NCBI GenBank assembly: GCA_019359155.1
Contig: JAHHHV010000074.1
Span: 1 to 64,000, forward strand
Reading direction: 5' to 3'
From: Pegethrix bostrychoides GSE-TBD4-15B
Lineage (GTDB): Bacteria > Cyanobacteriota > Cyanobacteriia > Elainellales > Elainellaceae
DNA: 64,000 nucleotides
In this document: positions 1 to 64,000 of the stretch, in pieces
How positions within the stretch are numbered: position 1 is the first letter of the stretch
Layout of the letters: each line of letters starts with the position of its first letter
Position numbers and translations under genes: made by a program
The notes under the pieces: model-generated
Told to the model about the DNA's origin: nothing
What the model saw: the letters and a program-made list of their open reading frames with translations, nothing else
Database searches by the model: none

Positions 1-58
1 CTGTGCGACGAGTATCACAGAGGTCGGCAAAGGCTTCGACGATAGCAAGTTGAGGCAT
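1..58 (-). mobile_element. N-terminal fragment of an ISAs1/H-repeat-type transposase, cut by the window edge
   Basis: Only the first 19 codons are in the window, read leftwards from an ATG at 58. They give MPQLAIVEAFADLCDTRRT. The pattern of a hydrophobic helix followed by D-x-R-R is how transposases of the ISAs1/H-repeat group usually begin (family knowledge, recalled and not searched). The element lies downstream of, and apparently inside, a methyltransferase gene that starts at 219. The likely end of the element is near 125-135, where the methyltransferase reading loses its family pattern. The rest of the transposase is beyond base 1. The fragment is short, so the family call is tentative. 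Confidence 0.5.
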
Positions 59-63
59 CGAGG

Positions 64-219
64 TCAGGGTTTGAGAGATGGCCTAACTACCATATCAGTT
101 TCACAATTGGAATGAAATAGCCCTGTTCTAGGATTAAGCCATTCAACAGCAGGCATACCTAAATCGGAAACGAAGCGAGCGTTATTGGCATAGGTCTTAG
201 CATCCCAGACTTGTTTCAT
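64..219 (-). pseudogene. 5' fragment of a class I SAM-dependent methyltransferase, interrupted by an insertion element
   Basis: An ATG at 219 has a GAGGA ribosome-binding site about 8 bases upstream and opens a 51-codon frame. The first 33 residues follow the start of small class I SAM methyltransferases: W-D-A-x-x-Y-A-x-N-A-R-F-V-S-D-L-G, then the lead-in to motif I (NPRTG). Motif I itself (hhDhGCGxG) is missing. The frame runs into unrelated sequence and stops at 64, just before the transposase start at 58. This is what an insertion element landing at about codon 33 would give. The gene begins about 115 bases past the core of the attC site at 334-418 and reads in the same direction as it, so it is probably the next integron cassette. 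Its 3' part would lie on the far side of the element. Confidence 0.55.
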
Positions 220-556
220 CGGAAAAATCCTCAAAGTTTGACGATTGAACTTAAGAGTGCTTGTCTTTCTACAAGGATTTAAGCGGCACTCACCGGAAAA
301 TTCAAAATACTGTCCTCACATTAAAATCAAGCTGGATAACGATTGAGTTCAGCGGCGGCTAGTAACTTTGGAATCTCACCGATCATCTCCATTTCGCCGC
401 TGCAACGATTTGTTATGCCTTAACCTCATCGATTACTCCCTGAATCTCCAATATTTAATCTTCTCCTTGAAGATTCCTTCAAGCTTAAAATCTCCGCAAA
501 GTTCTAACTGGTACTTAATAATTTAAAAAAATGACACGTTTACTCTGAGCAAAGTT
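220..556. other. spacer with attC and a small hairpin, no gene
   Basis: This spacer is AT-rich and holds no credible reading frame. Apart from the attC site it carries one perfect 7-bp stem with a 4-base loop at 466-483 (CTTGAAG/CTTCAAG). The stem lies 3' of the 557-1369 gene. It has no U-tract, so calling it a terminator would be a guess. Confidence 0.5.
334..418 (-). other. integron attC (59-base element) recombination site
   Basis: Read on the minus strand, the site opens with CATAACAAATCGTTGCAGCG and closes with CCGCTGAACTCAATCGTTAT. This matches the classical attC layout, TAACAATTCGTTCAAGCCG at one end and CGGCTTAACTCAAGCGTTAG at the other (recalled from the aadA-type site). On plus coordinates GTTCAGCGGC (347-356) pairs with GCCGCTG(C)AAC (396-406). 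Position 403 is left as the single extrahelical base expected between the two L boxes. The outer ATAAC (336-340) pairs with GTTAT (412-416). The non-conserved centre is 357-395. The outermost bases (GGATAAC/GTTATGC) depart from the RYYYAAC/GTTRRRY consensus. The site follows the stop of the 557-1369 gene on the same strand, where an attC belongs. Confidence 0.82.
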
Positions 557-1369
557 CTACACATTGCTATACTCAGAGTGCTGAAGCAGACTCAGGCTAT
601 CAGTGAACGATAAGTCATCTTCATCAAAAAAGTCTAATGTGCATTGCACCCAATTTATCTGCTCTGTCATGCGAGAACGGATAGATTTAACCAGAGCATT
701 CCACAATCCAATATCACCCGAATTTGTGATTTCCTTAATTTCAATAAGTTCCTCTACATCTAGTAATAATGGTTGGGCTAGTTGTACACAGTAGGGTGAA
801 CGAAGTTCAGCAGTAAAACTAACAGAATAGTGTTTGGTATCAGATGTCTTATCCTTCAGATTTAGGGCACGCACAATGGCTGTCACCTGTGATGCCCCAA
901 GAGGTTTATTGGTTGCTACATTGCGAAGGTGGTTTGGAAATATAAAGATTTCATTACTCTGTTTATCCAATTCCTGATCGGAGAAACACACCAAAGCGTA
1001 ATGACTTTCTTTTTTCCTACCAGAGGGTAAAAATGCGCGGCTTGTGATGAAGCAATGAATTGGTAATCTTCTTACTACGCCTTGTGCATCAATCCAGGCG
1101 TTCCATATAACCACATCATTCGGTGCCACATCAATTAGCTTAGGTTTGCTGGGCATTGGTGAAAAAATCACATGTAAAGAAGTTATTTCAGGAGCTACAA
1201 CTTTAGCATTTTCACCGAGGGACTGACCAATTCCCCAGAAGAAGTATCCACCACCTAATTGGCGTTCCCACTCCTTCCTGCGGATAATTGCCGCCAACTC
1301 TTCGCCAGCTTCGGCTCCCATTTTGGTCCAGCAGAATGTCGGGGGAATTTTTTTCATGATCGTGTCCAT
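557..1369 (-). CDS. hypothetical protein of the FWGxG pair (distant paralogue of 3461-4033), probable integron cassette gene
   Basis: This 270-residue soluble protein has no signal peptide or membrane segment. I do not recognise the family. Landmarks are an early K-M-G, a charged helix ending E-R-Q-L, then GGGYFFWGIGQSLG, a central SHYALVCF, and VSFTAELRSPYCVQL near residue 190-205. The same landmarks occur in the same order in the 190-residue protein at 3461-4033 (K-V-G, FWGYGG, RYALVL, LVANVKAPYAVFL), so the two look homologous. The last 60 residues have no counterpart there. ATG at 1369 and ATG at 1357 are both possible starts. The gene is divergent from the HTH gene, and the attC site sits after its stop. 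That suggests an integron cassette whose product works with, or regulates, the neighbouring module. Confidence 0.7.
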   Translation of the reverse strand: MDTIMKKIPPTFCWTKMGAEAGEELAAIIRRKEWERQLGGGYFFWGIGQSLGENAKVVAPEITSLHVIFSPMPSKPKLIDVAPNDVVIWNAWIDAQGVVRRLPIHCFITSRAFLPSGRKKESHYALVCFSDQELDKQSNEIFIFPNHLRNVATNKPLGASQVTAIVRALNLKDKTSDTKHYSVSFTAELRSPYCVQLAQPLLLDVEELIEIKEITNSGDIGLWNALVKSIRSRMTEQINWVQCTLDFFDEDDLSFTDSLSLLQHSEYSNV

Positions 1370-1394
1370 ATCCCAGTGACTAGGATTATATCAT

Positions 1395-1438
1395 TATGCT
1401 ATTCATTAGTAATTGTCGAATGACATAATGAATAGTAT
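1395..1438. promoter_or_regulatory. inverted repeat, probable operator between two divergent genes
   Basis: TATGCTATTCATTA (1395-1408) and TAATGAATAGTATG (1426-1439) are inverted copies, with ten perfect outer pairs and a 17-base spacer. The repeat fills the gap between the divergent starts at 1369 and about 1428. The right arm covers the ATG at 1428. An autoregulating HTH protein encoded next door would be expected to bind such a site, but binding is inference. Confidence 0.5.
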
Positions 1439-1808
1439 GACAAATGACCAAACTCAGTTAGTGGTTCAACAATTACTATCCTGCCTAAGAGCTGATAGCC
1501 GCTCTTCAAGCGAAATCGCTCGACTATCCTCTGTGAGTCAGCCAACTGTTTCGCGTATGCGACGATCCGATGGGAAGCGTCAGCGCATCAGCCAGTCATT
1601 CAATAAGCTATGCAATTTCTATGATGTGCTATCTGTTACAGATGGTAAAGCTGGTCACAGATATGATGAGCTGCTGCGAGACGCTATTATTGATGTATGG
1701 GACGGAACAGAGGCAGGCGGAAAAGCGTTGCTTGCAGTGGTTAAGTGTCTGAAAGGGTTAAACCGAAAAGTAGATGACACAGCAGGAGATTCACGCAGAC
1801 ACATCTAA
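1428..1808 (+). CDS. small HTH DNA-binding protein (putative antitoxin/repressor)
   Basis: The protein is about 126 residues. Near residues 20-45 it has a helix-turn-helix pattern, SSEIARLSSVSQPTVSRMRR: short helix, turn, then a recognition helix with Q-P-T-V-S-R, typical of Xre/lambda-repressor-like domains. The C-terminal half has no known domain that I can see. TTG 1413, ATG 1428 and ATG 1437 are all possible starts and none has a clear ribosome-binding site. The stop lies 35 bases inside the next gene, so translation is likely coupled. In two- and three-gene sets of this kind the HTH protein normally represses the operon and controls an ImmA/IrrE-type partner. That role is inferred here from gene order. 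Confidence 0.65.
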   Translation: MNSMTNDQTQLVVQQLLSCLRADSRSSSEIARLSSVSQPTVSRMRRSDGKRQRISQSFNKLCNFYDVLSVTDGKAGHRYDELLRDAIIDVWDGTEAGGKALLAVVKCLKGLNRKVDDTAGDSRRHI

Positions 1809-2820
1809 TCATCAGATCGACAGGATTTTTGGTTCCCTGGAATCTGCTGGCTTCCCGCGCAGCATACAAAATGTGCTGCTCCCCGAATGGGTGACACCGG
1901 AAGTTTTATCAGATACCTCGGCATCGTTAGAAATTGCGGCGATTCTCGCAAAGCGGCTGGGTCTTCGTACTAGTCCTCTTTTTGATGCAAGTCCACGAGT
2001 CGAATCGCTTCGGCGACGTGACGTGAAATACAAGCGTTCAATTCCAAACAAGGCGAAGAACCTGACAGCATCTACAGCAATTGCAGTTAGCGTTGCGGAA
2101 TCGGTTGCATCGGCTTGTGGTGTTGGATTTATTCCATTTGTTAGCACTGCTAATGCTCTTCGTCAAGAGGTGCTGACCTCCTTTCCGGGTAACTGGCTAG
2201 GGCTGAGAAATTTACTCCTGTTTTGCTGGTCGCATGGCGTGCCTGTGATTTATCTGGCTGAACTTGGCATCGGTGTAGCGAAAATGGATGGCATGGTGAT
2301 TCATACAGACAGCCGCCCCGTCATCATTTTGTCAAAAGCCTCTCCTCTCTGGGCATGGCAACTCTTTATTTTGGCTCATGAAGTCGCTCATCTGGCTCTG
2401 GGGCATGTGGCTCCCAATGAAATATTGATTGATGAGGAACTTAGTGAGGACTCCTATGCTCTGAAGGATGCCGACTTGGACGAGCGTACGGCTGATGCGT
2501 TTGCGATCGAGCTATTAAACGCTAGACCTGATGCGACTTATATTCCCTCAGATAGTCACATTAATTTCAGAGAACTAGCTGATTCAGCGTTTAGATTTGG
2601 CAAGAACCAACACATCGATCCTGGACACATTGTGTTGAACTTTGCGAATCAGTCCGGGAAATGGGAAATGGGTATTGCAGCCGCAAAGGTGTTGCAAGGT
2701 GAGCATCCACCCGCACCAGTAATTATTAATGAAGCGATGTGGGGTCAGATCAACCCTGAAACCTTGCCGATGGAAACCCTAGAATTCCTTGGTAGAGTTA
2801 CTGGGTCGAACCTTGAGTGA
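1774..2820 (+). CDS. ImmA/IrrE-family metallo-endopeptidase
   Basis: The zinc motif HEVAH is at residues 202-206, in a stretch reading FILAHEVAHLALGH. A downstream DERTADAFA (residues 236-244) supplies the third ligand of the E-x-x-A-D/N type. Together these mark the ImmA/IrrE (DUF955) family, gluzincin-like peptidases that cleave repressors or act as the catalytic partner in toxin-antitoxin sets. Many relatives carry an Xre HTH at the N-terminus. Here that domain is absent and the HTH comes as the separate preceding gene. The first 130 residues have no recognisable domain. The ATG at 1774 overlaps the HTH gene by 35 bases, and the stop touches the next gene. The protein is probably cytosolic. 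Its substrate may be the 1428-1808 HTH protein (inference). Confidence 0.8.
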   Translation: MTQQEIHADTSNHQIDRIFGSLESAGFPRSIQNVLLPEWVTPEVLSDTSASLEIAAILAKRLGLRTSPLFDASPRVESLRRRDVKYKRSIPNKAKNLTASTAIAVSVAESVASACGVGFIPFVSTANALRQEVLTSFPGNWLGLRNLLLFCWSHGVPVIYLAELGIGVAKMDGMVIHTDSRPVIILSKASPLWAWQLFILAHEVAHLALGHVAPNEILIDEELSEDSYALKDADLDERTADAFAIELLNARPDATYIPSDSHINFRELADSAFRFGKNQHIDPGHIVLNFANQSGKWEMGIAAAKVLQGEHPPAPVIINEAMWGQINPETLPMETLEFLGRVTGSNLE

Positions 2821-2828
2821 GGTCATTC

Positions 2829-3464
2829 ATGGATCGGCTGCTTCTGCTTGATAACGATGCCTTACTTAAACTTGCACGTTATGGGCTACTTGATGAGGTC
2901 ATAGCTCGATTCGATTTCACAATTACCGATGTACGGGTGCTTGCTACTGCAAAATACGTCCTCCTTCCTGCCAAAAATCGCTTGCTTCTTTGTGAGGATG
3001 AAGAGAGTTACTCTAGGCTAGAATCATTCCTCAAAATCGCTAAACCCCTGGATGCTAGATCGGCGGAACCAGATCTACTGGATGCAGTGAGTGCGGTACA
3101 AAATATCGACACCGGAGAAGCCTTACTGCTTGCAGTAGGTGCTACTGCTAGAGATGCACTTATTATTACAGGCGATAAGCGATCGCTAGCAGCGCTTTGT
3201 TCCCATGAATCTGTTACCCACCTCGCCAATGCACTGGCGGGTCGTGTGATATCGATGGAAGTGCTGTTCTCATACTTAGTCAAGGATCAATTTACTCACG
3301 TCCAAGAGTGCGTGAGATCGAAGCCTGATGTCGATAAAGCATTGAACATTGCATTTGGCGTAACTATGCCTGCAAGTTATGAGTCAGTGAAAGAGGCGCT
3401 AGCTTCGTATATCAATCATCTGCGTGCTGTGACAGGGGACTTACTATACACAAAATCTGGTTAA
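2829..3464 (+). CDS. PIN-like nuclease (putative toxin)
   Basis: This 211-residue protein starts at an ATG with a GAGG ribosome-binding site 6 bases upstream; an in-frame GTG at 2817 overlapping the previous stop is an alternative. It shows PIN-domain landmarks. LLLDNDALLKLA at the N-terminus supplies the first acidic residue. IDTGEALLLAVG in the middle is the conserved acidic helix. ALIITGDKRSLAAL follows as the T-x-D/G-D-x strand. PIN proteins are Mg-dependent ribonucleases and the usual toxin of VapBC-type pairs. PIN-like proteins (for example DUF4411) are also known beside ImmA/IrrE peptidases. The C-terminal 60 residues form an extra helical region. It is the last gene of the operon and ends convergently against 3461-4033 with a 4-base overlap. 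Confidence 0.65.
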   Translation: MDRLLLLDNDALLKLARYGLLDEVIARFDFTITDVRVLATAKYVLLPAKNRLLLCEDEESYSRLESFLKIAKPLDARSAEPDLLDAVSAVQNIDTGEALLLAVGATARDALIITGDKRSLAALCSHESVTHLANALAGRVISMEVLFSYLVKDQFTHVQECVRSKPDVDKALNIAFGVTMPASYESVKEALASYINHLRAVTGDLLYTKSG

Positions 3465-4033
3465 TTTTTGAGGAACACTGCATAAGGTGCTTTAACGTTG
3501 GCAACCAGTCCGATACGCTTTAATGGCTGCTCCTCCTGTGTTATGGGTAAGTCCCGAGGCGTGTAAAGAAAGCACCCTTTGTCCGCCTGACCGACTAAAT
3601 ATTGGTCAGCTTTGCGTCCACGGCTAGGTCCAATTCCAACCTGTAGTTCACCCAGATCCAAGTCAAATTCTTCGACCCGAAGCTTATCTAGAACTAGTGC
3701 ATAACGTGACCCACGAACTTCTATACCCTTGGGAATGGGTTGCCAGTTTACACCATCGTCTGAGTACTCTTTAGCAATTTCTGGCGGAGCGGCATGTTTA
3801 GAGTTCATCTTCTGCATAACGATGAGAATTTGATTGCCACTTTTTCCTACCTCTTTTGCAAAGGGTTGAACCATAGTGAGTGGATGGCAAGTATTACCGC
3901 CATAGCCCCAAAAAATAGAGCCTGCCTCTTCAAATTCGCGTTGCTTTCGCTCGACAATATCTTCGATACTCTCTTGTGCATGCAGACCAACTTTCATAAA
4001 AATAAGTCCCGCTTGCTTTATCTGGTCATCCAT
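3461..4033 (-). CDS. hypothetical protein with FWGYGG motif (paralogue of 557-1369)
   Basis: A longer frame reaches 4246, but its first 71 residues overlap the upstream gene and lack the family pattern. The ATG at 4033 gives 190 residues beginning MDDQIKQAG. This ATG overlaps the stop of the methyltransferase gene (ATGGATGA), so translation is probably coupled. Landmarks are KVGLHAQESIEDIVERK, GSIFWGYGGNTCHP, RYALVL, GFLYTP-like turns, and LVANVKAPYAVFL at the end. They match those of 557-1369 in order and spacing. It has no signal peptide or membrane segment. The family is not known to me. Because it is coupled to an enzyme of nucleophile alkylation, it may bind the same substrate. It has no visible nuclease motif. 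Confidence 0.7.
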   Translation of the reverse strand: MDDQIKQAGLIFMKVGLHAQESIEDIVERKQREFEEAGSIFWGYGGNTCHPLTMVQPFAKEVGKSGNQILIVMQKMNSKHAAPPEIAKEYSDDGVNWQPIPKGIEVRGSRYALVLDKLRVEEFDLDLGELQVGIGPSRGRKADQYLVGQADKGCFLYTPRDLPITQEEQPLKRIGLVANVKAPYAVFLKN

Positions 4034-4862
4034 TGTCCACCTCAAGTTTTTCAAGTGTATAAAGAAGGTCTGATTCTCTGTCGGTGTTGAGTGTTGTCCG
4101 CTCACGTACGTATCGAAAGCGTAACGGGGAACTTTTGCCGTAAAAATTTTCGAGCCGCGCCGACTCAAGAGGCTCCGATACAGTCTGCATGCAACTAGGA
4201 TCAATACGACGAAATAGGCACGAACATGACCGTAGATCAGGTGCATCGTCGAGATGATAAAGGTGCAACTGTGGCAGCATCTCAGCTACTACGTATCCGA
4301 GTTCAAGGGCACGACGCTGCGTATCTCGTAAAACTCCTTGAGTCCACGGTAGATCAGGGTCATCTGCTATTACGACAATCCCTAAACTCTTCTCCTTCGT
4401 TGCCTGACTACCACGCTCAAAAAAGGCGATAACACTTTCCCCATCGTTACTTGCCCCCCAGGGCGGATTGATGTGAAACCCGTCGTACACACCAAAATGT
4501 TCTGGAGGCAGTGCATCTGCCACATTGTAAAGATATGATGAAATGTTGATGTGAGGGCTAAGCTTTTCACCAAAGCGCCGCACGGAATTGACAATCCGTT
4601 CATCAAAATCAAGCAAAGTAATTGATTGCGGGCCATAATTGATGACCTTTTGAGCTTTCAAATGAGCAGCAGACAGGGCAATTCCATCACCGTCCCCAAC
4701 AAATACAACATCCTTATTATCAAAAACACGAGCTACGTACTCCGCTTGGATCACCATATCGGCGACCTTCATGTATATCTGGTCGAATTCGCGAAGTGGG
4801 GTTGGCCGATTCTGAACGACATCTGAGATTGCGTTAATCGCCTTTCGCAGATCAAACTCCAT
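4026..4862 (-). CDS. BpsA-like (DUF43) SAM-dependent methyltransferase/aminopropyltransferase
   Basis: The start is ATG 4862, with GGGA 6 bases upstream. A TTG at 4874 is also in frame but less likely. The 278-residue protein has the Rossmann order of class I methyltransferases: DVVFVGDGDG at 51-60 (motif I), ITLLDFDER at 81-89 (acidic loop), and HINPPWG at 130-136. The sequence around these, ending GYVVAEMLPQLHLYHLDD, resembles the C-terminal domain of branched-polyamine synthase BpsA. NPPW is also the catalytic tetrad type of N6-adenine and N4-cytosine methyltransferases. It could therefore alkylate an amino group on a polyamine, a protein or a nucleic acid. Its place beside a toxin-like module favours a protective modification (inference). 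Confidence 0.65.
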   Translation of the reverse strand: MEFDLRKAINAISDVVQNRPTPLREFDQIYMKVADMVIQAEYVARVFDNKDVVFVGDGDGIALSAAHLKAQKVINYGPQSITLLDFDERIVNSVRRFGEKLSPHINISSYLYNVADALPPEHFGVYDGFHINPPWGASNDGESVIAFFERGSQATKEKSLGIVVIADDPDLPWTQGVLRDTQRRALELGYVVAEMLPQLHLYHLDDAPDLRSCSCLFRRIDPSCMQTVSEPLESARLENFYGKSSPLRFRYVRERTTLNTDRESDLLYTLEKLEVDNG

Positions 4863-5102
4863 AAAAGTTCCCAAAGCGTGTTTTTATAGAAAGTCGATAG
4901 CCTATTGCTCCCCGCAAGCTTAACTATTGGTGGAATCTGCTGTCATGCAATCATATTACTGCTGCACTCTCAATTATAGATTTTCTGCTCAGCAACCTCA
5001 AAGTACTATCTAACAGATAATTTCATCCTTACTTAATTCTGAAAACTAACAGATAAAATTTTGCTCTCATCCTTGCATCGAAGACGTGTGGCATAACTAT
5101 TA

Positions 5103-5304
5103 TGTAGATGGACAACGTCTGCCTATCTACCCCCTAGAGGCGATTTAGGCGGACAGCGTCCAACTATCTCCCCGCTAGAGTGATTTAGACGGACAACTAT
5201 CCGCATATCTGCCCAAATCAGGTATTTAGACGGACAACTATCCGCATATTAGCCCTCATATCCATTTGGGCGGACAAGCTTCAGCAATTCTTTAGATGAG
5301 CTGT
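5103..5304. repeat. degenerate tandem repeat, about five 40-41 bp units
   Basis: Units begin near 5103, 5144, 5184, 5225 and 5265. Each carries TTTAGRCGGACARC, and the best two (5184, 5225) share TTTAGACGGACAACTATCCG. Every unit keeps a GGACA core, and the second to fourth place it in a quasi-palindrome GGACA-N3/4-TCC. The spacing is close to four helical turns, so bound proteins would line up on one face of the DNA. There are no unique spacers, so it is not a CRISPR array. An operator cluster or iteron-like array fits better. Confidence 0.65.
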
Positions 5305-5418
5305 CTGCCTAGCCCAATCTCACCAAACGTAAAATTTCTCACATCCCCACTTGTGCAAAGCCGAGTTTCAGCTTATGATTTTCCAACTGATCGCGTGTAG
5401 CGGTCAGGACACGCAAAA

Positions 5419-5563
5419 GCTTAAGGCGTCGCTGACTAGAAGTGGTTGCACACGACTAGCCAGCTAACCCGACTCCCCGTTCACGCGGGAAGCAAGGCTG
5501 AGTCGATTTTACATCGCGCTCGCTTCGTTCACGCATGTGGTCAGGTGACTCAACGCCTTAGGC
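5419..5563. repeat. long inverted repeat, possibly a degenerate attC or a structured leader
   Basis: GCTTAAGGCGTCGCTGAC starts at 5419 and GTGACTCAACGCCTTAGGC ends at 5563. TAAGGCGT and ACGCCTTA pair perfectly over 8 bases. The right end resembles the L'-R' end of attC sites (GACTCAACGCGTTAGGC type), but the obligatory AAC/GTT triplet is AAG/CTT here. The length (145 bp) is at the upper limit for attC. It also lies just ahead of the 5600 gene and could fold as its leader RNA. The centre holds another short hairpin (CCCG...CGGG near 5469-5489). Confidence 0.3.
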
Positions 5564-5599
5564 TTTCAAACCCATACCCAAAAATACGAGGCAAATATC

Positions 5600-5800
5600 A
5601 TGTCTACAGAGTTCAACGAACGTCTGAGAGAGCCGCTTGGCGAGCAGGCGCAGATTTGGATTGTCGGAACCCGTGAGCAGGTCAACCACATCATCAGTGA
5701 AATGTATGTCAGGCAGATGATTACCGATCGAGGCCAATTCTCGCTGTTGGTTCCCGCACCGTTCGCGCAAGGTAAATTTATGAGCGTCTTGCTGCGATAA
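5600..5800 (+). CDS. small conserved-looking hypothetical protein, 66 residues
   Basis: An ATG with GAGG about 8 bases upstream opens a frame for a compact protein of mixed alpha/beta character. It includes QIWIVGTREQVNHIISEMYV, a probable strand-helix unit, and ends in a hydrophobic-basic FMSVLLR. It has no signal peptide, membrane segment or cysteine. The composition is that of a real protein rather than a shadow frame, and the overlapping frames on both strands are low-complexity. I do not recognise the family with certainty, although short proteins of this pattern occur in cyanobacteria. It is monocistronic, downstream of the 5419-5563 inverted repeat and at the right border of the accessory island. 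Confidence 0.6.
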   Translation: MSTEFNERLREPLGEQAQIWIVGTREQVNHIISEMYVRQMITDRGQFSLLVPAPFAQGKFMSVLLR

Positions 5801-6152
5801 GTCTCCTCGAAGTTGGCGGAGTTGCCTCACGGAAGCTTCGCCAGCAGCCTGACAGTCAGCGGTCAGGGCAATCTCCACAGCTCGATCTCGACGCAGCTGC
5901 CCAGGAAGTAGGCGTATGCGACCGAATTAGCTGTAATCTCCGCCAGTTTGAATCTTGATTGAAACTGTATATTACCTTTGCCGTTTCCAAAACCGTTCCA
6001 AAATCTTGAGAGAGGGGCCTTGCTGAATCTTCGACTGGGGGCGAAGAAACTTGCAGCTCAGCTAGATTCGTACTTCAATTGAGCAACGCCCTTGAGCTTA
6101 AAGTTCAGAGGATGATTTACCATCTAGCTAAGCAATACTGGCCAACGCGACT
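5801..6152. other. spacer, nothing recognised
   Basis: 352 bases between two plus-strand genes. I see no RNA gene, clear terminator or promoter. AT content rises at 5940-6000, where a promoter for the next gene could lie. Confidence 0.4.
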
Positions 6153-8093
6153 GTGACTCAGAGCATCTCGTCTATGGCGAATCTCAAGACGGCAGCAGAC
6201 TATGAGCAGGCCATTGCGACTCAGCCGCAGCTGTTGTCAAACTATTGGCATCTGGGCTTGCTGCATCTGCTGGCCGAAAATATTGATGCGGCTCAGGCCG
6301 TTTGGCTCTCCGGCATGATCCAGCTCAACGATGTGGCAGAGCTGACAGAGCTGCTGCATCTGCTGAAAACCCAGGCCAAACAGCAGCTCTCAGTCCGCCC
6401 CGACCTAGCTGAAGCGCTCTATCAGCAGGCGTTAGAGATTGCTGCGGAGCCAGAGCAAGCCGAGCTGTGGTTGAGGTTAGGGCAGGCAGTAGCGCTACAG
6501 GGACGACTGGAGGAGGCAATTGGGGCATGGCAGCAAGCCATTGATCTCAGTCCCGCATGGGCAGATCCCCACCAACAGCAGGCCGAAGTCTGGCAGCGGC
6601 TAGGGGAATTTATCCCAGCGGTCGCAGCTTACCAAAAGGCCAGCGCATCTGCGCCAAACTGGCAGACCGTATACCGTCTCGGACTCTGCTGGGGGCAGCT
6701 TCAGCAGTGGCAGGCGGCGGCAGAGGCTTTTGAAGTCGCGGCTGAGCAGTCTGACTGGATTCAGTCAGACTGGATTCAGGCAGATTTGGGGTTTGCGCGG
6801 CTCAGGCTAGGAGAGTTGGCGGCGGCGCTGACTTGCTTTCAAAGCGCGCTAGCGGCAGCGCCAGAGTTTGTCTCAGCCCTACAATCTGCCAGCCCACGCC
6901 GTGCAGAACTCCTCGCCACAATTGGCCAGCCGGACGGAGCCGAGCGGGTCGGCAGCAAGCTGACGAACCAACCCTCAAACCCCACGCCAGAACTGCCGCT
7001 GAGCCAGCCACCGCCGACTGGATGCTGCGAGACGCAGATGGCCGTACCGCCCGATTGCTATTGGTCGCTCGAACCCGCCAGCGTCATTCATCTCAAGCCT
7101 CCGCAAACGCTGGAGGAGCAGATTCACTTTAGCTTTCGATTCGGACGGCAGGTAGCGCTGCCGGCAGCTTTTGTGGCGCAGATTCCGCAAGGTCGGATCT
7201 GGACTGCCGCCGACTTGAGTAGCCGAGCGGTGTTTGCAAATCATCAGCTGTTGAGCGATCTATCAGTTGAGTTTCCGCTGCTCTGCCCCGGCTCACCTCA
7301 GAAGCCGCATTCCGCCCAATCACGCTGGCTGCCAGAGCCAGAGCAAATTCAGGGGCGCGTGGTGGCGCTGGCGGCGCTGAGTGACGATAACTATTTTCAC
7401 TGGATGTTTGAACTGCTGCCGCAGATTGAGCTGCTTCGCCGCAGCGGGCTGGACTGGAACCATGTTGACGCGATTCGAGTCAGTCACAGCCAGCCGTTTC
7501 AGCAGCAAACTCTCGAACTGCTCGGCGTTCCGCTCAGCAAGATTTTGCCGCATCAGCCGCATTTGCAGGCCAGCGAACTCATTGTAGCGAGCGCCGGACA
7601 TCCAGCCTGGATGCCAAGCTGGAGCTGTCAGTTTCTGCGTCGCCTGCTGCTCAGTGACGCTCAACCCGCCCACCTGCGGCTCTACATCAGCCGCCGAGAG
7701 GCCAGCCGCAGCCTGATCAACGAAGCCGCCGTTTTGGCAATTCTAGAGCCGCTAGGATTTCAGACTGTGCTGCTAGAATCGCTCTCGGTGCAGCAGCAAG
7801 CCAACTTGCTGGCACAGGCTGAGGCCGTGATTGCGCCCCACGGTGGTGGCTTGACCAATCTGGTGTTCTGCCAGCCCGGAACCAAAGTGATTGAGCTATT
7901 CCCGCCCGATTTTGTCTATCCCTGCTACTGGCTGATCGCCAATTTAGTACAGCTAGAGTACTACTATTTGCTGGGTCAAACGCCCGTTGGATACTATCTA
8001 ACCCAGCTGCTTTATCCCAATCCCCGCCTCGCCGATATTTGGGTTGATCTCGAACAGCTCAAGGCCATACTCCAGATAGCCGGACTGAGTTAA
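6153..8093 (+). CDS. TPR-repeat glycosyltransferase, family GT61 (DUF563)
   Basis: This 646-residue cytosolic protein has two parts. Residues 10-250 are tetratricopeptide repeats, with recurring W-x-x-L-G...A...A-W-x-x-A patterns such as LWLRLGQAVALQGRLEEAIGA. Residues about 310-640 are a GT61-type glycosyltransferase, ending with APHGGGLTNLVFCQPGTKV-I-E-L-F-P, the conserved donor-site region of the family. The combination is common in cyanobacteria, where the TPRs probably bind partner proteins or acceptors. The acceptor here is unknown. A GTG at 6153 and an ATG at 6174 are both possible starts and neither has a good ribosome-binding site. A 15-bp in-frame duplication (SDWIQ twice, 6750-6779) lies in the TPR part. 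No glycan gene adjoins it. Confidence 0.75.
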   Translation: MTQSISSMANLKTAADYEQAIATQPQLLSNYWHLGLLHLLAENIDAAQAVWLSGMIQLNDVAELTELLHLLKTQAKQQLSVRPDLAEALYQQALEIAAEPEQAELWLRLGQAVALQGRLEEAIGAWQQAIDLSPAWADPHQQQAEVWQRLGEFIPAVAAYQKASASAPNWQTVYRLGLCWGQLQQWQAAAEAFEVAAEQSDWIQSDWIQADLGFARLRLGELAAALTCFQSALAAAPEFVSALQSASPRRAELLATIGQPDGAERVGSKLTNQPSNPTPELPLSQPPPTGCCETQMAVPPDCYWSLEPASVIHLKPPQTLEEQIHFSFRFGRQVALPAAFVAQIPQGRIWTAADLSSRAVFANHQLLSDLSVEFPLLCPGSPQKPHSAQSRWLPEPEQIQGRVVALAALSDDNYFHWMFELLPQIELLRRSGLDWNHVDAIRVSHSQPFQQQTLELLGVPLSKILPHQPHLQASELIVASAGHPAWMPSWSCQFLRRLLLSDAQPAHLRLYISRREASRSLINEAAVLAILEPLGFQTVLLESLSVQQQANLLAQAEAVIAPHGGGLTNLVFCQPGTKVIELFPPDFVYPCYWLIANLVQLEYYYLLGQTPVGYYLTQLLYPNPRLADIWVDLEQLKAILQIAGLS

Positions 8094-8112
8094 TTCTGAG
8101 TTAATTCTGAGT
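8085..8112. repeat. 11-bp tandem duplication across a stop codon
   Basis: CTGAGTTAATT occurs at 8085-8095 and again at 8096-8106, followed by a partial third copy. The first copy contains the TAA stop of the glycosyltransferase. Confidence 0.85.
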
Positions 8113-8282
8113 GAGACCTGAGCTATTTCAGCGCTGGCTCAAAAAACTTGTGATTTAACTAGTACATTTGAACTGTTTGTGGTAGATTAAGGTCAGCAAA
8201 CGGTACAAACGTACTAAAAATACCGCATTAGCCTACGTCACCATTCCTTATGCCGTCCCTTATCTCGAACAGAGGAAGCGCT

Positions 8283-9350
8283 ATGAGACCATCGCAAGCC
8301 GAAATGAAGGCGATTGAAGCCGAACTTCGGGCGATTCGAGCAGACAGTTCAGCCAGTCTGCTCGATCCAGCCAGTTCCGCTGCTCCGTCTGCCGTTATCC
8401 CCACAATTTCTCCTACCATCTCTCCCAGAATTGCCTCCAAACCTGAGCGGCAGGCTGCTGATCCAGGTAGTTCAACTTCCAAAAGGCGTTCGGTTGAATG
8501 CTTTCCGATCGCAGATGTTAACGACAATTATTCATCTCAAAGACCATCTCAAAGACCATCTCAAAGACCATCTCAAAGACCAGATCAGCCCAACACAGAT
8601 ACGCCGCCGCGCACTGCGCGCCTTGATTTAAACCGAGCGATGCAGCGTCAAACGCGATTTGCTAGACCGGTTCAGCCGCCGCAGGCCCTTACCCGTCAAA
8701 TGCTGGCCGAGAAAGCGCATCAGATTAATCAGCTTTCGACTCAGCAAGAGGCCGTTATTTTAGAGCTAATCACGCTGTCTGAGCAGATTGAGTCTGCCAA
8801 CGCCGTTTGCGAAACCGCAGCAGTGCCGCATGTTGCCGACGCTGCCGGAACGCTCGTCTTGACCTCACGCGCCGTTCAGCTACCGCCCGCCGAAAGACGC
8901 GCCCACCGCAGTCACGCCCACCGCAATCACGGTAACCACCTGATGCTGGCGAGTACCGGAGCCGTCTGGCAGGGGACTTGGGGATTGCTGACGCTGCTGG
9001 GTCGGGTTAGCAGCTTTTTGCTCTCGCCGTTGGGTCTTCTGCTAGATCAAAGGCCGAGGCGGGCAGCTGGGCGACGTGCCTCAGGGCGGCGGGTATTGGA
9101 GCGGCAAGCAACCGAAGTTTTTACGTTCCAAGAGGCCGCAATTTTGGTGCTGGGGGCAGCAATGCTGCGGGTCGGACTCGATCTGCTCGTGGCCAGCTAC
9201 CCCATGCTCTGGGTGCCCAGCCTGCTAGTGATGCTAGCTCCTGCCGCCATCGCCATCTACCGCTCAACGCTTGTGCCCCAAACTGGCTTTATCTGGGGCT
9301 ATCGCCTGTTTTCACTGATGATTGGCCTATTGCTAGGAGGAAGACTATGA
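8283..9350 (+). CDS. membrane protein with long disordered N-terminal region, unknown function
   Basis: The start is ATG 8283, preceded by AGGA at the ideal distance; the ATG at 8250 has no such site. The product is 355 residues. Residues 1-110 are rich in Ser, Pro, Ala and Gln and contain four copies of S-Q-R-P from a 12-bp repeat. Residues about 125-180 form a Gln/Glu-rich helix that may be a coiled coil. The last 130 residues hold a basic stretch and three to four hydrophobic segments, ending LFSLMIGLLLGGRL. I do not recognise the family. It is the first gene of a run of five plus-strand genes. Its stop overlaps the next start (ATGA). Confidence 0.6.
   Translation: MRPSQAEMKAIEAELRAIRADSSASLLDPASSAAPSAVIPTISPTISPRIASKPERQAADPGSSTSKRRSVECFPIADVNDNYSSQRPSQRPSQRPSQRPDQPNTDTPPRTARLDLNRAMQRQTRFARPVQPPQALTRQMLAEKAHQINQLSTQQEAVILELITLSEQIESANAVCETAAVPHVADAAGTLVLTSRAVQLPPAERRAHRSHAHRNHGNHLMLASTGAVWQGTWGLLTLLGRVSSFLLSPLGLLLDQRPRRAAGRRASGRRVLERQATEVFTFQEAAILVLGAAMLRVGLDLLVASYPMLWVPSLLVMLAPAAIAIYRSTLVPQTGFIWGYRLFSLMIGLLLGGRL
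8533..8580. repeat. 12-bp tandem repeat, four copies, in frame
   Basis: Four perfect copies of CATCTCAAAGAC encode repeated S-Q-R-P in the disordered part of the 8283 gene. Copy number could vary without breaking the frame. Confidence 0.9.
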
Positions 9351-9478
9351 GTCCTTTACTGCTCGGAGCCGCATGGCTACTATTTGTGATCTCTTGCTTG
9401 GCCTCGCTAGTGCCGAGCGGACAGCGCAAGTCGCGCGTCAAGCCGCTTAAAACAGGAGGTCGCAATGAAACGACCTAG
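9347..9478 (+). CDS. 43-residue single-pass membrane protein
   Basis: An AGGAGG ribosome-binding site lies 5-6 bases before ATG 9347, which overlaps the previous stop as ATGA. The 43-residue product begins MSPLLLGAAWLLFVISCLAS, a hydrophobic segment, and continues with a basic tail (GQRKSRVK). Its own 3' end contains the AGGAGG of the next gene and overlaps that gene by 14 bases. Strong translation signals and tight packing on both sides argue for a real gene, although it is short. It probably sits in the inner membrane with its neighbours. No family is recognised. Confidence 0.65.
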   Translation: MSPLLLGAAWLLFVISCLASLVPSGQRKSRVKPLKTGGRNETT

Positions 9479-9860
9479 TCCGCAGCGCCAGATTGGGATG
9501 CGGCTATTTTTGCTGGGCGGAGCGGTTGCTGTGATTGCCGGACTCAGCACCGACATTCAGGAAACCATTGCGGCGCAGCGCTCTAGCCGTCCTGAAAGCT
9601 GCGCGGGAGATCTTAACCCGCAAGCCAAGATCTCCCGCGACCAGCTAGCCACATTTCTGACGATTTCGGAGCGCGAACCTAAAGTCCAAGTGCAGGACGT
9701 GCTGCAAGCGCCCTACTGTCAGCTTCCCGGTCTGGAAGTGCGGGCAGGGGTGGCGGCAGAACGCGCTGTTTATCAGCTGGCCTTTGATCCGCAAACTTGG
9801 CTGGTGGTGCTGTTTGAAGGCAATGAATATGCCGGATATCAGCTTCAGGTGCTGCGCTAG
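9465..9860 (+). CDS. hypothetical exported or membrane-anchored protein, 131 residues
   Basis: AGGAGG precedes ATG 9465. The N-terminus is basic, followed by LFLLGGAVAVIAGLS, a signal peptide or anchor. The remainder is a soluble domain of about 100 residues with two cysteines (ESCAGD and APYCQLPG) that could form a disulfide in the periplasm. It ends VLFEGNEYAGYQLQVLR. The gene overlaps the 43-residue gene, so the two are likely co-translated. I do not recognise the domain. Confidence 0.6.
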   Translation: MKRPSPQRQIGMRLFLLGGAVAVIAGLSTDIQETIAAQRSSRPESCAGDLNPQAKISRDQLATFLTISEREPKVQVQDVLQAPYCQLPGLEVRAGVAAERAVYQLAFDPQTWLVVLFEGNEYAGYQLQVLR

Positions 9861-9948
9861 CCCGCTTCAAACCCGCTGAAACCCCCGATGTCTTGCGATA
9901 TCTTGCTATATATGGAGGGTTACTCAGAGGTGAGGAGTCTTCTAGAGC

Positions 9949-10497
9949 ATGGGATGCGAGGGGTTGGGGCAGCGTATTAGCGTTAAGGTTAGCGCCAGAA
10001 CTAGCGCCAGAACTAGCGCCAGAATTAGTGCCAGTGCTGCGGTGGCCATTACGGCAGGCATTACGGCAGGCATTGCCCTGACAACGGCTTGTGCTCCAGT
10101 TGCTCCCCTGATTCCTGCCCGCGAGCCCGCCCGCCAAATCCAGATTCAGCAGAGCTGGCAGTTACAGGCAGGTGATCAGGTAAAAGAATACCGAATTGCG
10201 GCTGGACTGGGCGATATCTCCATTGCGCTCCAGGGCGGTAAGGTCTACGCACCGTTCACAGGCCGAGTTCAGCCCAATCTCATCGACTGCGTGCTGTTTT
10301 CCACGCCCGAAGTCCCTGCCTATCTGTTTCGACTTTGTGGACTCAGCCAGCCGCGACTGGGCACGATCCAGCAAGGAGAGCCAATTGGCTCTGGCGAATA
10401 TCTGCATTTTGCGATGCTGCGGAAGCTGCCTGAAGGCAACTGGACAATTGTTGAACCTTCGCGCTCCATGCTAGAGAAAATCTTGAGTAAGCCCTGA
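9949..10497 (+). CDS. putative lipoprotein with M23-like (possibly inactive) C-terminal domain
   Basis: The 182-residue protein starts with a Ser/Ala/Arg-rich stretch built from 12-bp repeats, then a hydrophobic segment ending ALTTAC, which could serve as a lipobox. After residue 60 it has a beta-rich domain with GGKVYAPFTGRVQ and a late GSGEYLHFAML. This recalls the LytM/M23 fold, but the full set of zinc-binding His/Asp residues is not visible, so enzyme activity is doubtful. The ATG at 9949 lies about 12 bases past GAGGAG. The repeats make the true N-terminus uncertain. It probably acts at the envelope with the neighbouring operon genes. Confidence 0.5.
   Translation: MGCEGLGQRISVKVSARTSARTSARISASAAVAITAGITAGIALTTACAPVAPLIPAREPARQIQIQQSWQLQAGDQVKEYRIAAGLGDISIALQGGKVYAPFTGRVQPNLIDCVLFSTPEVPAYLFRLCGLSQPRLGTIQQGEPIGSGEYLHFAMLRKLPEGNWTIVEPSRSMLEKILSKP
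9991..10073. repeat. two adjacent 12-bp tandem repeats, in frame
   Basis: AGCGCCAGAACT occurs almost perfectly three times at 9991-10026. ATTACGGCAGGC occurs twice at 10048-10071. Both are in the start of the 9949 gene and keep its frame. Confidence 0.85.
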
Positions 10498-10516
10498 ATT
10501 AAGCTCGAATTAAGCC

Positions 10517-11497
10517 ATGAACAAAATCTGCATCTACACCGCAGGGCTAATCGCTCTGACTCAGCCTGCTGTGGCGACTAATCTTCCCGCTCAGTTTTCT
10601 ACCCGAACTACCGCGCTCCAGCCGATTCAGCAAAGCTCACCCTATTCTGCGCCTGATTCTATATCTGATTTCAGCAACGCCGATTTAGGCGTACAGTTTG
10701 ATCTCTCAAATTCTGCGCCAATTCCGACTCAAGTTTTTATCCCAGATGGTTCACAGAGTAGTTTACATAATCTACCCAACGACAACTCAAGCGTTCAACC
10801 TGCCCCCTCGCCACCTCTCAATCTGCTTGAGCAAGCTACCTTCACGCTCCGGCAGCTCTTTAGCAAAGATAGCGATTCACTGGTCGCGGTTGCGGTTGGG
10901 AACGCCGAAGGAACGCGCACCCCCGAAGGCGACCACAGCACTCATTTCTATGGCCATACCGATCCAGGGAACGGCGTTTGGAATCTGGGCACGTTCTCCT
11001 ATCAGCATGGTGCAGACTCAGTCGAAGAGGCGGATGCAAAACAGCTGGCGCGTCTCAAACGACAGGCTCAGGTGATGCAGGAAAAAGCCAGCGCCAAGGG
11101 ACTGAAGCTCACCCTCGAAGAAACGCTCAACGGCATTGACCTAGCCAATCAAGCCCCCGAAGCGCTGCTGGATGTAGCGGGCTATATTGACTGGTTGGCG
11201 CAGGCGCAGAGTCTGGGCATGAGCGGGGCAGAGGCAATTTTATGGGCGCGAGTCCAGTCTTTTATTGACCCCAAAACGCAGCGCTGGAATGCCCCCGGTT
11301 TGGGCAATACCGCCGAGAGCATCACCCGCGACCAGCAGCGCCGAATGCAGGCGATTGCGCGAGCCATCGATCGCCAAAATGACAGCATTGCCGCTGATGC
11401 TCGCCTCAACCCGCAGCCGATTGGCTTCCGACTGCCCCGCTGGAACCTGGCTCAGCGCTTGCTCAACCAGATGTCAGCTTGGCTTAACTGGGCGTAG
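10517..11497 (+). CDS. exported hypothetical protein with GNAEGTR/GHTDPGNG motifs
   Basis: A 326-residue protein with a signal peptide (CIYTAGLIALTQPAVAT) and a Ser/Pro-rich linker to about residue 115. The folded part begins AVAVGNAEGTRTP and continues FYGHTDPGNGVWNLGTFSYQHG, a tight Gly/His/Asp-rich motif that looks like a binding or active site. A helical region follows, with ARVQSFIDPKTQRWNAPGLG. I have a vague memory of this motif set in cyanobacterial envelope proteins encoded near M23-like proteins, but I cannot name the family. It is the last gene of the 8283-11497 run, 19 bases after the preceding stop. It is probably periplasmic and may act on the cell wall (inference). Confidence 0.55.
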   Translation: MNKICIYTAGLIALTQPAVATNLPAQFSTRTTALQPIQQSSPYSAPDSISDFSNADLGVQFDLSNSAPIPTQVFIPDGSQSSLHNLPNDNSSVQPAPSPPLNLLEQATFTLRQLFSKDSDSLVAVAVGNAEGTRTPEGDHSTHFYGHTDPGNGVWNLGTFSYQHGADSVEEADAKQLARLKRQAQVMQEKASAKGLKLTLEETLNGIDLANQAPEALLDVAGYIDWLAQAQSLGMSGAEAILWARVQSFIDPKTQRWNAPGLGNTAESITRDQQRRMQAIARAIDRQNDSIAADARLNPQPIGFRLPRWNLAQRLLNQMSAWLNWA

Positions 11498-11500
11498 CTA

Positions 11501-11530
11501 AAGACAGCAAAGCAAAAGACAGCAAAGCAA
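11501..11530. repeat. 15-bp tandem duplication in a convergent spacer
   Basis: AAGACAGCAAAGCAA occurs twice without mismatch between the ends of two convergent genes. Confidence 0.85.
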
Positions 11531-11554
11531 AAGCTGGCAGAGCAGATGAAGGCT

Positions 11555-12748
11555 TCAGCGCACCTCCATTGGCAAAATTACCGTAAAAGTTGAGCCAATC
11601 CCCAGCTCAGACTCCAACGTGATTTCTCCCTGCAAGAGCTTCACGAGCTGTATCACAATTGCTAACCCTAGCCCCGTGCTGTCTGGGGTGAGCGGCTGAC
11701 CTGCTGCCGAGACGCGAAAGTAAGGCTCGAAGATCCTGGCCTGATCCTCTGGCGAAATGCCGATGCCTGTATCGCTGACTGACAGCAGCCACTGCCGATC
11801 GTTGAGTGTCTGGCAGACAATGATCACGCGACCCGTTTCGGTGTAGCGAACCGCATTGCTGCCCAGATTGGTCAAGATTTGCTGAAGCCGCAGCGGATCG
11901 ATCAGAATTTGATTGGGGGCATTCTCGCAGACGATTTTTAGCTCTAGTCCGCGCGCCGCCGCCAGTGGCTGGATCATTTCCAGAGCCGACTGCAAGACGC
12001 TGCGGACATCCACCCGCACGAGCTGAAGCTGAAGCTGTCCTGCCTCGCAGCGCGATAGCTCTAGCGAATCGTTGATCAAGCGCAGCAGCAATCGCCCGTT
12101 ACGCAGCACCCGCTCCACATGCTCCAAATTCTGCACTGAGTCTTGCACGGGCTCTTTTACCTGCCGATGCTGCCGCAAAAATAGCTCTGAGTAGCCAATG
12201 ATCGAAGTGAGCGGTGTTTTGAGCTCATGCGCCAAATGTGACAGATTTTCTTGACTGGTATGAACTAAGCGATTCAGCTCTTGATTGGTCAAAAATAGCT
12301 GATGCTGCAAGCGCTCTAGCTCCTGCAACCGCTGATTCACATAGCTGCCGAAGCACTGAGCTACTGCCGCATCCACCACGGTATTGATCAGCGACATGGC
12401 TCGCAGCACTTCGGCGGCCGTACCTTGCAGCAGATACTCGCGCAGATTGCTCAAAATCGTGTCGCGCAGCAGATGATATTCGCGGGCGATCTCGGTGGGT
12501 TCGTAGCCCTGCTCAGCTCGCTGGATGCCGTGCTGGAGGCTCGCTTGAGCAATCATCCCTACATCGTTTTCTTCAACCCGCGACAGTACGGTGGTCAGTG
12601 CCTCTAAGACATAGGGAATGTGATTGCGGATGGCTGTATGCGTTAGGCTGTCAGCCGTAGTGATCTGCCGATCTCGCTCTACTGCCGCGACCCACTGCTC
12701 GGTAATCAGGTCAGCTTTCTGATTTAACAACTGACTAAAATCTATCAT
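11555..12748 (-). CDS. sensor histidine kinase with RsbRD-type N-terminal domain
   Basis: The start is taken as ATG 12748 (MIDFSQLL); a TTG at 12757 is the only longer choice. The 397-residue protein has no membrane segment. Residues 1-125 resemble the RsbRD N-terminal sensor domain, with a helix-rich EQWVAAVERD start and EYHLLRDTILSNL. Next comes a HisKA dimerisation domain with LSHLAHELKTPL (phospho-acceptor about His174). The ATPase domain follows, with N-box LTNLGSNAVRY, G1 VSDTGIGI, F-box IFEPYF and G2 STGLGLAI. It is therefore a cytosolic two-component kinase. No response regulator is adjacent. It sits between envelope genes and folC, with pst genes a few kb away, but nothing in the sequence ties it to phosphate. 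Confidence 0.88.
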   Translation of the reverse strand: MIDFSQLLNQKADLITEQWVAAVERDRQITTADSLTHTAIRNHIPYVLEALTTVLSRVEENDVGMIAQASLQHGIQRAEQGYEPTEIAREYHLLRDTILSNLREYLLQGTAAEVLRAMSLINTVVDAAVAQCFGSYVNQRLQELERLQHQLFLTNQELNRLVHTSQENLSHLAHELKTPLTSIIGYSELFLRQHRQVKEPVQDSVQNLEHVERVLRNGRLLLRLINDSLELSRCEAGQLQLQLVRVDVRSVLQSALEMIQPLAAARGLELKIVCENAPNQILIDPLRLQQILTNLGSNAVRYTETGRVIIVCQTLNDRQWLLSVSDTGIGISPEDQARIFEPYFRVSAAGQPLTPDSTGLGLAIVIQLVKLLQGEITLESELGIGSTFTVILPMEVR

Positions 12749-12823
12749 TAGACCCAATTTCAGGATTTAGCACTCTCCTCAGTTTAGTCAGTTCCGGAAT
12801 CCATCGATGAATTTCTGCTAAAT

Positions 12824-14209
12824 TTACTTAAATTGTGATTGGTTGTGATTGATTGAGTTTAGCTTCTGCGGCTCAGACTGCGGCTCAAACTGCGTCTTAA
12901 AAAAGTAGCCAATCAGGTAGAGCGAGCCACAGAGAACTGCCCTGCCGCCCTGTTGCCGAAGCAGCTTAACCGCCGCGAGGGCATCTCCTAGATCCGCGTA
13001 GCGACTGACCGTCAGTTGGGGGCAACCAGCCTGGGCGATCTGCTCTAGCTCGGCTAGGTCAGCAGGAATATGCTCAGGCACAGGCACTAGATGGAGCGAG
13101 TCACCGGGACGCAGCAGCGCCTTAAAAATATCGGCATGGTCTTTGGTGCCAATCAGGCCAACAATCCAGTGAATCGGCGCGGCTTGGCTGCTGGCTTGGC
13201 TGCTGGCTTGGCTGGCCGGATTATTGTCTAGATAGCGGCGCAGCATGGTAGCTCCGGCGGGGTTATGAGCACCGTCAACCAGCAGCCGCTGTCCCTGCCA
13301 GGTGAGCCACTGCATGCGTCCCGGCCACTGTGTTTTGGCCATGCCTGCCGTGATTTGGCTGGCGCTAATCTGCCAGCCCTGCGCCTGCAAAAGCTGAAGC
13401 GCCTTAAGCGCCAGCGCCGAGTTGATGAGCTGATGAGCGCCCAGCAGCGGCAGCGGGTAGATCATCTCTTCAAACTTAGCCTCCCCGTTGCCCAGATCCT
13501 CCGCAGGCTGCACCCACTGTGCCGGACAGTGAAGTTCCGTGAGCCGCTGCTGCAAGACGGCTGTGGCCTCCGGTGGCTGTGGCGCAATCACGGCGGGGCA
13601 ATTGGGCTTGAGGATGCCCGCCTTTTCGCGGCTGATCGCGGCTAGAGTAGAGCCAAGCCGCTGCCAGTGTTCGCGGCTGAGCGAGGTGATAATGCTCACC
13701 AGAGGGCGCTCGCAGACGTTCGTGGCATCTAGCCTGCCGCCCAAGCCCACCTCAACCACTGCCAAATCTACCTGCTGACGCGCAAAATACAGCCATGCGG
13801 CGGCGGTAATCACCTCAAACTGGGTTGGCGAGGGCTGATCAGCATCAATCGCGGCCACCACCTGCTGCAAGAGGCTCAATAGCTCGACCGCCGGGATCTC
13901 CTGCTGATTCAGGCAGATCCGCTCACACCAGCTGACCAGATGCGGCGAACTGTAGCGCCCCACTCGGTAGCCCGCTTCAGCCAGCACCGACGCAAGGTAG
14001 GCGCAGACAGAGCCTTTGCCGTTGCTGCCCGCCACATGCAGAATTTTCACCTGCTGCTGCGGATTACCGAGGGCTGCGAGCAGGCGTTCGATCCGCTCTA
14101 GCCCTAGCTCAACCCCAAAATGGCTAAAGCGTTCGAGCAGGGCTGCGACATCTTTTAGGGCTTGCTCATCTTTTAGGGCTTGCTCAGGGGTCGGTTCGAG
14201 GCAGGTCAT
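12824..14209 (-). CDS. folC: bifunctional folylpolyglutamate synthase/dihydrofolate synthase
   Basis: Adds glutamate to dihydropteroate and to folates in the cytosol. The P-loop HVAGSNGKGS and the family motif GLGGRLDATNV are clear, followed by the LVDGAHNPAG of the C-terminal Mur-ligase-like domain. ATG 14209 (MTCLEP) is preferred over an in-frame TTG at 14239. The length of 461 residues is slightly above the usual 420-440. Two in-frame duplications explain part of the excess: an 18-bp unit giving EQALKD twice near the N-terminus, and a 12-bp unit giving repeated Q-A-S-S near residue 345. It is a stand-alone gene, divergent from pstC. Confidence 0.93.
   Translation of the reverse strand: MTCLEPTPEQALKDEQALKDVAALLERFSHFGVELGLERIERLLAALGNPQQQVKILHVAGSNGKGSVCAYLASVLAEAGYRVGRYSSPHLVSWCERICLNQQEIPAVELLSLLQQVVAAIDADQPSPTQFEVITAAAWLYFARQQVDLAVVEVGLGGRLDATNVCERPLVSIITSLSREHWQRLGSTLAAISREKAGILKPNCPAVIAPQPPEATAVLQQRLTELHCPAQWVQPAEDLGNGEAKFEEMIYPLPLLGAHQLINSALALKALQLLQAQGWQISASQITAGMAKTQWPGRMQWLTWQGQRLLVDGAHNPAGATMLRRYLDNNPASQASSQASSQAAPIHWIVGLIGTKDHADIFKALLRPGDSLHLVPVPEHIPADLAELEQIAQAGCPQLTVSRYADLGDALAAVKLLRQQGGRAVLCGSLYLIGYFFKTQFEPQSEPQKLNSINHNQSQFK
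13181..13215. repeat. 12-bp tandem repeat inside folC
   Basis: GGCTTGGCTGCT occurs twice, then a partial third copy. It is in frame and probably in a surface loop. Confidence 0.85.
14150..14185. repeat. 18-bp tandem duplication inside folC
   Basis: ATCTTTTAGGGCTTGCTC occurs twice without mismatch near the start of folC and doubles six residues. Confidence 0.9.
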
Positions 14210-14266
14210 GCGGTGCAGGATCAGAACTGAACTGATCAAATTAAAGATTACAAAGAATTTTAGATT

Positions 14267-14319
14267 GTTAACCCGCTCTTTAAGTTGAGCTTCTAGGTTG
14301 AATGTGTTGAGCTTAACAA
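14267..14319 (+). promoter_or_regulatory. weak candidate Pho box upstream of pstC
   Basis: GTTAACCC (14267) and CTTTAAGT (14278) are spaced 11 bases apart, as in cyanobacterial PhoB/SphR boxes (CTTAACCT-like octamers with 3-base gaps). CTTAACAA lies at 14312. The octamers match the consensus only partly and no clean third copy follows. The position ahead of the pst genes supports the reading; the sequence alone does not prove it. Confidence 0.3.
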
Positions 14320-14340
14320 ACCCAGTTTAGAGTCCCCTGC

Positions 14341-15294
14341 ATGAGCGAAAATTTGGCTACGAGTCGGACTGCCTCGCGCTGGAAACCCCGGCGCAAGTGG
14401 AGCCAATGGTCTGAACGCCTTGTCTATGTCCTGTTTGGGGCGTTTGCCCTGCTGTCGATTGCCACCACTGCTGGCATTATTGCCTCGCTAGTGTTTGAGG
14501 CCATCGAGTTTTTCAAAGCCGTGCCCTTCACGCATTTTTTGTTTGACGGCGAGTGGACACCCCTGTTTGCCAACCCGCAGTATGGCATCTTGGTGCTGAT
14601 CAGCGCCACGCTCATGACCGCAGCGATTGCGCTCTGCGTGGCGATTCCGCTAGGACTGATGGCGGCTATCTACCTCAGCGAGTTTGCCGCACCCAAGCTG
14701 CGCCGCTGGCTCAAACCCTCACTGGAGCTGTTAGCGGGTATTCCCAGCGTTGTGCATGGCTACTTTGCCCTGATTTTTGTCACGCCAATTTTGCAGGCGC
14801 TGATTCCCGGCGTTGAGGTGTTTAACGCGCTGAGTGCGGGTCTGGTGATGGGCATCGCTATTTTGCCAACGGTGGCCTCGCTCAGCGAAGATGCGATTTT
14901 TGCGGTGCCGCAGAGTCTGCGCCAAGGAGCCTATGCGCTGGGCACAACCCGGCGGGAGGCCATCCAAAACGTGGTGCTGCCGGGGGCGCTGTCTGGGATT
15001 GTCGCCTCCTGCATTTTGGGGATGGCGCGCGCTGTGGGCGAAACAATGATCGTAACGATTGCGGCAGGTCAGAATCCGCGTCCGATCAAACCAGACCTCA
15101 GCTTTCTCGATCCGCGTCTCTCGGTACAGACAATGACTTCGTTTATTGTCCAGGTGAGTCAGGGAGATGCCCCGGTCAATTCAATTGAGTATAAGACAAT
15201 TTTTGCAGTGGGCATGACGCTGTTTATAATCACGCTGTTGCTCAACATCATCAGCTTTTGGTTTGTCAATCGCTTTCGGGAGAGCTACGAATGA
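14341..15294 (+). CDS. pstC: phosphate ABC transporter permease PstC
   Basis: A 317-residue inner-membrane permease with six hydrophobic segments and a cytoplasmic N-terminus. The binding-protein-dependent transport signature is present (LGTTRREAIQNVVLPGALSGI, the EAA loop that contacts PstB). The tail VGETMIVTIAAGQNPRP is typical of PstC. With PstA it forms the channel of the high-affinity phosphate importer. Its stop overlaps the pstA start by 4 bases (ATGA), so the two subunits are coupled. No pstS precedes it, although pstS usually leads this operon. Confidence 0.93.
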   Translation: MSENLATSRTASRWKPRRKWSQWSERLVYVLFGAFALLSIATTAGIIASLVFEAIEFFKAVPFTHFLFDGEWTPLFANPQYGILVLISATLMTAAIALCVAIPLGLMAAIYLSEFAAPKLRRWLKPSLELLAGIPSVVHGYFALIFVTPILQALIPGVEVFNALSAGLVMGIAILPTVASLSEDAIFAVPQSLRQGAYALGTTRREAIQNVVLPGALSGIVASCILGMARAVGETMIVTIAAGQNPRPIKPDLSFLDPRLSVQTMTSFIVQVSQGDAPVNSIEYKTIFAVGMTLFIITLLLNIISFWFVNRFRESYE

Positions 15295-16238
15295 CCCAGA
15301 TCGATCAAGTAGATCAAAGTACGCCAGCTAGTCCGTCTCGGTTCCAGGCTAACTTGGCCCAGCGATATCGGGCCGATCAAATTTTTCAGACTGCGGCGCT
15401 GCTCTCAGTGCTAATTGCGCTGTTTGTGCTAATTATGCTGCTGGGCGATGTCTTCATCACCGGATTTCCGCGTTTTATCCAAGATTTTCCGAGTTTTCTG
15501 CTCTCCTATCCGTCGCGGCGGGCGGCTCAGGCGGGCATCCTGTCGCCGCTGGTGGGCACAATTTGGCTGCTAATACTCACCGGGCTGTTTGCAATTCCCA
15601 CCGGCGTGGGAGCTGGCATCTTCCTGGAAGAGTTTGCGGCCAATACGCGACTAGCGCGGCTGATTGAAATCAATATTGGCAATCTGGCGGCAGTGCCTTC
15701 AATTATTTATGGGCTGCTGGCCTTGCAGGTGTTTGTGCGCTGGATGGAGCCGATTACGGGCGGGCGCAGCGTTCTAGCAGGCGGTCTCACCCTGGCGCTG
15801 CTGATCTTGCCGATTATTATTGTCGCCACTCGCGAAGCGCTGCGCTCGGTGCCCAACAGCATCCGGCAGGCAGGCTTTGCTGTCGGCACAACCCGCTGGC
15901 AGGTGGTGCGGGATCACGTCTTGCCGATTGCGCTGCCGGGTATTTTGACGGGCACAATTTTGGCACTGTCACGGGCAATTGGCGAAACCGCGCCGCTGAT
16001 TACGATTGGGGCGCTCACCTTTATTGCCTTTCTGCCGCCGCTCAGCCCCATTATTGAGGGACTGCGTTCGCCCTTTACGGCCTTGCCGATTCAGACCTAC
16101 AACTGGATTTCGCGGCCTCAGCCGGAGTTTCAAAACAATGCGGCGGCAGCGATTGTGATGTTGCTGATTGTGTTGCTGTTGATGAACGCCACTGCTATCT
16201 ATCTGCGAAATCGGACTCAGAAAATCCGCAATGATTAA
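15291..16238 (+). CDS. pstA: phosphate ABC transporter permease PstA
   Basis: The start is ATG 15291 within ATGA, with GGGAGAG upstream; a longer frame from TTG 15258 runs inside pstC and is rejected. The 315-residue protein has six membrane segments and the EAA loop AVGTTRWQVVRDHVLPIALPGI. AIGETAPLITIGA near the end is characteristic of PstA. It pairs with PstC in the phosphate import channel. pstB follows after a 30-base gap in the same direction. Confidence 0.93.
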   Translation: MTQIDQVDQSTPASPSRFQANLAQRYRADQIFQTAALLSVLIALFVLIMLLGDVFITGFPRFIQDFPSFLLSYPSRRAAQAGILSPLVGTIWLLILTGLFAIPTGVGAGIFLEEFAANTRLARLIEINIGNLAAVPSIIYGLLALQVFVRWMEPITGGRSVLAGGLTLALLILPIIIVATREALRSVPNSIRQAGFAVGTTRWQVVRDHVLPIALPGILTGTILALSRAIGETAPLITIGALTFIAFLPPLSPIIEGLRSPFTALPIQTYNWISRPQPEFQNNAAAAIVMLLIVLLLMNATAIYLRNRTQKIRND

Positions 16239-16268
16239 TCTTTTATTCTTTATCGCTAAATTCTAACT

Positions 16269-17072
16269 ATGGCTCTTACTGCTGCTCTTGTTGATACCGA
16301 TACTGTTCTCAGCGTCGAAAATCTCTCTGTCTATTACGATCGCTTTTTGGCGCTTACACAGGTTTATCTAAATATTCCTCAGCGCTGCGTCACGGCATTC
16401 ATTGGTAGTTCAGGTTGTGGTAAAAGTACGCTGCTGCGCTGCTTCAACCGCATGAATGATTTAACTATGGGTTGCCGAGTTCAGGGAAAAATTAGCTATC
16501 GTGGTACAGATCTATATGCGCCAAGGGTTGATCCTGTTGAGCTGCGGCGGCAAATTGGCATGGTTTTCCAAAAGCCTAATCCGTTTCCCAAATCGATCTA
16601 CGAGAACATTGCCTATCCAATTCGGATCAACGGCTATCAGGGCGATGTCGAAGAACTCGTTGAGCAGTCGCTGCGGGATGCGGCGCTCTGGGATGAGGTA
16701 AAAGACAAGCTGAAGCAAAACGCCCTGTCGCTCTCTGGCGGTCAGCAGCAGCGGCTCTGTATTGCACGGGCGCTGGCGATTGAGCCAGACATCTTGCTAA
16801 TGGACGAACCCTGCTCGGCGCTCGACCCAATTTCAACGGCGCGGATCGAAGATTTAATCAAGCAGCTCAGGACGCAGTACACGATCATTATCGTGACGCA
16901 CAACATGCAGCAGGCTTCACGGATTTCGCAAATGACGGCCTTTTTCAACAGCTCTAGCGGCGAAGCAGGAGCGGGCGCTGGCTACTTGGTTGAATATGGC
17001 ACAACCGAGCAGATCTTCACTGACCCCAGACAAGATCTGACCCGCGATTATGTCAGCGGTCGATTTGGTTAG
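16269..17072 (+). CDS. pstB: phosphate ABC transporter ATP-binding protein PstB
   Basis: A 267-residue ATPase of the phosphate importer. Walker A is GSSGCGKST near residue 46, the Q-loop is [20 protein letters not shown], the signature is [16 protein letters not shown], and Walker B is [13 protein letters not shown], followed by THNMQQA with the switch histidine. [11 protein letters not shown] and TDP near the end are diagnostic of PstB rather than other importers. It completes the pstCAB operon. The protein is peripheral on the cytosolic face. Confidence 0.95.
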
Positions 17073-17117
17073 CTTCTGCTATTCTATGCCTGTAGTCTTC
17101 TGTGCTGCTTACGGCAG

Positions 17118-18341
17118 ATGCTTATGCGCTGGCGACGTTCATTTCTCTGGTTGCTCTTGGGCTTGATCCTGTCGGTTTGCTTGGCCTGCGATCAGCTGAA
17201 CCTAATCCAGCTCGCGGCTCAGAGAGCGACTCCATCTGCTGAATCACCTGCCGAGTCACCTGCCGAGTCACCTGCCGAGTCACCCCGCCCCGCCTCTGTT
17301 ATCCTGCCCCCCGCAACGCAGGCTGCCCTCGCCGGGCAGGGGCTCGAAAACCCGCCGCGTGGGGATGTGCGGCTAGCCGTGATTAGCGATCTCAACAGCT
17401 CCTATGGCGCAACTGAGTACGAATCAGAGGTCGATCGGGGGATTAATCTGCTGCCGTTCTGGCAACCTGATCTGGTGCTGTGCGGCGGCGATATGGTGGC
17501 TGGACAGAAACCCAGCCTCACGCTAGCTCAACTTGAAGCGATGTGGGCTGCCTTTGATCAGCATGTGGCGGCTCCGCTTCGCAAGTACCAATTACCCTAT
17601 GGCTTTACGGTGGGCAACCACGACGCATCTAGTGCTCAGGCCATTCAGGGCGGCTTTCTGTTCCAACAGGAGCGCGACTACGCCAGCCAATATTGGAATG
17701 ATCCCAAGCATAATCCCGGCATTCAGTTTATTGATCAAAATGAGTTCCCGTTCTATTACAGCTTTGGCTACCAGGGCATCTTTTTTCTGGTCTGGGACGG
17801 TTCCTCCAGCAAAATTCCTGCCGAGAAGTTGGCTTGGGTTGAGCAGTCGCTCGCTAGCCCCAAAGCCCAGCAGGCTAAGATGCGCGTTTTGATTGGTCAT
17901 CTGCCGCTGTACGGCGTGGCCGTGGGGCGGGATGAACCTGGGGAAGTGATGGACAACGCTGATGAACTGCGTGCCATGCTGGAAAAATATCAGGTGCATA
18001 CCTACATCAGCGGCCACCATCATGCCTACTACCCGGCTCACAAAGGTCAGATGCAGTTTTTGCATACGGGCATTTTGGGAGCGGGACCCCGACCGCTAAT
18101 TGGGGGCGAAGCTGTGCCGCGCAAAACAATGACGATTATTGACGTGCAGTTTGACTCGCCAGAGCTAACCCGCTACAGCACCTACGATATGCAAACGCTG
18201 AAGCTCATCCAGGATGACGAACTGCCCCGCTCGCTGACAGCGCATAACGGCCTGCTGCTGCGGCGCGATGTCCAGGATCTAAATGCCGCAGAGCGCCAAG
18301 ACTGTGAGCAAAAGCTAAATTCAGCCCAATGCAGCGCCTAG
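17118..18341 (+). CDS. exported calcineurin-like metallophosphatase
   Basis: The 407-residue protein has a basic N-terminus, a hydrophobic signal (FLWLLLGLILSVCLAC) that may end in a lipidated cysteine, and a linker with four copies of P-A-E-S from a 12-bp repeat. The phosphoesterase domain shows the five metal-binding blocks: AVISDLNSSYG, CGGDMVAGQ, VGNHDAS, IGHLPLYG and SGHHHAYY. It is related to CpdA-like and purple-acid-type enzymes and probably hydrolyses phosphate esters in the periplasm. Its place 45 bases after pstB fits phosphate scavenging. The exact substrate cannot be read from sequence. Confidence 0.85.
   Translation: MLMRWRRSFLWLLLGLILSVCLACDQLNLIQLAAQRATPSAESPAESPAESPAESPRPASVILPPATQAALAGQGLENPPRGDVRLAVISDLNSSYGATEYESEVDRGINLLPFWQPDLVLCGGDMVAGQKPSLTLAQLEAMWAAFDQHVAAPLRKYQLPYGFTVGNHDASSAQAIQGGFLFQQERDYASQYWNDPKHNPGIQFIDQNEFPFYYSFGYQGIFFLVWDGSSSKIPAEKLAWVEQSLASPKAQQAKMRVLIGHLPLYGVAVGRDEPGEVMDNADELRAMLEKYQVHTYISGHHHAYYPAHKGQMQFLHTGILGAGPRPLIGGEAVPRKTMTIIDVQFDSPELTRYSTYDMQTLKLIQDDELPRSLTAHNGLLLRRDVQDLNAAERQDCEQKLNSAQCSA
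17238..17285. repeat. 12-bp tandem repeat, four copies, in frame
   Basis: GCCGAGTCACCT and close variants encode four P-A-E-S units in the linker of the metallophosphatase. Confidence 0.88.
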
Positions 18342-18392
18342 CGCCAGCCGCTTTCGGCTCAGTCGGCATCTATTGAATCATTTATGAATCAT

Positions 18393-19433
18393 TTACTGAA
18401 TTGGCGCAAAGCCTAGTCTAGAAATAATCTGCTTTCCAGAATCAGAAAGCGCCAGATCAACAAACTGCTGCACCGCAGGGCTGGTCTGCTTGGGCACAAC
18501 TAGATATGTGACGCGGCTAATCGGGTAGGTGCCGCTTTTGACGGCGTTTTGGTCGGTCGGGTCAACTCCGTCGATGGAGACATTTCGCACCGTCTGCTGG
18601 TTGGCAGTTTGAGTAACGGTGCTGTAAGTAATGCCGGCTTCACCCAGCGCCTGCAAGAGCGGCGTGGTCTCATCGCGCTGTGCGGTGCTGAAATTTGCGC
18701 CATCGGCTGCAAACGGCTCGCCCAACAGCACCACGTCTTGAAAGAAAGTATGCGTGCCGCTGCTGGCCGCTCGGTTGATCACCCGAATCGGCAGATTGGG
18801 GCCGCCCACCTCTGACCAGTTGGTAATTTTGCCCTGAAAAATTTGCTTGAGCTGGTTGAGCGTTAGCCCGCCTTTGTAAGGATTATTCGCCCCCACAGCT
18901 ACAGCCAGCGCATCGCGAGCAATCGGCACGGCTTGCAGGGTCGTCAACTCATTAGGCTTGAGGGGACGCGAACTGACCGCCATAGATACCTTGCCGTCGA
19001 GTAGGTTTTGGATGCCTGCATTGGTGCCGTTGGGCTGGCCATCTGGAACGCCATAGGTACTGGGAATGCTGGGATTGACTTGTAGATAGGCATTTTGCAG
19101 CTGTTTGATCAGCGCGACGAGTGAAACGCTGCCGTCGATCGCCAGAATGCTAGGGTTAGGCTGTGAGGTGTTGAGGCCGCTGGCGCTTGTAGAATTAGAG
19201 TTGGCGGCAGGAGGACTAGCGGCAGACGGATCTGTTGGATTGCCAGCTTGAGTCCCAGCTTGAGTTCCAGATGGGTTAGTCGCCTGATTCCCGCCGCCCA
19301 AAAATTTTCTGCCTACGAACCAGAGTCCGCCACCCAGCAGTCCTAGCGTAATTAGCGTCGTCAGCAGCAGCGCTGGCAGATCGTTTTTTCCACTCGTCAT
19401 AGAAATCTCGGATGAGGTTGATGCCTCCATCAT
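18393..19433 (-). CDS. PstS/SphX-like phosphate-binding protein, membrane-anchored
   Basis: The 346-residue protein has an N-terminal membrane anchor (ALLLTTLITLGLLGGGLWFVG), a Gly/Ala/Thr/Pro linker, and a PBP-like domain of the PstS type. The ligand-site pattern SRPLKPNE, the hinge block ALAVAVGANNP, LKQIFQGKITNWSEVGG and NRAASSGTHTFF are typical of the PstS-2/SphX branch. It probably delivers phosphate to PstCAB, or acts as a sensor. It is encoded opposite to and downstream of pstCAB rather than in front of it. An internal ATG at 19400 could also be the start. Confidence 0.85.
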   Translation of the reverse strand: MMEASTSSEISMTSGKNDLPALLLTTLITLGLLGGGLWFVGRKFLGGGNQATNPSGTQAGTQAGNPTDPSAASPPAANSNSTSASGLNTSQPNPSILAIDGSVSLVALIKQLQNAYLQVNPSIPSTYGVPDGQPNGTNAGIQNLLDGKVSMAVSSRPLKPNELTTLQAVPIARDALAVAVGANNPYKGGLTLNQLKQIFQGKITNWSEVGGPNLPIRVINRAASSGTHTFFQDVVLLGEPFAADGANFSTAQRDETTPLLQALGEAGITYSTVTQTANQQTVRNVSIDGVDPTDQNAVKSGTYPISRVTYLVVPKQTSPAVQQFVDLALSDSGKQIISRLGFAPIQ

Positions 19434-19567
19434 CGCACTAACTCTAGTTCAAGCTCTAGTTCATCACCTGTTGCGTGAGTCCACTGCAATTATTTTGCGG
19501 AGCGATTAGCCTGATGGTATGTCCTAACTGACGGTTGACAATACTTGACAATATAGGAGATGCAACT

Positions 19568-20611
19568 ATGAGCAGCTACGCAGAAGAACTTCGCGCCACC
19601 GCTCAAGCAATGATGGCTCCGGGCAAGGGCATTCTGGCAATGGATGAGAGCCATAGCACCTGCAACCAGCGATTTGAAAAGCTGGGGATTCCCACCACCG
19701 AGGAACGACGGCGCGCCTACCGAGAGCTAATTTTGACCACGCCCAAGCTGAGCGATTTTATCAGCGGCGCTATTCTCTATGACGAGACAATCCGCCAGTC
19801 TTCGCAGGCGGGTCTGCCGTTTACGCAGATGATGCAAGCGGCTGGATTAATCATCGGTATCAAAGTTGATACGGGAGCTAAAGATCTGGCTGCCTGCGCC
19901 GGGGAAAAGGTGACCGAAGGGCTAGACGGACTGCGGGAGCGGATCGCTGAGTATTACCAGATGGGCGCACGCTTTGCCAAATGGCGAGCCGTGATCACCA
20001 TCGGTAGCCAGATGCCGAGCCTCACCTGCCTTGAAGCGAACGCTCACGCTTTGGCGCGCTATGCGGCACTCTGTCAGGAAGGCGGGCTGGTACCGATTGT
20101 TGAGCCAGAGGTGCTAATCGACGGCAACCACAGCATTCAGCGCTGCGATGAAGTCACCGACCAGACGTTGCAGGTTGTGTTTAGCCAGCTGCGGCTGCAA
20201 AAGGTGGCCTTAGATCAAATGGTGCTCAAGCCCAGCATGGTGATTTCAGGACAGGATTGCGCTCAGCCTGCCAGCGTTGAGCAAGTCGCTGAATTTACGG
20301 TAAACTGCCTGCGCCGCAATGTTCCCGCAACCGTACCGGGGATTGCTTTTCTCTCAGGCGGACAGAGTAATTTGCAAGCCAGCCAGCATCTCAACCTGAT
20401 CAATGCTCAGTATGCCGATCGCCTTCCCTGGCGCGTCACCTTCTCTTACGCCAGAGCGATTCAGCAGACTGCCCTCGAGCACTGGGCCGGTAATGACGCG
20501 CAGATTCCGGCAGCGCAGCAGTTGCTCTACCACCGCGCCAAGCTAAACGGGGCGGCAAGCCTGGGGCAATATAGCGCTGAGATGGAGCAGCAGCAGCCTG
20601 TGCTAGCCTAA
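19568..20611 (+). CDS. class I fructose-bisphosphate aldolase
   Basis: Interconverts fructose-1,6-bisphosphate (and sedoheptulose-1,7-bisphosphate) with triose phosphates in glycolysis and the Calvin cycle. ATG 19568 has GGAG 8 bases upstream; the longer frame from 19535 lacks this. The 347-residue protein shows the class I hallmarks GILAMDESHSTCNQRF, VPIVEPEVLIDG and VLKPSMV, where Lys221 is the expected Schiff-base lysine, and FLSGGQS. The usual family length is about 340-360. It is monocistronic. Confidence 0.93.
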   Translation: MSSYAEELRATAQAMMAPGKGILAMDESHSTCNQRFEKLGIPTTEERRRAYRELILTTPKLSDFISGAILYDETIRQSSQAGLPFTQMMQAAGLIIGIKVDTGAKDLAACAGEKVTEGLDGLRERIAEYYQMGARFAKWRAVITIGSQMPSLTCLEANAHALARYAALCQEGGLVPIVEPEVLIDGNHSIQRCDEVTDQTLQVVFSQLRLQKVALDQMVLKPSMVISGQDCAQPASVEQVAEFTVNCLRRNVPATVPGIAFLSGGQSNLQASQHLNLINAQYADRLPWRVTFSYARAIQQTALEHWAGNDAQIPAAQQLLYHRAKLNGAASLGQYSAEMEQQQPVLA

Positions 20612-20641
20612 ATCACGGCGGTCAGCCACCCGCACGATAGT

Positions 20642-21802
20642 TCAGCTGCCAACAATACCTCTCAAGCCAGCCACCAGCCGTCCCATTCCCTCAGCTACGG
20701 TGGCTGGCTGGAGTGCGCCATAGGCAACCCGCAGATAGCCGCCCGTCAGGCCAAAGGTGCTGCCGGGAATCACCGCGACTCGATACTCTCGAATTAAGCG
20801 CTTGACCAGTTCCAAGTCGTTTATCTCAGTCTGCACCTTGAGCAGCAGGTAAAAGGCTCCGTCGGTAACAGGCACTAAACAGAGATCGGAAATCTGGGCG
20901 AGCTGGTCAAGGCAGATCTGGCGCACTTCAGCCAGCGTTTTGAGATGGGGCTGGCAGTAGGGCCACCCGGCCTGCAACGCCCCAATCGCCGCATATTGCG
21001 AGATCACTGACGGGCAGATCGCCACCGTATCCTGGATTTTTTGGACGGCGCTCAGCAGTGCTGCTGGGATGACCATATAGCCAATTCGCCAGCTGGCAAA
21101 CCCGTAGGCTTTGGAGAGCGAGAATAAAGAAATCGTCTGAGCCTGATTGACAGCAATCGCTCCGGGCGAAAACTGCGGCACTCCGTAGGTGAAATATTCG
21201 TAGGCGGCATCGTGAATGTGATAGATACCGTGAATCTGGCAGAGCGCGTTAACGCAACGCAGATCGGCCTCTGGATAGACAGCTCCCGTCGGATTGTTGG
21301 GCGATACCGTGACGATGGCGCGCGTTCTAGACGTAATGGCCGCCTGAATTGCCGCAGGCTGAAGCTGATATTCGGCGGTGGTGGGGACGAGCACCGGGCG
21401 ACAGTTAGCCATTCGCACCGCCATGTCGTGATTGAAATAGTAGGGCGTTTGGAGAATAATTTCGTCGCCCGGATCGGCAATGGCCAGCACCGCATTGACA
21501 AAGCCCATATTGCTGCCTGCGGTCACCACCACCTGCTGCGCTGCGCCGCCTATACCGTTCTCGGCAGCCAGCTTTGCCTCAATCGCCTGCAACAGCTCCG
21601 GAATGCCAATGACCGCCTGATACTGATGCAGAGTTGGATTGGCTAAAAACCGAGAGAGCTGCTCAATAGCTTCCGGTGGCGGGCCATAGGACACCACGCC
21701 CTGACCAAGCGAAATGGTGCCTGGAGTCTGGCGGATTAGCTCGGCTACCGTGGGAATAATCGGCGGCTGCACAGCCTGCATTCGCAGAGATTCAAAATTC
21801 AT
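20642..21802 (-). CDS. pyridoxal-phosphate aminotransferase, class I/II
   Basis: A 386-residue cytosolic fold-type I aminotransferase. The cofactor lysine is in SLSKAYGFASWRIGY, and upstream VVTAGSNMGF, SPNNPTGAVYP (Asn contacting the cofactor) and YEYFTYG are all in place. The C-terminal domain ends with the RVAYG substrate-arginine region. The subgroup resembles aspartate/aromatic or branched-chain-type transaminases of cyanobacteria; the amino acid handled cannot be fixed. It ends convergently with the aldolase gene, 30 bases away. Confidence 0.85.
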   Translation of the reverse strand: MNFESLRMQAVQPPIIPTVAELIRQTPGTISLGQGVVSYGPPPEAIEQLSRFLANPTLHQYQAVIGIPELLQAIEAKLAAENGIGGAAQQVVVTAGSNMGFVNAVLAIADPGDEIILQTPYYFNHDMAVRMANCRPVLVPTTAEYQLQPAAIQAAITSRTRAIVTVSPNNPTGAVYPEADLRCVNALCQIHGIYHIHDAAYEYFTYGVPQFSPGAIAVNQAQTISLFSLSKAYGFASWRIGYMVIPAALLSAVQKIQDTVAICPSVISQYAAIGALQAGWPYCQPHLKTLAEVRQICLDQLAQISDLCLVPVTDGAFYLLLKVQTEINDLELVKRLIREYRVAVIPGSTFGLTGGYLRVAYGALQPATVAEGMGRLVAGLRGIVGS

Positions 21803-22016
21803 TGCGATTTGGAGATGAACTGCGGAAGCTCAGTTTAAGCCCTTGAAGGAGTTAATGGGGGCAACCTACGGAGGCAGGCTGCAAAACTTCTGGTGAAAAT
21901 TCGATGAAAACTTGCTTTGGATCGCGCAAAACTGGAGACAGCTGGCCTGAAGCAGATGCCCCGCAAGCTGATTCGCAGACCTATTGCCAACCCATCGCAA
22001 ATCATCACAGGACGCT

Positions 22017-22559
22017 ATGAATAGTCGAGCTGGACAGTACAGAGGCAGAAGCAGAGGCAGATATTGGCAGTGGCACTTGATCGGGCTATCGCTGATTGCC
22101 TGCTGGGGCGTGACGCTGATTGCGCCAGTTCCGGTGATAGCACAGGCCGTAGCACAGGCCGCAGCTCAGCCCGAAATCCAAAAGATGGCGGAGCTAAAGC
22201 AGACCGCGAACCGCTGGATTGAGGTCAATGTTGCGACGCAGCGCCTAGTCGCCTGGGAGGGAGCCACGCCCGTCTATGCGATTATCGTTTCGACTGGCAC
22301 GGACGACCATCCAACCTTACCGGGCAGCTTTGCGGTGCAGACCAAACACCGGACGGCGCGGATGCAGGGCGACGACTACGATGTGCCCGATGTGCCCTAT
22401 ACCATGTACTACTCAGGCGGCTACGCGATTCACGGAGCCTACTGGCATCGCCGCTTTGGCACGCCTGTCAGTCACGGCTGCGTCAATGTTGCAGTTGATC
22501 ATGCCAAATGGCTCTATGACTGGGCGGCAGTGGGTACGCCAGTTGTGGTGCATTTTTAA
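22017..22559 (+). CDS. L,D-transpeptidase (YkuD domain), exported
   Basis: ATG 22017 with AGGA 5 bases upstream is preferred to TTG 21984. The 180-residue protein has a signal peptide or anchor ([24 protein letters not shown]). A YkuD domain follows, starting [17 protein letters not shown], with the catalytic block [21 protein letters not shown] (nucleophile Cys, partner His). It should form or edit 3-3 peptide crosslinks, or attach proteins, in peptidoglycan. There is no LysM domain. The gene is alone on its strand between an aminotransferase and a spacer. Confidence 0.9.
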
Positions 22560-22939
22560 TTCTGTTTCACCTGGGCGCTGAACTGGGTCTGAACTGGGTC
22601 TGAGATCACAGGCTTTGTCGCAAATTGTCACGGCGCTGCTGTTTGAGCCATCACTGCGCTAGCCTTCTACAGACGGCATGATTGACCCTATGCGAAAGCA
22701 TTCCTCTATGTTCTCAACCTCAGTTCTCAACCTCAGTTCTCAACCTCAACCTCAAATGTGAAATCTCTCAACCAGTCAGGGTTCGGTTATGCAGGGTCTA
22801 GGGAAATCGGGGTTACCTCGGTTTCCCCTATTTTTTGAGTTTGCGCTGGGTTTGCGGCTCAGCTCTGTGAACGGTTCAGCCGTTCTAAAATCAGAATCCT
22901 ATACTGGGAGAAGACGAGGATTTTCGAGGGTTCTGGGTC
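22560..22939. other. spacer with two tandem repeats
   Basis: CTGAACTGGGT is duplicated at 22578-22599, and TTCTCAACCTCAG occurs almost three times at 22711-22755. An in-frame region at 22789 does not look coding. AT-rich segments near 22760-22900 may hold the promoter of the next gene. Confidence 0.6.
22711..22755. repeat. 13-bp tandem repeat, about three copies
   Basis: TTCTCAACCTCAG occurs at 22711, 22724 and, partly, at 22737, followed by CAACCTCAA. Confidence 0.85.
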
Positions 22940-24301
22940 ATGAACATGACGGCGAAACCTGCGCTGATGCAGGCTGTAGAAAAGCTAGGCTACCGGGTTA
23001 CAGCAGGCGATGTTGCAGCAGCTGGTCTGGATGTGAAGCTGGCTGAGCGCGATTTGCAGGCGCTGGCGGCTGAAGCAGGCGGGCATCTGCAAGTTTCTGA
23101 GTCGGGCGAGATTGCCTATCAGTTTCCCGAAAACTTCCGCAGCATCTTACGCAACAAAGACTGGAAGCTGCGCTGGCAAGAGCGATTGGGCAAGCTCTGG
23201 GGGCTGATTTTCTACGTCATCCGCATTTCGTTTGGGATCTATTTGATCGCCTCCCTGGCGCTGATCCTGATTGCGATTACGATTCTGGTGATTGCCCTCA
23301 ACAGCAGTCGGGACGGCGACAGCGGTGACAGCATGGGCGACTGGGGTGGCTCCATGGGCAGCGGCGGTTGGGGCGGCGGTAACTGGTTTTTCTTTTTTAC
23401 GCCCAACTACTACAGCCAGAACCGCTACTACGGCCAAAGCCAAGGCCAAAGCCAGAATCGCTCTCGGCAGCGTCGCTCTGGTCGAGGGCAGTCTGAGCCA
23501 GAATCGATGAATTTTCTAGAGTCGATTTTCTCGTTCCTGTTTGGGGATGGTAATCCGAATGCTGATCTCGAAGAGCGCCGCTGGCAGAGCATTGGTCGGA
23601 TCATTCGCAACAGTCAGGGAGCTGTGATTGCCGAGCAGATTCTGCCTTATCTCGATAGCTTCAGCCCGCATCAGGATCCTGATGATCAGATGCTGCCTGT
23701 GCTCAGCCGCTTTAACGGTCGCCCTGAAGTCAGTCCAGAGGGCCAAATTATCTATCATTTTCCAGAGCTGCAAGTCAGCGCTGTCCAGACTCAAACTCAG
23801 GCGGTGGCAGCTTATCTCAAAGAAACAGCCTGGAAGTTTAGCCATGCCGGAACAGGGCAAATCTTAACTGCGATTGGCCTGGGCGGCGCGAATCTGGTGG
23901 GCGCGCTGGTGCTGGGCGGGCTGCTGAGTGACGGTTCGCTAGCTGCCCAGATCGGTGGGCTGGTGGGCTTTGCGGCCAGCATTTACTGGCTGCTGCTGGG
24001 CTACGGTTTGGGCTTTCTGGGCATTCCGCTGATTCGCTATTTTTGGGTGCAGTCTCGCAACCGCCAGGTCGAAGCTCGCAACGAACAGCGTCAGTCCTGG
24101 GCAGTTGCTTTGAATCAGGCAGATCAGACGACGCAGCAAAAGCTGGACTATGCGCGGGAGTTTGCCGCCATCCAGGTCGTCGATGCTAGCGATCTGGCTT
24201 ATAGCACTGAGCAAGACTTGAGTGAGCAGGAGCTGCGCCGAGCCGACCAAATTGATGCTGAATGGCAGCGTCGGTTGGACAGCAGGCTGCAAGACGAATA
24301 G
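22940..24301 (+). CDS. multi-pass membrane protein with duplicated N-terminal module, unknown function
   Basis: The 453-residue protein contains a module twice. An N-terminal copy ends HLQVSESGEIAYQFPENF, and a central copy ends RPEVSPEGQIIYHFPEL. Each is a winged-helix-like unit of about 80 residues. A membrane segment follows the first (ISFGIYLIASLALILIAITI), and two follow the second. Between them is a Gly/Ser/Trp-rich and then Asn/Gln/Arg-rich low-complexity loop. A charged, helical C-terminus closes the protein. Related proteins are widespread in cyanobacteria to my knowledge, but I cannot give a function. GAGGG precedes the ATG. Confidence 0.65.
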   Translation: MNMTAKPALMQAVEKLGYRVTAGDVAAAGLDVKLAERDLQALAAEAGGHLQVSESGEIAYQFPENFRSILRNKDWKLRWQERLGKLWGLIFYVIRISFGIYLIASLALILIAITILVIALNSSRDGDSGDSMGDWGGSMGSGGWGGGNWFFFFTPNYYSQNRYYGQSQGQSQNRSRQRRSGRGQSEPESMNFLESIFSFLFGDGNPNADLEERRWQSIGRIIRNSQGAVIAEQILPYLDSFSPHQDPDDQMLPVLSRFNGRPEVSPEGQIIYHFPELQVSAVQTQTQAVAAYLKETAWKFSHAGTGQILTAIGLGGANLVGALVLGGLLSDGSLAAQIGGLVGFAASIYWLLLGYGLGFLGIPLIRYFWVQSRNRQVEARNEQRQSWAVALNQADQTTQQKLDYAREFAAIQVVDASDLAYSTEQDLSEQELRRADQIDAEWQRRLDSRLQDE

Positions 24302-24432
24302 CGCAAAGCCATAGACACGGAGCCATAAACACAGAGCCAGAAATGCAGGGCTGATAGATTAGGTGTTGCAAATGGCAGGATGAAAGCCGTTCAGATGGCT
24401 CTGTTCCAAATTTCAGCGGACTCCCAAAAACC

Positions 24433-24480
24433 ATCCCCAAAACTATCCGGAGGACAGTCCAGAGGACTAGTTTTGGGGAT
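24433..24480. repeat. 13-bp perfect inverted repeat around the first operator
   Basis: ATCCCCAAAACTA (24433-24445) and TAGTTTTGGGGAT (24468-24480) are exact inverted copies. The 22 bases between them contain the 24446-24466 palindrome. As RNA this would be a strong stem; as DNA it may extend the protein-binding site. Confidence 0.85.
24446..24466. promoter_or_regulatory. operator-like palindrome, copy 1
   Basis: TCC-GGA-GGACAGTCC-AGA-GGA. The fixed positions (TCC, GGACAGTCC, GGA) are the same as in copy 2, 84 bases downstream (eight helical turns). Confidence 0.7.
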
Positions 24481-24529
24481 AAATTATTTTCATCACAAAA
24501 TTTATAGCCAAAATCGGTCAGTCAAGATA

Positions 24530-24550
24530 TCCTGTGGACAGTCCACAGGA
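24530..24550. promoter_or_regulatory. operator-like palindrome, copy 2 (perfect)
   Basis: TCC-TGT-GGACAGTCC-ACA-GGA is a perfect 21-bp palindrome with a single central base. It lies about 60 bases before the start of the DNA-binding protein gene, so binding there would overlap its promoter. Confidence 0.75.
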
Positions 24551-24611
24551 CAAAACTCAGCGGATAGGTCACAGCAGGTAATCTACAGAGACAACCGAAT
24601 AGGAACGGCGA

Positions 24612-25175
24612 ATGGACAACTCGATCGACCGAGTGCCAGTAAATCAGCTCCCTGATCGATACAACCTAGTGCGAAGCGCCATCTATACTCGCCTAGATGC
24701 GCTGGGCATTGAACCCGAAAAAGTGGGCAACAAGTCCTACGTCAATGCAGAGCAGCTGCGCCTGTTAGACAATCTGCATGAGTTCATTCAGGCGGGCGGC
24801 ACGACGGCTGAATTTCAGGAAAGTCGGGGGATTCGCAGGCGTAAAGATAATTCTTCTGGACAGTCTTCCGGACTCTCTACCGGACAGCCGCAGGCCGATC
24901 TCTCGCAGTTGCTCAACGTGCTGAGCGACTTTGCCACCAAGCTCCAGCCCGTTGCACCTAAACCTGACCCCTTTGCCTACCTAGAAACGCTGGAACGCGC
25001 CGCTCAGACGGGCTGGCTGCTCAGAACCTCGGAAGTAGCTGAACTGCTGCGGCTCTCCCCCACCGAAATGCAGCTCTACGGCGATCGGTTCTCAGAGGCA
25101 GGCTTTGTATTTACTAAAGCGGGCTATCGCAGCGGCGGCGAGATTGCCTGGAAGGTGACAAAGCCGATAAGATGA
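24612..25175 (+). CDS. DNA-binding regulator with two HTH-like regions, probably autoregulated
   Basis: ATG 24612 has AGGA 7 bases upstream. The 187-residue protein has an N-terminal MerR/excisionase-like unit (LVRSAIYTRLDALGI, then KSYVNAEQLRLLDNL). A Gln/Ser linker (about 78-95) and a second HTH-like unit follow (LLRTSEVAELLRLSPTEMQLYG). Two DNA-contacting units in one chain suit a site made of spaced TCC/GGA half-sites. Copies of such a site occur before, inside and after the gene, so autoregulation is likely (inference). I cannot name the family. Similar proteins in cyanobacteria may be plasmid or partition regulators. Confidence 0.65.
   Translation: MDNSIDRVPVNQLPDRYNLVRSAIYTRLDALGIEPEKVGNKSYVNAEQLRLLDNLHEFIQAGGTTAEFQESRGIRRRKDNSSGQSSGLSTGQPQADLSQLLNVLSDFATKLQPVAPKPDPFAYLETLERAAQTGWLLRTSEVAELLRLSPTEMQLYGDRFSEAGFVFTKAGYRSGGEIAWKVTKPIR
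24852..24872. promoter_or_regulatory. operator-like palindrome, copy 3, inside the regulator gene
   Basis: TCT-TCT-GGACAGTCT-TCC-GGA keeps 13 of the 15 fixed positions of copies 1 and 2. It encodes part of the Ser/Gln linker and may be coincidental, but a weaker similar site follows at 24882. Confidence 0.4.
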
Positions 25176-25577
25176 AAAAGCCAGCTGGCGGCTGGCTGAT
25201 GATTGAGATGAACTGAAACTAAACGAACTTGAATTCAGCGTTGTTGACGTTGAGTTTAGTGAGTTTGGCTCTTGAGGTGATGTGGGTGTTAGCACTGGCA
25301 TCACCTTTTGGGCATTGGGCTTGGATAAGCTCTGCACCCGGCGATGAGCTGTCAGTCACTCTGGCATACCGAGCAGTTTTTTTGCGCGGTATCTTGTGCG
25401 CCAGCGGAAGCAACCCACCAGTGGAGGCGCTTCTTCCTGAACCCGGCAGCTTTTTTCTATCTGTAAATAGAATAGCATATCTGCAGGAAAGTCCGCAGGA
25501 AAGTCCGCAGGTCAAAATGCAGGCCAACATACGGGCCAACATGCAAGATAGTACACAGGACAATTAATCAAATCAAG
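25176..25577. other. spacer between convergent genes, no gene seen
   Basis: Frames exist on both strands (for example 25229-25567), but neither has a coding look or a ribosome-binding site. A 7-bp stem (AGCCAGC 25179-25185, GCTGGCT 25191-25197) follows the regulator stop and may help termination, though no T-run follows. Operator-like copies 4 and 5 are near the right end. Confidence 0.5.
25480..25512. promoter_or_regulatory. two overlapping operator-like palindromes, copies 4 and 5
   Basis: The 12-bp unit GCAGGAAAGTCC is repeated (25483, 25495). It creates TCT-GCA-GGAAAGTCC-GCA-GGA (25480-25500) and TCC-GCA-GGAAAGTCC-GCA-GGT (25492-25512). Each matches 13 of 15 fixed positions of the 24530 site. 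They lie 300 bases beyond the regulator gene. Confidence 0.5.
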
Positions 25578-26558
25578 TTAGAAATGCTGAAATCCCTGAT
25601 TCAAGCTAAGCGGCTGCTCAGGATATAGCCCGCTCTGATCTCTGAGCAAAACATCTGGACTGGCCGTAATGCTGCCGACAATGGCAGCTCCTGCGCCCAG
25701 CTGCTCGACAAGCCGCCCAGCCGCATCGCGAGGCAGGCAAAGCACCAGCTCGAAGTCTTCGCCGCCGTAGAGCGCCCAGTCGATGGCTTGCGCCTCCGAA
25801 ATCCAAGCAGTGAGGCTAGGCGGGAACGGAATCAAATTGCGCTCAAGCTGTGCCCCTACTTGACTAGCTCGGCAGAGTTGCAGCACTGCGTCTGCTAACC
25901 CGTCGCTGCTGTCCATACCCGCACTGCGACTCCCCAAAGCCCGCAGCGTTTGCACCGCATCCAGCCTTGGCTGAGGTCGCTGATGTGCCCGAATCAGCAG
26001 AGCGCGATCAGCCTCGGTCAATCCCTGCCCCTGCTCTGGATGCAGCAATAGCTCTAGTCCTGCTCTGGATGCACCATGCGCTCCTGTCACCACCACCGCA
26101 TCTCCCGCCTGAGCGGCACTGCGCCGAATCGCCTGCTCAGATCGTACCTGTCCCAGCGCCGTGATCGCAATCGCTGTGACGCTAGAGCGGCAGATATCGC
26201 CGCCTAAAATCGGCGTATTAAACGGCTGCAAGCAGTCCACCATGCCCTGATACATCCCGTCTAGCCAGTCTACTTCTAGCTCTCCTGGCAGGCTCAGCCC
26301 GACGGTGATGCCCAGCGGCTCAGCTCCCATTGCCGCCAAATCTGACAGGTTGGCCGCTGCGGCTCGCCAGCCTGCGTCAGTGGCGCTTGTCGTGCGGTCG
26401 CTGAAATGTATGCCGTCAATCAGCATATCGGTGGTGACAACTAGTTGATAGCCAACAGCCACCGACAGCAGAGCCGCATCGTCACCGACAACTGTAGCCG
26501 GACAATAGCGTTGCAGGCGTTTGAGCAACGCCTGTTCACCGAGCTGTTTGACCTGCAT
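25578..26558 (-). CDS. thiL: thiamine-monophosphate kinase
   Basis: Phosphorylates thiamine phosphate to the cofactor thiamine diphosphate. The family fold (AIR-synthase-like) is seen in VGDDAALL near residue 24, TTDMLIDGIHF, AAANLSDLAAMGAEP, ILGGDICRS and the C-terminal GMDSSDGLADAV and YGGEDFELV. The 326-residue length is normal. Its ATG lies 14 bases after the stop of the upstream cyclophilin gene on the same strand, so the two probably share a transcript. Confidence 0.95.
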   Translation of the reverse strand: MQVKQLGEQALLKRLQRYCPATVVGDDAALLSVAVGYQLVVTTDMLIDGIHFSDRTTSATDAGWRAAAANLSDLAAMGAEPLGITVGLSLPGELEVDWLDGMYQGMVDCLQPFNTPILGGDICRSSVTAIAITALGQVRSEQAIRRSAAQAGDAVVVTGAHGASRAGLELLLHPEQGQGLTEADRALLIRAHQRPQPRLDAVQTLRALGSRSAGMDSSDGLADAVLQLCRASQVGAQLERNLIPFPPSLTAWISEAQAIDWALYGGEDFELVLCLPRDAAGRLVEQLGAGAAIVGSITASPDVLLRDQSGLYPEQPLSLNQGFQHF

Positions 26559-26572
26559 CCGCTAAACCTGCA

Positions 26573-27715
26573 CTAGGCTGGCTCAACCAGATTTTCGAGT
26601 CCATTCACTACTTTGGCTGAGATGATTTTGTCGCCCTGCTTCAGCTTCTCCAGCACGTCCTTGTTTTGAGTGACATATCCAAACACGGCATAGCGACCGT
26701 CTAGCAGGTTGAGTCCAGCGGGGGTCAGCTCGGCCTCAAACAGAAAGAAGAAAAACTGCGAGGAGCCGCCGTTCACATCTTCGCTAGGACGGGCCATGCC
26801 CAACGTGCCAAAGGCCGAGAAAGGCAAGACTGGCTGATCTAAGTAGCGACCGGCTTCTTCCATCGTCACGCCATACATGGGCTTTTTGTCGCCCTGGATC
26901 ATCACCTCCATCGGGATGGCGCGGTATTTCTGGGTTTTGGGGTCGATGAAGCCGACTTCTTTTCCCGGCGGATCGCCAATTTGCAGCACGTAGTTGTCTT
27001 CAGCGCGGGTGAATTCAAGTCCGTCATAGAAGCCGCGCTGCACCAGATCGATAAAGTTGCCTGCCGTCACTGGGGCATTGTAGCCATCTACCACCAGCGT
27101 CATCGTGCCTTTGGTGGTCTCAACCTCAACGCTGGCTCGGCCTTTGAGCTGCGGCAGGTTGGCATATTCCACGGGGACTTCAAACGGGAAGCCTGCCACC
27201 ATTAGCTCTTCGAGTTCACCGACCTGATCGAGTAGGCTAGAGCGCTGCATCCAGATCGCGTCTTTGTTGGCAACTGCCGCCTCGGCCTGGATCGCTTCGA
27301 TGCCTGAGCGAATTTGAGCAATCAGCTCAGTCGCTTGGGGCTGGCGCTCTGGCGGGACGCTGGCTAAAATTTCGGCCTCTTTGCGGTTGAGCAGCTTTTC
27401 CGCCTTGTTGAGGTTGCCTGTCACGCCTGCCATCCGTCGCGCCCGCAGAAAATCAGCGATTCCTTCAATGTCGGCTTGAATGGTGCGGATTGGCTTGTTG
27501 TCAATCGGCAGCGAGTAGCGCAGCAGCGCCTTGCCGTCAGTGATCGCATTTCCGGGCGGCAGCGCCTCAGCTACCGGACTCCAGGATGAGTTCCAGATTG
27601 GATTAACGCCCCAGAAAAAGCTACAGAGCAGCAGCAGCAGGGTTGTGCGGAGCAGCAGGCGCAGCGCCGCAACAGCACCAGCCAAAAGCTGGGATCGACC
27701 AGACATGCCAGACAT
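26573..27715 (-). CDS. cyclophilin-type peptidyl-prolyl isomerase of the TLP40/CYP38 kind, exported
   Basis: ATG 27715 has AGGA 8 bases upstream; the frame from TTG 27751 is less likely. The 380-residue product has a signal peptide (LLLRTTLLLLLCSFFWGV). A helical domain of about 150 residues follows, then a cyclophilin domain starting VEVETTKGTMTLVVDGYNAPVTAGNF. This is the order of the thylakoid-lumen protein TLP40/CYP38, which helps assemble photosystem II. Several catalytic residues of classical cyclophilins are replaced, as in that family. Lumenal or periplasmic location follows from the signal. Confidence 0.88.
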   Translation of the reverse strand: MSGMSGRSQLLAGAVAALRLLLRTTLLLLLCSFFWGVNPIWNSSWSPVAEALPPGNAITDGKALLRYSLPIDNKPIRTIQADIEGIADFLRARRMAGVTGNLNKAEKLLNRKEAEILASVPPERQPQATELIAQIRSGIEAIQAEAAVANKDAIWMQRSSLLDQVGELEELMVAGFPFEVPVEYANLPQLKGRASVEVETTKGTMTLVVDGYNAPVTAGNFIDLVQRGFYDGLEFTRAEDNYVLQIGDPPGKEVGFIDPKTQKYRAIPMEVMIQGDKKPMYGVTMEEAGRYLDQPVLPFSAFGTLGMARPSEDVNGGSSQFFFFLFEAELTPAGLNLLDGRYAVFGYVTQNKDVLEKLKQGDKIISAKVVNGLENLVEPA

Positions 27716-27983
27716 AAATAATTTCCTGAACGGGTGTGAGCGATGATGCAAACTAGAAAATGCGAACTGGGAGAAATCCTATGCACCATATTCCCATGTT
27801 TCAGGACGGGTTTGAGCGCTGATTTGAGGCGCTGTTGGGCTGAGCTGAGGGGGCTTGAGCAAGGTTGAAATCATTTGGAAATCCTAGCAGTCTGTAATTT
27901 CCCGTCCCGCAGAGCGTTAAAATAAGTTGCCGAAGTTTTGCTTCAGCCCTCCGTTTTATCGTCCTCCCATCTCAGGAAGATTC

Positions 27984-28547
27984 ATGATTTCTAGTAATGA
28001 TTTCCGCCCCGGTGTCAGCATCGAACTGGACGGCTCAGTTTGGCGGGTTGTCGAATTTTTGCATGTCAAGCCCGGTAAAGGCTCGGCCTTCGTGCGAACC
28101 AAGCTAAAAAACATTCAGTCTGGCAACGTGGTTGAGCGCACCTTTCGAGCAGGAGAAACGCTGCCTCAGGCCGTGATCGACAAAAGCACGATGCAGCATA
28201 CCTATAAAGAAGGCGATGAGTTCGTCTTCATGGATATGGAAACCTATGACGAAGGCCGACTGAACGCCGCCCAGATTGGCGATCGGGTTAAGTACCTCAA
28301 AGAGGGGATGGAGGTCAACGTCGTGCGCTGGAACAACCAGGTTTTGGAGGTTGAGCTGCCCAACTCTGTGGTGATGGAAGTGACGCAGACCGATCCGGGT
28401 GTTAAAGGCGATACGGCGACTGGCGGCACCAAGCCCGCGATTATCGAAACCGGGGCGCAGGTGATGGTGCCGCTGTTTATTACGATTGGTGAGCGGATTA
28501 AGGTGGATACGCGCACGGATGCCTATCTGGGTCGTGAAACCAGCTAG
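27984..28547 (+). CDS. efp: translation elongation factor P
   Basis: EF-P relieves ribosome stalling at consecutive prolines. ATG 27984 with AGGAAG 6 bases upstream gives 187 residues, the standard length; the longer frame from 27927 is rejected. The modified-loop region [17 protein letters not shown] carries the usual lysine. The OB domains with FMDMETYDE and [16 protein letters not shown] complete the protein. It precedes accB by about 80 bases, a pairing found in cyanobacteria and other bacteria. Confidence 0.96.
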
Positions 28548-28628
28548 AGCAGCGCTCCAGCGGGAATGGGTGACCCGTTCTGTATAAAATAAATCCCTAG
28601 ATCAAGCAAACTTTAGGCAGTAGGAATA

Positions 28629-29108
28629 GTGGAATTGGACTTCAACGAACTCCGCGAGCTTCTAACCGTATTAAATCAGACCGACATCTCCGAATTCACC
28701 CTCAAAAGCGGAGAGTTTGAGCTGATGTTACGTAAGGGCAGTGCCTCCCCAGAACTACCTACCGCGCTCTCCAAACCATCTGCTCCCCCTGCTGCTGTCT
28801 CCCCTGCTGTTGCCACTGCCTCGGCTAGCTATACCGCCGCGTCCACGCCCTCGCCACTGGCCTCTAAGCTGCTCGAAATCAGCTCACCGATGGTGGGTAC
28901 GTTCTACCGCTCTCCGGCTCCAGACGAATCGCCATTTGTGGATCAAGGCGATCGGGTGCGGATTGGTCAGACCGTCTGCATCATTGAGGCCATGAAGCTA
29001 ATGAACGAAATTGAAGCCGAAGTCGCTGGCGAAATCGTTGAAATTCTGCTGGCAAACGGCGATCCGGTCGAGTACGGTCAGATCTTGATGCGGGTGAATC
29101 CGGGCTAG
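28629..29108 (+). CDS. accB: biotin carboxyl carrier protein of acetyl-CoA carboxylase
   Basis: Carries the carboxybiotin in the first step of fatty-acid synthesis. The biotinylated lysine is in the canonical [12 protein letters not shown]. Before it lies a Pro/Ala-rich linker, then [19 protein letters not shown]. Residues 1-40 form the oligomerisation part. The start is GTG 28629, with TAGGAAT upstream. At 159 residues it is a normal AccB. Co-transcription with efp is likely. Confidence 0.96.
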
Positions 29109-29134
29109 GGATTTCGCTGCCTGCTCGCTGCCTG

Positions 29135-30265
29135 TTAGCCGCCTGCTCCAGAAATCAGCCCCGCGCTCAGCCGCTTCAGAGCTCGTCCAGCCACCTCGCC
29201 GTAGCGCAGCTTGCCGCAGAGAATTTCGCCCATTCGCTCTGCCGCACCGGGACGCTTCACCCCAACTTTGTAGCCGATTCCTGGCATTCGGTAGAAGAGC
29301 CCCGCGATCCGCTGCGCCCAAGCCATCTCGCCGCCCCACTCTTGGGCAATCACCTCGCTGTACTGCTCCAGCGCATCGAGGCTACCGCCAAGCGCCTGAT
29401 GGATTGCCGCCGCCGCCTTCACGCCTGTAAAGATCGAAGGCCGAATCCCTTCTGCCGTCATCGGATCGACAACGCAGGCTGCTTCACCTGCCAAGATGGC
29501 GTTTTGGGTATGCAGCCTCTGGTTGCCATCCCACAGGCCAATCGGGTGGCCGTACTGGCGGGTGTTGTTCAGGTCAATGTTGAAGGCTGCCGCATAGTCG
29601 CTCAAGATGGCCTTGAAGTCCTGAGGCTGGCCGCCCCGAAATGTTCCAATGCCAATCGAGTAGCCGTCAGCTTTCGGGAAGTTCCAGATGTAGCCGTTTT
29701 TGACCATGCCAAACTCAAAGTGAATCTGGGAGTCGGGGATGGACAGCTGCGCCTCGGCCTCTAGCGCCCCCGCCAGCCGCCGCTTGCGATCTTTAAAGCC
29801 CAGCCACTTGGCCATTGAGCCTTTCACGCCATCTGCCGCAATCAGGTAGCGGCCTGCAACTGCGCCAGATGCCGTATTCACCTGCCAGTGATCGCCCTTA
29901 AACTCAATCCCAGTGGCCTCTGTGCTGGCTCTCAGCTCCGCGCCCTGCCGCTGCGCCTGCTGCATCAAAAACTGGTCAAAAATATCCCGACGCACCATCC
30001 AGATCGGCTCTAGCTGGCTCAGGTCAGATTCCACCGGATCGGCTAGGTTCCAGGTGAAGCGCAGCCGGCTGGTTTTGAGCGAGATAGCTGGAGAGAAATC
30101 GAAGTCAAACCACTCGGCCACCTGGGGCGAAACGCCGCCGCCGCAGGGCTTGTAGCGGGGCATCGCCTCTTTTTCCAAGACCAGTACCCGCCGCCCCCGC
30201 TTCGCCAAATGGTAGGCCGCAGAGCCACCTGCTGGCCCCGCCCCCACAATGATGCAGTCGTACAT
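29135..30265 (-). CDS. FAD-dependent geranylgeranyl-reductase family oxidoreductase
   Basis: ATG 30265 (MYDCIIVGAGPAGGSAA) begins directly with the FAD-binding GxGxxG, so the longer frame from 30289 is rejected. At 376 residues it shows YKPCGGGVSP, the second FAD block AGEAACVVDPMTAEGI and a C-terminal helical cap. Members of this family saturate isoprenoid chains of chlorophyll, tocopherol or lipids. It is not clearly ChlP, which has a different N-terminus. The substrate is uncertain. It follows frr on the same strand after 29 bases. Confidence 0.85.
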   Translation of the reverse strand: MYDCIIVGAGPAGGSAAYHLAKRGRRVLVLEKEAMPRYKPCGGGVSPQVAEWFDFDFSPAISLKTSRLRFTWNLADPVESDLSQLEPIWMVRRDIFDQFLMQQAQRQGAELRASTEATGIEFKGDHWQVNTASGAVAGRYLIAADGVKGSMAKWLGFKDRKRRLAGALEAEAQLSIPDSQIHFEFGMVKNGYIWNFPKADGYSIGIGTFRGGQPQDFKAILSDYAAAFNIDLNNTRQYGHPIGLWDGNQRLHTQNAILAGEAACVVDPMTAEGIRPSIFTGVKAAAAIHQALGGSLDALEQYSEVIAQEWGGEMAWAQRIAGLFYRMPGIGYKVGVKRPGAAERMGEILCGKLRYGEVAGRALKRLSAGLISGAGG

Positions 30266-30294
30266 AGAGTTTGCAGTCTCAGTGAGCAAAAGCG

Positions 30295-30843
30295 CTAGAG
30301 GGTCATGATGTCGGTTTCTTTGTCTCGCAAGAGCTGATCGACTTTGCTGATGTATTTGTCCGTCAGCTTTTGGATGCTGTCTTGCAGGTCGCGGGCTTCG
30401 TCCTCTGAGAGGTCGCCGCTTTTCTCCTGCTTGCGGGCTGCGTCAACGCCGTCGCGCCGAATATTGCGGATGGCAACTTTGCCCTCTTCGGCTAGCTTGG
30501 CGGCAGATTTGACGAGTTCTTTGCGGCGGTCGCTGGTCAAGGGCGGAATGTTTAGCCGGATTGTGCTGCCGTCGTTGTTGGGCGTGAGGCCAATATCCGA
30601 GAGCGAGATGGCCTTCTCAATAATATTCAGGGCGCTGCGGTCATAGGGCTGGATCGTGATTGTGCTGGAGTCTGGGGTGTTGATCCCAGCCAGCGATTTC
30701 AAGGGCGTTGGCGTGCCGTAGTATTCCACCGAGATCCGGTCGAGCAGGGCGGCGTTGGCGCGTCCGGTGCGAATGGTGTTGAACGATCGCTGCGTGGCCT
30801 CGATCGTTTTTTGCATGGTGCTTTCAATTTCAGCTAATTTCAC
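30295..30843 (-). CDS. frr: ribosome recycling factor
   Basis: Splits the post-termination ribosome together with EF-G. The 182-residue product has the family patterns [38 protein letters not shown] and the RRDG hinge region. The start is GTG 30843, preceded by GGGAGAG. It overlaps the pyrH stop by 14 bases, and pyrH-frr is a classical bacterial pair. Confidence 0.96.
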
Positions 30844-31558
30844 AGGACTCTCCCACTATCGTTCCAATATCTTCTCCCAGTACGGCTCGACAGATGTTTC
30901 CTTCCACAGACATGTCGAACACAATAATCGGGATACTGTTATCTTTGCACAGGGCGATCGCAGTCGTGTCCATGACGCGCAAATCTTGGGCAATCGCATG
31001 GCTGTAGGTGAGGCTTTTGTAGCGGCGAGCGTCAGGGTTTTTGGCCGGGTCAGCGTCATACACTCCATCGACTTTGGTGGCCTTAAACACGACTTCCGCA
31101 TTGATTTCCGCCGCTCTCAGCGCTGCTGTGGTGTCGGTGGTAAAGAACGGATTGCCGGAGCCTGCGCCGAAAATCACCACCCGACCTTTTTCTAGATGCC
31201 GAATCGCCCGCCGCCGGATATAGGGTTCGGCCACCTCCTGCATTTCGATGGCGGTCAAGACGCGAGTTGGGATGCCGCCCTGTTCTAGGGCATCTTGCAG
31301 CGTCATTGCGTTCATGACGGTGGCGATCATGCCGATGTAGTCTGCCGTGGCGCGATCCATGCCTGCCGCTGCGCCTTTGACACCCCGAAAAATATTGCCG
31401 CCGCCGACGACAATCGCCATCTCAACGCCCTGCGCCACAATTTTGGCGATTTCTTGAGCAATGCTTTGCACCACGGCTGGGTCAATCCCATAGGACAATT
31501 TGCCCATTAAAGCCTCGCCGCTCAGCTTGAGCAAAACCCGCTGGTAGGTTAATCCCAT
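30830..31558 (-). CDS. pyrH: UMP kinase
   Basis: Makes UDP from UMP in pyrimidine synthesis. ATG 31558 ([19 protein letters not shown]) matches the normal start; the frame from 31594 adds 12 residues without support. It has the family's [10 protein letters not shown], the [13 protein letters not shown] region and [12 protein letters not shown]. Length 242. Overlaps frr by 14 bases on the same strand. Confidence 0.96.
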
Positions 31559-31653
31559 GCGCTGCTGTTTTTCCTCTGGTAAAGTTTCTAACAAAAGTTT
31601 CCAACTTAAGATAGCAGTTGTTCTGTCATCTGCTGTAGCCTACTAAACTCACT

Positions 31654-32193
31654 CTAGCTTCGCCATTTCACCGAACAGCCAACGGTTGGGGCTTCAGCAA
31701 CGGCAATCGGTTCGCCTGCAAGCAGCTGAGCAATTGCCGTTCGCAAATAGGGCTGCTTCACTTGAGCGGCATCCTGGGGACTGTCGTCGATGCCGCCCCG
31801 GTAGCAGAGCTGGCCAGACTGGTTGATCAAAAAAGCCTGAGGGGTTTTCTCGGCTCCAAAGCAGCGAGCCACATCCTGCGTTAGATCGCGCAAATAGGGA
31901 AAATTGAGCTGCTGCTGCTCTGCCAAGACTTTCATCTGCTCAAAGCTGTCGTCCGGAAACTGCTGCTCGTCGTTGGGATTAATCCCGATTAGCGTCACGC
32001 CTTGAGCTGCAAACTCGTCCTGGATTTGCTTCAGCCGCTCTAGGTAAAACTTGACGTAGGGACAGTGATTGCACATGATTACCACGGCAACCGCCTGAAA
32101 CTGGTTCAGGTATTGTGCCAAGTGATGCACAGCGCCGTCCACGCCGGGAATTTCAAAGTCGGGGGCATAGCTGCCAATTGCGGTTCCGCTCAT
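31654..32193 (-). CDS. thioredoxin-like peroxiredoxin/AhpC-TSA family protein
   Basis: A 179-residue soluble protein with thioredoxin fold: APDFEIPGVDG at the start, then VAVVIMCNHCPYVKFY with a C-x-x-C pair, IGINPNDEQQFPDDSF, and KTPQAFLI with the cis-proline. Proteins of this type (redoxin family, about 180 residues) are common in cyanobacteria and probably reduce disulfides or peroxides. The redox partner is not shown by context. It has no signal peptide. Confidence 0.85.
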   Translation of the reverse strand: MSGTAIGSYAPDFEIPGVDGAVHHLAQYLNQFQAVAVVIMCNHCPYVKFYLERLKQIQDEFAAQGVTLIGINPNDEQQFPDDSFEQMKVLAEQQQLNFPYLRDLTQDVARCFGAEKTPQAFLINQSGQLCYRGGIDDSPQDAAQVKQPYLRTAIAQLLAGEPIAVAEAPTVGCSVKWRS

Positions 32194-32253
32194 TTCTGTG
32201 CCATCCGGTTTGAAGGGGTAGTTCTGAGTCTAAAACCCTAGCCTTCTGCAATT

Positions 32254-33177
32254 TTACTTGCTGATCTCGGTATTCCAGCCCTTTGCCATCGCCTGATAGC
32301 CAATCAGCTTGTAGACCAGCTTGGCCGCCGTAAATTCTGACACCACCGAATCGGTAATCGGGGCGAGTTCCATTACGTCGCAGCCAATCACGTCATGCCG
32401 CTCAAATACCTGCCGCACAAAGCTGGTGAGCGAATACCAGTTGAGTCCGCCCGGTTCAGGCGTGCCGACTCCCGGCATCAGCGTTGGGTCAATGCCGTCG
32501 AGGTCGATGGTGAAAAACACTTTGGCGGTCTGGATGCTGGCCAGCGCTCGCTCCATCCAGTCGGGCTGGAGGGCAATTTCTCTGGCGCGAAACACGGCCA
32601 GCGGCTTAGATTTAATCAGATCGGCCTCTTCCCGACAAATGCTGCGGATGCCAATCTGTAAGGTGGGTAGCCCCATATCGACAATTCGACGCATCACGCA
32701 GGCGTGGTTGTGGATGGAGCCTTCGTACTCGTGGCGCAGGTCACCATGTGCGTCGATTTGCACGACTGTAAACGGCTCTGAATTGGCCTTGCAATAGGCT
32801 TCTACCAGACCTGTTGTGATGCTATGCTCGCCGCCTAGTCCAATCACAAACTTGCCGTCCTGGATCAGCTGGCAGAGCGTTGCTTCGGTTTCGGCCAGCA
32901 TCATTTCTGAGCTAACCGGATGATCGCTGCGCGTGTCGGCGACCGGGGCGTGGGTGTAGATGCCGACCGGCCAGATTTCCTGCTCTAGCTCTTCGTCGTA
33001 GTATTCCACCTGCTGCGAGGCGTTGAGAATGGCGGAAGGGCCGTTTTCGCAGCCGCGTCGGTAGGTAGTGGTGGCCTCAAATGGAATTGGCAAGATCACG
33101 ACTCGCGCTTGGCTGTAGGTTGCAGCGACCTCAGCACCCAGAAATGGCAGATCGGCGGTGACAAGTTGCGTCAGCAT
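32254..33177 (-). CDS. speB: agmatinase / ureohydrolase
   Basis: Hydrolyses agmatine to putrescine and urea. ATG 33177 (MLTQLVTADLPF) is taken; the frame from 33240 adds an unlikely cysteine-rich leader. The binuclear manganese site is visible: GGEHSITTG, DAHGDLRHEYEG (D-x-H-x-D) and DLDGIDPTLMPGVGTPEPGG (D-x-D). The length of 307 fits. Because arginase, guanidinobutyrase and guanidinase share these motifs, substrate assignment is family-level. It could feed polyamine-dependent processes. Confidence 0.85.
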   Translation of the reverse strand: MLTQLVTADLPFLGAEVAATYSQARVVILPIPFEATTTYRRGCENGPSAILNASQQVEYYDEELEQEIWPVGIYTHAPVADTRSDHPVSSEMMLAETEATLCQLIQDGKFVIGLGGEHSITTGLVEAYCKANSEPFTVVQIDAHGDLRHEYEGSIHNHACVMRRIVDMGLPTLQIGIRSICREEADLIKSKPLAVFRAREIALQPDWMERALASIQTAKVFFTIDLDGIDPTLMPGVGTPEPGGLNWYSLTSFVRQVFERHDVIGCDVMELAPITDSVVSEFTAAKLVYKLIGYQAMAKGWNTEISK

Positions 33178-33447
33178 AGGGCAGCAGGATTTAGATTTAG
33201 ATAAAAAAAGTAGACAAGCAGCCACCTGATCGTGACACAAATCTTGCGTGATCTGCCAAGCTGGCGAGATGCAGTCAGCTCGCTCCTGCCCAAGATGCTC
33301 CTGCCCAAGACAGAGTTTTGGGGTGAGCTAGGCAAAAATCTCTAAGATAGAAAGCGCTTAAGCGGGATTTCAAAGGCTCTAAGACGGGCTACCATGAACT
33401 CTGTTTGGCTTGGATATCGAGTTGAGATTAGGAACAGGAGCAACCAT

Positions 33448-33876
33448 ATGGTGCAGGCAAAATCAGGCGATACCGTGAGCGTCCACTACACAGGCACGCT
33501 GGAAGACGGTACGGCCTTCGATTCCTCAGAGGGCGGCGAGCCGCTAGAATTTGCAATTGGGTCAGGCAACGTAATTCCCGGTTTTGAGCAGGCGGTGCTG
33601 GGGATGAATCCCGGCGAGTCTAAGACCGTGACGATTCCGGCAGATGATGCCTACGGCCCTTACGTTGAGGAGCGGGTCTTGATAGTTGAACGCGAGCAGA
33701 TCCCCGCTGACATGCCCATCGACATTGGAGCGCAGCTCCAGATTCAGCAAGAGGGCGGCACTGTGGTTCCGGTGATTATCACCGACATCACCGAAAAAGA
33801 AGTGACGCTAGATGCCAACCATCCGCTGGCGGGCGAAGATTTGACCTTTAAGATCACGCTGGTTTCCGTCACATAG
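33448..33876 (+). CDS. SlyD-like FKBP-type peptidyl-prolyl isomerase
   Basis: ATG 33448 has AGGAG 8 bases upstream; the longer frame from 33394 is rejected. The 142-residue protein reads VSVHYTGTLEDGTAFDSS and GSGNVIPGFEQAVLGM, then an insert (IF domain) near DDAYGPYVEE and NHPLAGEDLTFKI. This is the SlyD arrangement without the His-rich metal-binding tail. It is a cytosolic folding helper. It precedes the SelD fusion by 19 bases and may share its transcript. Confidence 0.92.
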   Translation: MVQAKSGDTVSVHYTGTLEDGTAFDSSEGGEPLEFAIGSGNVIPGFEQAVLGMNPGESKTVTIPADDAYGPYVEERVLIVEREQIPADMPIDIGAQLQIQQEGGTVVPVIITDITEKEVTLDANHPLAGEDLTFKITLVSVT

Positions 33877-33895
33877 GCTCATCTTTATCAACTCC

Positions 33896-36196
33896 ATGCA
33901 GCAGATCCAGCCGCTCACCCAACATCTCGTGCTGATTGGCGGCGGACATAGCCACGCAATTGCGCTAAAGCAGCTCGGCATGAAGCCGATACCGGGGCTA
34001 CGGATTACGCTAATCAGCGACGTGGCGCAAACGCCTTATTCGGGGATGCTGCCGGGATATGTGGCGGGGCTATATGACTTTGATGCCTGCCATATCGATC
34101 TGCGTCCGCTCTGTCAGTTTGCGGGGGCGGCGCTAGTTCGGGATCGAGCCGTGGGGCTAGACCTAGAGGCCAACCGCGTTTTGCTCGCCAATCAGTCGCC
34201 TGTTGCTTTCGATCTGCTGTCGCTGGATCTGGGCAGTACGCCTGCGGTGCTCGATCTGCCGGGAGCCGCTGAGCTGACGATTCCGGTCAAGCCAATTTCG
34301 CGGTTTTTGAGCCAGTGGGATCAGCTGGTGGAGCGGGTCCGGCAGCAGCCTCAGCCATTACGTCTGGCAGTTGTGGGCGGCGGCGCAGGCGGCGTGGAGC
34401 TAACGCTGGCGATTCACGCTAGGCTAACTCGACTCTATACCGAGCTGCACCAGCCCAGCCGCTACCTGGAGCTGCATTTGCTGCATCGCGGCAGGCGGCT
34501 TGTGCCAGAGAGAGCCGCAGGCTTGGGACGCGACCTAGAGCAGATCTTGAGTGACCAAGGTGTCAGGGTACATCTGGATCAAAACGTCTCGAAAATTCTG
34601 GCTGGAGCGGCAAACAGCGATTCAGAGGGCTGGATCGAGAAAAAAATCTGCTGCGAGTCGGGGATGAGCTTGGAGGTTGATCAGATCTTTTGGGTGACGC
34701 AGGCGGCGGCGACGAGCTGGCTGGCCGAATCGGGCTTAGCTACCGACGAACGCGGCTTCGTGCAGGTGAATGATTGCCTCCAGTCTGTTTCGCACCCGCA
34801 GGTGTTGGCGGCGGGTGACGTGGCGACAATGGTGCAGCATCCGCGACCCAAAGCAGGCGTGTTTGCGGTGCGGCAGGGCAAGCCGCTGGTGGAGAATCTG
34901 CGTCGGGCGATCTCCGGTCAAGCGTTGCAGCCTTTTACGCCTCAAAAAGAGTTCTTGATTTTGCTGGGCACTGGCAACGGGACGGCTTTTGCCTCGCGCG
35001 GCGGGTTGAGCCTGCCTGCTTTGCCGCTGCTCTGGCACTGGAAAGACCGGATCGACCGCAACTTCATGGCGCAGTTTAATGACCTAAAGCCAATGGCAGA
35101 GAGGGCTGGCGCAAATGGCAATGGCGCAAATGGCCCAGACGCGCAAATGCCCTGCGCGGGCTGCGGCTCAAAGGTGGGCAGCTCCGTGTTGCAGCAGGCG
35201 TTGACGCGCATCCAGCCCGCAGCTCGCCCCGACTTGCTGATTGGCCTCGCGGCTGCAGATGATGCTGCCGTGCTGCAAGTCCCGGCGGGGCAGGTAATGG
35301 TGCAGACGGTTGACTACTTTCGCGCCCTGATCAGCGATCCGTTTCTGTTTGGCCAGATTGCCGCCAACCACTGCCTCAGCGATCTATTTGCGATGGGAGC
35401 CGAGCCGCAGAGCGCCCTGGCAATTGTCAGCTTGCCTTACGCCGCTCCCGCTCAGCAGGCCGAACTGCTCTATCAGCTGTTGTCAGGCGCGGAGCTGGTG
35501 CTGTCTCAGGCGGGGGCGGCATTAGTGGGTGGACATACGACGCTGGGTCACGAGCTGGCGTTTGGCCTCACCTGCAACGGTCTGGCCGATCCAGCGCAGC
35601 TCTGGCGCAAAGGCGGAATGCAGCCGCATCAGGCGCTAATCCTGACCAAGCCGCTGGGGACAGGCACGCTGTTTGCGGCTGAGATGCAGCTGAAAGCGCA
35701 AGGCCGCTGGATTGAGGCGGCAATTGACTCGATGCGGCGATCCAATCAGGCAGCTGTGGCCTGCTTGCGGCAGCATGGCGCGACCGCCTGCACAGACGTG
35801 ACGGGCTTTGGGCTGCTGGGGCATTTGCTGGAAATGCTGGGAGCATCTGGTCTGGACGCTAGCCTGGATCTCTCTACGCTGCCCCTCATTGACGGTGCAG
35901 AGACAGCGCTGAAGCAGGGCATCTTCAGTTCGCTGCATCCGCAAAATGCGCGGCAATCCAGCCAAATCAGCAACCTGGCGGCAGTCAGTCAGCATCCGGT
36001 CTATCCAATCTTGTTCGACCCGCAGACTTCTGGCGGCTTGCTGGCGGCGCTGCCTCTGGATGCTGCGCCCGACTGCTTAGATGCCCTCAAAGGTGCAGGC
36101 TACGACCAGAGTGCGATCATCGGTCAGAGCTATCTGCCGTCTGAGGTGAACCCCACCCCAGTCAGCCGCGATTACTGCTGCGTCAAAGGCAGCTGA
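33896..36196 (+). CDS. selD: fusion of NDH-2-like FAD oxidoreductase and selenide, water dikinase
   Basis: The 766-residue protein has two parts. Residues 1-400 are a pyridine-nucleotide-disulfide (NDH-2-like) oxidoreductase with HLVLIGGGHSHAIALK and VVGGGAGGVELTLAI as the two Rossmann motifs. From residue 415 it is SelD, with PCAGCGSKVGSS. By alignment with E. coli SelD (AGCGCK) the catalytic Cys17 and Lys20 equivalents are kept and Cys19 is serine. DDAAVL, GGHTTLGHE and GFGLLGHL follow. SelD makes selenophosphate from selenide and ATP. Such fusions are known in cyanobacteria and algae; the flavoprotein may supply reduced selenium. The 3' end overlaps the convergent 36172 gene by 25 bases. 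Confidence 0.93.
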   Translation: MQQIQPLTQHLVLIGGGHSHAIALKQLGMKPIPGLRITLISDVAQTPYSGMLPGYVAGLYDFDACHIDLRPLCQFAGAALVRDRAVGLDLEANRVLLANQSPVAFDLLSLDLGSTPAVLDLPGAAELTIPVKPISRFLSQWDQLVERVRQQPQPLRLAVVGGGAGGVELTLAIHARLTRLYTELHQPSRYLELHLLHRGRRLVPERAAGLGRDLEQILSDQGVRVHLDQNVSKILAGAANSDSEGWIEKKICCESGMSLEVDQIFWVTQAAATSWLAESGLATDERGFVQVNDCLQSVSHPQVLAAGDVATMVQHPRPKAGVFAVRQGKPLVENLRRAISGQALQPFTPQKEFLILLGTGNGTAFASRGGLSLPALPLLWHWKDRIDRNFMAQFNDLKPMAERAGANGNGANGPDAQMPCAGCGSKVGSSVLQQALTRIQPAARPDLLIGLAAADDAAVLQVPAGQVMVQTVDYFRALISDPFLFGQIAANHCLSDLFAMGAEPQSALAIVSLPYAAPAQQAELLYQLLSGAELVLSQAGAALVGGHTTLGHELAFGLTCNGLADPAQLWRKGGMQPHQALILTKPLGTGTLFAAEMQLKAQGRWIEAAIDSMRRSNQAAVACLRQHGATACTDVTGFGLLGHLLEMLGASGLDASLDLSTLPLIDGAETALKQGIFSSLHPQNARQSSQISNLAAVSQHPVYPILFDPQTSGGLLAALPLDAAPDCLDALKGAGYDQSAIIGQSYLPSEVNPTPVSRDYCCVKGS

Positions 36197-37794
36197 GCGT
36201 TAGTCTGCTGAACATCCGGCAGCACAACCCCCGGCTTTTGGCGCACCAGCCGCACCAGCGAACGATCAAACACCTGCTGCTGCTCAACGCTGTAGTATTT
36301 TTGAATAAACGATTCCAAAATCTGGCAGTTAAAGCGGCTGTTTTGCGGCTGACAGCTCTGGAAGTTGCCGTACTGGATGTAGTCTAGCTCCTGAATAATC
36401 CAGAGTTTTGCGGAGTCTGGCATCGACTGCACAGGTTGCAAAATATCCTGCTCCTGCTTCAGCTCTAGTTTTGAGGTGTCATAGACTTTTAAACTCATGG
36501 GGCGCGGAATTGGAATGAGCGAATTGATGCCTTGATAGTAGTGCGATAGCGGCAGCAGGCTTTCACCCGAAAAGACCAGCGCGGGCTGATTGGCTTGCTC
36601 ATGCTGCATGACATACTCAGCGACATGCCGCCAATCTCCCTCTGTCGAGAGCGTTCTGTAGGTGATAGTTAACGTTGTTATAGAGCAAAACAGCAGTATC
36701 CCAAACCAGGCCAAGACGGCTTTCCGGTGCAGAGATCGACAGAGCGCCACCACCGCGAAACTGCAAAATACAGTCGGGATAAACAAAGGATAAAAGAACC
36801 GATAGTTCACGAGGCTATGATCTGTCGCAGCCCAAATCAGCCCCACCAATCCGGGCAGCATGACGACAAGCAGCATGACGAGCGATCGGGTGGGCAATGG
36901 CAGCGTGCGTCGATAGCGCCACAAAATCGCCATACCGCCCAGCAGCATTCCGTAGCGGCAGAGCTTAGCAATCAGCAGACGACTCACCGGATTGCTGGTT
37001 GGCACCAGATGGTTCATCAGCCCCCAGAGTCCATAGCGGCTTAACGACAGCAGCGATTGCAGTGAATAGTTGGGCAGATTGCCCTCAGCGTCAGATAGAT
37101 GGCTAGGCAGGTAAAACAGCAGCGGCCCAAAGCAGGCCGCAACGCCGCCCAGTGTTAGCAGGTAAGCCATTTGCCCGCGACGTTTTAGTAGCAGTAGCGT
37201 GAGCCCATGCCCAAGCAAAAATAGCCCTAGCAAATAGTGGGTATAGAGTGAGAGAACGGTTACGAGACTATAGAGCCAGCGAGCTGATGGTTGGGGTGAA
37301 TCGCTGAGATAGCCGTCATAGAATAGCAGCAGCAGCAGCGCCGAGAGCAAAATGGCCAGCGCATAAGGGCGAATAAACAGCGCCGCCCAGATACTATAGG
37401 GGTGCAGCGCCACAGCAACCGTCACCCAAACGGCTGGAACCTGTGGCAAATAGCGTTTTGCTGCGAAATACACGACGTAGAGCGTAGAGGCCATGCAGCA
37501 GACCGACAGCAGTCGCGCAAAAAATATCGAAGGTGAAATGAGCCGCCAGACATAGAGCAGCAAGAAATAGAGCGGTGGCTGAAGCTCGTAGTGAATGGCC
37601 TGATGCAGCGCATAGGACAGGTCTTTTGAGGTCGTGTCGAGTGAATAGGCATCATCTACGCCAATATTCACAAGATAGGCGAGTGGCAGAGTAATTAAAA
37701 GCTGTAGACTCAGCGCCAGTAAAATGTTGCGACTTGTAGATGAGCTGCCACTCAGGGTTCGTAACGACTTCCAAACAGAAATATAAGCAGACAT
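36172..37794 (-). CDS. GT39/GT83-like integral membrane glycosyltransferase
   Basis: The 540-residue protein has about 11-13 hydrophobic segments. Near the N-terminus is an acidic motif NIGVDDAYSLDTT, then HYELQPPLYFLLLYVW, the layout of ArnT/PMT-type enzymes that transfer a sugar from a lipid phosphate. Charged loops follow, and a C-terminal soluble domain of about 120 residues. It should act in the plasma membrane on a lipid-linked substrate. It is the last gene of the glycan cluster. Its 3' end overlaps the selD fusion. An upstream spacer holds repeats of ACTGCATACT type (37854-37903). Confidence 0.78.
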   Translation of the reverse strand: MSAYISVWKSLRTLSGSSSTSRNILLALSLQLLITLPLAYLVNIGVDDAYSLDTTSKDLSYALHQAIHYELQPPLYFLLLYVWRLISPSIFFARLLSVCCMASTLYVVYFAAKRYLPQVPAVWVTVAVALHPYSIWAALFIRPYALAILLSALLLLLFYDGYLSDSPQPSARWLYSLVTVLSLYTHYLLGLFLLGHGLTLLLLKRRGQMAYLLTLGGVAACFGPLLFYLPSHLSDAEGNLPNYSLQSLLSLSRYGLWGLMNHLVPTSNPVSRLLIAKLCRYGMLLGGMAILWRYRRTLPLPTRSLVMLLVVMLPGLVGLIWAATDHSLVNYRFFYPLFIPTVFCSFAVVALCRSLHRKAVLAWFGILLFCSITTLTITYRTLSTEGDWRHVAEYVMQHEQANQPALVFSGESLLPLSHYYQGINSLIPIPRPMSLKVYDTSKLELKQEQDILQPVQSMPDSAKLWIIQELDYIQYGNFQSCQPQNSRFNCQILESFIQKYYSVEQQQVFDRSLVRLVRQKPGVVLPDVQQTNAQLPLTQQ

Positions 37795-37975
37795 GAGCAG
37801 GGAATCCTTCCTTTCTGACCAAAGGAGCTAATTTATAAAGACTTGAACAGAGAGCTGCATACCAAAACTGCGTACTTAAACTGCATACTAAAACTACATA
37901 CCAACTGAGCATCATCGAGAGCGTAGGTTGAGCGTAGGTGGAGCGCAGTCTAAGCACAGTCTAAGCACAGGCTCT

Positions 37976-38995
37976 CTAACGCCTGCCTGCCGATCGCGGC
38001 ACTAATTCAGCCTTGGATAACCCCAGACTCGCGGCCACCATCAGCCCAACTATTGGCGTTGTCACAAACATCACGACCCGCAGCGCCATCGCGTAAGCCA
38101 GAATCACATCAATCGGCAGTTCGTAAAGTCCTAGCGCTAGCCGGATTCCGGCCTCAAATGCACCCACATATCCCGGCGTAGTTGGCAGTACCACCGCCAG
38201 CGCCGCGACGCTCTGCGTAAACAGTGCCCCGGCATATCCCGGCGCATCCAGGCCAAAGGCGCGGAACCCTGCCCAGTAGGTCAGAGCGTTTAGCCCCCAG
38301 ACCGCAGCAGTTTCGAACAAGGCAACTCCACAGCGCCCTGGCTGCCGCAGCGCCGTTAGCCCTTTGAGAAACTGACCGAGGCTATCCGCCAGCTTGGCCT
38401 CGAACCGCCCCAGCTTCAGATGCCGACAGAGCACCACTGCCAGATCCCCCAGCCGTTTGGGAAAGCTAGCGGCAGCCAGTAGCAGCAGCCAAGCGAGCAA
38501 GATGGCTCCGCCCATCCAGCCAATCGGCAGATTTAGCCATGCACCCTCCGGCAGCAGTCCCGCCCAGACGGGCAGCAGCAGGAACAGGAAGACAACGCCC
38601 AGATCGAGAATCCGCTCGGCGACAATGCTGCCAAACACTGCCTCAAACGCTACCTTGTCGAGCCTAGCCGGAATCGCCGCCCGCACCACTTCGCCGACGT
38701 AGCTTGGCAAGAGGCAGCTCGCGCCAAACCCGACGAAGGCTGCCGCCAGGTAGGTTTGAAACTGTCCCCGCTGGTCAACGGCTGCCATTAAGGTCTGTGT
38801 CCGCTGGGCGCGCATCCCGTAAGAGAGCAGGTAGGCCAGCCAGCCCAGCCCCAGCCAGCCCCAGTCAGCCTGCCGGAACGTCTGCCAGACTGCCGCCCAA
38901 TGGACATCCCGAAACGCCCAGGCCAGCAGCAGCACCGTCATGGCTGTACCCAGCGCCAGATAGCCCAGCTGTTTGAGTCGAGCGGCTTTGAACAC
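37976..38995 (-). CDS. UPF0104/LPG-synthase-TM (flippase-like) membrane protein
   Basis: A 339-residue membrane protein with about 8 hydrophobic segments, the family patterns LSYGMRAQRTQTLM, ASCLLPSYVGEVVRA and VVLPTTPGYVGAFEAG. Members of this superfamily (the N-terminal domain of MprF, YbhN) are thought to move or orient lipids. In a glycan cluster a lipid-linked sugar is the likely cargo. The start is GTG 38995, preceded by AAGGAG, and lies 8 bases after the deacetylase stop. Confidence 0.82.
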   Translation of the reverse strand: MFKAARLKQLGYLALGTAMTVLLLAWAFRDVHWAAVWQTFRQADWGWLGLGWLAYLLSYGMRAQRTQTLMAAVDQRGQFQTYLAAAFVGFGASCLLPSYVGEVVRAAIPARLDKVAFEAVFGSIVAERILDLGVVFLFLLLPVWAGLLPEGAWLNLPIGWMGGAILLAWLLLLAAASFPKRLGDLAVVLCRHLKLGRFEAKLADSLGQFLKGLTALRQPGRCGVALFETAAVWGLNALTYWAGFRAFGLDAPGYAGALFTQSVAALAVVLPTTPGYVGAFEAGIRLALGLYELPIDVILAYAMALRVVMFVTTPIVGLMVAASLGLSKAELVPRSAGRR

Positions 38996-39003
38996 GATTC
39001 TCC

Positions 39004-39990
39004 TTAGCTTGAGGCGCTTGAGGGCTGGAGCAACGGCAGCTTCTGCCTAGACAGCTGCTGCACATGCTGACCCAGTGGCAAGACGGTAAACTGACGGCTC
39101 AGCAGATCGATGGCTTTGCCCAAGGTAGCCAGCTTTTTATGGCTGGGTAGATTCATCCCTGGAAAGAAAGCAAGCTCCGGCACATCCTCTTGCGTCAGGA
39201 AATCGAGCGGATGCAGCAGCAGCGAAGGCTGAGTGCCTGTGAGCCGACAGAGCCAGAGTGCCAGCCGGAAATAGAGCAGCGCCAGAGCGGGCGAGTAAAC
39301 GCTGAGGTAAAGCAGATAGCTAAAGTGAATCGGCACTTTAAAAATCGGCAGCGTTGTCACTGGCATTTCGATGAGCTGGGTCGTACCCAGTGACCACTGA
39401 TAGGGCTTCAGCGGCTGAAAGCCAGCTTTGAAGCTGCCAAACAGGGCTTTGCGCTTCTGGCGTTCGGCCTTGCTGAGCTTGCTGGTCATGAAGTAGTAGA
39501 GCCGCGCTATCGGCCCTAAAAAAGTCGGGAAGGTCGAGGCATCGTAGTGATAGCCGCGTCGGGCCAGCACCCGCAGCACCGAGGGCGAAAAGCTATATCC
39601 CGGCCCGCGAAATCCGGTGGGCTGTCGTCCGGTGGCGCTGCGAATGGCGAGTTCGGCTCGCTCAATTTCTTGCTCAATTTCAGCCTCTGAGTAAAGATGC
39701 AGCCAGGATTCATGGTGAAACGAGTGATTGCCAATTTCATGGCCTGCTGCCGCCAGACTGCGGATCGCCGCCCGGTTTTTGGCGAGGGCGGCATCTTGAC
39801 CGACGACAAAAAACGTGATCTTGAGCTGGCGATCCTGAAGGAAATTCAGCGCTCTCGGAATTACCAGATCTAGATAGGAGGGAAATTCTTCCCAGCCCGG
39901 ATCGCCATGAATTTTCATGTACGACCACTGGTTGTCGAGATCGAGCGAGAGGCTGCAAATGGGCTTCTGGGAGCCGAGGGTAGAGTTCAT
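39004..39990 (-). CDS. polysaccharide deacetylase (NodB-like)
   Basis: A 328-residue soluble protein. SLDLDNQWSYM is the first metal-site block, GHEIGNHSFHHESW is the H-x-x-x-H block, and GFRGPGYSFSP follows. These residues form the zinc site of NodB-type enzymes, which remove N-acetyl or other acyl groups from sugars. It resembles the group acting on lipid-linked or exported saccharides. It is packed between the flippase-like and methyltransferase genes (3 and 8 base gaps), so one operon is likely. Confidence 0.85.
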   Translation of the reverse strand: MNSTLGSQKPICSLSLDLDNQWSYMKIHGDPGWEEFPSYLDLVIPRALNFLQDRQLKITFFVVGQDAALAKNRAAIRSLAAAGHEIGNHSFHHESWLHLYSEAEIEQEIERAELAIRSATGRQPTGFRGPGYSFSPSVLRVLARRGYHYDASTFPTFLGPIARLYYFMTSKLSKAERQKRKALFGSFKAGFQPLKPYQWSLGTTQLIEMPVTTLPIFKVPIHFSYLLYLSVYSPALALLYFRLALWLCRLTGTQPSLLLHPLDFLTQEDVPELAFFPGMNLPSHKKLATLGKAIDLLSRQFTVLPLGQHVQQLSRQKLPLLQPSSASS

Positions 39991-39993
39991 AGC

Positions 39994-40905
39994 TTAAGCC
40001 GCAGGTTTTTGAAACAGCATCCAGACCAAATCTTCGGCTGGATAGGGCAGATTGAGCGAGTCGGGAATCAGAGCTAAAAGCAGGCTCCAGAATCGGCGTA
40101 GCGGCAGATGGCGCAGCTTGTAGCGCAGTAGCGATTTAGCATGAGCGGCGTTGATCCATTTGGCAGGGCGACCCTGCGCGACCAGCTCGCAGCCATGCTG
40201 CGCGGCAAGCTCCTGAAGGCCAGATGGCGAAAACCAGTGCAGTACGGAGGGCGGGCTGTACTCATGCCAGTTTTTGCTCAGTAGGCGAGCGGTGAGGCTG
40301 TCACGGTTCCAGGTCTCAATCAGCCAAAAGCCACCCGGCAGCGTTTGGGCACTAGCCACCTGAAACGCCTGCTGGAGATCAAAGAAATGTGGCACCACCT
40401 GAATCATCGTGATCAGGTCATAGCCAGAGCCAGAGAAGCCTTCTAGCGAACCCGTCCGCACGTTCAGCGCCAGCTCGCGGCAGGCAAATTCGGCCATTTT
40501 AGGATTGGGTTCTAGCCCTTCTCCGTCCCAGCCATAGTCGCAGAAGCCCTGCAAGATTAGCCCTGCTGCTGCGCCCACGTCTAGGAGTCGTCCGGGCTGC
40601 ATGTAGCGCGTCAAGAGCTTGGCATAGCGCCGTCCCTGCCGACGCAATAGAGCCGCCTCGGCTAGATAGTTGGGATAGCCGGCGCCGCCACCTTGAAAAT
40701 AGCAGTCGTCATAAACAGTCGCGACATGTGACGGATCAGGCCGCAGTTCGGCAAAGCGATGCTCACAGCTCTGGCAGCCCCGAATCCAGTAGCCGTGCTT
40801 GCAAAACAGCCGCCGACTCTCAGCTGCACAAACTGGGCAAGGATGGGCTGGGTCAGCCTGTATGGCTTGGGGCGCAGGCTGAGCGGACTGGAAGAGCTGA
40901 TCCAT
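39994..40905 (-). CDS. class I SAM-dependent methyltransferase with N-terminal zinc ribbon
   Basis: The 303-residue protein begins with a four-cysteine region (HPCPVCAAES and RGCQSCEHRF) that probably binds zinc. The Rossmann methyltransferase core follows: GRLLDVGAAAGLIL (motif I), EGLEPN and ITMIQVVPHF. This subfamily (Methyltransf_23-like) methylates sugars or lipid-linked glycans in biosynthetic clusters. The gene overlaps no neighbour but is 3 bases from the deacetylase. A 15-bp tandem repeat separates it from the upstream FAD gene. Confidence 0.82.
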   Translation of the reverse strand: MDQLFQSAQPAPQAIQADPAHPCPVCAAESRRLFCKHGYWIRGCQSCEHRFAELRPDPSHVATVYDDCYFQGGGAGYPNYLAEAALLRRQGRRYAKLLTRYMQPGRLLDVGAAAGLILQGFCDYGWDGEGLEPNPKMAEFACRELALNVRTGSLEGFSGSGYDLITMIQVVPHFFDLQQAFQVASAQTLPGGFWLIETWNRDSLTARLLSKNWHEYSPPSVLHWFSPSGLQELAAQHGCELVAQGRPAKWINAAHAKSLLRYKLRHLPLRRFWSLLLALIPDSLNLPYPAEDLVWMLFQKPAA

Positions 40906-40906
40906 T

Positions 40907-40947
40907 AGGCTAAAGAGGTTGAGGCTAAAGAGGTTGAGGCTAAAGAG
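40907..40947. repeat. 15-bp tandem repeat at a gene junction
   Basis: AGGCTAAAGAGGTTG occurs at 40907 and 40922, with a partial third copy up to 40947 that contains the stop codon of the 40940 gene. Confidence 0.85.
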
Positions 40948-42286
40948 CAGGAATCTGAGTTGTACTCACATGGCGCGAGAGCCGAACAGCAGCATTTTCG
41001 GCAAGCTGTACCGTCTCGTTGACGTTGAGCGTCCCGTTGAGAATATGCGCCGAGTTGATCAGATGCAGCCCCGGAATCGAACTCTGCATATTTGGAAGCT
41101 GCTGCGAGTAGTGCAGCGTTGGAATGGCCAGCACGTTCCGCACCCGCGACAGCCGAATGCTGATCACGTCATCTGGCTGAAACTGAGGATAGATCCGCGT
41201 CAGACCCGCCACAAACTCGGCTTGCAGCTCGGCATCTGAGCGCTCAAAGGCCGGATCATGAGGGTCAATATAGCGGGGCAGATAGACCAGCGTTTGGCCG
41301 CGAAATTCAGCGGGATCTACCAGCGTCGTCATCTCGATGATGCCTGTAAACGGCAGGCCGCTATCGGTGATGTTGGTGACGTAGTAGGGCGAGAGCGGAC
41401 GCTTCAGCAGCAGCGAGGCGCAGATAATTCCCTGATACTGGATGGCCTTGAGCTGCGTTCGTTCAGCAGGCAACAGCTCCGGGCAGAGGTCGGCGGCGAC
41501 TCCGGCAGGTGCAGTTACAATCACCTGATCAAAGCGCTCGGCGGGCTGATCTAGAAAGTCGATGCGAAGCTGACCGTTCGGGATGCTGCGAACCTGAGTC
41601 GCGCTGTAGCCGAGGCGCAGGTCAACGCCTTCTTCACGCAGCACTTCGCCAAAGCGATGTAGCATTCGGCCATAGCCGCCCGGCAGGTAGCCAAACATCT
41701 CTTTTTTGAGTCCAGTGCGCCGCGCCGCGTAGAGCCGAGCAATAATTGCCCAAATGAATGCAGCAGAGGCTTTCTGGTAGTTTTCGCCCAGCTTGGCGCG
41801 CAGCAGCGGCAGCCAGAATTTCTCAAAGGTGCGTCGCCCTGACCAGCGGGTGAGCCAGTCGGCAACCGAGATTTTTTCCAGGGGTCGCCAGTCGCGCAGC
41901 TTGGAGGCATAGAGAATCGTGAAGCCTAGCCGCAGCTTGTCGAGCAGCCGCAGCGGCGGAAACTTGAGAAACTCGATGGCGTTGGAAACTGAGTAAAGCT
42001 GACCGTCGGTGTAGCAGCCCGTTTTGGTTTCTACCCAGCGCATCTGGTGATCGAGTCCCAGCTCTTGCAGCAGTCCGCGCAGGTGGCTGTCTGAGAGCAG
42101 CGTTACGTGATAGTGCCTGTCCCAGACAATATCGCCTAAAATCCAGGCGCTGGCCAGTCCGCCGAGCTGACTGCTGGACTCAAACAGCGTCACCGATTTG
42201 CCCTGCTGCGCCAGTCGGTGCGCCAGCGTCAGGCCGAGCAGTCCGCCGCCCACGATTGCCCAGCGTTCGGAATGTGAGGATGACAT
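40940..42286 (-). CDS. FAD-dependent oxidoreductase, amine oxidase/UDP-galactopyranose mutase-like
   Basis: A 448-residue soluble flavoprotein. AIVGGGLLGLTLAHRLAQQG is the FAD-binding site and ESSSQLGGLASAW the flavin-proximal loop typical of protoporphyrinogen-oxidase-like and UDP-galactopyranose-mutase-like enzymes. LINSAHILNGTLNVNETV is the C-terminal FAD block. In sugar clusters members of this group act on nucleotide sugars or lipids. No more exact function can be read. The gene lies 98 bases downstream of the acetyltransferase gene. Confidence 0.75.
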   Translation of the reverse strand: MSSSHSERWAIVGGGLLGLTLAHRLAQQGKSVTLFESSSQLGGLASAWILGDIVWDRHYHVTLLSDSHLRGLLQELGLDHQMRWVETKTGCYTDGQLYSVSNAIEFLKFPPLRLLDKLRLGFTILYASKLRDWRPLEKISVADWLTRWSGRRTFEKFWLPLLRAKLGENYQKASAAFIWAIIARLYAARRTGLKKEMFGYLPGGYGRMLHRFGEVLREEGVDLRLGYSATQVRSIPNGQLRIDFLDQPAERFDQVIVTAPAGVAADLCPELLPAERTQLKAIQYQGIICASLLLKRPLSPYYVTNITDSGLPFTGIIEMTTLVDPAEFRGQTLVYLPRYIDPHDPAFERSDAELQAEFVAGLTRIYPQFQPDDVISIRLSRVRNVLAIPTLHYSQQLPNMQSSIPGLHLINSAHILNGTLNVNETVQLAENAAVRLSRHVSTTQIPAL

Positions 42287-42291
42287 TTGGA

Positions 42292-42327
42292 TAACTAGAG
42301 TGATAGCTAGAGTGGTAACTAGAGTAG
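42292..42327. repeat. 12-bp tandem repeat, three copies
   Basis: TAACTAGAGTGA, TAGCTAGAGTGG and TAACTAGAGTAG lie in a row just upstream of the 40940-42286 gene. Confidence 0.85.
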
Positions 42328-42384
42328 ATAGATGGGGGAGATAAAGCTGAGAACCGGACAGTCAAGCAGCAGAGTATTAAAAAT

Positions 42385-43005
42385 TTAGGTGGGCGGAGTC
42401 AGCTCATGCACCTCCTGATTTTTGATCGCATATTTAAGGCCGCAGCTTGGGCAGTCAATCTGCATCTCAAAGTCAGCGTCTGGAAACCGCATCAACAGCT
42501 GCCCGCAGCGACAGACGCAGCCGACCGAACGTGCCGGATGCCCGATGGCTAGATGGAAATCGGGAATTGATTTGGTCACCAGCGATCCCATGCCGACCAT
42601 CGCAAAGCGGCCAATCGACAGGTCGTTGCCAATGGTGCAGCCCGCCCCAATCGTGGCTCCAGCCTGCACCAGCGTGGGCAGGGTATGCTCATCGGCATCG
42701 GAGCTGCGGAGCTGCTGCAAATCGACCGTGGCGGCGCGCGGAAACCGATCGTTGGTGAAAATCGTGCCCGCGCTAATCATCACGCCATCCTCGATGGTAA
42801 CGGCATTGCAAATATAGACAAACGAGTTGATCTTTACCCGATTGCCAATTTTGACGGCATAGGCAATATAGCTTTTTTCGCCAATAATGCAGTCCTCACC
42901 AATTTGAGTAGAGTGCCGGATATGCACGCTATCCCAGACCGATGTTCCTTCACCTATGGTGACGTTATCTTCCACCAGCGCAGTCGGATGAATCCGCACG
43001 GCCAT
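42385..43005 (-). CDS. hexapeptide-repeat N-acetyltransferase with C-terminal zinc ribbon (WbpD-like)
   Basis: Residues 1-150 are left-handed beta-helix hexapeptides (V-T-I-G-E-G, I-G-E-D-C-I, I-E-D-G-V-M). The C-terminus has VCRCGQLL and DCPSCGLKY, probably a zinc ribbon. Both features occur in WbpD/WlbB, which acetylates the 3-amino group of a UDP-2-acetamido-3-amino sugar acid. 206 residues. With the next two genes upstream it forms the dehydrogenase-aminotransferase-acetyltransferase set for that path (inference from order and family). Confidence 0.82.
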   Translation of the reverse strand: MAVRIHPTALVEDNVTIGEGTSVWDSVHIRHSTQIGEDCIIGEKSYIAYAVKIGNRVKINSFVYICNAVTIEDGVMISAGTIFTNDRFPRAATVDLQQLRSSDADEHTLPTLVQAGATIGAGCTIGNDLSIGRFAMVGMGSLVTKSIPDFHLAIGHPARSVGCVCRCGQLLMRFPDADFEMQIDCPSCGLKYAIKNQEVHELTPPT

Positions 43006-43060
43006 AGAGTTTCGCTCTCCTGTCTAATACAGCTTGCTATAGATCCTGATACATACCCTG

Positions 43061-44098
43061 CTAGACCACGCTAACGGCAGCCGCAGCTTTGCGGCCATTC
43101 AAATCGGTCGTGGTCTGCAAGATAGGTGTCCAGCGATCCTGATGCAGCGAGCGATAGGCAGCTTCAATGGCTTCTACTGAAGCAATCCCGTCTTCAGCAG
43201 TAATCAGCAGCGACTCTTCGCCTCGAATGGCGCGCGAGAAATTCTCAATCTGACTGCGGAACGCCTGCACCTTGTTGTAGCCATTGCCAAACTGAATCCA
43301 TTCCGGGCTGCTGGCCTGACGATATTTTGACTCCTTCCAGCCCACCGAAATCGTGCCCTGCGAGCCGTAGATTCGCAGGTAGTAGTCTAGCTCTTTGTTG
43401 ATACTCCAGGACAGGTCAATATTGCCCATCACGCCGCTCGTGCTCTTGACAAATATCCGCACCGTATCCTCAACCGGTAGCCCCTGCACCCGCTTGCCTT
43501 CTACTACCTGGATCTCGGAGAGCGCCCCCAAGAAGTACCGCATGATATCGACCGAATGCGTGCCGTTATCAATCAGCACGCCGCCGCCGCTGATCACCGG
43601 ATTGGCGTTCCAGCGCGAGGCCATATCCACCCGCCCGGTAAAGGCGTTTTCAAACAGCACAACCTCGCCCAGAATCCCCGAAGCCAGGATGCTCTTAGCT
43701 TTGATCACGTCCTCCACGTAGCGAAACTTGGAGGCCATTGTCAAAATCACGCCCGCCTGTCGAGCGGTTGCCTGCATCATCAGCGCACTGTCGAGATCGA
43801 CGCTCAGCGGTTTTTCGCAGAGCACATGCACCTGCTGCTCTAAAAAATCGACGCAGATATGGGGGTGGCTCGTCGGCGGCGTGCAGATAATCGCGGCATC
43901 TAGATCAGCTGCGGCCAGCATTGCCTGATGCGACTCAAAGCTCTGACATTTGGCGGTTTCGGCCATTGCTTTCGCAGCTTCTGGCCGCAGATCTGCCACC
44001 GCCACTAGCTCAGCCACCTCACAGGTCGCAAAAGCCTGCAAATAAGACTGAGCAATACCGCCTGCGCCAACCAAACCAAATTTTACTGGACTGTTCAT
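43061..44098 (-). CDS. Gfo/Idh/MocA-family sugar dehydrogenase (WbpB-like)
   Basis: A 345-residue NAD(P)-dependent enzyme. VGAGGIAQSYLQAF binds the nucleotide. EQQVHVLCEKPLSVD holds the conserved E-K-P lysine. NPVISGGGVLIDNGTHSVDIMRYF contains the D-x-G-x-H-x-x-D active-site pattern. In WbpB-type systems the enzyme oxidises the 3-OH of UDP-GlcNAcA. The neighbouring aminotransferase and acetyltransferase support this role. Confidence 0.87.
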   Translation of the reverse strand: MNSPVKFGLVGAGGIAQSYLQAFATCEVAELVAVADLRPEAAKAMAETAKCQSFESHQAMLAAADLDAAIICTPPTSHPHICVDFLEQQVHVLCEKPLSVDLDSALMMQATARQAGVILTMASKFRYVEDVIKAKSILASGILGEVVLFENAFTGRVDMASRWNANPVISGGGVLIDNGTHSVDIMRYFLGALSEIQVVEGKRVQGLPVEDTVRIFVKSTSGVMGNIDLSWSINKELDYYLRIYGSQGTISVGWKESKYRQASSPEWIQFGNGYNKVQAFRSQIENFSRAIRGEESLLITAEDGIASVEAIEAAYRSLHQDRWTPILQTTTDLNGRKAAAAVSVV

Positions 44099-44137
44099 AG
44101 TGAATGGGGAAAAAATAGATAATAGACAGAGGAAAAC

Positions 44138-45397
44138 CTAGCTCAGCTGCGTAACCGCCTGATGAACTGCATCGGCAATATAATCGATATGTTCTGCGGT
44201 ATAGGCTTCATTCCAGGGCAGAACCAAGACTTGCTCCAGACCTGTAAACGTGCCGGGGAAAAGAGCTGGGCTGTAGTCAACCGCCTCTGGAGTCGCTAGC
44301 GTGAACGGCCAGCGCGAGTTGCCAAAGGTGCGCTGCTGCTCGAAGACTTCGCACTGGAAGGCAGGCTTTTGAATGTAGCGCGGCGCTGAGAAAATCCCTC
44401 TCTCTTCCTTCAGCTTTTTGGCTAAGCCGACCGCGCCATCTGCAATCACCTGGCCATCAACCCGCAGGCAATATTTCCAATAGACGGGCTGATTGCGTGG
44501 GTCGTGGTAGGGCGGCGTTACGCCTGCTAAACCCTGAAGCTTAGCGGTCATCTGGTTAGCAGTGGCGCGCCGCCGCTCGACGATTCCGGCCAGCTTGGGC
44601 AATTGTGCCGCCGCCACCGCACCCTGCAACTCGCTCATCCGGTAGTTGAGCGCAATAAAGTAGTGGTCAGGCTTGGGGTCGCCGTAGCCAAAAGCTTTAT
44701 TGATATACAGGAACATACGGCGCGCCAAAGCCTCGTCGTTGGTGGTGACCAGTCCGCCCTCGCCGGTGGTGATATGCTTGCCCTGCTGGAAGCTAAAGCA
44801 GCCGATGCTGCCCATTGTGCCCGTGTATTGGCCGTCATGCTGCGCCAAAAACGCCTGAGCGCTGTCCTCGATTACCGGAATGCCGTGCTGGTTAGCCAGC
44901 GCCATAATTTCGGTCATGTCGCAGGGGTTGCCGAACAGATGCGTCACAATGATTGCCTTGGTGCGCGGCGTAATGCAGGCGGCAATGGTTTCGGCGGTGA
45001 CATTCCAGGTCGCTGGATCGACATCCACGAAACGGGGAATTGCGCCCTGATAGAGAATCGGGGTGAGCGCACCCATGTCGGTGATAGAAGTCGTAATAAT
45101 TTCGTCACCCGGCTCAGGATCGACAGCGGCAATTGCAGTGTGAACGGCAGCGGAGCCAGAGTTGCAGGCGTAGACATACTTAACGCCCAGCAGTTCGGCA
45201 AACTGCTTTTCTAGCGCCTTAACATAGGTGCCCTTAGTGCTAGTCAGCGTACCGCTTTGAATTGCTGCGGTCAGAAAAGCAATTTCCTCAGCGCCCAGCG
45301 TCCGTCCAGAGCTGTCTTGATCGGACGGCAATCTCAAAATCTTCTCTGGCTGGGACTGTTGAGATTGAGACTGTTGAGCAGGTAATGTATTGACCAC
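44138..45397 (-). CDS. DegT/DnrJ/EryC1/StrS-family sugar aminotransferase
   Basis: A 419-residue PLP enzyme. NSGSAAVHTAI starts the cofactor site and FSFQQGKHITTGEGGLVTTND contains the Schiff-base lysine (QGKHIT). YRMSELQGAVAA is characteristic of sugar aminotransferases. It would put an amino group on the keto-sugar made by the 43061 dehydrogenase. The start is GTG 45397 with AGGAA 6 bases upstream. A 14-bp duplication is found in the leader (45411-45438). Confidence 0.9.
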   Translation of the reverse strand: MVNTLPAQQSQSQQSQPEKILRLPSDQDSSGRTLGAEEIAFLTAAIQSGTLTSTKGTYVKALEKQFAELLGVKYVYACNSGSAAVHTAIAAVDPEPGDEIITTSITDMGALTPILYQGAIPRFVDVDPATWNVTAETIAACITPRTKAIIVTHLFGNPCDMTEIMALANQHGIPVIEDSAQAFLAQHDGQYTGTMGSIGCFSFQQGKHITTGEGGLVTTNDEALARRMFLYINKAFGYGDPKPDHYFIALNYRMSELQGAVAAAQLPKLAGIVERRRATANQMTAKLQGLAGVTPPYHDPRNQPVYWKYCLRVDGQVIADGAVGLAKKLKEERGIFSAPRYIQKPAFQCEVFEQQRTFGNSRWPFTLATPEAVDYSPALFPGTFTGLEQVLVLPWNEAYTAEHIDYIADAVHQAVTQLS

Positions 45398-45410
45398 GGT
45401 TTGTTCCTGT

Positions 45411-45438
45411 TATGAATCGTGAATTATGAATCGTGAAT
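45411..45438. repeat. 14-bp tandem duplication
   Basis: TATGAATCGTGAAT occurs twice without mismatch directly upstream of the aminotransferase gene. Confidence 0.85.
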
Positions 45439-45472
45439 AAAGCTGAATGAAACCCAAAGCAGCCGAGAAGCG

Positions 45473-46756
45473 CTAATGTCCTGAACGGCGGGAATGAACA
45501 TTAGCCTGCTCAGAAGCGCTTGGACGCGGGGGTTTGGTCGAGCGGTAGATGGAAGATCCCAGATAGTAAATCTCTTCAAAGTAGCGCTTGTTCTGGACTG
45601 CCAAAATGCCCAAGCTAAAGAGCTGAATCGCCAGCATCAGCAGCATTCCGCCAATGATAAAAGTATGCGGAGCTTGCTGAAAGGCCAGCGCCACGACCTC
45701 AGAGAGATCATGCGGCGGTGCAATTTGTGAAATCTCCTGGTAGGCTTCCCAGGAACGTACCAGCATCCAGAAAATGCAGTAGAGCGCGGATAAGAAAAAG
45801 AGCAGGCTGGGGATGATAAAAAACATCACGGGTCGAAATACAAACCCGTAGTAAAAAATGGCCCAGCTGTGCCGCAGAATCTTCATGCTGGATTTGCGAC
45901 GGGGCGCTTTACGGCGGGGCAGCGCCTCGGCCTGTCGGTCTGCCTGTATATTGGCCTGCTGCGACCGCCAGCTCAAATGCGCCGGAATTTCCTCAATCCG
46001 CTCCTCCATCAGCATGGCTTTGTGAATCACCTCTGGGTTCACCTCCATGCCCGTTGAGCGCAGATTCAGCGAGTCGAGAAATCGAGCGTCATAGACGCGC
46101 ACCATCCCCGTCAGAGTGGCCACGTTGCGACGGGCAGCTAGCGACAGAAACCGATTCGCCCAGAGGCTGAGCAACCGCCTGAGTTCGGGGACGTTGGAGA
46201 CTTTGCCGCCCTGCATGTAGGGCGAAGTCACCACAACTTTGGCGCGCGTTTGCCGAATCTTTAGCAAGAGCTGCTCAATATGCTCCGGCGCATAGCTCAA
46301 GTCGAGATCTAGCGTGATCACATAGTCGCCTTGCGCGTGATCAAATCCAGTTCTCAGCGCTTGTCCCAAACCCATATTGGTGAAGTGGTGAATCACCTGC
46401 ACGTTGGCATAGCCGCTGGCAAAAGCTTCCGCCAAAGCCGCAGTATCGTCTCGGCTCCCGTCGTTTACTAAAACCAACTCCCAGCGATAGTCTGTTTCTA
46501 AATGCCGCAGATAATCGCAAAGCAGCTGGAGGTTTTGCTCCAAGATTAGCGCTTCGTTGTAGGCCGGAATAACGATTGTGACGAGTGGACGTGACTCGAC
46601 CGGGAGATTAAATGGAGATGAATCTGTGGAATTTCTGTTAGCGATGTGATTGACGGCAAGCGAGTGATGCGATGAACCCAGATCATAGATCGAAGACGCA
46701 CTAAATTCCGCTGCTGGCGGAGACTGCTGCGACGAATGAGCAGATTCTAAAGCCAT
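45473..46756 (-). CDS. family 2 glycosyltransferase with C-terminal membrane segments
   Basis: The 427-residue protein has a GT-A domain with TIVIPAYNEALILEQNL, VLVNDGSRDDTAAL, LDLDLSYAPEHI (metal-binding D-x-D region) and TGMVRVYDARFL. Two membrane segments near residues 300-330 and 370-395 follow (VMFFIIPSLLFFLSALYCI, FIIGGMLLMLAIQLFSLGIL). This is the layout of polyprenyl-phosphate sugar synthases (DPM1/GtrB-like). It would make the lipid-phosphate sugar donor used by the GT39-like enzyme at 36172. It is the first gene of the cluster, and a promoter should lie in the 46757-47545 spacer. Confidence 0.87.
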   Translation of the reverse strand: MALESAHSSQQSPPAAEFSASSIYDLGSSHHSLAVNHIANRNSTDSSPFNLPVESRPLVTIVIPAYNEALILEQNLQLLCDYLRHLETDYRWELVLVNDGSRDDTAALAEAFASGYANVQVIHHFTNMGLGQALRTGFDHAQGDYVITLDLDLSYAPEHIEQLLLKIRQTRAKVVVTSPYMQGGKVSNVPELRRLLSLWANRFLSLAARRNVATLTGMVRVYDARFLDSLNLRSTGMEVNPEVIHKAMLMEERIEEIPAHLSWRSQQANIQADRQAEALPRRKAPRRKSSMKILRHSWAIFYYGFVFRPVMFFIIPSLLFFLSALYCIFWMLVRSWEAYQEISQIAPPHDLSEVVALAFQQAPHTFIIGGMLLMLAIQLFSLGILAVQNKRYFEEIYYLGSSIYRSTKPPRPSASEQANVHSRRSGH

Positions 46757-47545
46757 CTGTTAAATCCTTATGACTCAGGCATAACCTGATGAGAAAATAG
46801 CGTAGAGAAAAGCACCCTACCCAGCTCCTATATCTCTGGAAGCCTCAGGTAATATTTAGGCAAGATCTCTAGACAAAACCTCTAGACAAAGCTTTCAACA
46901 GGAAATTAAGCAGAATGGATGCATCTACCCCGGTCAACGTTCCTAGCCAACGCTAGCCCTGCATTGACCTATTCAATAGCTCCACTCTAGCTGCTCAAAC
47001 TTAGGCTTAGGGGCTTAGGCACGGCAAACTCAGGCGCAAAAGCCAAATGATCCAACCCACAGGGACAAACATACGGAGACAGAGAGCAATTGTGTATTGG
47101 TTGATACTGCTGACAACGGGGGGACACTGCCCGCTGCGCTCTCACTTAGGTTTTTATCCTAAAAAGCATCAACCTTTTCTGATCAGCTACCACCCTTCAT
47201 CAGATCTTAACTGGGGAACCACAAAATTAGAAAAGCTGTGAAGAAACCGTGAATTTTCATCTAAACCATATCAGCAAAATCCAGCAAAATCAAGCGATCT
47301 CAGGGCAGTTCAGCAAACTTTTGCAATCTACCACCTAAATTTCCGGATAGTCTAGTTACGTCCAGTATAGGTAAAAATCCGCAAATTCAGGCTGGATCAG
47401 CTCCGTCAAATTTATTGTTTTCGTGAAGTTGATGAAGCGTATATAAAGCAACATGAAAGGCAGCATGAGAGCTGCCGAAAGCCCCTGGATTTGATAGCGC
47501 AATAGCTATCAAAGAAGCGATATCAGTGATATCAAAGAATAACTG
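46757..47545. other. 789-base spacer, no gene accepted
   Basis: A 64-codon frame (47047-47241) lacks a ribosome-binding site and any recognisable pattern. The sequence is AT-rich and should hold the promoter of the glycan cluster (transcribed leftwards from about 46800). Two palindromes lie at 47491-47512 and 47519-47533, downstream of the PuuE-like gene. Confidence 0.5.
47491..47533. terminator. two adjacent palindromes after the PuuE-like gene
   Basis: TTGATAGC/GCTATCAA (47491-47498, 47505-47512) and GATATCA-G-TGATATC (47519-47533) are perfect. They follow the stop of 47546-48466 on the minus strand. As hairpins they could stop transcription, though no T-run is visible; as DNA they could be binding sites. 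Confidence 0.35.
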
Positions 47546-48466
47546 TTAAAGCAGCGGGTAAAGCGGTGGGTGCTGCTGCTGCCAGTGTCGCGCAATCTCA
47601 ATTCTGCGGCAGAGCCAGACACGCTGATGCGCCTGCACATAGTCCAAAAAACGCGCCAGCGCGGCGGCTCGTCCCGGTCGTCCAACTAAGCGGCAGTGCA
47701 GGCCAACGCTCATCATTTTGGGAGTCGTTTCGCCCTCGGCATAGAGGCAGTCAAAGGCATCTTTGAGATAGGTGAAAAACTGGTCGCCAGAGTTAAAGCC
47801 TTGAGCGCTGGCAAACCGCATGTCATTGTTGTCGAGTGTGTAAGGGATGACCAGATGCGGCCTGCCATAGTCATAGTTCCAGTAGGGCAGGTCGTCTGCA
47901 TAGCTGTCGGAATCATAGAGAAAGCCGCCTGCCTCGACGACTAGCTTGCGCGTATGCAGACTGCTGCGTCCGGTGTACCAGCCCAGCGGACGACTGCCGG
48001 TGACCCGAGTATGAATCTCGATTGCCTTTTGCAGATGCTCACGTTCGGCGGCTTCGCTGAAGTCGCGGTACTCAATCCAGCGATAGCCGTGGCTGGCGAT
48101 CTCCCAGTCAGCTTCCTGCATGGCGGCTACAGCTTCCGGGTTGCGCTCCAATGCCATCGCCACGCCGTAGACCGTCACTGGAATGCTGCGCTGCGTAAAC
48201 AGCCGATGCAGCCGCCAAAACCCGGCGCGACTGCCAAACTCATACATCGACTCAATGTTCATATGGCGCATTCCAGGCCAGGGAGATGCACCCACCACTT
48301 CCGAGAGAAAGGCTTCTGAGGCTGCGTCGCCATGCAGAATGCAGTTTTCGCCACCCTCCTCGTAGTTGATCACAAACTGCAAAGCAATTTGAGCCTGATT
48401 TGGCCAGTGCGGATCAGGCGGATTGCGGCCATAGCCAACTAAGTCTCTGGGGTAGGGGTCGAACAT
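47546..48466 (-). CDS. PuuE-like polysaccharide-deacetylase-family hydrolase (allantoinase type)
   Basis: The 306-residue protein begins YPRDLVGYGRNPPDPHWP and contains FVINYEEGGENCILHGD, a block typical of PuuE allantoinases, then DWEIASHGYRWIEY with metal-site His, and SDSYADDLPYW. PuuE opens the ring of allantoin in purine breakdown; close relatives include other deacetylases. It has no signal peptide. The only nitrogen gene elsewhere in the window is ureB. Confidence 0.78.
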   Translation of the reverse strand: MFDPYPRDLVGYGRNPPDPHWPNQAQIALQFVINYEEGGENCILHGDAASEAFLSEVVGASPWPGMRHMNIESMYEFGSRAGFWRLHRLFTQRSIPVTVYGVAMALERNPEAVAAMQEADWEIASHGYRWIEYRDFSEAAEREHLQKAIEIHTRVTGSRPLGWYTGRSSLHTRKLVVEAGGFLYDSDSYADDLPYWNYDYGRPHLVIPYTLDNNDMRFASAQGFNSGDQFFTYLKDAFDCLYAEGETTPKMMSVGLHCRLVGRPGRAAALARFLDYVQAHQRVWLCRRIEIARHWQQQHPPLYPLL

Positions 48467-48675
48467 GGGATTTTTAGGCTGGAATTTTAGGGATGAGTCG
48501 CAAAAAATCTAGCTTTCAGTCTATCGCATCCAGCTGCCGCACTCAGGGTTGGCCACCGCTGAAAGCTGCGTCTTTGCTAGTGCTAGCCCAGTCTGACCGT
48601 GCTTGAGCCTGCCTCTGAAAAACGCTGTCGTGGTAAACTCTCCAGCAGAAGCATTTTTGGGTGAGGAGTGGTTTC

Positions 48676-49491
48676 ATGCGTTACGTTTTAAGGCAATTTA
48701 ATCAAATTAATCAAACTGATCTTAAAACTGATCTAAGAATTGATCTTAAAAAAGCGGGTCAGACTGTTGGTAAGGTGATATCACTCGCGGTAGCAACGAG
48801 CGGACTGGGAGCTGGAATTTCAGCAGCGGCTCAGGTGAACCCATCCGCCCAAGTTGCCCAGCCCAGCTCGACCCCTAGTTCGACTGTGAGAACAGCACCT
48901 ACCGCGAGTTCTGTGTCGGTCATCTCCGGGCTGTCTGAGCAACCCCGCCTTGTCAACGCCTGTCGCTTTAGCCCAGAGCAGAGCCTCTATATTTATGAAG
49001 ATGCGGCTCGGACGCGCCTGATTCGGACGCTGACTGCACCCACGCAAGGCGTATTCCTAACGGGCGTTGTCGGCACTGGCTTAGCGCAAATCAAAGAGCC
49101 GGTCTTGGGCTGGATTGGCACTGAAATTATCGAACCTTGCACAACTCCCACACCAACTCCCGCACCAGCTCCTACACCAGCCCCAACCCCTGCGCCAACT
49201 CCCGTCCCGACTCCTACCCCCGCGCCTGTCTCCAACGCCTGCTACGAGGTGCGCGTCACGCAGCTAACAGTCCGCACAACTGCTGACGGCAACTCCCCAG
49301 CGCTAGGGCTGTACGGCTCTGGCTCAATTGTCTACGCCACCACTAATCCCCCACGCGAAATCACCACCTCAGATGGCCGGATCTGGACGGAGATCAATGC
49401 CCCCAACGGCACGGGCTGGGTGTCGCGCACGGGCACAAATGGCGTAGGCGAAAATATGGTGCGGCTCACGGATGGTCAATGTCCAAACTAA
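48676..49491 (+). CDS. exported protein with bacterial SH3 domains
   Basis: ATG 48676 follows a GAGGAG; the GTG at 48661 sits on that site and is rejected. The 271-residue protein has an unusual Asn/Gln/Asp-Leu-rich N-terminus, a hydrophobic segment (VISLAVATSGLGAGISAAA), a small SH3b-like part (SLYIYEDAARTRLIRTL), a Pro-Thr/Ala linker of about 30 residues, and a second SH3b domain (YEVRVTQLTVRTTADGNSPAL). Such proteins bind cell-wall peptides or partner proteins outside the membrane. The linker is built from an imperfect Pro-Thr-Pro-Ala repeat. Confidence 0.75.
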   Translation: MRYVLRQFNQINQTDLKTDLRIDLKKAGQTVGKVISLAVATSGLGAGISAAAQVNPSAQVAQPSSTPSSTVRTAPTASSVSVISGLSEQPRLVNACRFSPEQSLYIYEDAARTRLIRTLTAPTQGVFLTGVVGTGLAQIKEPVLGWIGTEIIEPCTTPTPTPAPAPTPAPTPAPTPVPTPTPAPVSNACYEVRVTQLTVRTTADGNSPALGLYGSGSIVYATTNPPREITTSDGRIWTEINAPNGTGWVSRTGTNGVGENMVRLTDGQCPN

Positions 49492-49518
49492 ACTGGCCCA
49501 ACTAAACTGGCCCAACTA
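49486..49518. repeat. 14-bp tandem duplication across a stop codon
   Basis: AACTAAACTGGCCC occurs twice and starts within the stop region of the SH3 gene. Confidence 0.85.
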
Positions 49519-49520
49519 AC

Positions 49521-51143
49521 TCAGCTCACTCCCATCTTCCCATCGCGTCTTGGGTCGCCTGCACCAGCAAACTGAGATGCCGCAGTTTGGCCGGCAGGAC
49601 GACCCACCGCATGCACCCCGCCAAAAAACATATTCTGCTCTGACCAAAGCTCTAGCGTTTCGTCAAATGGAAACTGAGTTGGGTCAATATTCAGCTGCTC
49701 AAAACCCGGTTCGACGTTAAAGATTTGATCCTCCCAATGTACACGCGGACTGTTCACCGCCTGCTCCAGCGGCATTTGAAAATCAAGCAGATTTGAGATC
49801 ACCTGCAAGATAGCCGTGCGAATCCGGTTGGCTCCGCCTGAGCCGAGGGCAATTTCAGGCTGGCCGTCGCGCAAGATCAGCGTAGGAGCCATCATTGACG
49901 AAATACGTAGATTGGTCTGCCAGCTGTGAAACCCCTGCGGATGCAGATCGGCTTCACCCAGCATGTTGTTGGTCATGATGCCTGTACCCGGAATCACGTA
50001 GGCTGAGCCTTCGCCGTTGGAAGTCGTGACGCTGGCCGCATTGCCGTCGCTATCAATGGCGCTGAGATGGGTAGTGCTGCCCCATTTGTTAGGTATACTG
50101 CTGAGTATATTACTGACTGTATCGCTAGATATTTGATTGGATATTTTACTGTCTATCTGCATCCGCTGCTGATAGGTGGCTAGATGCTGCGGATCGAGAA
50201 ACTGCTCGGCCGCAGAGGCGGCATAGAGATTTGCGTCAAAGCCATCTTTGCGGGCGAGATTGGTTTGCTGCATCATCCGCGCCAGCAGCTGCAAATGTGC
50301 CGCGCTGCCAAACTGGATCTGACTCAAATCAACCGACTCTAGTAGCTTCAGCGCAAAAGCAATCAGCGATCCCCCTGAGCTGGGCGGCGGGTTGGTCAAA
50401 ACAGTCCGGCCCCGGTAGCTAAGCGCCAGCGGCGAGCGTTCAATCACCTGATAGTCACGCAGATCGGCCAGCGTCAAATGTCCGCCCTGCGCCTGCGAGT
50501 CCTGCACCAGCCGCGCTGCAATCTCACCTTGATAAAATCCGGCTGCGCCTGCTTCAACCAGGTAAGCCAAGCTCGCTGCCAGATCCGGCATTTTCCAAAG
50601 GCTACCTGCTTCCGGCAACTGGCCATCTGGCGCAAAAACCTGCCGCGAGCCGGGACTGTCGAGCAAAATCGGAGCCAGCAGCCGAAAGCAGTAGGCTTGA
50701 AAGGCCGTGAACTCAACGCCGCTGCTGGCGTACTGAATAGCAGGTGCCGCTACGGCTTTTAGGGGCAGACGGCCCAAGCGTCGGTGCAGATGCAGCAGCC
50801 CGCCGATGGCTCCGGGCACAGCCACCGAACCCAGCCCAATCTGAAACTCCTGCGTGACGCTGCCGAAGTTGACCAGAGCCGGACGAAAATCGCTCTGGCT
50901 GGGATCGCGCTGCTGCTGGGGCGTCTGGGTGAAAAAATCGAAGAGAATATTTTTGCCGCTGGCTGGATGCGCCAACAAAAAGCCGCCGCCTGCGGGGGAA
51001 GTCAGGGTGGGTTCAACCACAAACGAAGCCAGCACGCCTGCCACTGCTGCATCAAAGGCATTGCCGCCCAGCTGAAACATCTCTAGGCCTGCCTCTACGG
51101 TTTTGGCATGTCCAGCGGCAACTGACCCGCGAATCTTTGGCAT
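49521..51143 (-). CDS. gamma-glutamyltransferase-family Ntn hydrolase
   Basis: A 540-residue proenzyme: GHAKTVEAGLEMFQLGGNAFDAAVA at the start, then VVEPTLTSPAGGGFLL. The nucleophile Thr is near residue 355 in GSTTHLSAIDSDG, which begins the small subunit after autocleavage. GSGGANRIRTAI completes the substrate site. The family transfers or hydrolyses gamma-glutamyl groups of glutathione. No signal peptide is obvious, so the enzyme may be cytosolic or act on another amide. Confidence 0.87.
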   Translation of the reverse strand: MPKIRGSVAAGHAKTVEAGLEMFQLGGNAFDAAVAGVLASFVVEPTLTSPAGGGFLLAHPASGKNILFDFFTQTPQQQRDPSQSDFRPALVNFGSVTQEFQIGLGSVAVPGAIGGLLHLHRRLGRLPLKAVAAPAIQYASSGVEFTAFQAYCFRLLAPILLDSPGSRQVFAPDGQLPEAGSLWKMPDLAASLAYLVEAGAAGFYQGEIAARLVQDSQAQGGHLTLADLRDYQVIERSPLALSYRGRTVLTNPPPSSGGSLIAFALKLLESVDLSQIQFGSAAHLQLLARMMQQTNLARKDGFDANLYAASAAEQFLDPQHLATYQQRMQIDSKISNQISSDTVSNILSSIPNKWGSTTHLSAIDSDGNAASVTTSNGEGSAYVIPGTGIMTNNMLGEADLHPQGFHSWQTNLRISSMMAPTLILRDGQPEIALGSGGANRIRTAILQVISNLLDFQMPLEQAVNSPRVHWEDQIFNVEPGFEQLNIDPTQFPFDETLELWSEQNMFFGGVHAVGRPAGQTAASQFAGAGDPRRDGKMGVS

Positions 51144-51408
51144 AGCGAGCTAAGAGATCAAAATATCACAAACGCTCTGCTCAGTATATCTTGTCCAGCG
51201 CCAGCTCAGATCAGCCGCGCTTAAGTTGGGGAGTTTGGCAAACCTGCTGCAAAATCTCCAAAAACTCAGCATGGCTTGAGGCAGCTTGGAGCAGCTTGGC
51301 ATCTGGCCACATCGTCAACCCAGGTCAATCCAGTTGAGTGCATCAGCGGATAATCGTTGATACATTCAAAGCTAAGGAAATACAGCCAAAGCGGGGGCAG
51401 ACTGTTCG

Positions 51409-52752
51409 ATGAATATTGGTTTGGCACTTCTAGGATCCGTTACTGTTTTGTTGCTCTGCACGATCACAAGCGTTTATATTGCCTATCCGCTGCTGCTTAT
51501 TTTGCTACTGTTTATTGGCATCTGCCTGCACAAAGGATTTTCAATTTGGGCGCTCTGGCAGATGTGCTGTCGAGGTAGCCAAAAAGCGCTGCCAGTTTTC
51601 ACAATTCTGACTTTAATCGGAGCTGTGACAGCTACCTGGATGGCTGCCGGAACTGTACCCGCGATCGTTTACTATGGGATTCAGTTAATTCAGCCGCAGT
51701 GGTTTATTTTGGCTGCTTTTCTACTGACAAGTCTCGTATCGCTCTTGATTGGCACGTCGTTCGGTGCAGCCAGCACAATTGGCTTGGCGATGATGATTAT
51801 GGCTAAGGGCAGCAGCGTCAATCCTGATCTGATTGCGGGTGCGGTGATTGCCGGAGCTTATTTGGGCGAACAGCGGTCGCCCATGTCTTCAAGCGCGCAT
51901 CTAGTAGCAGCGATTACCCAAACCGATCTGTACGGCAACATAAAGCGGATGGTGCAGACTGGACTTTGGCCGCTGATTGTGAGCTGCGGCATTTATCTGG
52001 GGCTGTCTCTGCTCTATCCAATGCAGGCGCGTGACCAAAGCCTGAGCATCGCGCTACAGCAGCTCTTTGAGCTCAACGCTGTCGTACTGCTGCCTGCGGG
52101 AGTGATTATAGTTTTGGCGCTGCTGCGAGTCGAAGCCAAATATTCGATGCTGCTGAGCATTGTCGCCGCAATTGGGCTGGCGGTCTTCTATCAGCAGGAC
52201 TCGCTAGAGCAGGTCTTGCAATTTGCAATCTTTGGCTTTCGCTTAGAGTCCGACAGCCCAATTCAGACAATCTTGCGCGGCGGCGGCATTCTACCCATGC
52301 TAAAAGTCTGCGGCACGGTGCTGATTTCAACCTCGCTGGCGGGCATCTTGGCTGGAACCGGACTGCTCAAAACTAGCTTCAAGCGCTTGGTTCGAGCAGA
52401 TTACCTGGAGCAATCTCCATCAACCGCGCAGCGGTTTAGCAACACAGCGCTGATTGGGGCATTGGCGGCAGCTTTTGGCTGCACGCAAACAATCGGCATT
52501 CTGCTGACTGAAGATTTGGTGCAGCAAAACTATAAACAATCTGAGCAGCTAGCGCTAGATCTGGAGAATACGGTTGTGGTGCTGTCTCCGCTGATTCCCT
52601 GGAACATTGCTGGACTCGTTCCAGCTACGGTTCTAATGACCGACTGGCAGTTTATTCCCTATGCTTGCTATCTCTACCTGATTCCAGTTCTGGTCTGGCT
52701 GCAATTGCGAACCTTGGCTCAAAAGCCCAAAGGCTATTGTTCAGGCAAATGA
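51409..52752 (+). CDS. NhaC-family Na+/H+ antiporter-like membrane protein
   Basis: A 447-residue membrane protein with about 11-12 hydrophobic segments. The pattern SLLIGTSFGAASTIGLAMMIM and GAYLGEQRSPMSSSAHL are close to NhaC-type transporters. It could exchange sodium (or an organic acid) for protons; the precise ions are not shown. Its 3' end overlaps the convergent Uma2 gene by 19 bases. Confidence 0.78.
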   Translation: MNIGLALLGSVTVLLLCTITSVYIAYPLLLILLLFIGICLHKGFSIWALWQMCCRGSQKALPVFTILTLIGAVTATWMAAGTVPAIVYYGIQLIQPQWFILAAFLLTSLVSLLIGTSFGAASTIGLAMMIMAKGSSVNPDLIAGAVIAGAYLGEQRSPMSSSAHLVAAITQTDLYGNIKRMVQTGLWPLIVSCGIYLGLSLLYPMQARDQSLSIALQQLFELNAVVLLPAGVIIVLALLRVEAKYSMLLSIVAAIGLAVFYQQDSLEQVLQFAIFGFRLESDSPIQTILRGGGILPMLKVCGTVLISTSLAGILAGTGLLKTSFKRLVRADYLEQSPSTAQRFSNTALIGALAAAFGCTQTIGILLTEDLVQQNYKQSEQLALDLENTVVVLSPLIPWNIAGLVPATVLMTDWQFIPYACYLYLIPVLVWLQLRTLAQKPKGYCSGK

Positions 52753-53468
52753 TCCGGGTCAAAGCCCTGCGAGCGCAAAAAAGCCTCTAGTTGCTCTCGA
52801 CGTTGTTTCTCTTGATCGGCTCGCTGTTTTTCCTGCTCAGCCCGCTGCATGGCATCTTCTTCGGGGAGCGGCACTAATGAGCCACCCGGCGTGAACAACC
52901 GCAGCTTTTGGTCATGAATGCCCAGAAAAAGCCCTAGCTCGTCGCTCCAGAGCCATCCCTGCGGTCTAGGCTGGATGGGTTCGTACTGGCCGCGTAACAG
53001 CTGAAATCCTTGAAACTCTAGCGTCACTGGATCAAACCAGAAATATTCTGGGACGCGCCAAACCGACTGATACAGCTCTTTTTTCTCGCCCCGGTCTATG
53101 CTGGCGGTTGAATCTGACAGCAGCTCCACAATCAGGTTGGGATATTTGCCGTTCTCGTGCCAAACCGTCCAGCTGCGGCGCGGGCGGTTTTCTGTGCCCA
53201 AGACCACAAAGACATCTGGCCCGCGAAAATCCTCTGACTTCTTTTGATTGGGGCTATAGTAAACCGTCAGGTTGCCTGCAACATAGACATCTTGACGCTC
53301 GCAAAATGCCCAGCGGATCAGGCGAATCAGCAGATCAATTTGGTCACGGTGGCGATCGCTTTCCAAGGGGGGTTCATCGCTCCACAGATCGGCTGGGGGA
53401 AAGGCTAGGATTGCTTCTACAGCCTGCTGGGGTACAACCTGTTGAGTCACGTCTGCGGCTTGGGTCAT
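52734..53468 (-). CDS. Uma2-family (DUF820) protein, PD-(D/E)xK-like
   Basis: A 244-residue cytosolic protein of the type repeated in large numbers in cyanobacterial genomes. LTVYYSPNQKKSEDFRGPDVFVVL and PNLIVELLSDSTASIDRGEKKELYQ carry the conserved D and E-x-K region of this restriction-endonuclease-like fold. The C-terminus is a charged helix with repeated E-Q-E-K-Q-R. The family function is unsettled. Confidence 0.85.
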   Translation of the reverse strand: MTQAADVTQQVVPQQAVEAILAFPPADLWSDEPPLESDRHRDQIDLLIRLIRWAFCERQDVYVAGNLTVYYSPNQKKSEDFRGPDVFVVLGTENRPRRSWTVWHENGKYPNLIVELLSDSTASIDRGEKKELYQSVWRVPEYFWFDPVTLEFQGFQLLRGQYEPIQPRPQGWLWSDELGLFLGIHDQKLRLFTPGGSLVPLPEEDAMQRAEQEKQRADQEKQRREQLEAFLRSQGFDPDHLPEQ

Positions 53469-53573
53469 GGGATGATGGCCTGCGTTGCGTCCCTTTGATT
53501 ATAGTGATCGGCTGAACATCGCGGTTTGCTTTTCGGCTGAATCCAACTACACTGATCCACATTACTGTTCTAC

Positions 53574-53595
53574 ATTCCGACAAAATTCCGACAAA
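53574..53595. repeat. 11-bp tandem duplication
   Basis: ATTCCGACAAA occurs twice upstream of ureB, in the likely promoter region. Confidence 0.85.
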
Positions 53596-53612
53596 AAATA
53601 TAGAACCCCGTT

Positions 53613-53975
53613 ATGATTCCAGGTGAACTGCTGATTGAAGAAGGCGAAATCGAGCTGAACGCTGGTCGCCTGACGCTGACGCTAAGCGTCGCCAACACTG
53701 GCGACCGCCCGATTCAAATTGGCTCGCACTTTCATTTTTATGAGGTCAACCGAGCGCTGACGTTTGAGCGCGAGCAGGCTAGAGGAATGCGGCTGGATAT
53801 TCCGGCAGGTACGGCAGTGCGATTTGAACCCGGAGACGAGCGTGAGGTGACGCTGGTGCCGTTTGTGGGCAGTCGGCAGGTTTACGGCCTAAATGCGCGG
53901 ATTGAGGGCGCGCTGGATGCTGCGTTGGCTGAAGGCAAGGCTGACAAGAAGAAAGGCGGCAAAAAGAAGAAGTAA
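53613..53975 (+). CDS. ureB: urease subunit beta
   Basis: [18 protein letters not shown] and [21 protein letters not shown] are the standard start and core of the urease beta chain, with [14 protein letters not shown] near the end. At 120 residues it is longer than the usual 101-106, because a Lys-rich tail ([12 protein letters not shown]) has been added. Neither ureA nor ureC lies next to it. Scattered urease genes are known in cyanobacteria. The subunit alone has no active site, so the rest must be elsewhere. No clean NtcA box was seen upstream. Confidence 0.92.
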
Positions 53976-53984
53976 GTTTTAAGC

Positions 53985-55556
53985 TTAAGGCCGCTGAGCG
54001 GCATCTCGGCAAAACTCAACCAGCCAGTCTTTGACGCGATAGGTGGCGCGACAGTCGTCTTCGTTGTAGCGCAGGATGGCCGTCAAAAAGTCTACATTGC
54101 CAGTTTCTAGCCATTGAGCATACCAAAAAATCGACTGGGCGCCATTGGCTTCTGCGTCGCGCCAGTCAAAGCCCAGCCAGCGAGCAATCGGCTTCAGCGC
54201 GTAGCTCTCGACGGGCAGAATCGCCACCCGCGTCACCCGCTCATGCAGGTCAACAAACCGCTCAATCAGCCGCTCAATTAGCGCTGACGAAACGCCGTAG
54301 AGTTCGCCCAGTCGCCGCACTGTCTGAACTTCGTAGGGGCAAAAGTGGAAAATCGGCGCGTCGGGATAGCGCCAGACCAGCTCTAGAAACTGCTGCCACA
54401 CGTCCTGCTCTTGATCGGCTGAGCGCGCTAGCAGCGGATGAAAGGTTTCGGTCTGCGCCAACCTGTCTACCACCAAAACTCCATGCAGATAGATCAAGTT
54501 CTGTTCGGGTGCAGCCTCAATGTCAAAATACAGCTCCACTTCAGCTGTCGGCAGCTCCTGCTCAGACAGCAGCTCATCATCGCCGTCCGCAAAATCTGCA
54601 ATCGCTCGATTTTGCAGCGCCGCCTGCGCCTGCCAGATTAACCGCTGAGCAACTGGCAGGCCAAATCCAGGCAGGTTTTCCAGCTGACGCGGGTTGGTCT
54701 GAGCTAGCGCCTCTAGGCTGATGAGCCGCATCGCCTTCAAATGCTCATAGCGGCTGGGCGTAACGCCGGGAAGCAGCGACAGATGGCGGCTGGTCTGGGC
54801 AATTTCGTAGCAGTGGCTCGACCACTGGCAGAGATCGCAGCGGCTGTGAGAGATAAAAATTTCTGGCTCGGCGGCTTCGCTGAGCATTTGGATGCAGTCT
54901 TGCAGCGCCTCCTGCATCCGGGGCAGGATGTTGAACAGATCGACCGCGTAGCTATTGCGCTGCCGGAGCATCAGCCAAGCTGTTTCTGGCCAAGCCCCCT
55001 GCACCATTGCCAGCACGTAGGTATGAAACGCCACCGCGATTTGATAGTCCAGTTTCGGGCGTTTGCCCAACCGAATGTCTGCCGGGGCATAGAGCCAGTC
55101 ACCAAATATCGACAGTCCAGGCTGCTTAATCAACAGATTTGGGCAGCTGACCAGCTTCAGGCCAGTCTCTAGCTCCAGCAGCAGCACGCCATCCGAAATG
55201 CGCTCAACACCTTGCTGCATCAGAGCGAACGTTTTGGCTGCACCCTCCGCCCAATCGCGGCGGGCATATTTGGGACGATGCTGGGTGGGATGTGCAGTCA
55301 GGACATGGCGCTGATGCGTCTGGCTGTCTTGGCGGAGCTTAGCGAGATAGTCGCTGGGTGGGTCGCGCTGTTCGCTGTCACCGTAGAGTTCAAGATAGGC
55401 GTGTCGCTGACAGCGCTGATATTGAAACAGCAGCTCGTCGGTCAGCCAGATTTCTGGAGAGGATGGCAGAACAGACGGCAAAACGGGCAGCAGAGTTGAG
55501 AAGGCTGTTGATTCCTCAGCCTCCGGCAAATCGGATCGGTGAGGACTAGCAGACAA
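53985..55556 (-). CDS. TM0106-type RecB-like nuclease (RNase H-fold C-terminal domain)
   Basis: A 523-residue protein. The N-terminal part (LTDELLFQYQRCQRHAYLEL, later CDLCQWSSHC) recalls Cas4/RecB-family nucleases with a Cys cluster. HLKAMRLISLEALAQTNPRQLENLPGFG is helix-hairpin-helix-like. The C-terminal part (LYFDIEAAPEQNLIYLHGV to YNEDDCRATYRV) is an RNase-H-like 3'-5' exonuclease pattern with D-x-E and a late D-D. The only usable start is TTG 55556. No repair or CRISPR genes adjoin it. Its role in DNA handling is inferred from the fold. Confidence 0.82.
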   Translation of the reverse strand: MSASPHRSDLPEAEESTAFSTLLPVLPSVLPSSPEIWLTDELLFQYQRCQRHAYLELYGDSEQRDPPSDYLAKLRQDSQTHQRHVLTAHPTQHRPKYARRDWAEGAAKTFALMQQGVERISDGVLLLELETGLKLVSCPNLLIKQPGLSIFGDWLYAPADIRLGKRPKLDYQIAVAFHTYVLAMVQGAWPETAWLMLRQRNSYAVDLFNILPRMQEALQDCIQMLSEAAEPEIFISHSRCDLCQWSSHCYEIAQTSRHLSLLPGVTPSRYEHLKAMRLISLEALAQTNPRQLENLPGFGLPVAQRLIWQAQAALQNRAIADFADGDDELLSEQELPTAEVELYFDIEAAPEQNLIYLHGVLVVDRLAQTETFHPLLARSADQEQDVWQQFLELVWRYPDAPIFHFCPYEVQTVRRLGELYGVSSALIERLIERFVDLHERVTRVAILPVESYALKPIARWLGFDWRDAEANGAQSIFWYAQWLETGNVDFLTAILRYNEDDCRATYRVKDWLVEFCRDAAQRP

Positions 55557-55758
55557 AGGGCTGTCGCTGACGGGTGTGCTGATTCAAACTATCGCTGGGA
55601 GAGTGACTCATAAGCAGCTACTAAATATCTATGCGCTAGCTTCCACTATGAATCTAACTCGAATTCTCCAAAATTGCCGCAGGTTCGCAGATCGGCTACT
55701 GCCTGTCGCCCAGCGCCGTCAGCTGGATCAAGCTGGCAGCGGCTCTAGAACGCTCAGT

Positions 55759-56838
55759 TTATTCTGCGCTAAGAAACTTTAAGGGCTCAGCAGGTTGAAA
55801 CTGCGCTGCTGTGTTGCCTGCGAGGATAGCGCCATCAGTTAACGTCAGCTTGCGGACTGGCGCGCCCGCCGTCAAATCTAGGTCGTCTAGGTTGACCCAG
55901 AATACATTAGGACTACGGGTCGATTCAAAGAAATAGCGTCTGTTGGTTTGATCCGCAACCGTCCGCCAGATAGTCGAAGAAATATTGGGTTGACCGGGGG
56001 TGGTAATGCCCAGAGGAACTGAGGCATTGCGGATCACTGAAAATACCTGAGCGGCTGCTTCGACCGGATCGGCGGTTTTGGGAATGGCATTGATGTAGAA
56101 GGAAGCGCGGGCAAACCGATCTGCCGCCCGATTTGTGCCTGGCAGCATGGTGGTGCCGCCAATCTCTTCCCAATAGCGGTTGAGGGCAAGCTGCTGGTCA
56201 AAGACTGGAGAGTTGGTCATCACCTGATAGTCACGACTGTGGTGAATCGTCAGCTCGCCACCCACATACTCCAAAATCGCCGAGTCGCCGGTCGCATCAG
56301 AAATTGATAGATGCACTGTCCCAGGCTTGCCGTCAGGTGACGCGACCGGAATGATATAAAAGGATTCTGGCTGCATGGCTGCAACGGCTTCTGCAACAGT
56401 GGCATAGTTATCTAGAAAATACTGCGCCCAGAGAGAGAGAGACAGGGACTGGCGGGAATCAGCGCTGACTGGCGTTGGATATTCGCTTTCGGTTAGATAG
56501 AGCATATTCGCAACTAGTCCCCGTTCGTTCAGGCCGTCAGCAATGCCAATATCCCAAACCCCAGCGCCAACACTGCCATATTTAGATGTCCAGCGAATCG
56601 AGTTGGCTCCAGCTGCCCCGTCGCGCTCAATGCCTTTTGGAAATGCCCAAAGGTTGGTACTCATATCGCTGAGCCAGTCCATGCTGCGCCCCGTAATCAC
56701 CAGATTCTCTGTCCCCAAATAGACCGCGCGCGTACAGGCTAAAGCGATTGGCATCTGCATCAGCCCAACTAAAGCAGTGGCCAAAGTAGCAGTCAGTGAG
56801 CTGAACAGAAGCTCAGGGGGCAATAGAGTCTGCGGCAT
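55759..56838 (-). CDS. choloylglycine-hydrolase-family Ntn amidase, exported
   Basis: The signal peptide ends AIALA before Cys35 (ACTRAVYLG), so cleavage would leave the nucleophile cysteine at the new N-terminus, the arrangement of penicillin V acylase and bile-salt hydrolase relatives. GRSMDWLSDMSTNLWAFP follows with the family pattern. The 359 residues agree with the family. It hydrolyses a linear amide; the substrate cannot be told (possibly an acyl-homoserine lactone or similar). The divergent partner at 56880 is 41 bases away. Confidence 0.83.
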   Translation of the reverse strand: MPQTLLPPELLFSSLTATLATALVGLMQMPIALACTRAVYLGTENLVITGRSMDWLSDMSTNLWAFPKGIERDGAAGANSIRWTSKYGSVGAGVWDIGIADGLNERGLVANMLYLTESEYPTPVSADSRQSLSLSLWAQYFLDNYATVAEAVAAMQPESFYIIPVASPDGKPGTVHLSISDATGDSAILEYVGGELTIHHSRDYQVMTNSPVFDQQLALNRYWEEIGGTTMLPGTNRAADRFARASFYINAIPKTADPVEAAAQVFSVIRNASVPLGITTPGQPNISSTIWRTVADQTNRRYFFESTRSPNVFWVNLDDLDLTAGAPVRKLTLTDGAILAGNTAAQFQPAEPLKFLSAE

Positions 56839-56841
56839 AAG

Positions 56842-56873
56842 CCTTTGAACCTTTGAACCTTTGAACCTTTGAA
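56842..56873. repeat. 8-bp tandem repeat, four copies, between two divergent genes
   Basis: CCTTTGAA occurs four times without mismatch (56842-56873), in the only 41 bases that separate the starts at 56838 and 56880. It would change promoter spacing if its copy number varied. Confidence 0.9.
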
Positions 56874-56879
56874 GTTCAG

Positions 56880-58220
56880 ATGATTAGGGCAGATGAATTC
56901 TACCACAGTGCTCAATACGCTAGAATTCGATCGCTTCTCATGGCCGTCCGGCACTCCACTATGGTCAGCATTTCCGATTCGCCGCAGCCGTCGCTTGAAC
57001 AGCCGCATGAACAGCCTCAGCTTGAACAGCTGTCGCTTGAACAACAGCGGCAGCAATTTCCGGCACTGCACAACAAAACCTACTTCAACTTTGGCGGTCA
57101 GGGCACGATGCCGACCGCAGCGATACAGGCGATCCAGCAGGCGCATGAGTATATGCAGCAGGCGGGGCCGTTTTCAGGTGAGGTGAATCAGTGGGTAATG
57201 CAGGAAGCCCAGCAGACTCGCGCCCTGATTGCCGCTGAACTGGGGGTTCCGGCCAGCACCATCAGCCTCACCGAAGATGTCTCGGTCGGCTGCAATATTG
57301 CCATTTGGGGCATCGACTGGCAGGCGGGCGACCATCTGCTGCTTTCAGACTGCGAGCATCCCGGCATTGTGGCGGCGGCAGCGGAAGTGGGGCGGCGATT
57401 TGGCGTGGAGGTGACGAGCTGCGGCTTGCTGGCAACCCTAAATCAGGGCGATCCGGCAGCGGTGATCGCCGCGCAGCTGCAACCCAACACTAGGCTTGTA
57501 ATGATCAGCCATGTGCTGTGGAACACAGGGCAGGTCTTGCCGCTAGCCGAAATCATGCGGCAGTGCCATGCTTACCCGACTGCTCGGCCAACGCCCGTGC
57601 GCGTCTTGGTGGATGCTGCCCAGTCAGTCGGAATGCTGCCGCTGGATTTGGATGCGCTGGATGTAGATTATTACGCCTTTACGGGACACAAATGGCTCTG
57701 CGGCCCCGCCGGAATTGGCGGACTCTACGTTTCTGAAGCGGCTAGAGACAGCCTATCTCCCACGTTCATCGGCTGGCGCAGCGTTACCAAAAATGCTGTC
57801 GGGCATCCAACTGGCTGGCAGCCCGACGGCAGCCGCTATGAGGTGGCCACGTCTGACTTTTCGCTGTACGGAGCGCTGCGGGCAGCTTTGGCGACGCATC
57901 AACAGTGGGGCAACGCCGAGGCTCGCTATCAGCAGATTTTGAGCCTGAGTCAGCAGCTCTGGCAGCGGCTGAACGCTTTGACCAGCGTGACTTGCCTGCG
58001 GACTGCGCCGCCGGAATCGGGGCTGGTATCGTTTCAGGTGGGCGACCACAGCGCTGCGACTCACGAGCGGTTGGCAAAGCAATTAGAGCAGCAGCGCGTT
58101 TTGATCCGCACGATCCTTGACCCGACCTGCCTGCGGGCTTGCGTACATTACCTGACGACTGAAGCCGAGATCGAGCGGCTGATTGAGGCGATTCAGCAGG
58201 CTCTCGTGAGTGGCCAATAG
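56880..58220 (+). CDS. class V PLP aminotransferase (cysteine desulfurase/isopenicillin-epimerase-like)
   Basis: The first 60 residues are low-complexity (Gln/Glu/Leu/Pro-rich, made partly from repeats), so the true start may be ATG 56880, 56940 or 56961. The enzyme proper begins FPALHNKTYFNFGGQG. DAAQSVGMLPLD and the cofactor lysine in FTGHKWLCGPAGIGGLY are typical of fold-type I class V enzymes such as SufS/CsdA and isopenicillin N epimerase. 446 residues at most. Without a recognisable cysteine loop I cannot tell a desulfurase from another lyase. Confidence 0.82.
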   Translation: MIRADEFYHSAQYARIRSLLMAVRHSTMVSISDSPQPSLEQPHEQPQLEQLSLEQQRQQFPALHNKTYFNFGGQGTMPTAAIQAIQQAHEYMQQAGPFSGEVNQWVMQEAQQTRALIAAELGVPASTISLTEDVSVGCNIAIWGIDWQAGDHLLLSDCEHPGIVAAAAEVGRRFGVEVTSCGLLATLNQGDPAAVIAAQLQPNTRLVMISHVLWNTGQVLPLAEIMRQCHAYPTARPTPVRVLVDAAQSVGMLPLDLDALDVDYYAFTGHKWLCGPAGIGGLYVSEAARDSLSPTFIGWRSVTKNAVGHPTGWQPDGSRYEVATSDFSLYGALRAALATHQQWGNAEARYQQILSLSQQLWQRLNALTSVTCLRTAPPESGLVSFQVGDHSAATHERLAKQLEQQRVLIRTILDPTCLRACVHYLTTEAEIERLIEAIQQALVSGQ

Positions 58221-58372
58221 CGCAGCTAGCCGCCGCAGGTAACAAGGACTACTCGTTGCTTAACAAAACTACGTTAAGCTGCTGAAAACTGTCAAATTGG
58301 GCGTAAGTACTTGTAAGTACTTAATTTTAAGTATCGCCGTAGATCTGGATTGAACCGAAGGAGCTTCTGGGC

Positions 58373-59710
58373 ATGACGCAAGCGCATCGCGTGGTGATTG
58401 TGGGCGGCGGATTTGGCGGGCTGTATGCGGCCAAAGAGCTGGGCAAATCTGCGGCTCAGGTGACGCTGATCGACAAGCGCAACTTTCACCTGTTTCAGCC
58501 ATTGCTCTATCAGGTGGCCACCGGAACCCTCTCGCCTGCCGATATCTCATCGCCATTGCGCGGCATCCTCAGCAAGTCTCGCAACGTGCAGGTGCTGATG
58601 GACGAGGTGACGGGTATCGACCCAGAGGCGAACCAAATCACGCTGCGCGAACGCGACCAAAAGATTGACTATGACAGCCTGATTGTGGCGACGGGCGTGA
58701 GCCACCACTATTTTGGCAACGACCAGTGGAAGCCGGATGCGCCGGGACTCAAAACGATTGAAGATGCGCTAGAGATCCGCCGCCGAATTTTTGTGGCGTT
58801 TGAAGCGGCTGAAAAAGAGCCAGATCCCGAACAGCGCAAGGCTTGGCTGACGTTTGTGATTGTGGGTGGTGGCCCAACGGGCGTGGAGCTAGCGGGCGCA
58901 ATTGCCGAATTGGCCTTCAACACGCTCAAGGACGATTTCCGCACCATCGACACCACGGAGGCGAAAATTCTGCTGGTGGAAGGACTCGATCGCGTTCTGC
59001 CGCCCTATCCGCCCGAACTCTCTGAGAAAGCGGCTCAGGCGCTAGCGCGGCTGGGCGTGACGGTGCAGACGAAATCGCTGGTGTCCAACATTGCTGACCA
59101 TGTGGTGACGATCAAGCAGGGCGACGAAGTCCACGAAGTGCCTGCCCGGACGATTCTCTGGGCGGCGGGCGTGAAGGCATCGACGATGGGCAAGGTGCTG
59201 GAGCAGCAGGCGGGCGCAACGCTGGATCGCGTCGGGCGGGTGATGGTGGAGCCAGACTTGAGCGTTCCAGGATACCCAAATATTTTTGTGGTGGGCGATT
59301 TGGCAAACTATATGCACCAGGGCGATAGACCGTTACCGGGCGTTGCGCCAGTGGCGGTGCAGGAGGGTAAGTTTGTCGCCAAGCTCATTAAGCAGCGGCT
59401 GGCAGGGGCGGCAGCGCAGGCGAAGTTTGTCTATGATGACGCGGGCAGTCTAGCGGTGATTGGCCAGAACGAAGCTGTAGTGAATATGCGCTCGTTCAAG
59501 CTCTCTGGGCCTCCAGCCTGGTTCCTATGGATCTTTGCTCACATCTACTATTTAATTGAGTTTGACAACAAGCTGATTGTGACCATTCAGTGGATGTGGA
59601 ACTACTTCACCCGCAACCGGGGCGCAAGATTGATTACGGGCGAGAGTTCCTTGGTGCAAGACTACGAGCTGGCAACCGAGCAATCCCCGAAATCCCCGGT
59701 TGAAGTTTAG
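58373..59710 (+). CDS. ndh: type II NADH dehydrogenase (NDH-2)
   Basis: A 445-residue membrane-associated flavoprotein that passes electrons from NAD(P)H to quinone without pumping protons. VVIVGGGFGGLYAAKEL (FAD) and VIVGGGPTGVELAGAIAEL (NAD) are the two Rossmann motifs. VVGDLANYMHQGDRPLPGVAPVAVQEG is the conserved C-terminal FAD contact, and a hydrophobic-aromatic stretch follows (WFLWIFAHIYYLIEF). AGGAG lies 9 bases ahead of ATG 58373. It is monocistronic. Confidence 0.92.
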   Translation: MTQAHRVVIVGGGFGGLYAAKELGKSAAQVTLIDKRNFHLFQPLLYQVATGTLSPADISSPLRGILSKSRNVQVLMDEVTGIDPEANQITLRERDQKIDYDSLIVATGVSHHYFGNDQWKPDAPGLKTIEDALEIRRRIFVAFEAAEKEPDPEQRKAWLTFVIVGGGPTGVELAGAIAELAFNTLKDDFRTIDTTEAKILLVEGLDRVLPPYPPELSEKAAQALARLGVTVQTKSLVSNIADHVVTIKQGDEVHEVPARTILWAAGVKASTMGKVLEQQAGATLDRVGRVMVEPDLSVPGYPNIFVVGDLANYMHQGDRPLPGVAPVAVQEGKFVAKLIKQRLAGAAAQAKFVYDDAGSLAVIGQNEAVVNMRSFKLSGPPAWFLWIFAHIYYLIEFDNKLIVTIQWMWNYFTRNRGARLITGESSLVQDYELATEQSPKSPVEV

Positions 59711-59805
59711 GCTGAAGTCTAGATTTATCCTAAAGTTTCTAAAGAGATTGGCCAGTTACGCTATAACTGTCATATTGGCTAGGGCATATTTGGGGAGTTT
59801 TCGCC

Positions 59806-60243
59806 GTGCAGTCTTCTGGATCTAATTCTGCTTCAACGCTCAATGGTTCAACCCTTAGCGCCGCATGCGCCACGTTAACGATTGAGCTAAGCGAACTCCG
59901 CAACCGCAAAGGTCTGATTTGCGTCGCCCTGTTTGCCGGTCCAGATGGCTATCCCAACGATCCGGATGCAGCAGTGCGCTCCGGCTGCTTTGCGATTGAC
60001 AGCCTGCCCTGTCAGCTCAGCTTCGACAATTTGCCCTACGGCTGGTATGCGGCGGCGGTGCATCACGACGAAGATATGGATGGCAAGCTCACCTGTAACA
60101 CGCTTGGCATCCCCAAAGAAGGCATTGGCTTTTCTGGCAACCCGCGCATCTGGAAAGGCATTCCCTCGTTTCAAAAATCCGCCTTCGAGTTTGCGCCAGA
60201 GTCACCAGAAATCAACATCACCATGAAATATCTCTTGCGGTAG
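59806..60243 (+). CDS. DUF2141 family protein
   Basis: A 145-residue protein with the DUF2141 pattern: LTIELSELRNRKGLICVALF, then FDNLPYGWYAAAVHHDEDMDGKL, ending in a beta strand. The Asp/Glu-rich DEDMDGKL could bind calcium. GTG 59806 is preceded by GGGAG at the right distance. The signal peptide common in this family is not evident, so the true start may be further downstream or absent. The 3' end overlaps the convergent acyltransferase gene by 26 bases. Function unknown. Confidence 0.78.
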   Translation: MQSSGSNSASTLNGSTLSAACATLTIELSELRNRKGLICVALFAGPDGYPNDPDAAVRSGCFAIDSLPCQLSFDNLPYGWYAAAVHHDEDMDGKLTCNTLGIPKEGIGFSGNPRIWKGIPSFQKSAFEFAPESPEINITMKYLLR

Positions 60244-61498
60244 CCTGACTGAGCAGGTTGAGGTTGGTCTGAACGGTCTGCTGAAGCTGCTGGGTGAGTT
60301 GGCGAACCGTGCCCTGCCGATCGCGCTCGTAGTCGGGTAAATAGTCTTGCAGGTTTAGCGGACGACCCACGCGCAAAAATGCCTGCTGCTGACCTTTGGG
60401 CGGTGGCTGATCGATGTTGAACACCGAGCGTTCGAGTCGAGTCAGCGTATCCAAAAACCGCTCCGGGGTGGGATGCTCTGCAACATAGCCGACATAGAGC
60501 GCGTCAAAGTTGAGGACGCGAGCCAGCGACTGACGCATCAGCTCCCACTCATCCGCGCCGTTGACCAGAATTTGATTAGAGCCGTCTTCGTTCAGGTCGT
60601 AGCGCCGCTCAAGGGCTTGCTGAATCCGGTAGACGCGCTCGCGGTTAGGTTCGTGAGGCGCGGGGGTGAGGCTCAGCCGCTGCTCGCACTGCGCCAATAT
60701 TTCGGCCTTGATGGCGGCAATCCGTTGGTTCCAGTCGATATCTTCAAGTTCAAGCTTTGCATCAGCCGTCAGCGCCAGCCCATACTCTTGCTCAAACCGG
60801 CGCATCACCGCCGCCGAGACGACGCGCAGGCGGCTGTAGAGATCGCCAGATGCACCAGATCCAGATCCGCCAGACGCGCCAAGTTCAGAGATTCCTAGCC
60901 GTTGCTCCAGCCGTTGTAGACTGCGCTGAATAATCGGCTGCATCGAGCCGCTGTAGCGATATTTAAGGCTGATGGGCACGACCCAAAAATCGCGCGCCTC
61001 GCCTTTTTTAGCCTGCTTCGCTATCGCCTGAAGCGCCATCTGCACTGCGCCCGGCCGAAATGGCATCACCGTATCGTTTTGAAACGAGCAGCCGCCCTCT
61101 GGAAAAATCACCAGCCGACAGTCGGGCTGCGCCAATAGCTTCAAGGTCTGTGCCACGCTGTCTCGATCTGCCTGCCCACGCCGAATTGAATAGCCGCCAA
61201 TCCGCTGCAACAGCCAGCCTTCTAGTCTGCCAAACCGCTCATGCGCCGCCATGTAGTAAAACGGGCGACCCACCCGCCCAGAGAAGCCAAACATCACCAG
61301 CGGATCGTTAAACGTCGGGTGGTTGCAGAGCAGCAGGCAGGGCGAGTTTTGCAGTGTAGATAGCTGGACTTTGGGTTCAGTGCTAATCACCAGCTCTAGT
61401 CCAGCGCGCTGCCGCAGCAGCCAGGGCGAAACAGATTGCAGCAGCTTGACAAAATTGGGGGTGAGCTTGGGTGGATAGAAGGACTGGTTAGGCGGCAT
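60218..61498 (-). CDS. 1-acyl-glycerol-3-phosphate acyltransferase-family protein (PlsC-like)
   Basis: A 426-residue protein. LLLCNHPTFNDPL is the catalytic N-H-x4-D block, with FPEGG (here VIFPEGGCSF) as the phosphate-binding block and WVVPISLKYRY after it. An extra C-terminal domain of about 200 residues has no known motif. The first domain should acylate lysophosphatidate or a related lipid at the membrane. The unusual length is common in cyanobacterial members, to my knowledge. Confidence 0.82.
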   Translation of the reverse strand: MPPNQSFYPPKLTPNFVKLLQSVSPWLLRQRAGLELVISTEPKVQLSTLQNSPCLLLCNHPTFNDPLVMFGFSGRVGRPFYYMAAHERFGRLEGWLLQRIGGYSIRRGQADRDSVAQTLKLLAQPDCRLVIFPEGGCSFQNDTVMPFRPGAVQMALQAIAKQAKKGEARDFWVVPISLKYRYSGSMQPIIQRSLQRLEQRLGISELGASGGSGSGASGDLYSRLRVVSAAVMRRFEQEYGLALTADAKLELEDIDWNQRIAAIKAEILAQCEQRLSLTPAPHEPNRERVYRIQQALERRYDLNEDGSNQILVNGADEWELMRQSLARVLNFDALYVGYVAEHPTPERFLDTLTRLERSVFNIDQPPPKGQQQAFLRVGRPLNLQDYLPDYERDRQGTVRQLTQQLQQTVQTNLNLLSQATARDISW

Positions 61499-61636
61499 GG
61501 CGAATCAGTAAAGCTTGCTTTGAATTGTGAGAAGGTTCAGCCAGAGATGTCAAGCCAGAGCGACTCTAGAATCTCGAAATCTTTCCGTAGAAACAAGAGT
61601 CGGCTGAAATCCAGCGCTAGGATGTCACTATAGCGA

Positions 61637-61681
61637 GGCAGTGACAGAACAGGCAGTGACAGAACAGGCAGTGACAGAACA
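61637..61681. repeat. 15-bp tandem repeat, three copies, upstream of transaldolase
   Basis: GGCAGTGACAGAACA occurs three times without mismatch. It lies about 115 bases before the transaldolase start, within the likely promoter or leader. Confidence 0.9.
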
Positions 61682-61794
61682 ATGGCGGCGGGTAAGTGGG
61701 GTAGGCTACCCCTCGAAACCAGAACGGTCTGGTAGGCTGGTCAACAGCCTGAGTTGGCACAAGTCTTCTAAACAAACAACCGAAGGATAAACCG

Positions 61795-62970
61795 ATGGCT
61801 GAAAAGAATTTGCTAGAGCAGCTTCGAGAGATGACGGTAGTCGTGGCAGATACCGGAGACATCCAGGCGATTCAAAAATTTACGCCTCGGGATGCCACCA
61901 CTAATCCCTCACTGATTACCGCCGCTGCCCAAATGCCGGAATATCAGGAAATTGTCGATGAAACGCTGAAGAAAGCGAAGCAGGATGCGGGTTCGGGCGC
62001 TTCCGACAAAGAGATAGCGACCTTAGCCTTTGATCGCCTTGCAGTGGCCTTTGGCCTCAAGATTTTGGAAATCGTCCCCAAGCGCGTCTCCACCGAGGTC
62101 GATGCTCGCCTCTCCTACGACACCGAGGCCACCATCGAAAAAGGCCGCTATTTGATTTCAGAGTACGAAGCCGCCGGAATTAGCCGTGAGCGGGTGCTGA
62201 TTAAAATTGCCTCAACCTGGGAAGGCATTAAGGCCGCCGAAGTGCTGGAAAAGGAAGGCATCCACTGCAACCTGACGCTGCTGTTTGGGATCCACCAGGC
62301 GATTGCCTGCGCTGAGGCAGGCGCGACGCTGATTTCGCCGTTCGTGGGTCGCATCTTGGACTGGTACAAAAAAGACACTGGCAAAGACTATGCCCCCACC
62401 GAAGATCCGGGCGTGGTTTCCGTGACCAGCATCTACAACTACTACAAAAAGTACGGCCACAAGACCGAAGTCATGGGCGCGAGCTTCCGCAACATTGGCG
62501 AAATTGTCGAGCTAGCGGGCTGCGATCTGCTGACGATCTCTCCGGGCCTGCTGGGCGAGCTGCAAGCGACCACGGGCGAGCTAGTTCGCAAGCTTGACCC
62601 CGAAAAAGCCGCGACGATGACCATCGACCAGATCGCAATGGACAAAGCCACCTTTGACCAGATGCATACCGCTGACCGGATGGCTTCCGAGAAGCTAGAC
62701 GAAGGGATCAAAGGCTTCACCAAAGCGCTAGAAACATTAGAAACGCTGTTGGCTACTCGCTTAGCTCACTTAGATGAGAGTGCTCTTGTCAGCCCGCTTG
62801 CCGAAAACGTGTTCCATGCTTACGATCTGGACGGCGATGGCTTCATCACCCGTGAAGAGTGGATGGGCACAGATGCGGTATTTGATGCGCTTGACTCTAA
62901 CAAAGACGGCAAAATTACCCCAGAAGAAATGGGCGCGGGTCTAGGCGCAGTGCCAGAGCTTGTGAAGTAA
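61795..62970 (+). CDS. tal: transaldolase with C-terminal EF-hand domain
   Basis: Transfers dihydroxyacetone between sugar phosphates in the oxidative pentose pathway. [26 protein letters not shown] starts the barrel and [16 protein letters not shown] contains the Schiff-base lysine. The core is about 325 residues. Residues 335-391 add two EF-hands, [13 protein letters not shown] and [13 protein letters not shown], each with the canonical acidic loop. The same extension is known from other cyanobacterial transaldolases. Calcium could regulate or stabilise the enzyme (inference). AAGGA precedes the ATG. Confidence 0.95.
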
Positions 62971-62999
62971 CGCTGAAATCACTCTCAAGCTTTACGTTG

Positions 63000-63024
63000 A
63001 GCGGGCAAGCTGCCCGCTTTTTTA
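63000..63024 (+). terminator. intrinsic terminator after transaldolase
   Basis: AGCGGGC (63000-63006) and GCCCGCT (63012-63018) form a perfect stem with a 5-base loop, followed by TTTTTT. It ends the tal transcript. Confidence 0.9.
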
Positions 63025-63066
63025 ATTAGTTGACCTATTTAATTAGGTTTAATTAGGTTGACCTAG

Positions 63067-63975
63067 CTAAGTTGACGTAGCCTGCTGATTTAGCGCATCC
63101 GCAAGCTGCATAATTTCTGCTCTCATAGACAATTGCTCTAGCCAGGTCGCCGGAATGCTCGACTCGCCGTAGTGAGCGCCCGCAATCTGTCCGGCAATGG
63201 CAGCAGTCGTGTCGGCATCATCGCCCAGGTTGGCCGCCGTCAAAATTGCATCCTTAAAGCTGCTAGTTGTCCAGAAGCACCAGAGGGCGGCTTCTAGACT
63301 AGCCACCACATAGCCTGTGCCTCGGACTTCGTCGCGGCTTTTCTGCTGATACTCGCCGCTGGCAATCGCCTGAATCGCAGCAGATTCTGCAATATCTAGA
63401 TCACCCCGTAGGATTTCAGGCTTGTCCGCACCCGCCAGCGCCAGCCGCAGCAGCTCGCCAAACAGCCGACTTGCATCAATACATTCAGCCGCGCCATGCG
63501 TCGTCCGCGAACTCTCCCCGCAAAAATGCAGCAGCTTGTCTCGATCGGCGCAGTAAAACATTGGCACTGGCGCGAGCCGCATCAGGCAGCCATTCCCTGC
63601 TGACTGTGGATCTGAGGAGCCGCTGAACGGATTGCCAGAGCGCTTATACTGCCGCAATGCCTGACTGACAGTGCCGCCAATATCGAAGCATTCGCCTGTG
63701 CTGCTGAGGTAGCCCTGCTCCCACCAGCGACAGTAGCGCTGCATTTGATCAGCTGCATCAAAGCCTTGCTGCTCAACCAGACTCGTTGCCAAGCAGAGCG
63801 CCATTGAGGTATCGTCTGTCCACTGACCGGGCTGGAGCTGAAACGGCCCACCGCCCACCATGTCACACAGGGGCAGAAAAGAACCGCGCGGCTTGAATTC
63901 AACCGCGGTGCCGACTGCGTCTCCGGCGGCCAGACCCAGCAAGCAGCCGCGAAACCGTTCTGTTAGGGGGAGCAT
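63067..63975 (-). CDS. ADP-ribosylglycohydrolase family protein
   Basis: A 302-residue helical protein. FRGCLLGLAAGDAVGTAVEF and PGQWTDDTSMALCLATSL carry the T-D-D-T metal site; NLGDDADTTAAIAGQIAGAHYG near the end supplies the second D-D-A-D-T. These are the dinuclear magnesium sites of DraG-like hydrolases, which remove ADP-ribose from proteins or small molecules. The partner transferase is not in the window. It is the last gene on the right, its ATG at 63975 only 25 bases from the window end. Confidence 0.9.
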   Translation of the reverse strand: MLPLTERFRGCLLGLAAGDAVGTAVEFKPRGSFLPLCDMVGGGPFQLQPGQWTDDTSMALCLATSLVEQQGFDAADQMQRYCRWWEQGYLSSTGECFDIGGTVSQALRQYKRSGNPFSGSSDPQSAGNGCLMRLAPVPMFYCADRDKLLHFCGESSRTTHGAAECIDASRLFGELLRLALAGADKPEILRGDLDIAESAAIQAIASGEYQQKSRDEVRGTGYVVASLEAALWCFWTTSSFKDAILTAANLGDDADTTAAIAGQIAGAHYGESSIPATWLEQLSMRAEIMQLADALNQQATST

Positions 63976-64000
63976 CTAGCTGCGACCTAGCTGCCGACCG

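Follow-up and report, generated by a model that had tools for sequence, protein, structure and literature searches.

A gene cassette at an attI-like platform without a neighbouring integrase gene in a cyanobacterium, and copies of that platform across its genome

The usual description of an integron has a single attI next to a single intI. In cyanobacteria integrons are already on record (passages of PMC2426708, PMC8352920, PMC9668308, and PMC8618304), and IntI scores above the NCBIfam cut-off in 38 of the 98 genomes searched here, that under study included, which corrects an earlier sequence-only reading of this DNA that called them much less described there. Three routes to arrays that lack an integrase gene are listed in a passage of PMC8618304. 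What would be new is the platform arrangement reported below: no description of dispersed attI platforms without intI was found in the open-access PubMed Central literature.

The window, that is, the whole stretch of DNA analysed, covers 64 kb at the start of contig C76, which belongs to a genome of 5.72 Mb (92 contigs, 99.97% complete). The sequence-only reading had placed an attC with an extrahelical base at 403 near its left end, and I recovered the same positions. The site occupies 334-418 on the minus strand and has every part of the attC layout (RYYYAAC...GTTRRRY ends, L boxes, an extrahelical base, and a variable middle): R'' is GCATAAC at 412-418, R' is GTTATCC at 334-340, the L boxes are paired, and the extrahelical base is the G at 403. 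R' has a T at the third R position, as do, by eye, 10 of the other 23 seed sites. When the window was scanned for this layout with the spacer left free, 334-418 alone passed the threshold, and nothing did so in two single-base shuffles; a scan demanding continuous pairing missed the site. Rfam at gathering scores gave no match in the 64-kb window. On the plus strand of the window (the attC bottom strand), DNA folding yields the R/L hairpin and bulge that an attC should have, and 5 of 200 shuffles fold as well; for the minus strand of the attC the figure is 18 of 200. Folding energy alone thus says little in favour of an attC.

For the covariance-model check that the sequence-only reading had proposed, seed sites were gathered upstream of intI genes in other cyanobacteria. 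A first model, R1, comprises 24 cyanobacterial sites, the window site included, and 18 pairs; 90.4% of the cells in its alignment are paired, covariation is 0.384 against 0.119 in shuffles, and the window site scores 73 bits. A leave-out model, R2, comprises 21 sites, those of the window and of two homologous loci (L037 and L038, described below) having been removed, and it still gives the window site 51.4 bits, with an E-value of 1.8e-10 in 486 kb searched. On sequence evidence, 334-418 is thereby confirmed as an integron attC of a cyanobacterium. As to specificity, at E<=0.001 10 of the 22 control genomes are free of R2 matches, all seven from families f2 and f26 among them, and the remaining 12 have 1 to 43 each. 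Because nearly all controls (21 of 22) are without intI at E<=1e-60, the exception being a partial intI in G002, the matches in those 12 could be either true attC sites without an integrase or false positives. At 11304-11375 of another locus, L040, lies a perfect long inverted repeat with ATAAC/GTTAT at its ends, which is not an attC by the model.

The attC does follow the gene at 557-1369, as the earlier reading had it, but the cassette that it closes extends beyond that gene and holds six ORFs:

1..125, minus strand: end of a repeated element, at the contig end; 104 bp are identical to the end of contig C39, and the element is probably an insertion sequence
126..339, minus strand: probably the next cassette, cut by that element, with an ORF from 219 (MKQVWDAKTYANNARFVSDLGMPAVEWLNP...)
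340..5096, minus strand: integrated cassette of 4757 bp with six ORFs, placed by the ends of homology and the R''/core complement
560..1369 (gene 557-1369), minus strand: 270-aa protein for which family searches found no family
1413..1808, plus strand: 131-aa protein, start uncertain, with weak helix-turn-helix similarity (E 0.012, below the cut-off)
1774..2820, plus strand: 348-aa ImmA/IrrE-type M78 peptidase (PF06114, 24.6 bits; cut-off 22)
2817..3464, plus strand: 215-aa protein for which family searches found no family; by eye presumably PIN-like, from its motif
3461..4033, minus strand: protein of about 190 aa, likewise without a family, which in a single comparison shows weak similarity (E 4e-4) to the 270-aa protein
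4026..4874, minus strand: 282-aa methyltransferase-like protein, BpsA_C (PF01861, 58.7 bits; cut-off 27)

The cassette starts after the G at 5097 (G/TTATGC) and ends with the G at 340 (G/TTATCC), so that G/TTRRRY stands at both ends. Its R'' GCATAAC is the exact complement of its own far core GTTATGC, 4.7 kb away, which is the state required of an integrated cassette. Neither of the two outcomes that the sequence-only reading had named as refuting it was observed: the covariance model does hit 334-418, and cassette-like breakpoints appear on comparison with two other cyanobacteria, in which the flanks of the cassette differ. Homology to Nodosilinea sp. LEGE 07088 (L038) spans window positions 5097 to 328 with 87.5% identity; that to Cyanobacteria bacterium RU_5_0 (L037) spans 3666 to 336 with 91.5%, and a further 40-bp piece matches; the shared DNA begins at the GTTATGC core (5097) in the former and stops at the attC core in both. 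The gene at 557-1369 was found in 6 of the 388 genomes drawn, own genome included; matches in G010 (same family) and G307 (same class) were taken to be these two loci and not counted as further evidence. By eye, the DNA immediately preceding the cassette in Nodosilinea sp. LEGE 07088 (L038 1-140) resembles a group II intron 3' end, and the shared attC in RU_5_0 is immediately followed by what looks like a RelE/ParE-like toxin gene (L037 6058-6354); no further attC was found beyond the shared one at the latter locus.

The homologues of the 270-aa protein in these same cassettes are 89% (L037) and 86% (L038) identical to it. No attC was seen in the DNA read for three more distant homologues (L132-L134), which places members of the gene family outside integrons as well. 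In PADLOC the 282-aa protein weakly matches mad2 (9.4e-8) and the peptidase weakly matches several defence models, but such weak matches do not make the cassette a known defence system. The plus-strand trio (helix-turn-helix, ImmA/IrrE peptidase, and a protein without a family) lies opposite to the attC strand, as in a toxin-antitoxin-like module. A 4.76-kb cassette with an ImmA/IrrE gene indicates that integrons here can move multi-gene modules. Past the attC, the ORF that starts at 219 is interrupted at 125 by the repeated element, and region 126..339 shows no attC of its own. The contig starts at base 1 of the window, only 333 bases past the attC, so the far flank of the site is out of view; one attC is seen at the locus, whereas a CALIN has at least two within about 4 kb, without intI.

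On its other side the cassette adjoins what I call a platform, which consists of three features:

5097..5311, minus strand: attI-like region of type A, tandem units of about 50 bp ending TCTACATAATA followed by the core GTTATGC (from repeat comparison)
5312..5599, plus strand: conserved ORF66 leader, adjoining the attI-like region with no intI between them
5600..5800, plus strand: ORF66, a 66-aa gene with 40 matches in this genome

The attI-like region ends at the core and resembles the attI of an intact integron in another genome (G068), where the same repeat layout lies between intI and the first attC and the core GTTATGC matches the first R'' GCATAAC. In a complete integron intI stands next to attI; here none was found between the attI-like region and the leader, or elsewhere in the part of the platform that was read. 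A 261-bp query from the attI-like region has seven matches in the genome, all of which end at the core and then continue into different DNA.

The whole genome yielded a single match to the integron integrase family at E<=1e-10, on another contig; tyrosine recombinases of the general family number seven.

Contig C75, 98673-99020 (L006 674-1021): N-terminal fragment of an integron integrase

This truncated gene lies next to a type B attI and to an array of attC sites at 93-97 kb of C75. It is the only intI remnant found at the platforms of this genome, covering residues 10-83, and the other type B copies lack that stretch. The earlier reading had advised looking for more attC sites and an intI gene to the left of base 1; the genome has further attC sites, and the only intI found in it is this N-terminal fragment. 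The idea that the ORF66 region is an insertion that broke the C75 intI was rejected, as in the alignment it is the other copies that are missing the stretch of intI.

ORF66 matched no family, and its single-sequence structure model (mean pLDDT 53.6) was not used. It is present in 21 of the 98 genomes, own genome included, with 59 matches in G001 and 14 in G006 beside the 40 here. In relatives it follows intI in the same orientation, at a distance of about 330 to 370 bases, at five intI loci, namely 4 of the 20 intI loci read (G012 twice, G001, and G004) and the long intI of G006; the other 16 have no ORF66, some having little DNA behind intI. The G004 intI is cut at its start and the full-length G006 intI carries one in-frame TAG, which leaves three of the five ORF66-linked intI genes intact. 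Four ORF66 copies share up to 450 bp past the gene; no end of the repeated unit was found beyond ORF66, nor any mobile-element end or target duplication.

How often does this platform recur? The best 30 of 43 DNA matches to the ORF66 locus were read, and 17 of the 30 end in a core (GTTRNNN form) preceded by one of two attI types: nine are of type A (C76, C8, C67a, C25, C28, C70a, C15, C38, and C6) and eight of type B (C45, C75, C59, C70b, C67b, C40, C35, and C19). By eye, C68 appears to carry a further platform. Among the 17, the 250 bases before the core match in 100 of 136 pairs and the sequences of up to 500 bases after it match in none. The copies also agree in how the ORF66 leader is joined to the attI at the point where intI is missing. 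Against the account proposed below count the remaining 13 of 30, where the attI patterns, which were set after looking at the data, detect no core, and the state of the assembly in 92 contigs. An empty-site comparison at C70 with four genomes of the same genus matched the left flank only, and no empty site was found.

The attC sites of the genome tend to lie near these platforms. Of 34 sites at E<=1 the best 30 were used, the four weakest being left out, together with 35 of the 40 ORF66 copies; for 19 of the 30, against 0.6 expected, an ORF66 lies within 6.5 kb on the side where it should be, a limit that was chosen with the data in view. Eight of the others meet a contig end first, and three have neither ORF66 nor a contig end nearby. 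Moreover, the platform core and the first attC's R'' are exactly complementary at 7 of the 11 platforms tested (C44, with no core found, was left out), or at 7 of 10 if C75 is excluded; shuffled pairings give a mean of 1.7 matches, and a fraction of 0.00025 of them reach 7. At C75 a weak attC (97331-97415, 18.8 bits) was swapped for the next site, and both mismatch. Counting against the match are C67 (5 of 7 positions), C59 (4), and C75, where R'' fails to match, and C15, which is off by one. Counting against a link between attC and ORF66 are G002 and G003, with 11 and 43 attC sites but 0 and 1 ORF66, respectively. G003, with its 43 attC matches and one ORF66, has no intI at E<=1e-60.

G006 is a single contig, so the scatter of platforms there is not an assembly effect. 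Among the 12 of its 14 ORF66 copies that were read, five (L204, L206, L207, L208, and L210) carry the same deletion, which joins intI residues 1-40 to 243-320; four of the five share one attI type and diverge after the core; instead, another intI fragment abuts the L208 copy. The first R'' matches the core at five of the six platforms tested, and at three of the four with the deletion. Six of the 12 ORF66 loci are without any intI match, and L214 has an array of 10 attC with no ORF66 in the 19 kb read, which counts against the general association. By eye, two of the intI-less copies adjoin genes resembling mnmE and argF.

The DNA itself shows the attC, both ends of the cassette, the repeats of the attI, the absence of intI, the number of copies, and the break exactly at the core. 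It is probable that the large cassette was inserted by IntI at an attI-ORF66 platform lacking intI, and that such platforms were copied and filled in trans. On this account intI would have been deleted from a platform before platform copies spread; the intI-less attI platforms, at least 17 of them here, would have multiplied and then each received different cassettes; and an integron integrase would have inserted the cassette at 340-5096 at its attI. Cassettes taken up after the deletion would need an IntI from elsewhere, and the trans-acting IntI that would have captured them now appears to be lost from this genome. I infer the order, deletion before spread and capture afterwards in trans, from these comparisons; gene conversion between platforms could be an alternative way of spreading one deletion. 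It is quite possible, though I propose it tentatively, that the whole forms a distributed integron, in which one internal deletion of intI gave rise to many non-autonomous attI-ORF66 platforms, filled in trans, with ORF66 or its leader taking part in spread or control.

An ordinary decayed integron, in which every platform started out with an intI, took up its cassettes in cis, and was later deprived of the gene, seems unlikely. It would agree with the intI fragment kept beside the type B attI on C75, and intI loss is a proposed route to CALINs (in a passage of PMC8618304), but the copies share the leader-attI join, five G006 copies share one deletion, and the DNA after the core differs from copy to copy. 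I also doubt that ORF66 and its leader are simply the real mobile repeat, with attI carried along in some copies by homologous recombination and no special role for an integrase in trans. The stretch of up to 450 bp past the gene common to four copies fits such a repeat, as do the copies without attI beside other genes (6 of 12 in G006 and 13 of 30 here); however, it leaves the agreement of cassette ends with cores (7 of 11 and 5 of 6 platforms) unexplained. Off-target insertion of the cassette into a chromosomal site (attG), which is reported to occur (it is mentioned in passages of PMC12901181) and would suit a lone attC far from any intI, is very improbable and was dropped because the DNA before the cassette proved to be a repeated attI-like region rather than unique chromosomal DNA. 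Finally, a chance or unrelated inverted repeat at 334-418, for which one might cite the unremarkable folding energy, is refuted by the R2 score (E 1.8e-10) and by the homology breaks at the core, and its probability is negligible.

If intI-deleted platforms do multiply and still receive cassettes, as in the preferred account of platforms filled in trans, this would be a fourth route to integrase-less arrays beside the three in the cited passage of PMC8618304. A single integrase could then supply cassettes to many sites in the chromosome, and arrays that now pass for integrase-less could belong to one network.

The locus shares with sedentary chromosomal integrons its attC, an attI-like region, exact G/TTRRRY cassette ends, and IntI in relatives, but it differs in that the platform lacks intI and that at least 17 attI-like platforms occur in one genome. 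With non-autonomous, internally deleted derivatives of transposons it has in common copies that share a single internal deletion of a recombinase gene; here, however, what is copied is an integron platform, for which neither ends nor target duplications were found. CALINs and single attC elements (Cury et al., as cited in a passage of PMC8618304) likewise have attC without a neighbouring intI, whereas here an attI-like region and an accessory gene are kept and the copies share one join at which intI is missing. Finally, the Delta-attI-type cassettes of mobile integrons, as described in a passage of PMC12901181, also have attI away from intI; in those cassettes short attI remnants replace attC within an array, whereas here whole attI regions precede scattered arrays.

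Follow-up and report, generated by a model that had tools for sequence, protein, structure and literature searches.

Palindromic sites in and around the gene of a cyanobacterial two-winged-helix protein: a possible single-protein centromere-binding system

In Bacillus subtilis, a parS centromere site lies inside spo0J, which encodes the protein that binds it. The Par protein of the staphylococcal plasmid pSK1 achieves partition as a single protein, and is reportedly autoregulated. RacA and pSK1 Par are both segregation proteins with MerR-type winged helix-turn-helix (wHTH) domains; RacA binds repeated centromere-like sequences, and pSK1 Par contains a coiled coil as well as a C-terminal disordered tail (PMC11500499). 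Plasmid R388 encodes the stability protein StbA, deletion of which leads to high plasmid loss (PMC3098194). In cyanobacterial plasmids, the replication proteins CyRepX and CyRepA are among the backbone genes (PMC10899382). The current work compares with these systems a locus of the cyanobacterium Pegethrix bostrychoides GSE-TBD4-15B, in which a cluster of palindromic sites surrounds and enters the gene of a DNA-binding protein.

The window, namely the whole 64,000-nucleotide stretch analyzed, contains the palindrome TCCNNNGGACAGTCCNNNGGA as exact copies at 24446-24466 (upstream site 1, TCCGGAGGACAGTCCAGAGGA) and 24530-24550 (upstream site 2, TCCTGTGGACAGTCCACAGGA), spaced by 84 bp. Copies with two mismatches are found at 24852, 25480 and 25492; all five positions had been listed in a first-pass annotation and were recovered by the mismatch-tolerant search. 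That search, run on both strands with up to 3 mismatches, returned 13 matches against 1.3 expected, a number reached in 0 of 100 shuffles, and a repeat search revealed a sixth copy at 24864, overlapping the one at 24852. The pattern TCC-N3-GGA-N3-TCC-N3-GGA thus has six sites within 1.1 kb, around and inside an open reading frame on the + strand (24612-25175) for a 187-aa protein. The upstream and downstream copies do flank the gene, as first described, but the copy at 24852 is internal. The internal site (24852-24884) and the downstream site (25480-25512) each consist of three 9-bp units in 12-bp steps. The former forms part of the linker codons and encodes SSGQSSGLSTG; the latter is located 305-337 bp past the stop codon, between convergent genes, with the thiL reading frame ending at 25578. 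A degenerate further half-site, GATAGTACACAGGACAA, is present at 25547-25563 (repeat family D2, 88%). The upstream, linker and downstream clusters are about 280 and 800 bp apart, and none of these elements is assigned to a strand.

Beyond the two exact 21-mers of the window, the genome (5.72 Mb in 92 contigs) has no exact copy; the remaining matches have two or three mismatches and resemble background. Site 1 is enclosed by a perfect 13-bp inverted repeat (24433-24480; arms 24433-24445 and 24468-24480, 100% complementary), in agreement with the first description, and the result is a 48-bp near-palindrome with a predicted RNA fold of -25.9 kcal/mol (z -5.6). This inverted repeat is absent from the upstream sequences of relatives. 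It may act as a terminator of the upstream gene; the hairpin is strong, but it coincides with no terminator prediction on the + strand and is not conserved in relatives.

The AF2 model of the 187-aa protein (mean pLDDT 81.7) contains two winged-helix domains, as expected from the two HTH regions noticed earlier: an N-terminal MerR-like winged HTH (residues ~7-72) and a C-terminal winged-helix-like domain (residues ~122-183), both mostly above 90, joined by a disordered linker (residues ~73-120) that is largely below 60. A helix at residues ~97-110 is modeled with the C-terminal domain at a pLDDT of only ~55-60. Among structural matches of the N-terminal domain (VIA-align), the best is RacA (PDB 5i44; Z 9.3, 67 residues, 2.4 A), and pSK1 Par (PDB 8csh) aligns over 53 of 53 residues with Z 8.1, an rmsd of 1.2 A and 13% sequence identity. 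Ordinary MerR regulators follow closely, at nearly equal Z, so that the fold alone is no proof of function. The classical MerR layout, in which the wHTH is followed by a dimerization helix and an effector domain, is replaced here by the disordered linker and the second winged helix. The C-terminal domain reaches Z 4.0 at best, which is too weak for naming a relative. Searches of Pfam, NCBIfam and PHROG assigned the protein to no family at a meaningful score; ParB_N (PF02195) is absent both from its own Pfam matches and from the 25 families that most members match. The protein evolves under purifying selection (dN/dS 0.05-0.11).

The association between motif and gene extends far beyond the window. 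The motif is present in all close relatives and missing from distant ones. In a TCCNNNGGAYWRTCCNNNGGA scan of 28 genomes, 18 with and 10 without a gene of the window clade, every one of the 18 contained exact sites (1-6 each), and 55 of the 57 exact sites were located at the clade gene. Among the 10 genomes lacking the gene, nine had no site and one had a single site; with the pattern reversed as a control, there was one match. A TCCTNAGGA scan led to the same outcome. With only 2 of 57 exact sites off-locus, a global regulon was rejected. As far as the link of motif and gene is concerned, there is strong support for the earlier description of a compact, seemingly undescribed operator system, since the sites are confined to the locus and accompany the orthologue in all genomes tested. 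The protein encoded at 24612-25175 is very probably the one that binds them.

In 25 related loci, the 9-bp palindrome recurs on its 12-bp lattice at matching positions. The unit TCCNNNGGA is present 8.0 times per locus against 0.28 times per equal length of flanks, and 82 pairs of units are exactly 12 bp apart. In most of these loci the upstream sites are centered at -16/-18 and -65/-67 from the ATG, with the window (-72 and -156) and its nearest relative (-142 and -239) as exceptions; site 2 of the window, centered at -72, is probably the counterpart of the -65/-67 site. A suggestion that the 84 bp of the window represent eight helical turns did not hold up, the spacing being unconserved and the two promoter-proximal sites of relatives lying mostly 48-51 bp apart. 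The internal sites are centered at +253/+265, in linker codons between the winged-helix domains, and were lost in the Nodosilinea group. Downstream sites are found at about +210 to +330 past the stop codon. These clusters, of two to several units, are mostly located between convergent genes and are therefore unlikely to be operators of a neighbor.

Several single loci depart from this layout. An off-locus array of three units, TCCTATGGATTGTCCTGTGGACTGTCCTGAAGA, is located at the 3' end of a Uma2-like gene (L125 ~1703-1740; G017:C5 251706), and is the only convincing trans site seen. The nearest relative of the window has about six tandem cgagtcagacaac copies just upstream of the gene start (L077 ~2590-2665), which the window does not have. 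Two paralogues of one genome (L044 and L117, G021) are placed inside the motif clade by the tree, and neither has a clear repeat signal; a site with one mismatch can be seen just upstream of the gene in L117.

The DNA of the internal site is itself under selection. All 22 glycine codons within the site are GGA, compared with 52 of 243 in the rest of the same genes (p = 5e-14); for serine, TCC makes up 36 of 63 codons inside the site and 41 of 231 outside it (p = 3e-9). Because the members are related, the independent events are fewer than these p-values suggest. This synonymous bias implies selection for the DNA sequence of the codons, beyond the peptide.

More divergent relatives, many of them plasmid-borne, have a different palindromic repeat in similar places, that is, upstream, in the linker and sometimes past the stop codon. 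Among 47 non-redundant members, 28 had more 14-mer repeats than any of 20 shuffles and 19 did not. In those 28, the two domain-coding parts contain 7 and 3 copies, compared with 57 upstream, 31 in the linker and 46 downstream. The linker is strictly the best match to the upstream region in 12 of 16 members of the window clade (p = 1e-9) and in 14 of 31 outside it (12% expected, p = 6e-6), whereas for the downstream region such a preference is seen only inside the clade. The motif of one member recurs in the locus of another in 93% of pairs at 55-70% protein identity, in 70% at 45-55% and in 0-1% below 45%. Protein and sites, as judged from these comparisons, diversify together. Repeated TVN-x3-D-like peptides are present in the linkers of four loci (L084, L099, L100 and L102), and in L084 and L102 the underlying DNA resembles GACACTGTAAATT; these probably represent another motif family.

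Homologues were identified in 25 of 60 relatives and also on nine named contigs (for example of Elainella and Nodosilinea), and an alignment-profile search of 291 genomes of the phylum detected the family in 42. By tblastn it is present on 32 plasmid records from more than 10 cyanobacterial genera, including Synechocystis pSYSM. On 11 plasmids checked, ParB_N was absent from 10, and a match to the ParA type (PF13614) was absent from 7 and present in 4; most of the small plasmids looked at have no annotated partition protein. In Allocoleopsis pMIC7113.01, the family gene is located directly upstream of parA-parB (L083 3983-6467). No paper describing the family was found in the literature.

In the tree, the window clade (support 100/99) is placed among plasmid-borne relatives, and the counts of plasmid and chromosome labels fit a plasmid as well as a chromosomal origin. 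The neighbors of the gene in the window, as read from the sequence, are an aldolase-like fba, a YkuD gene, thiL, a peptidyl-prolyl isomerase, efp and accB, with YkuD and AIRS domains matched among them, which suggests that this stretch is chromosomal. Single-copy chromosomal orthologues are present in two complete genomes (G006 and G011), 1.38 and 1.03 Mb from dnaA, and at these distances an origin-proximal chromosome centromere is ruled out for the two genomes. A mobile element was also considered by way of an empty site; neighbors vary between genera, but core genes reshuffle even within a genus, so no empty site could be defined and mobility is not claimed.

The reading preferred here is that of a plasmid-derived, self-repressing and site-clustering DNA-binding protein that probably acts as a single-protein centromere-binding factor; this reading as a whole has about even chances of being right. 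A dimer or small oligomer would bind the tandem 9-bp palindromes (TCCTNAGGA type) on the 12-bp lattice. Occupancy of the upstream sites, which in relatives are located around a -10-like element, would repress the gene of the protein, and proteins seated on the upstream, linker and downstream clusters may bridge these into one compact nucleoprotein complex that marks the DNA segment. On plasmids, this complex would most likely serve for partition without an ATPase, as does that of pSK1 Par, and plasmid partition is the most likely role of the family. For the cluster in the window, a centromere or DNA-loop role, as initially proposed, is plausible in view of the plasmid-borne relatives, the domain resembling RacA and pSK1 Par, and the post-stop sites in mostly convergent intergenic DNA; an architectural, centromere-like function may be taken as equally likely to hold or to fail. 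The chromosomal copy of the window, which belongs to a clade among plasmid-borne relatives and is maintained by purifying selection, may be a retained, possibly domesticated, version.

Autoregulation is a likely component of this reading. In many relatives a GCGATACT-like -10 element is conserved between the two upstream sites, and since the sites flank it, their occupation should block the promoter. The same observation, along with the sites adjoining the start codon, the MerR-type fold and the missing regulon elsewhere, also fits a plain autorepressor, which would control only its own level, would use the internal and downstream sites to strengthen repression by looping or as a roadblock, and would have no part in segregation. 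Such a protein is a serious but rather unlikely alternative. A regulator whose sole target is itself needs another function to stay conserved (dN/dS ~0.1); the clusters past the stop codon, mostly between convergent genes, exceed what ordinary autorepression requires; and site specificity shifts as the protein diverges, as expected for a replicon-specific identity.

The plasmid setting bears on two further alternatives to the centromere-binding reading. A tyrosine recombinase is encoded on 10 of the 11 plasmids checked, once directly before the family gene, and the excisionase-like HTH_17 is the commonest weak Pfam match among members, so the protein might serve as an accessory or directionality factor for that recombinase in dimer resolution or integration. 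This is improbable, given that no recombinase was recognized among the window neighbors when the reading frames were read, and that sites on the scanned plasmids cluster at the family gene, although pSYN6312.01 has one extra pair near its recombinase. Rep_3 initiators have two winged-helix domains, and a plasmid-borne gene of this architecture with tandem repeats nearby might likewise encode a replication initiator or a copy-number regulator with iteron-like repeats. That is similarly improbable: one family plasmid also carries an annotated replication protein of the CyRepA1 family, a large DUF5906 protein or an unnamed ~1000-aa protein could be the replication protein on other family plasmids, several of them small, the single-copy chromosomal orthologues in two complete genomes are away from dnaA, and searches of Pfam, NCBIfam and PHROGs gave no match to a Rep family. 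Finally, the tandem 12-bp units and the off-locus array in G017 resemble a spreading short tandem repeat unrelated to the protein, but this general-repeat explanation, which the first-pass annotation had named as the refuting case, retains hardly any probability and was excluded by the concentration of exact sites at the gene across many genera, the essentially empty genomes without it and the change of motif with protein.

The family is a candidate for the upkeep of cyanobacterial plasmids without ParA/ParB, and it is found on many small plasmids as well as on Synechocystis pSYSM. A wider proposal is more tentative and may well prove wrong, namely that the family forms an undescribed class of ATPase-free segregation systems in cyanobacteria, with one two-winged-helix protein, a centromere partly contained in its own linker codons, replicon-specific sites that diversify with the protein, and chromosomal copies acting as domesticated locus tags. 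The locus also offers a clear natural case of a probable binding site under DNA-level selection inside the coding sequence of its own protein, and the co-diversifying protein-site pairs might serve as orthogonal operator pairs in the engineering of cyanobacteria.

Compared with known systems, the family differs from the plasmid replication proteins of cyanobacteria: pSYSX, with slr6031 and slr6090 (CyRepX1/2), is absent from its plasmid matches, and CyRepA1 co-occurs with it as a distinct protein. StbA of R388 works without an ATPase of its own, in an operon context different from that of the family. In the ParABS system, too, a site can be internal to the gene of the binding protein, as with parS within spo0J/parB; ParB, however, belongs to a different family with no match in the cyanobacterial proteins, and works with ParA. 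RacA, which anchors the Bacillus subtilis chromosome, is the best structural match of the N-terminal domain, but possesses a coiled coil as well as a polar partner, and its sites are spread along the chromosome, whereas those of the family are confined to their own locus. With respect to pSK1 Par, the cyanobacterial proteins have a disordered linker and a second winged helix where no coiled-coil region was found, and their sites also occur inside and after the gene. On 7 of the 11 family plasmids checked, no partner ATPase of the ParA type (PF13614) was matched. In both, a MerR-type winged HTH protein is plasmid-borne, and a cluster of repeats is located beside the gene of the protein itself.
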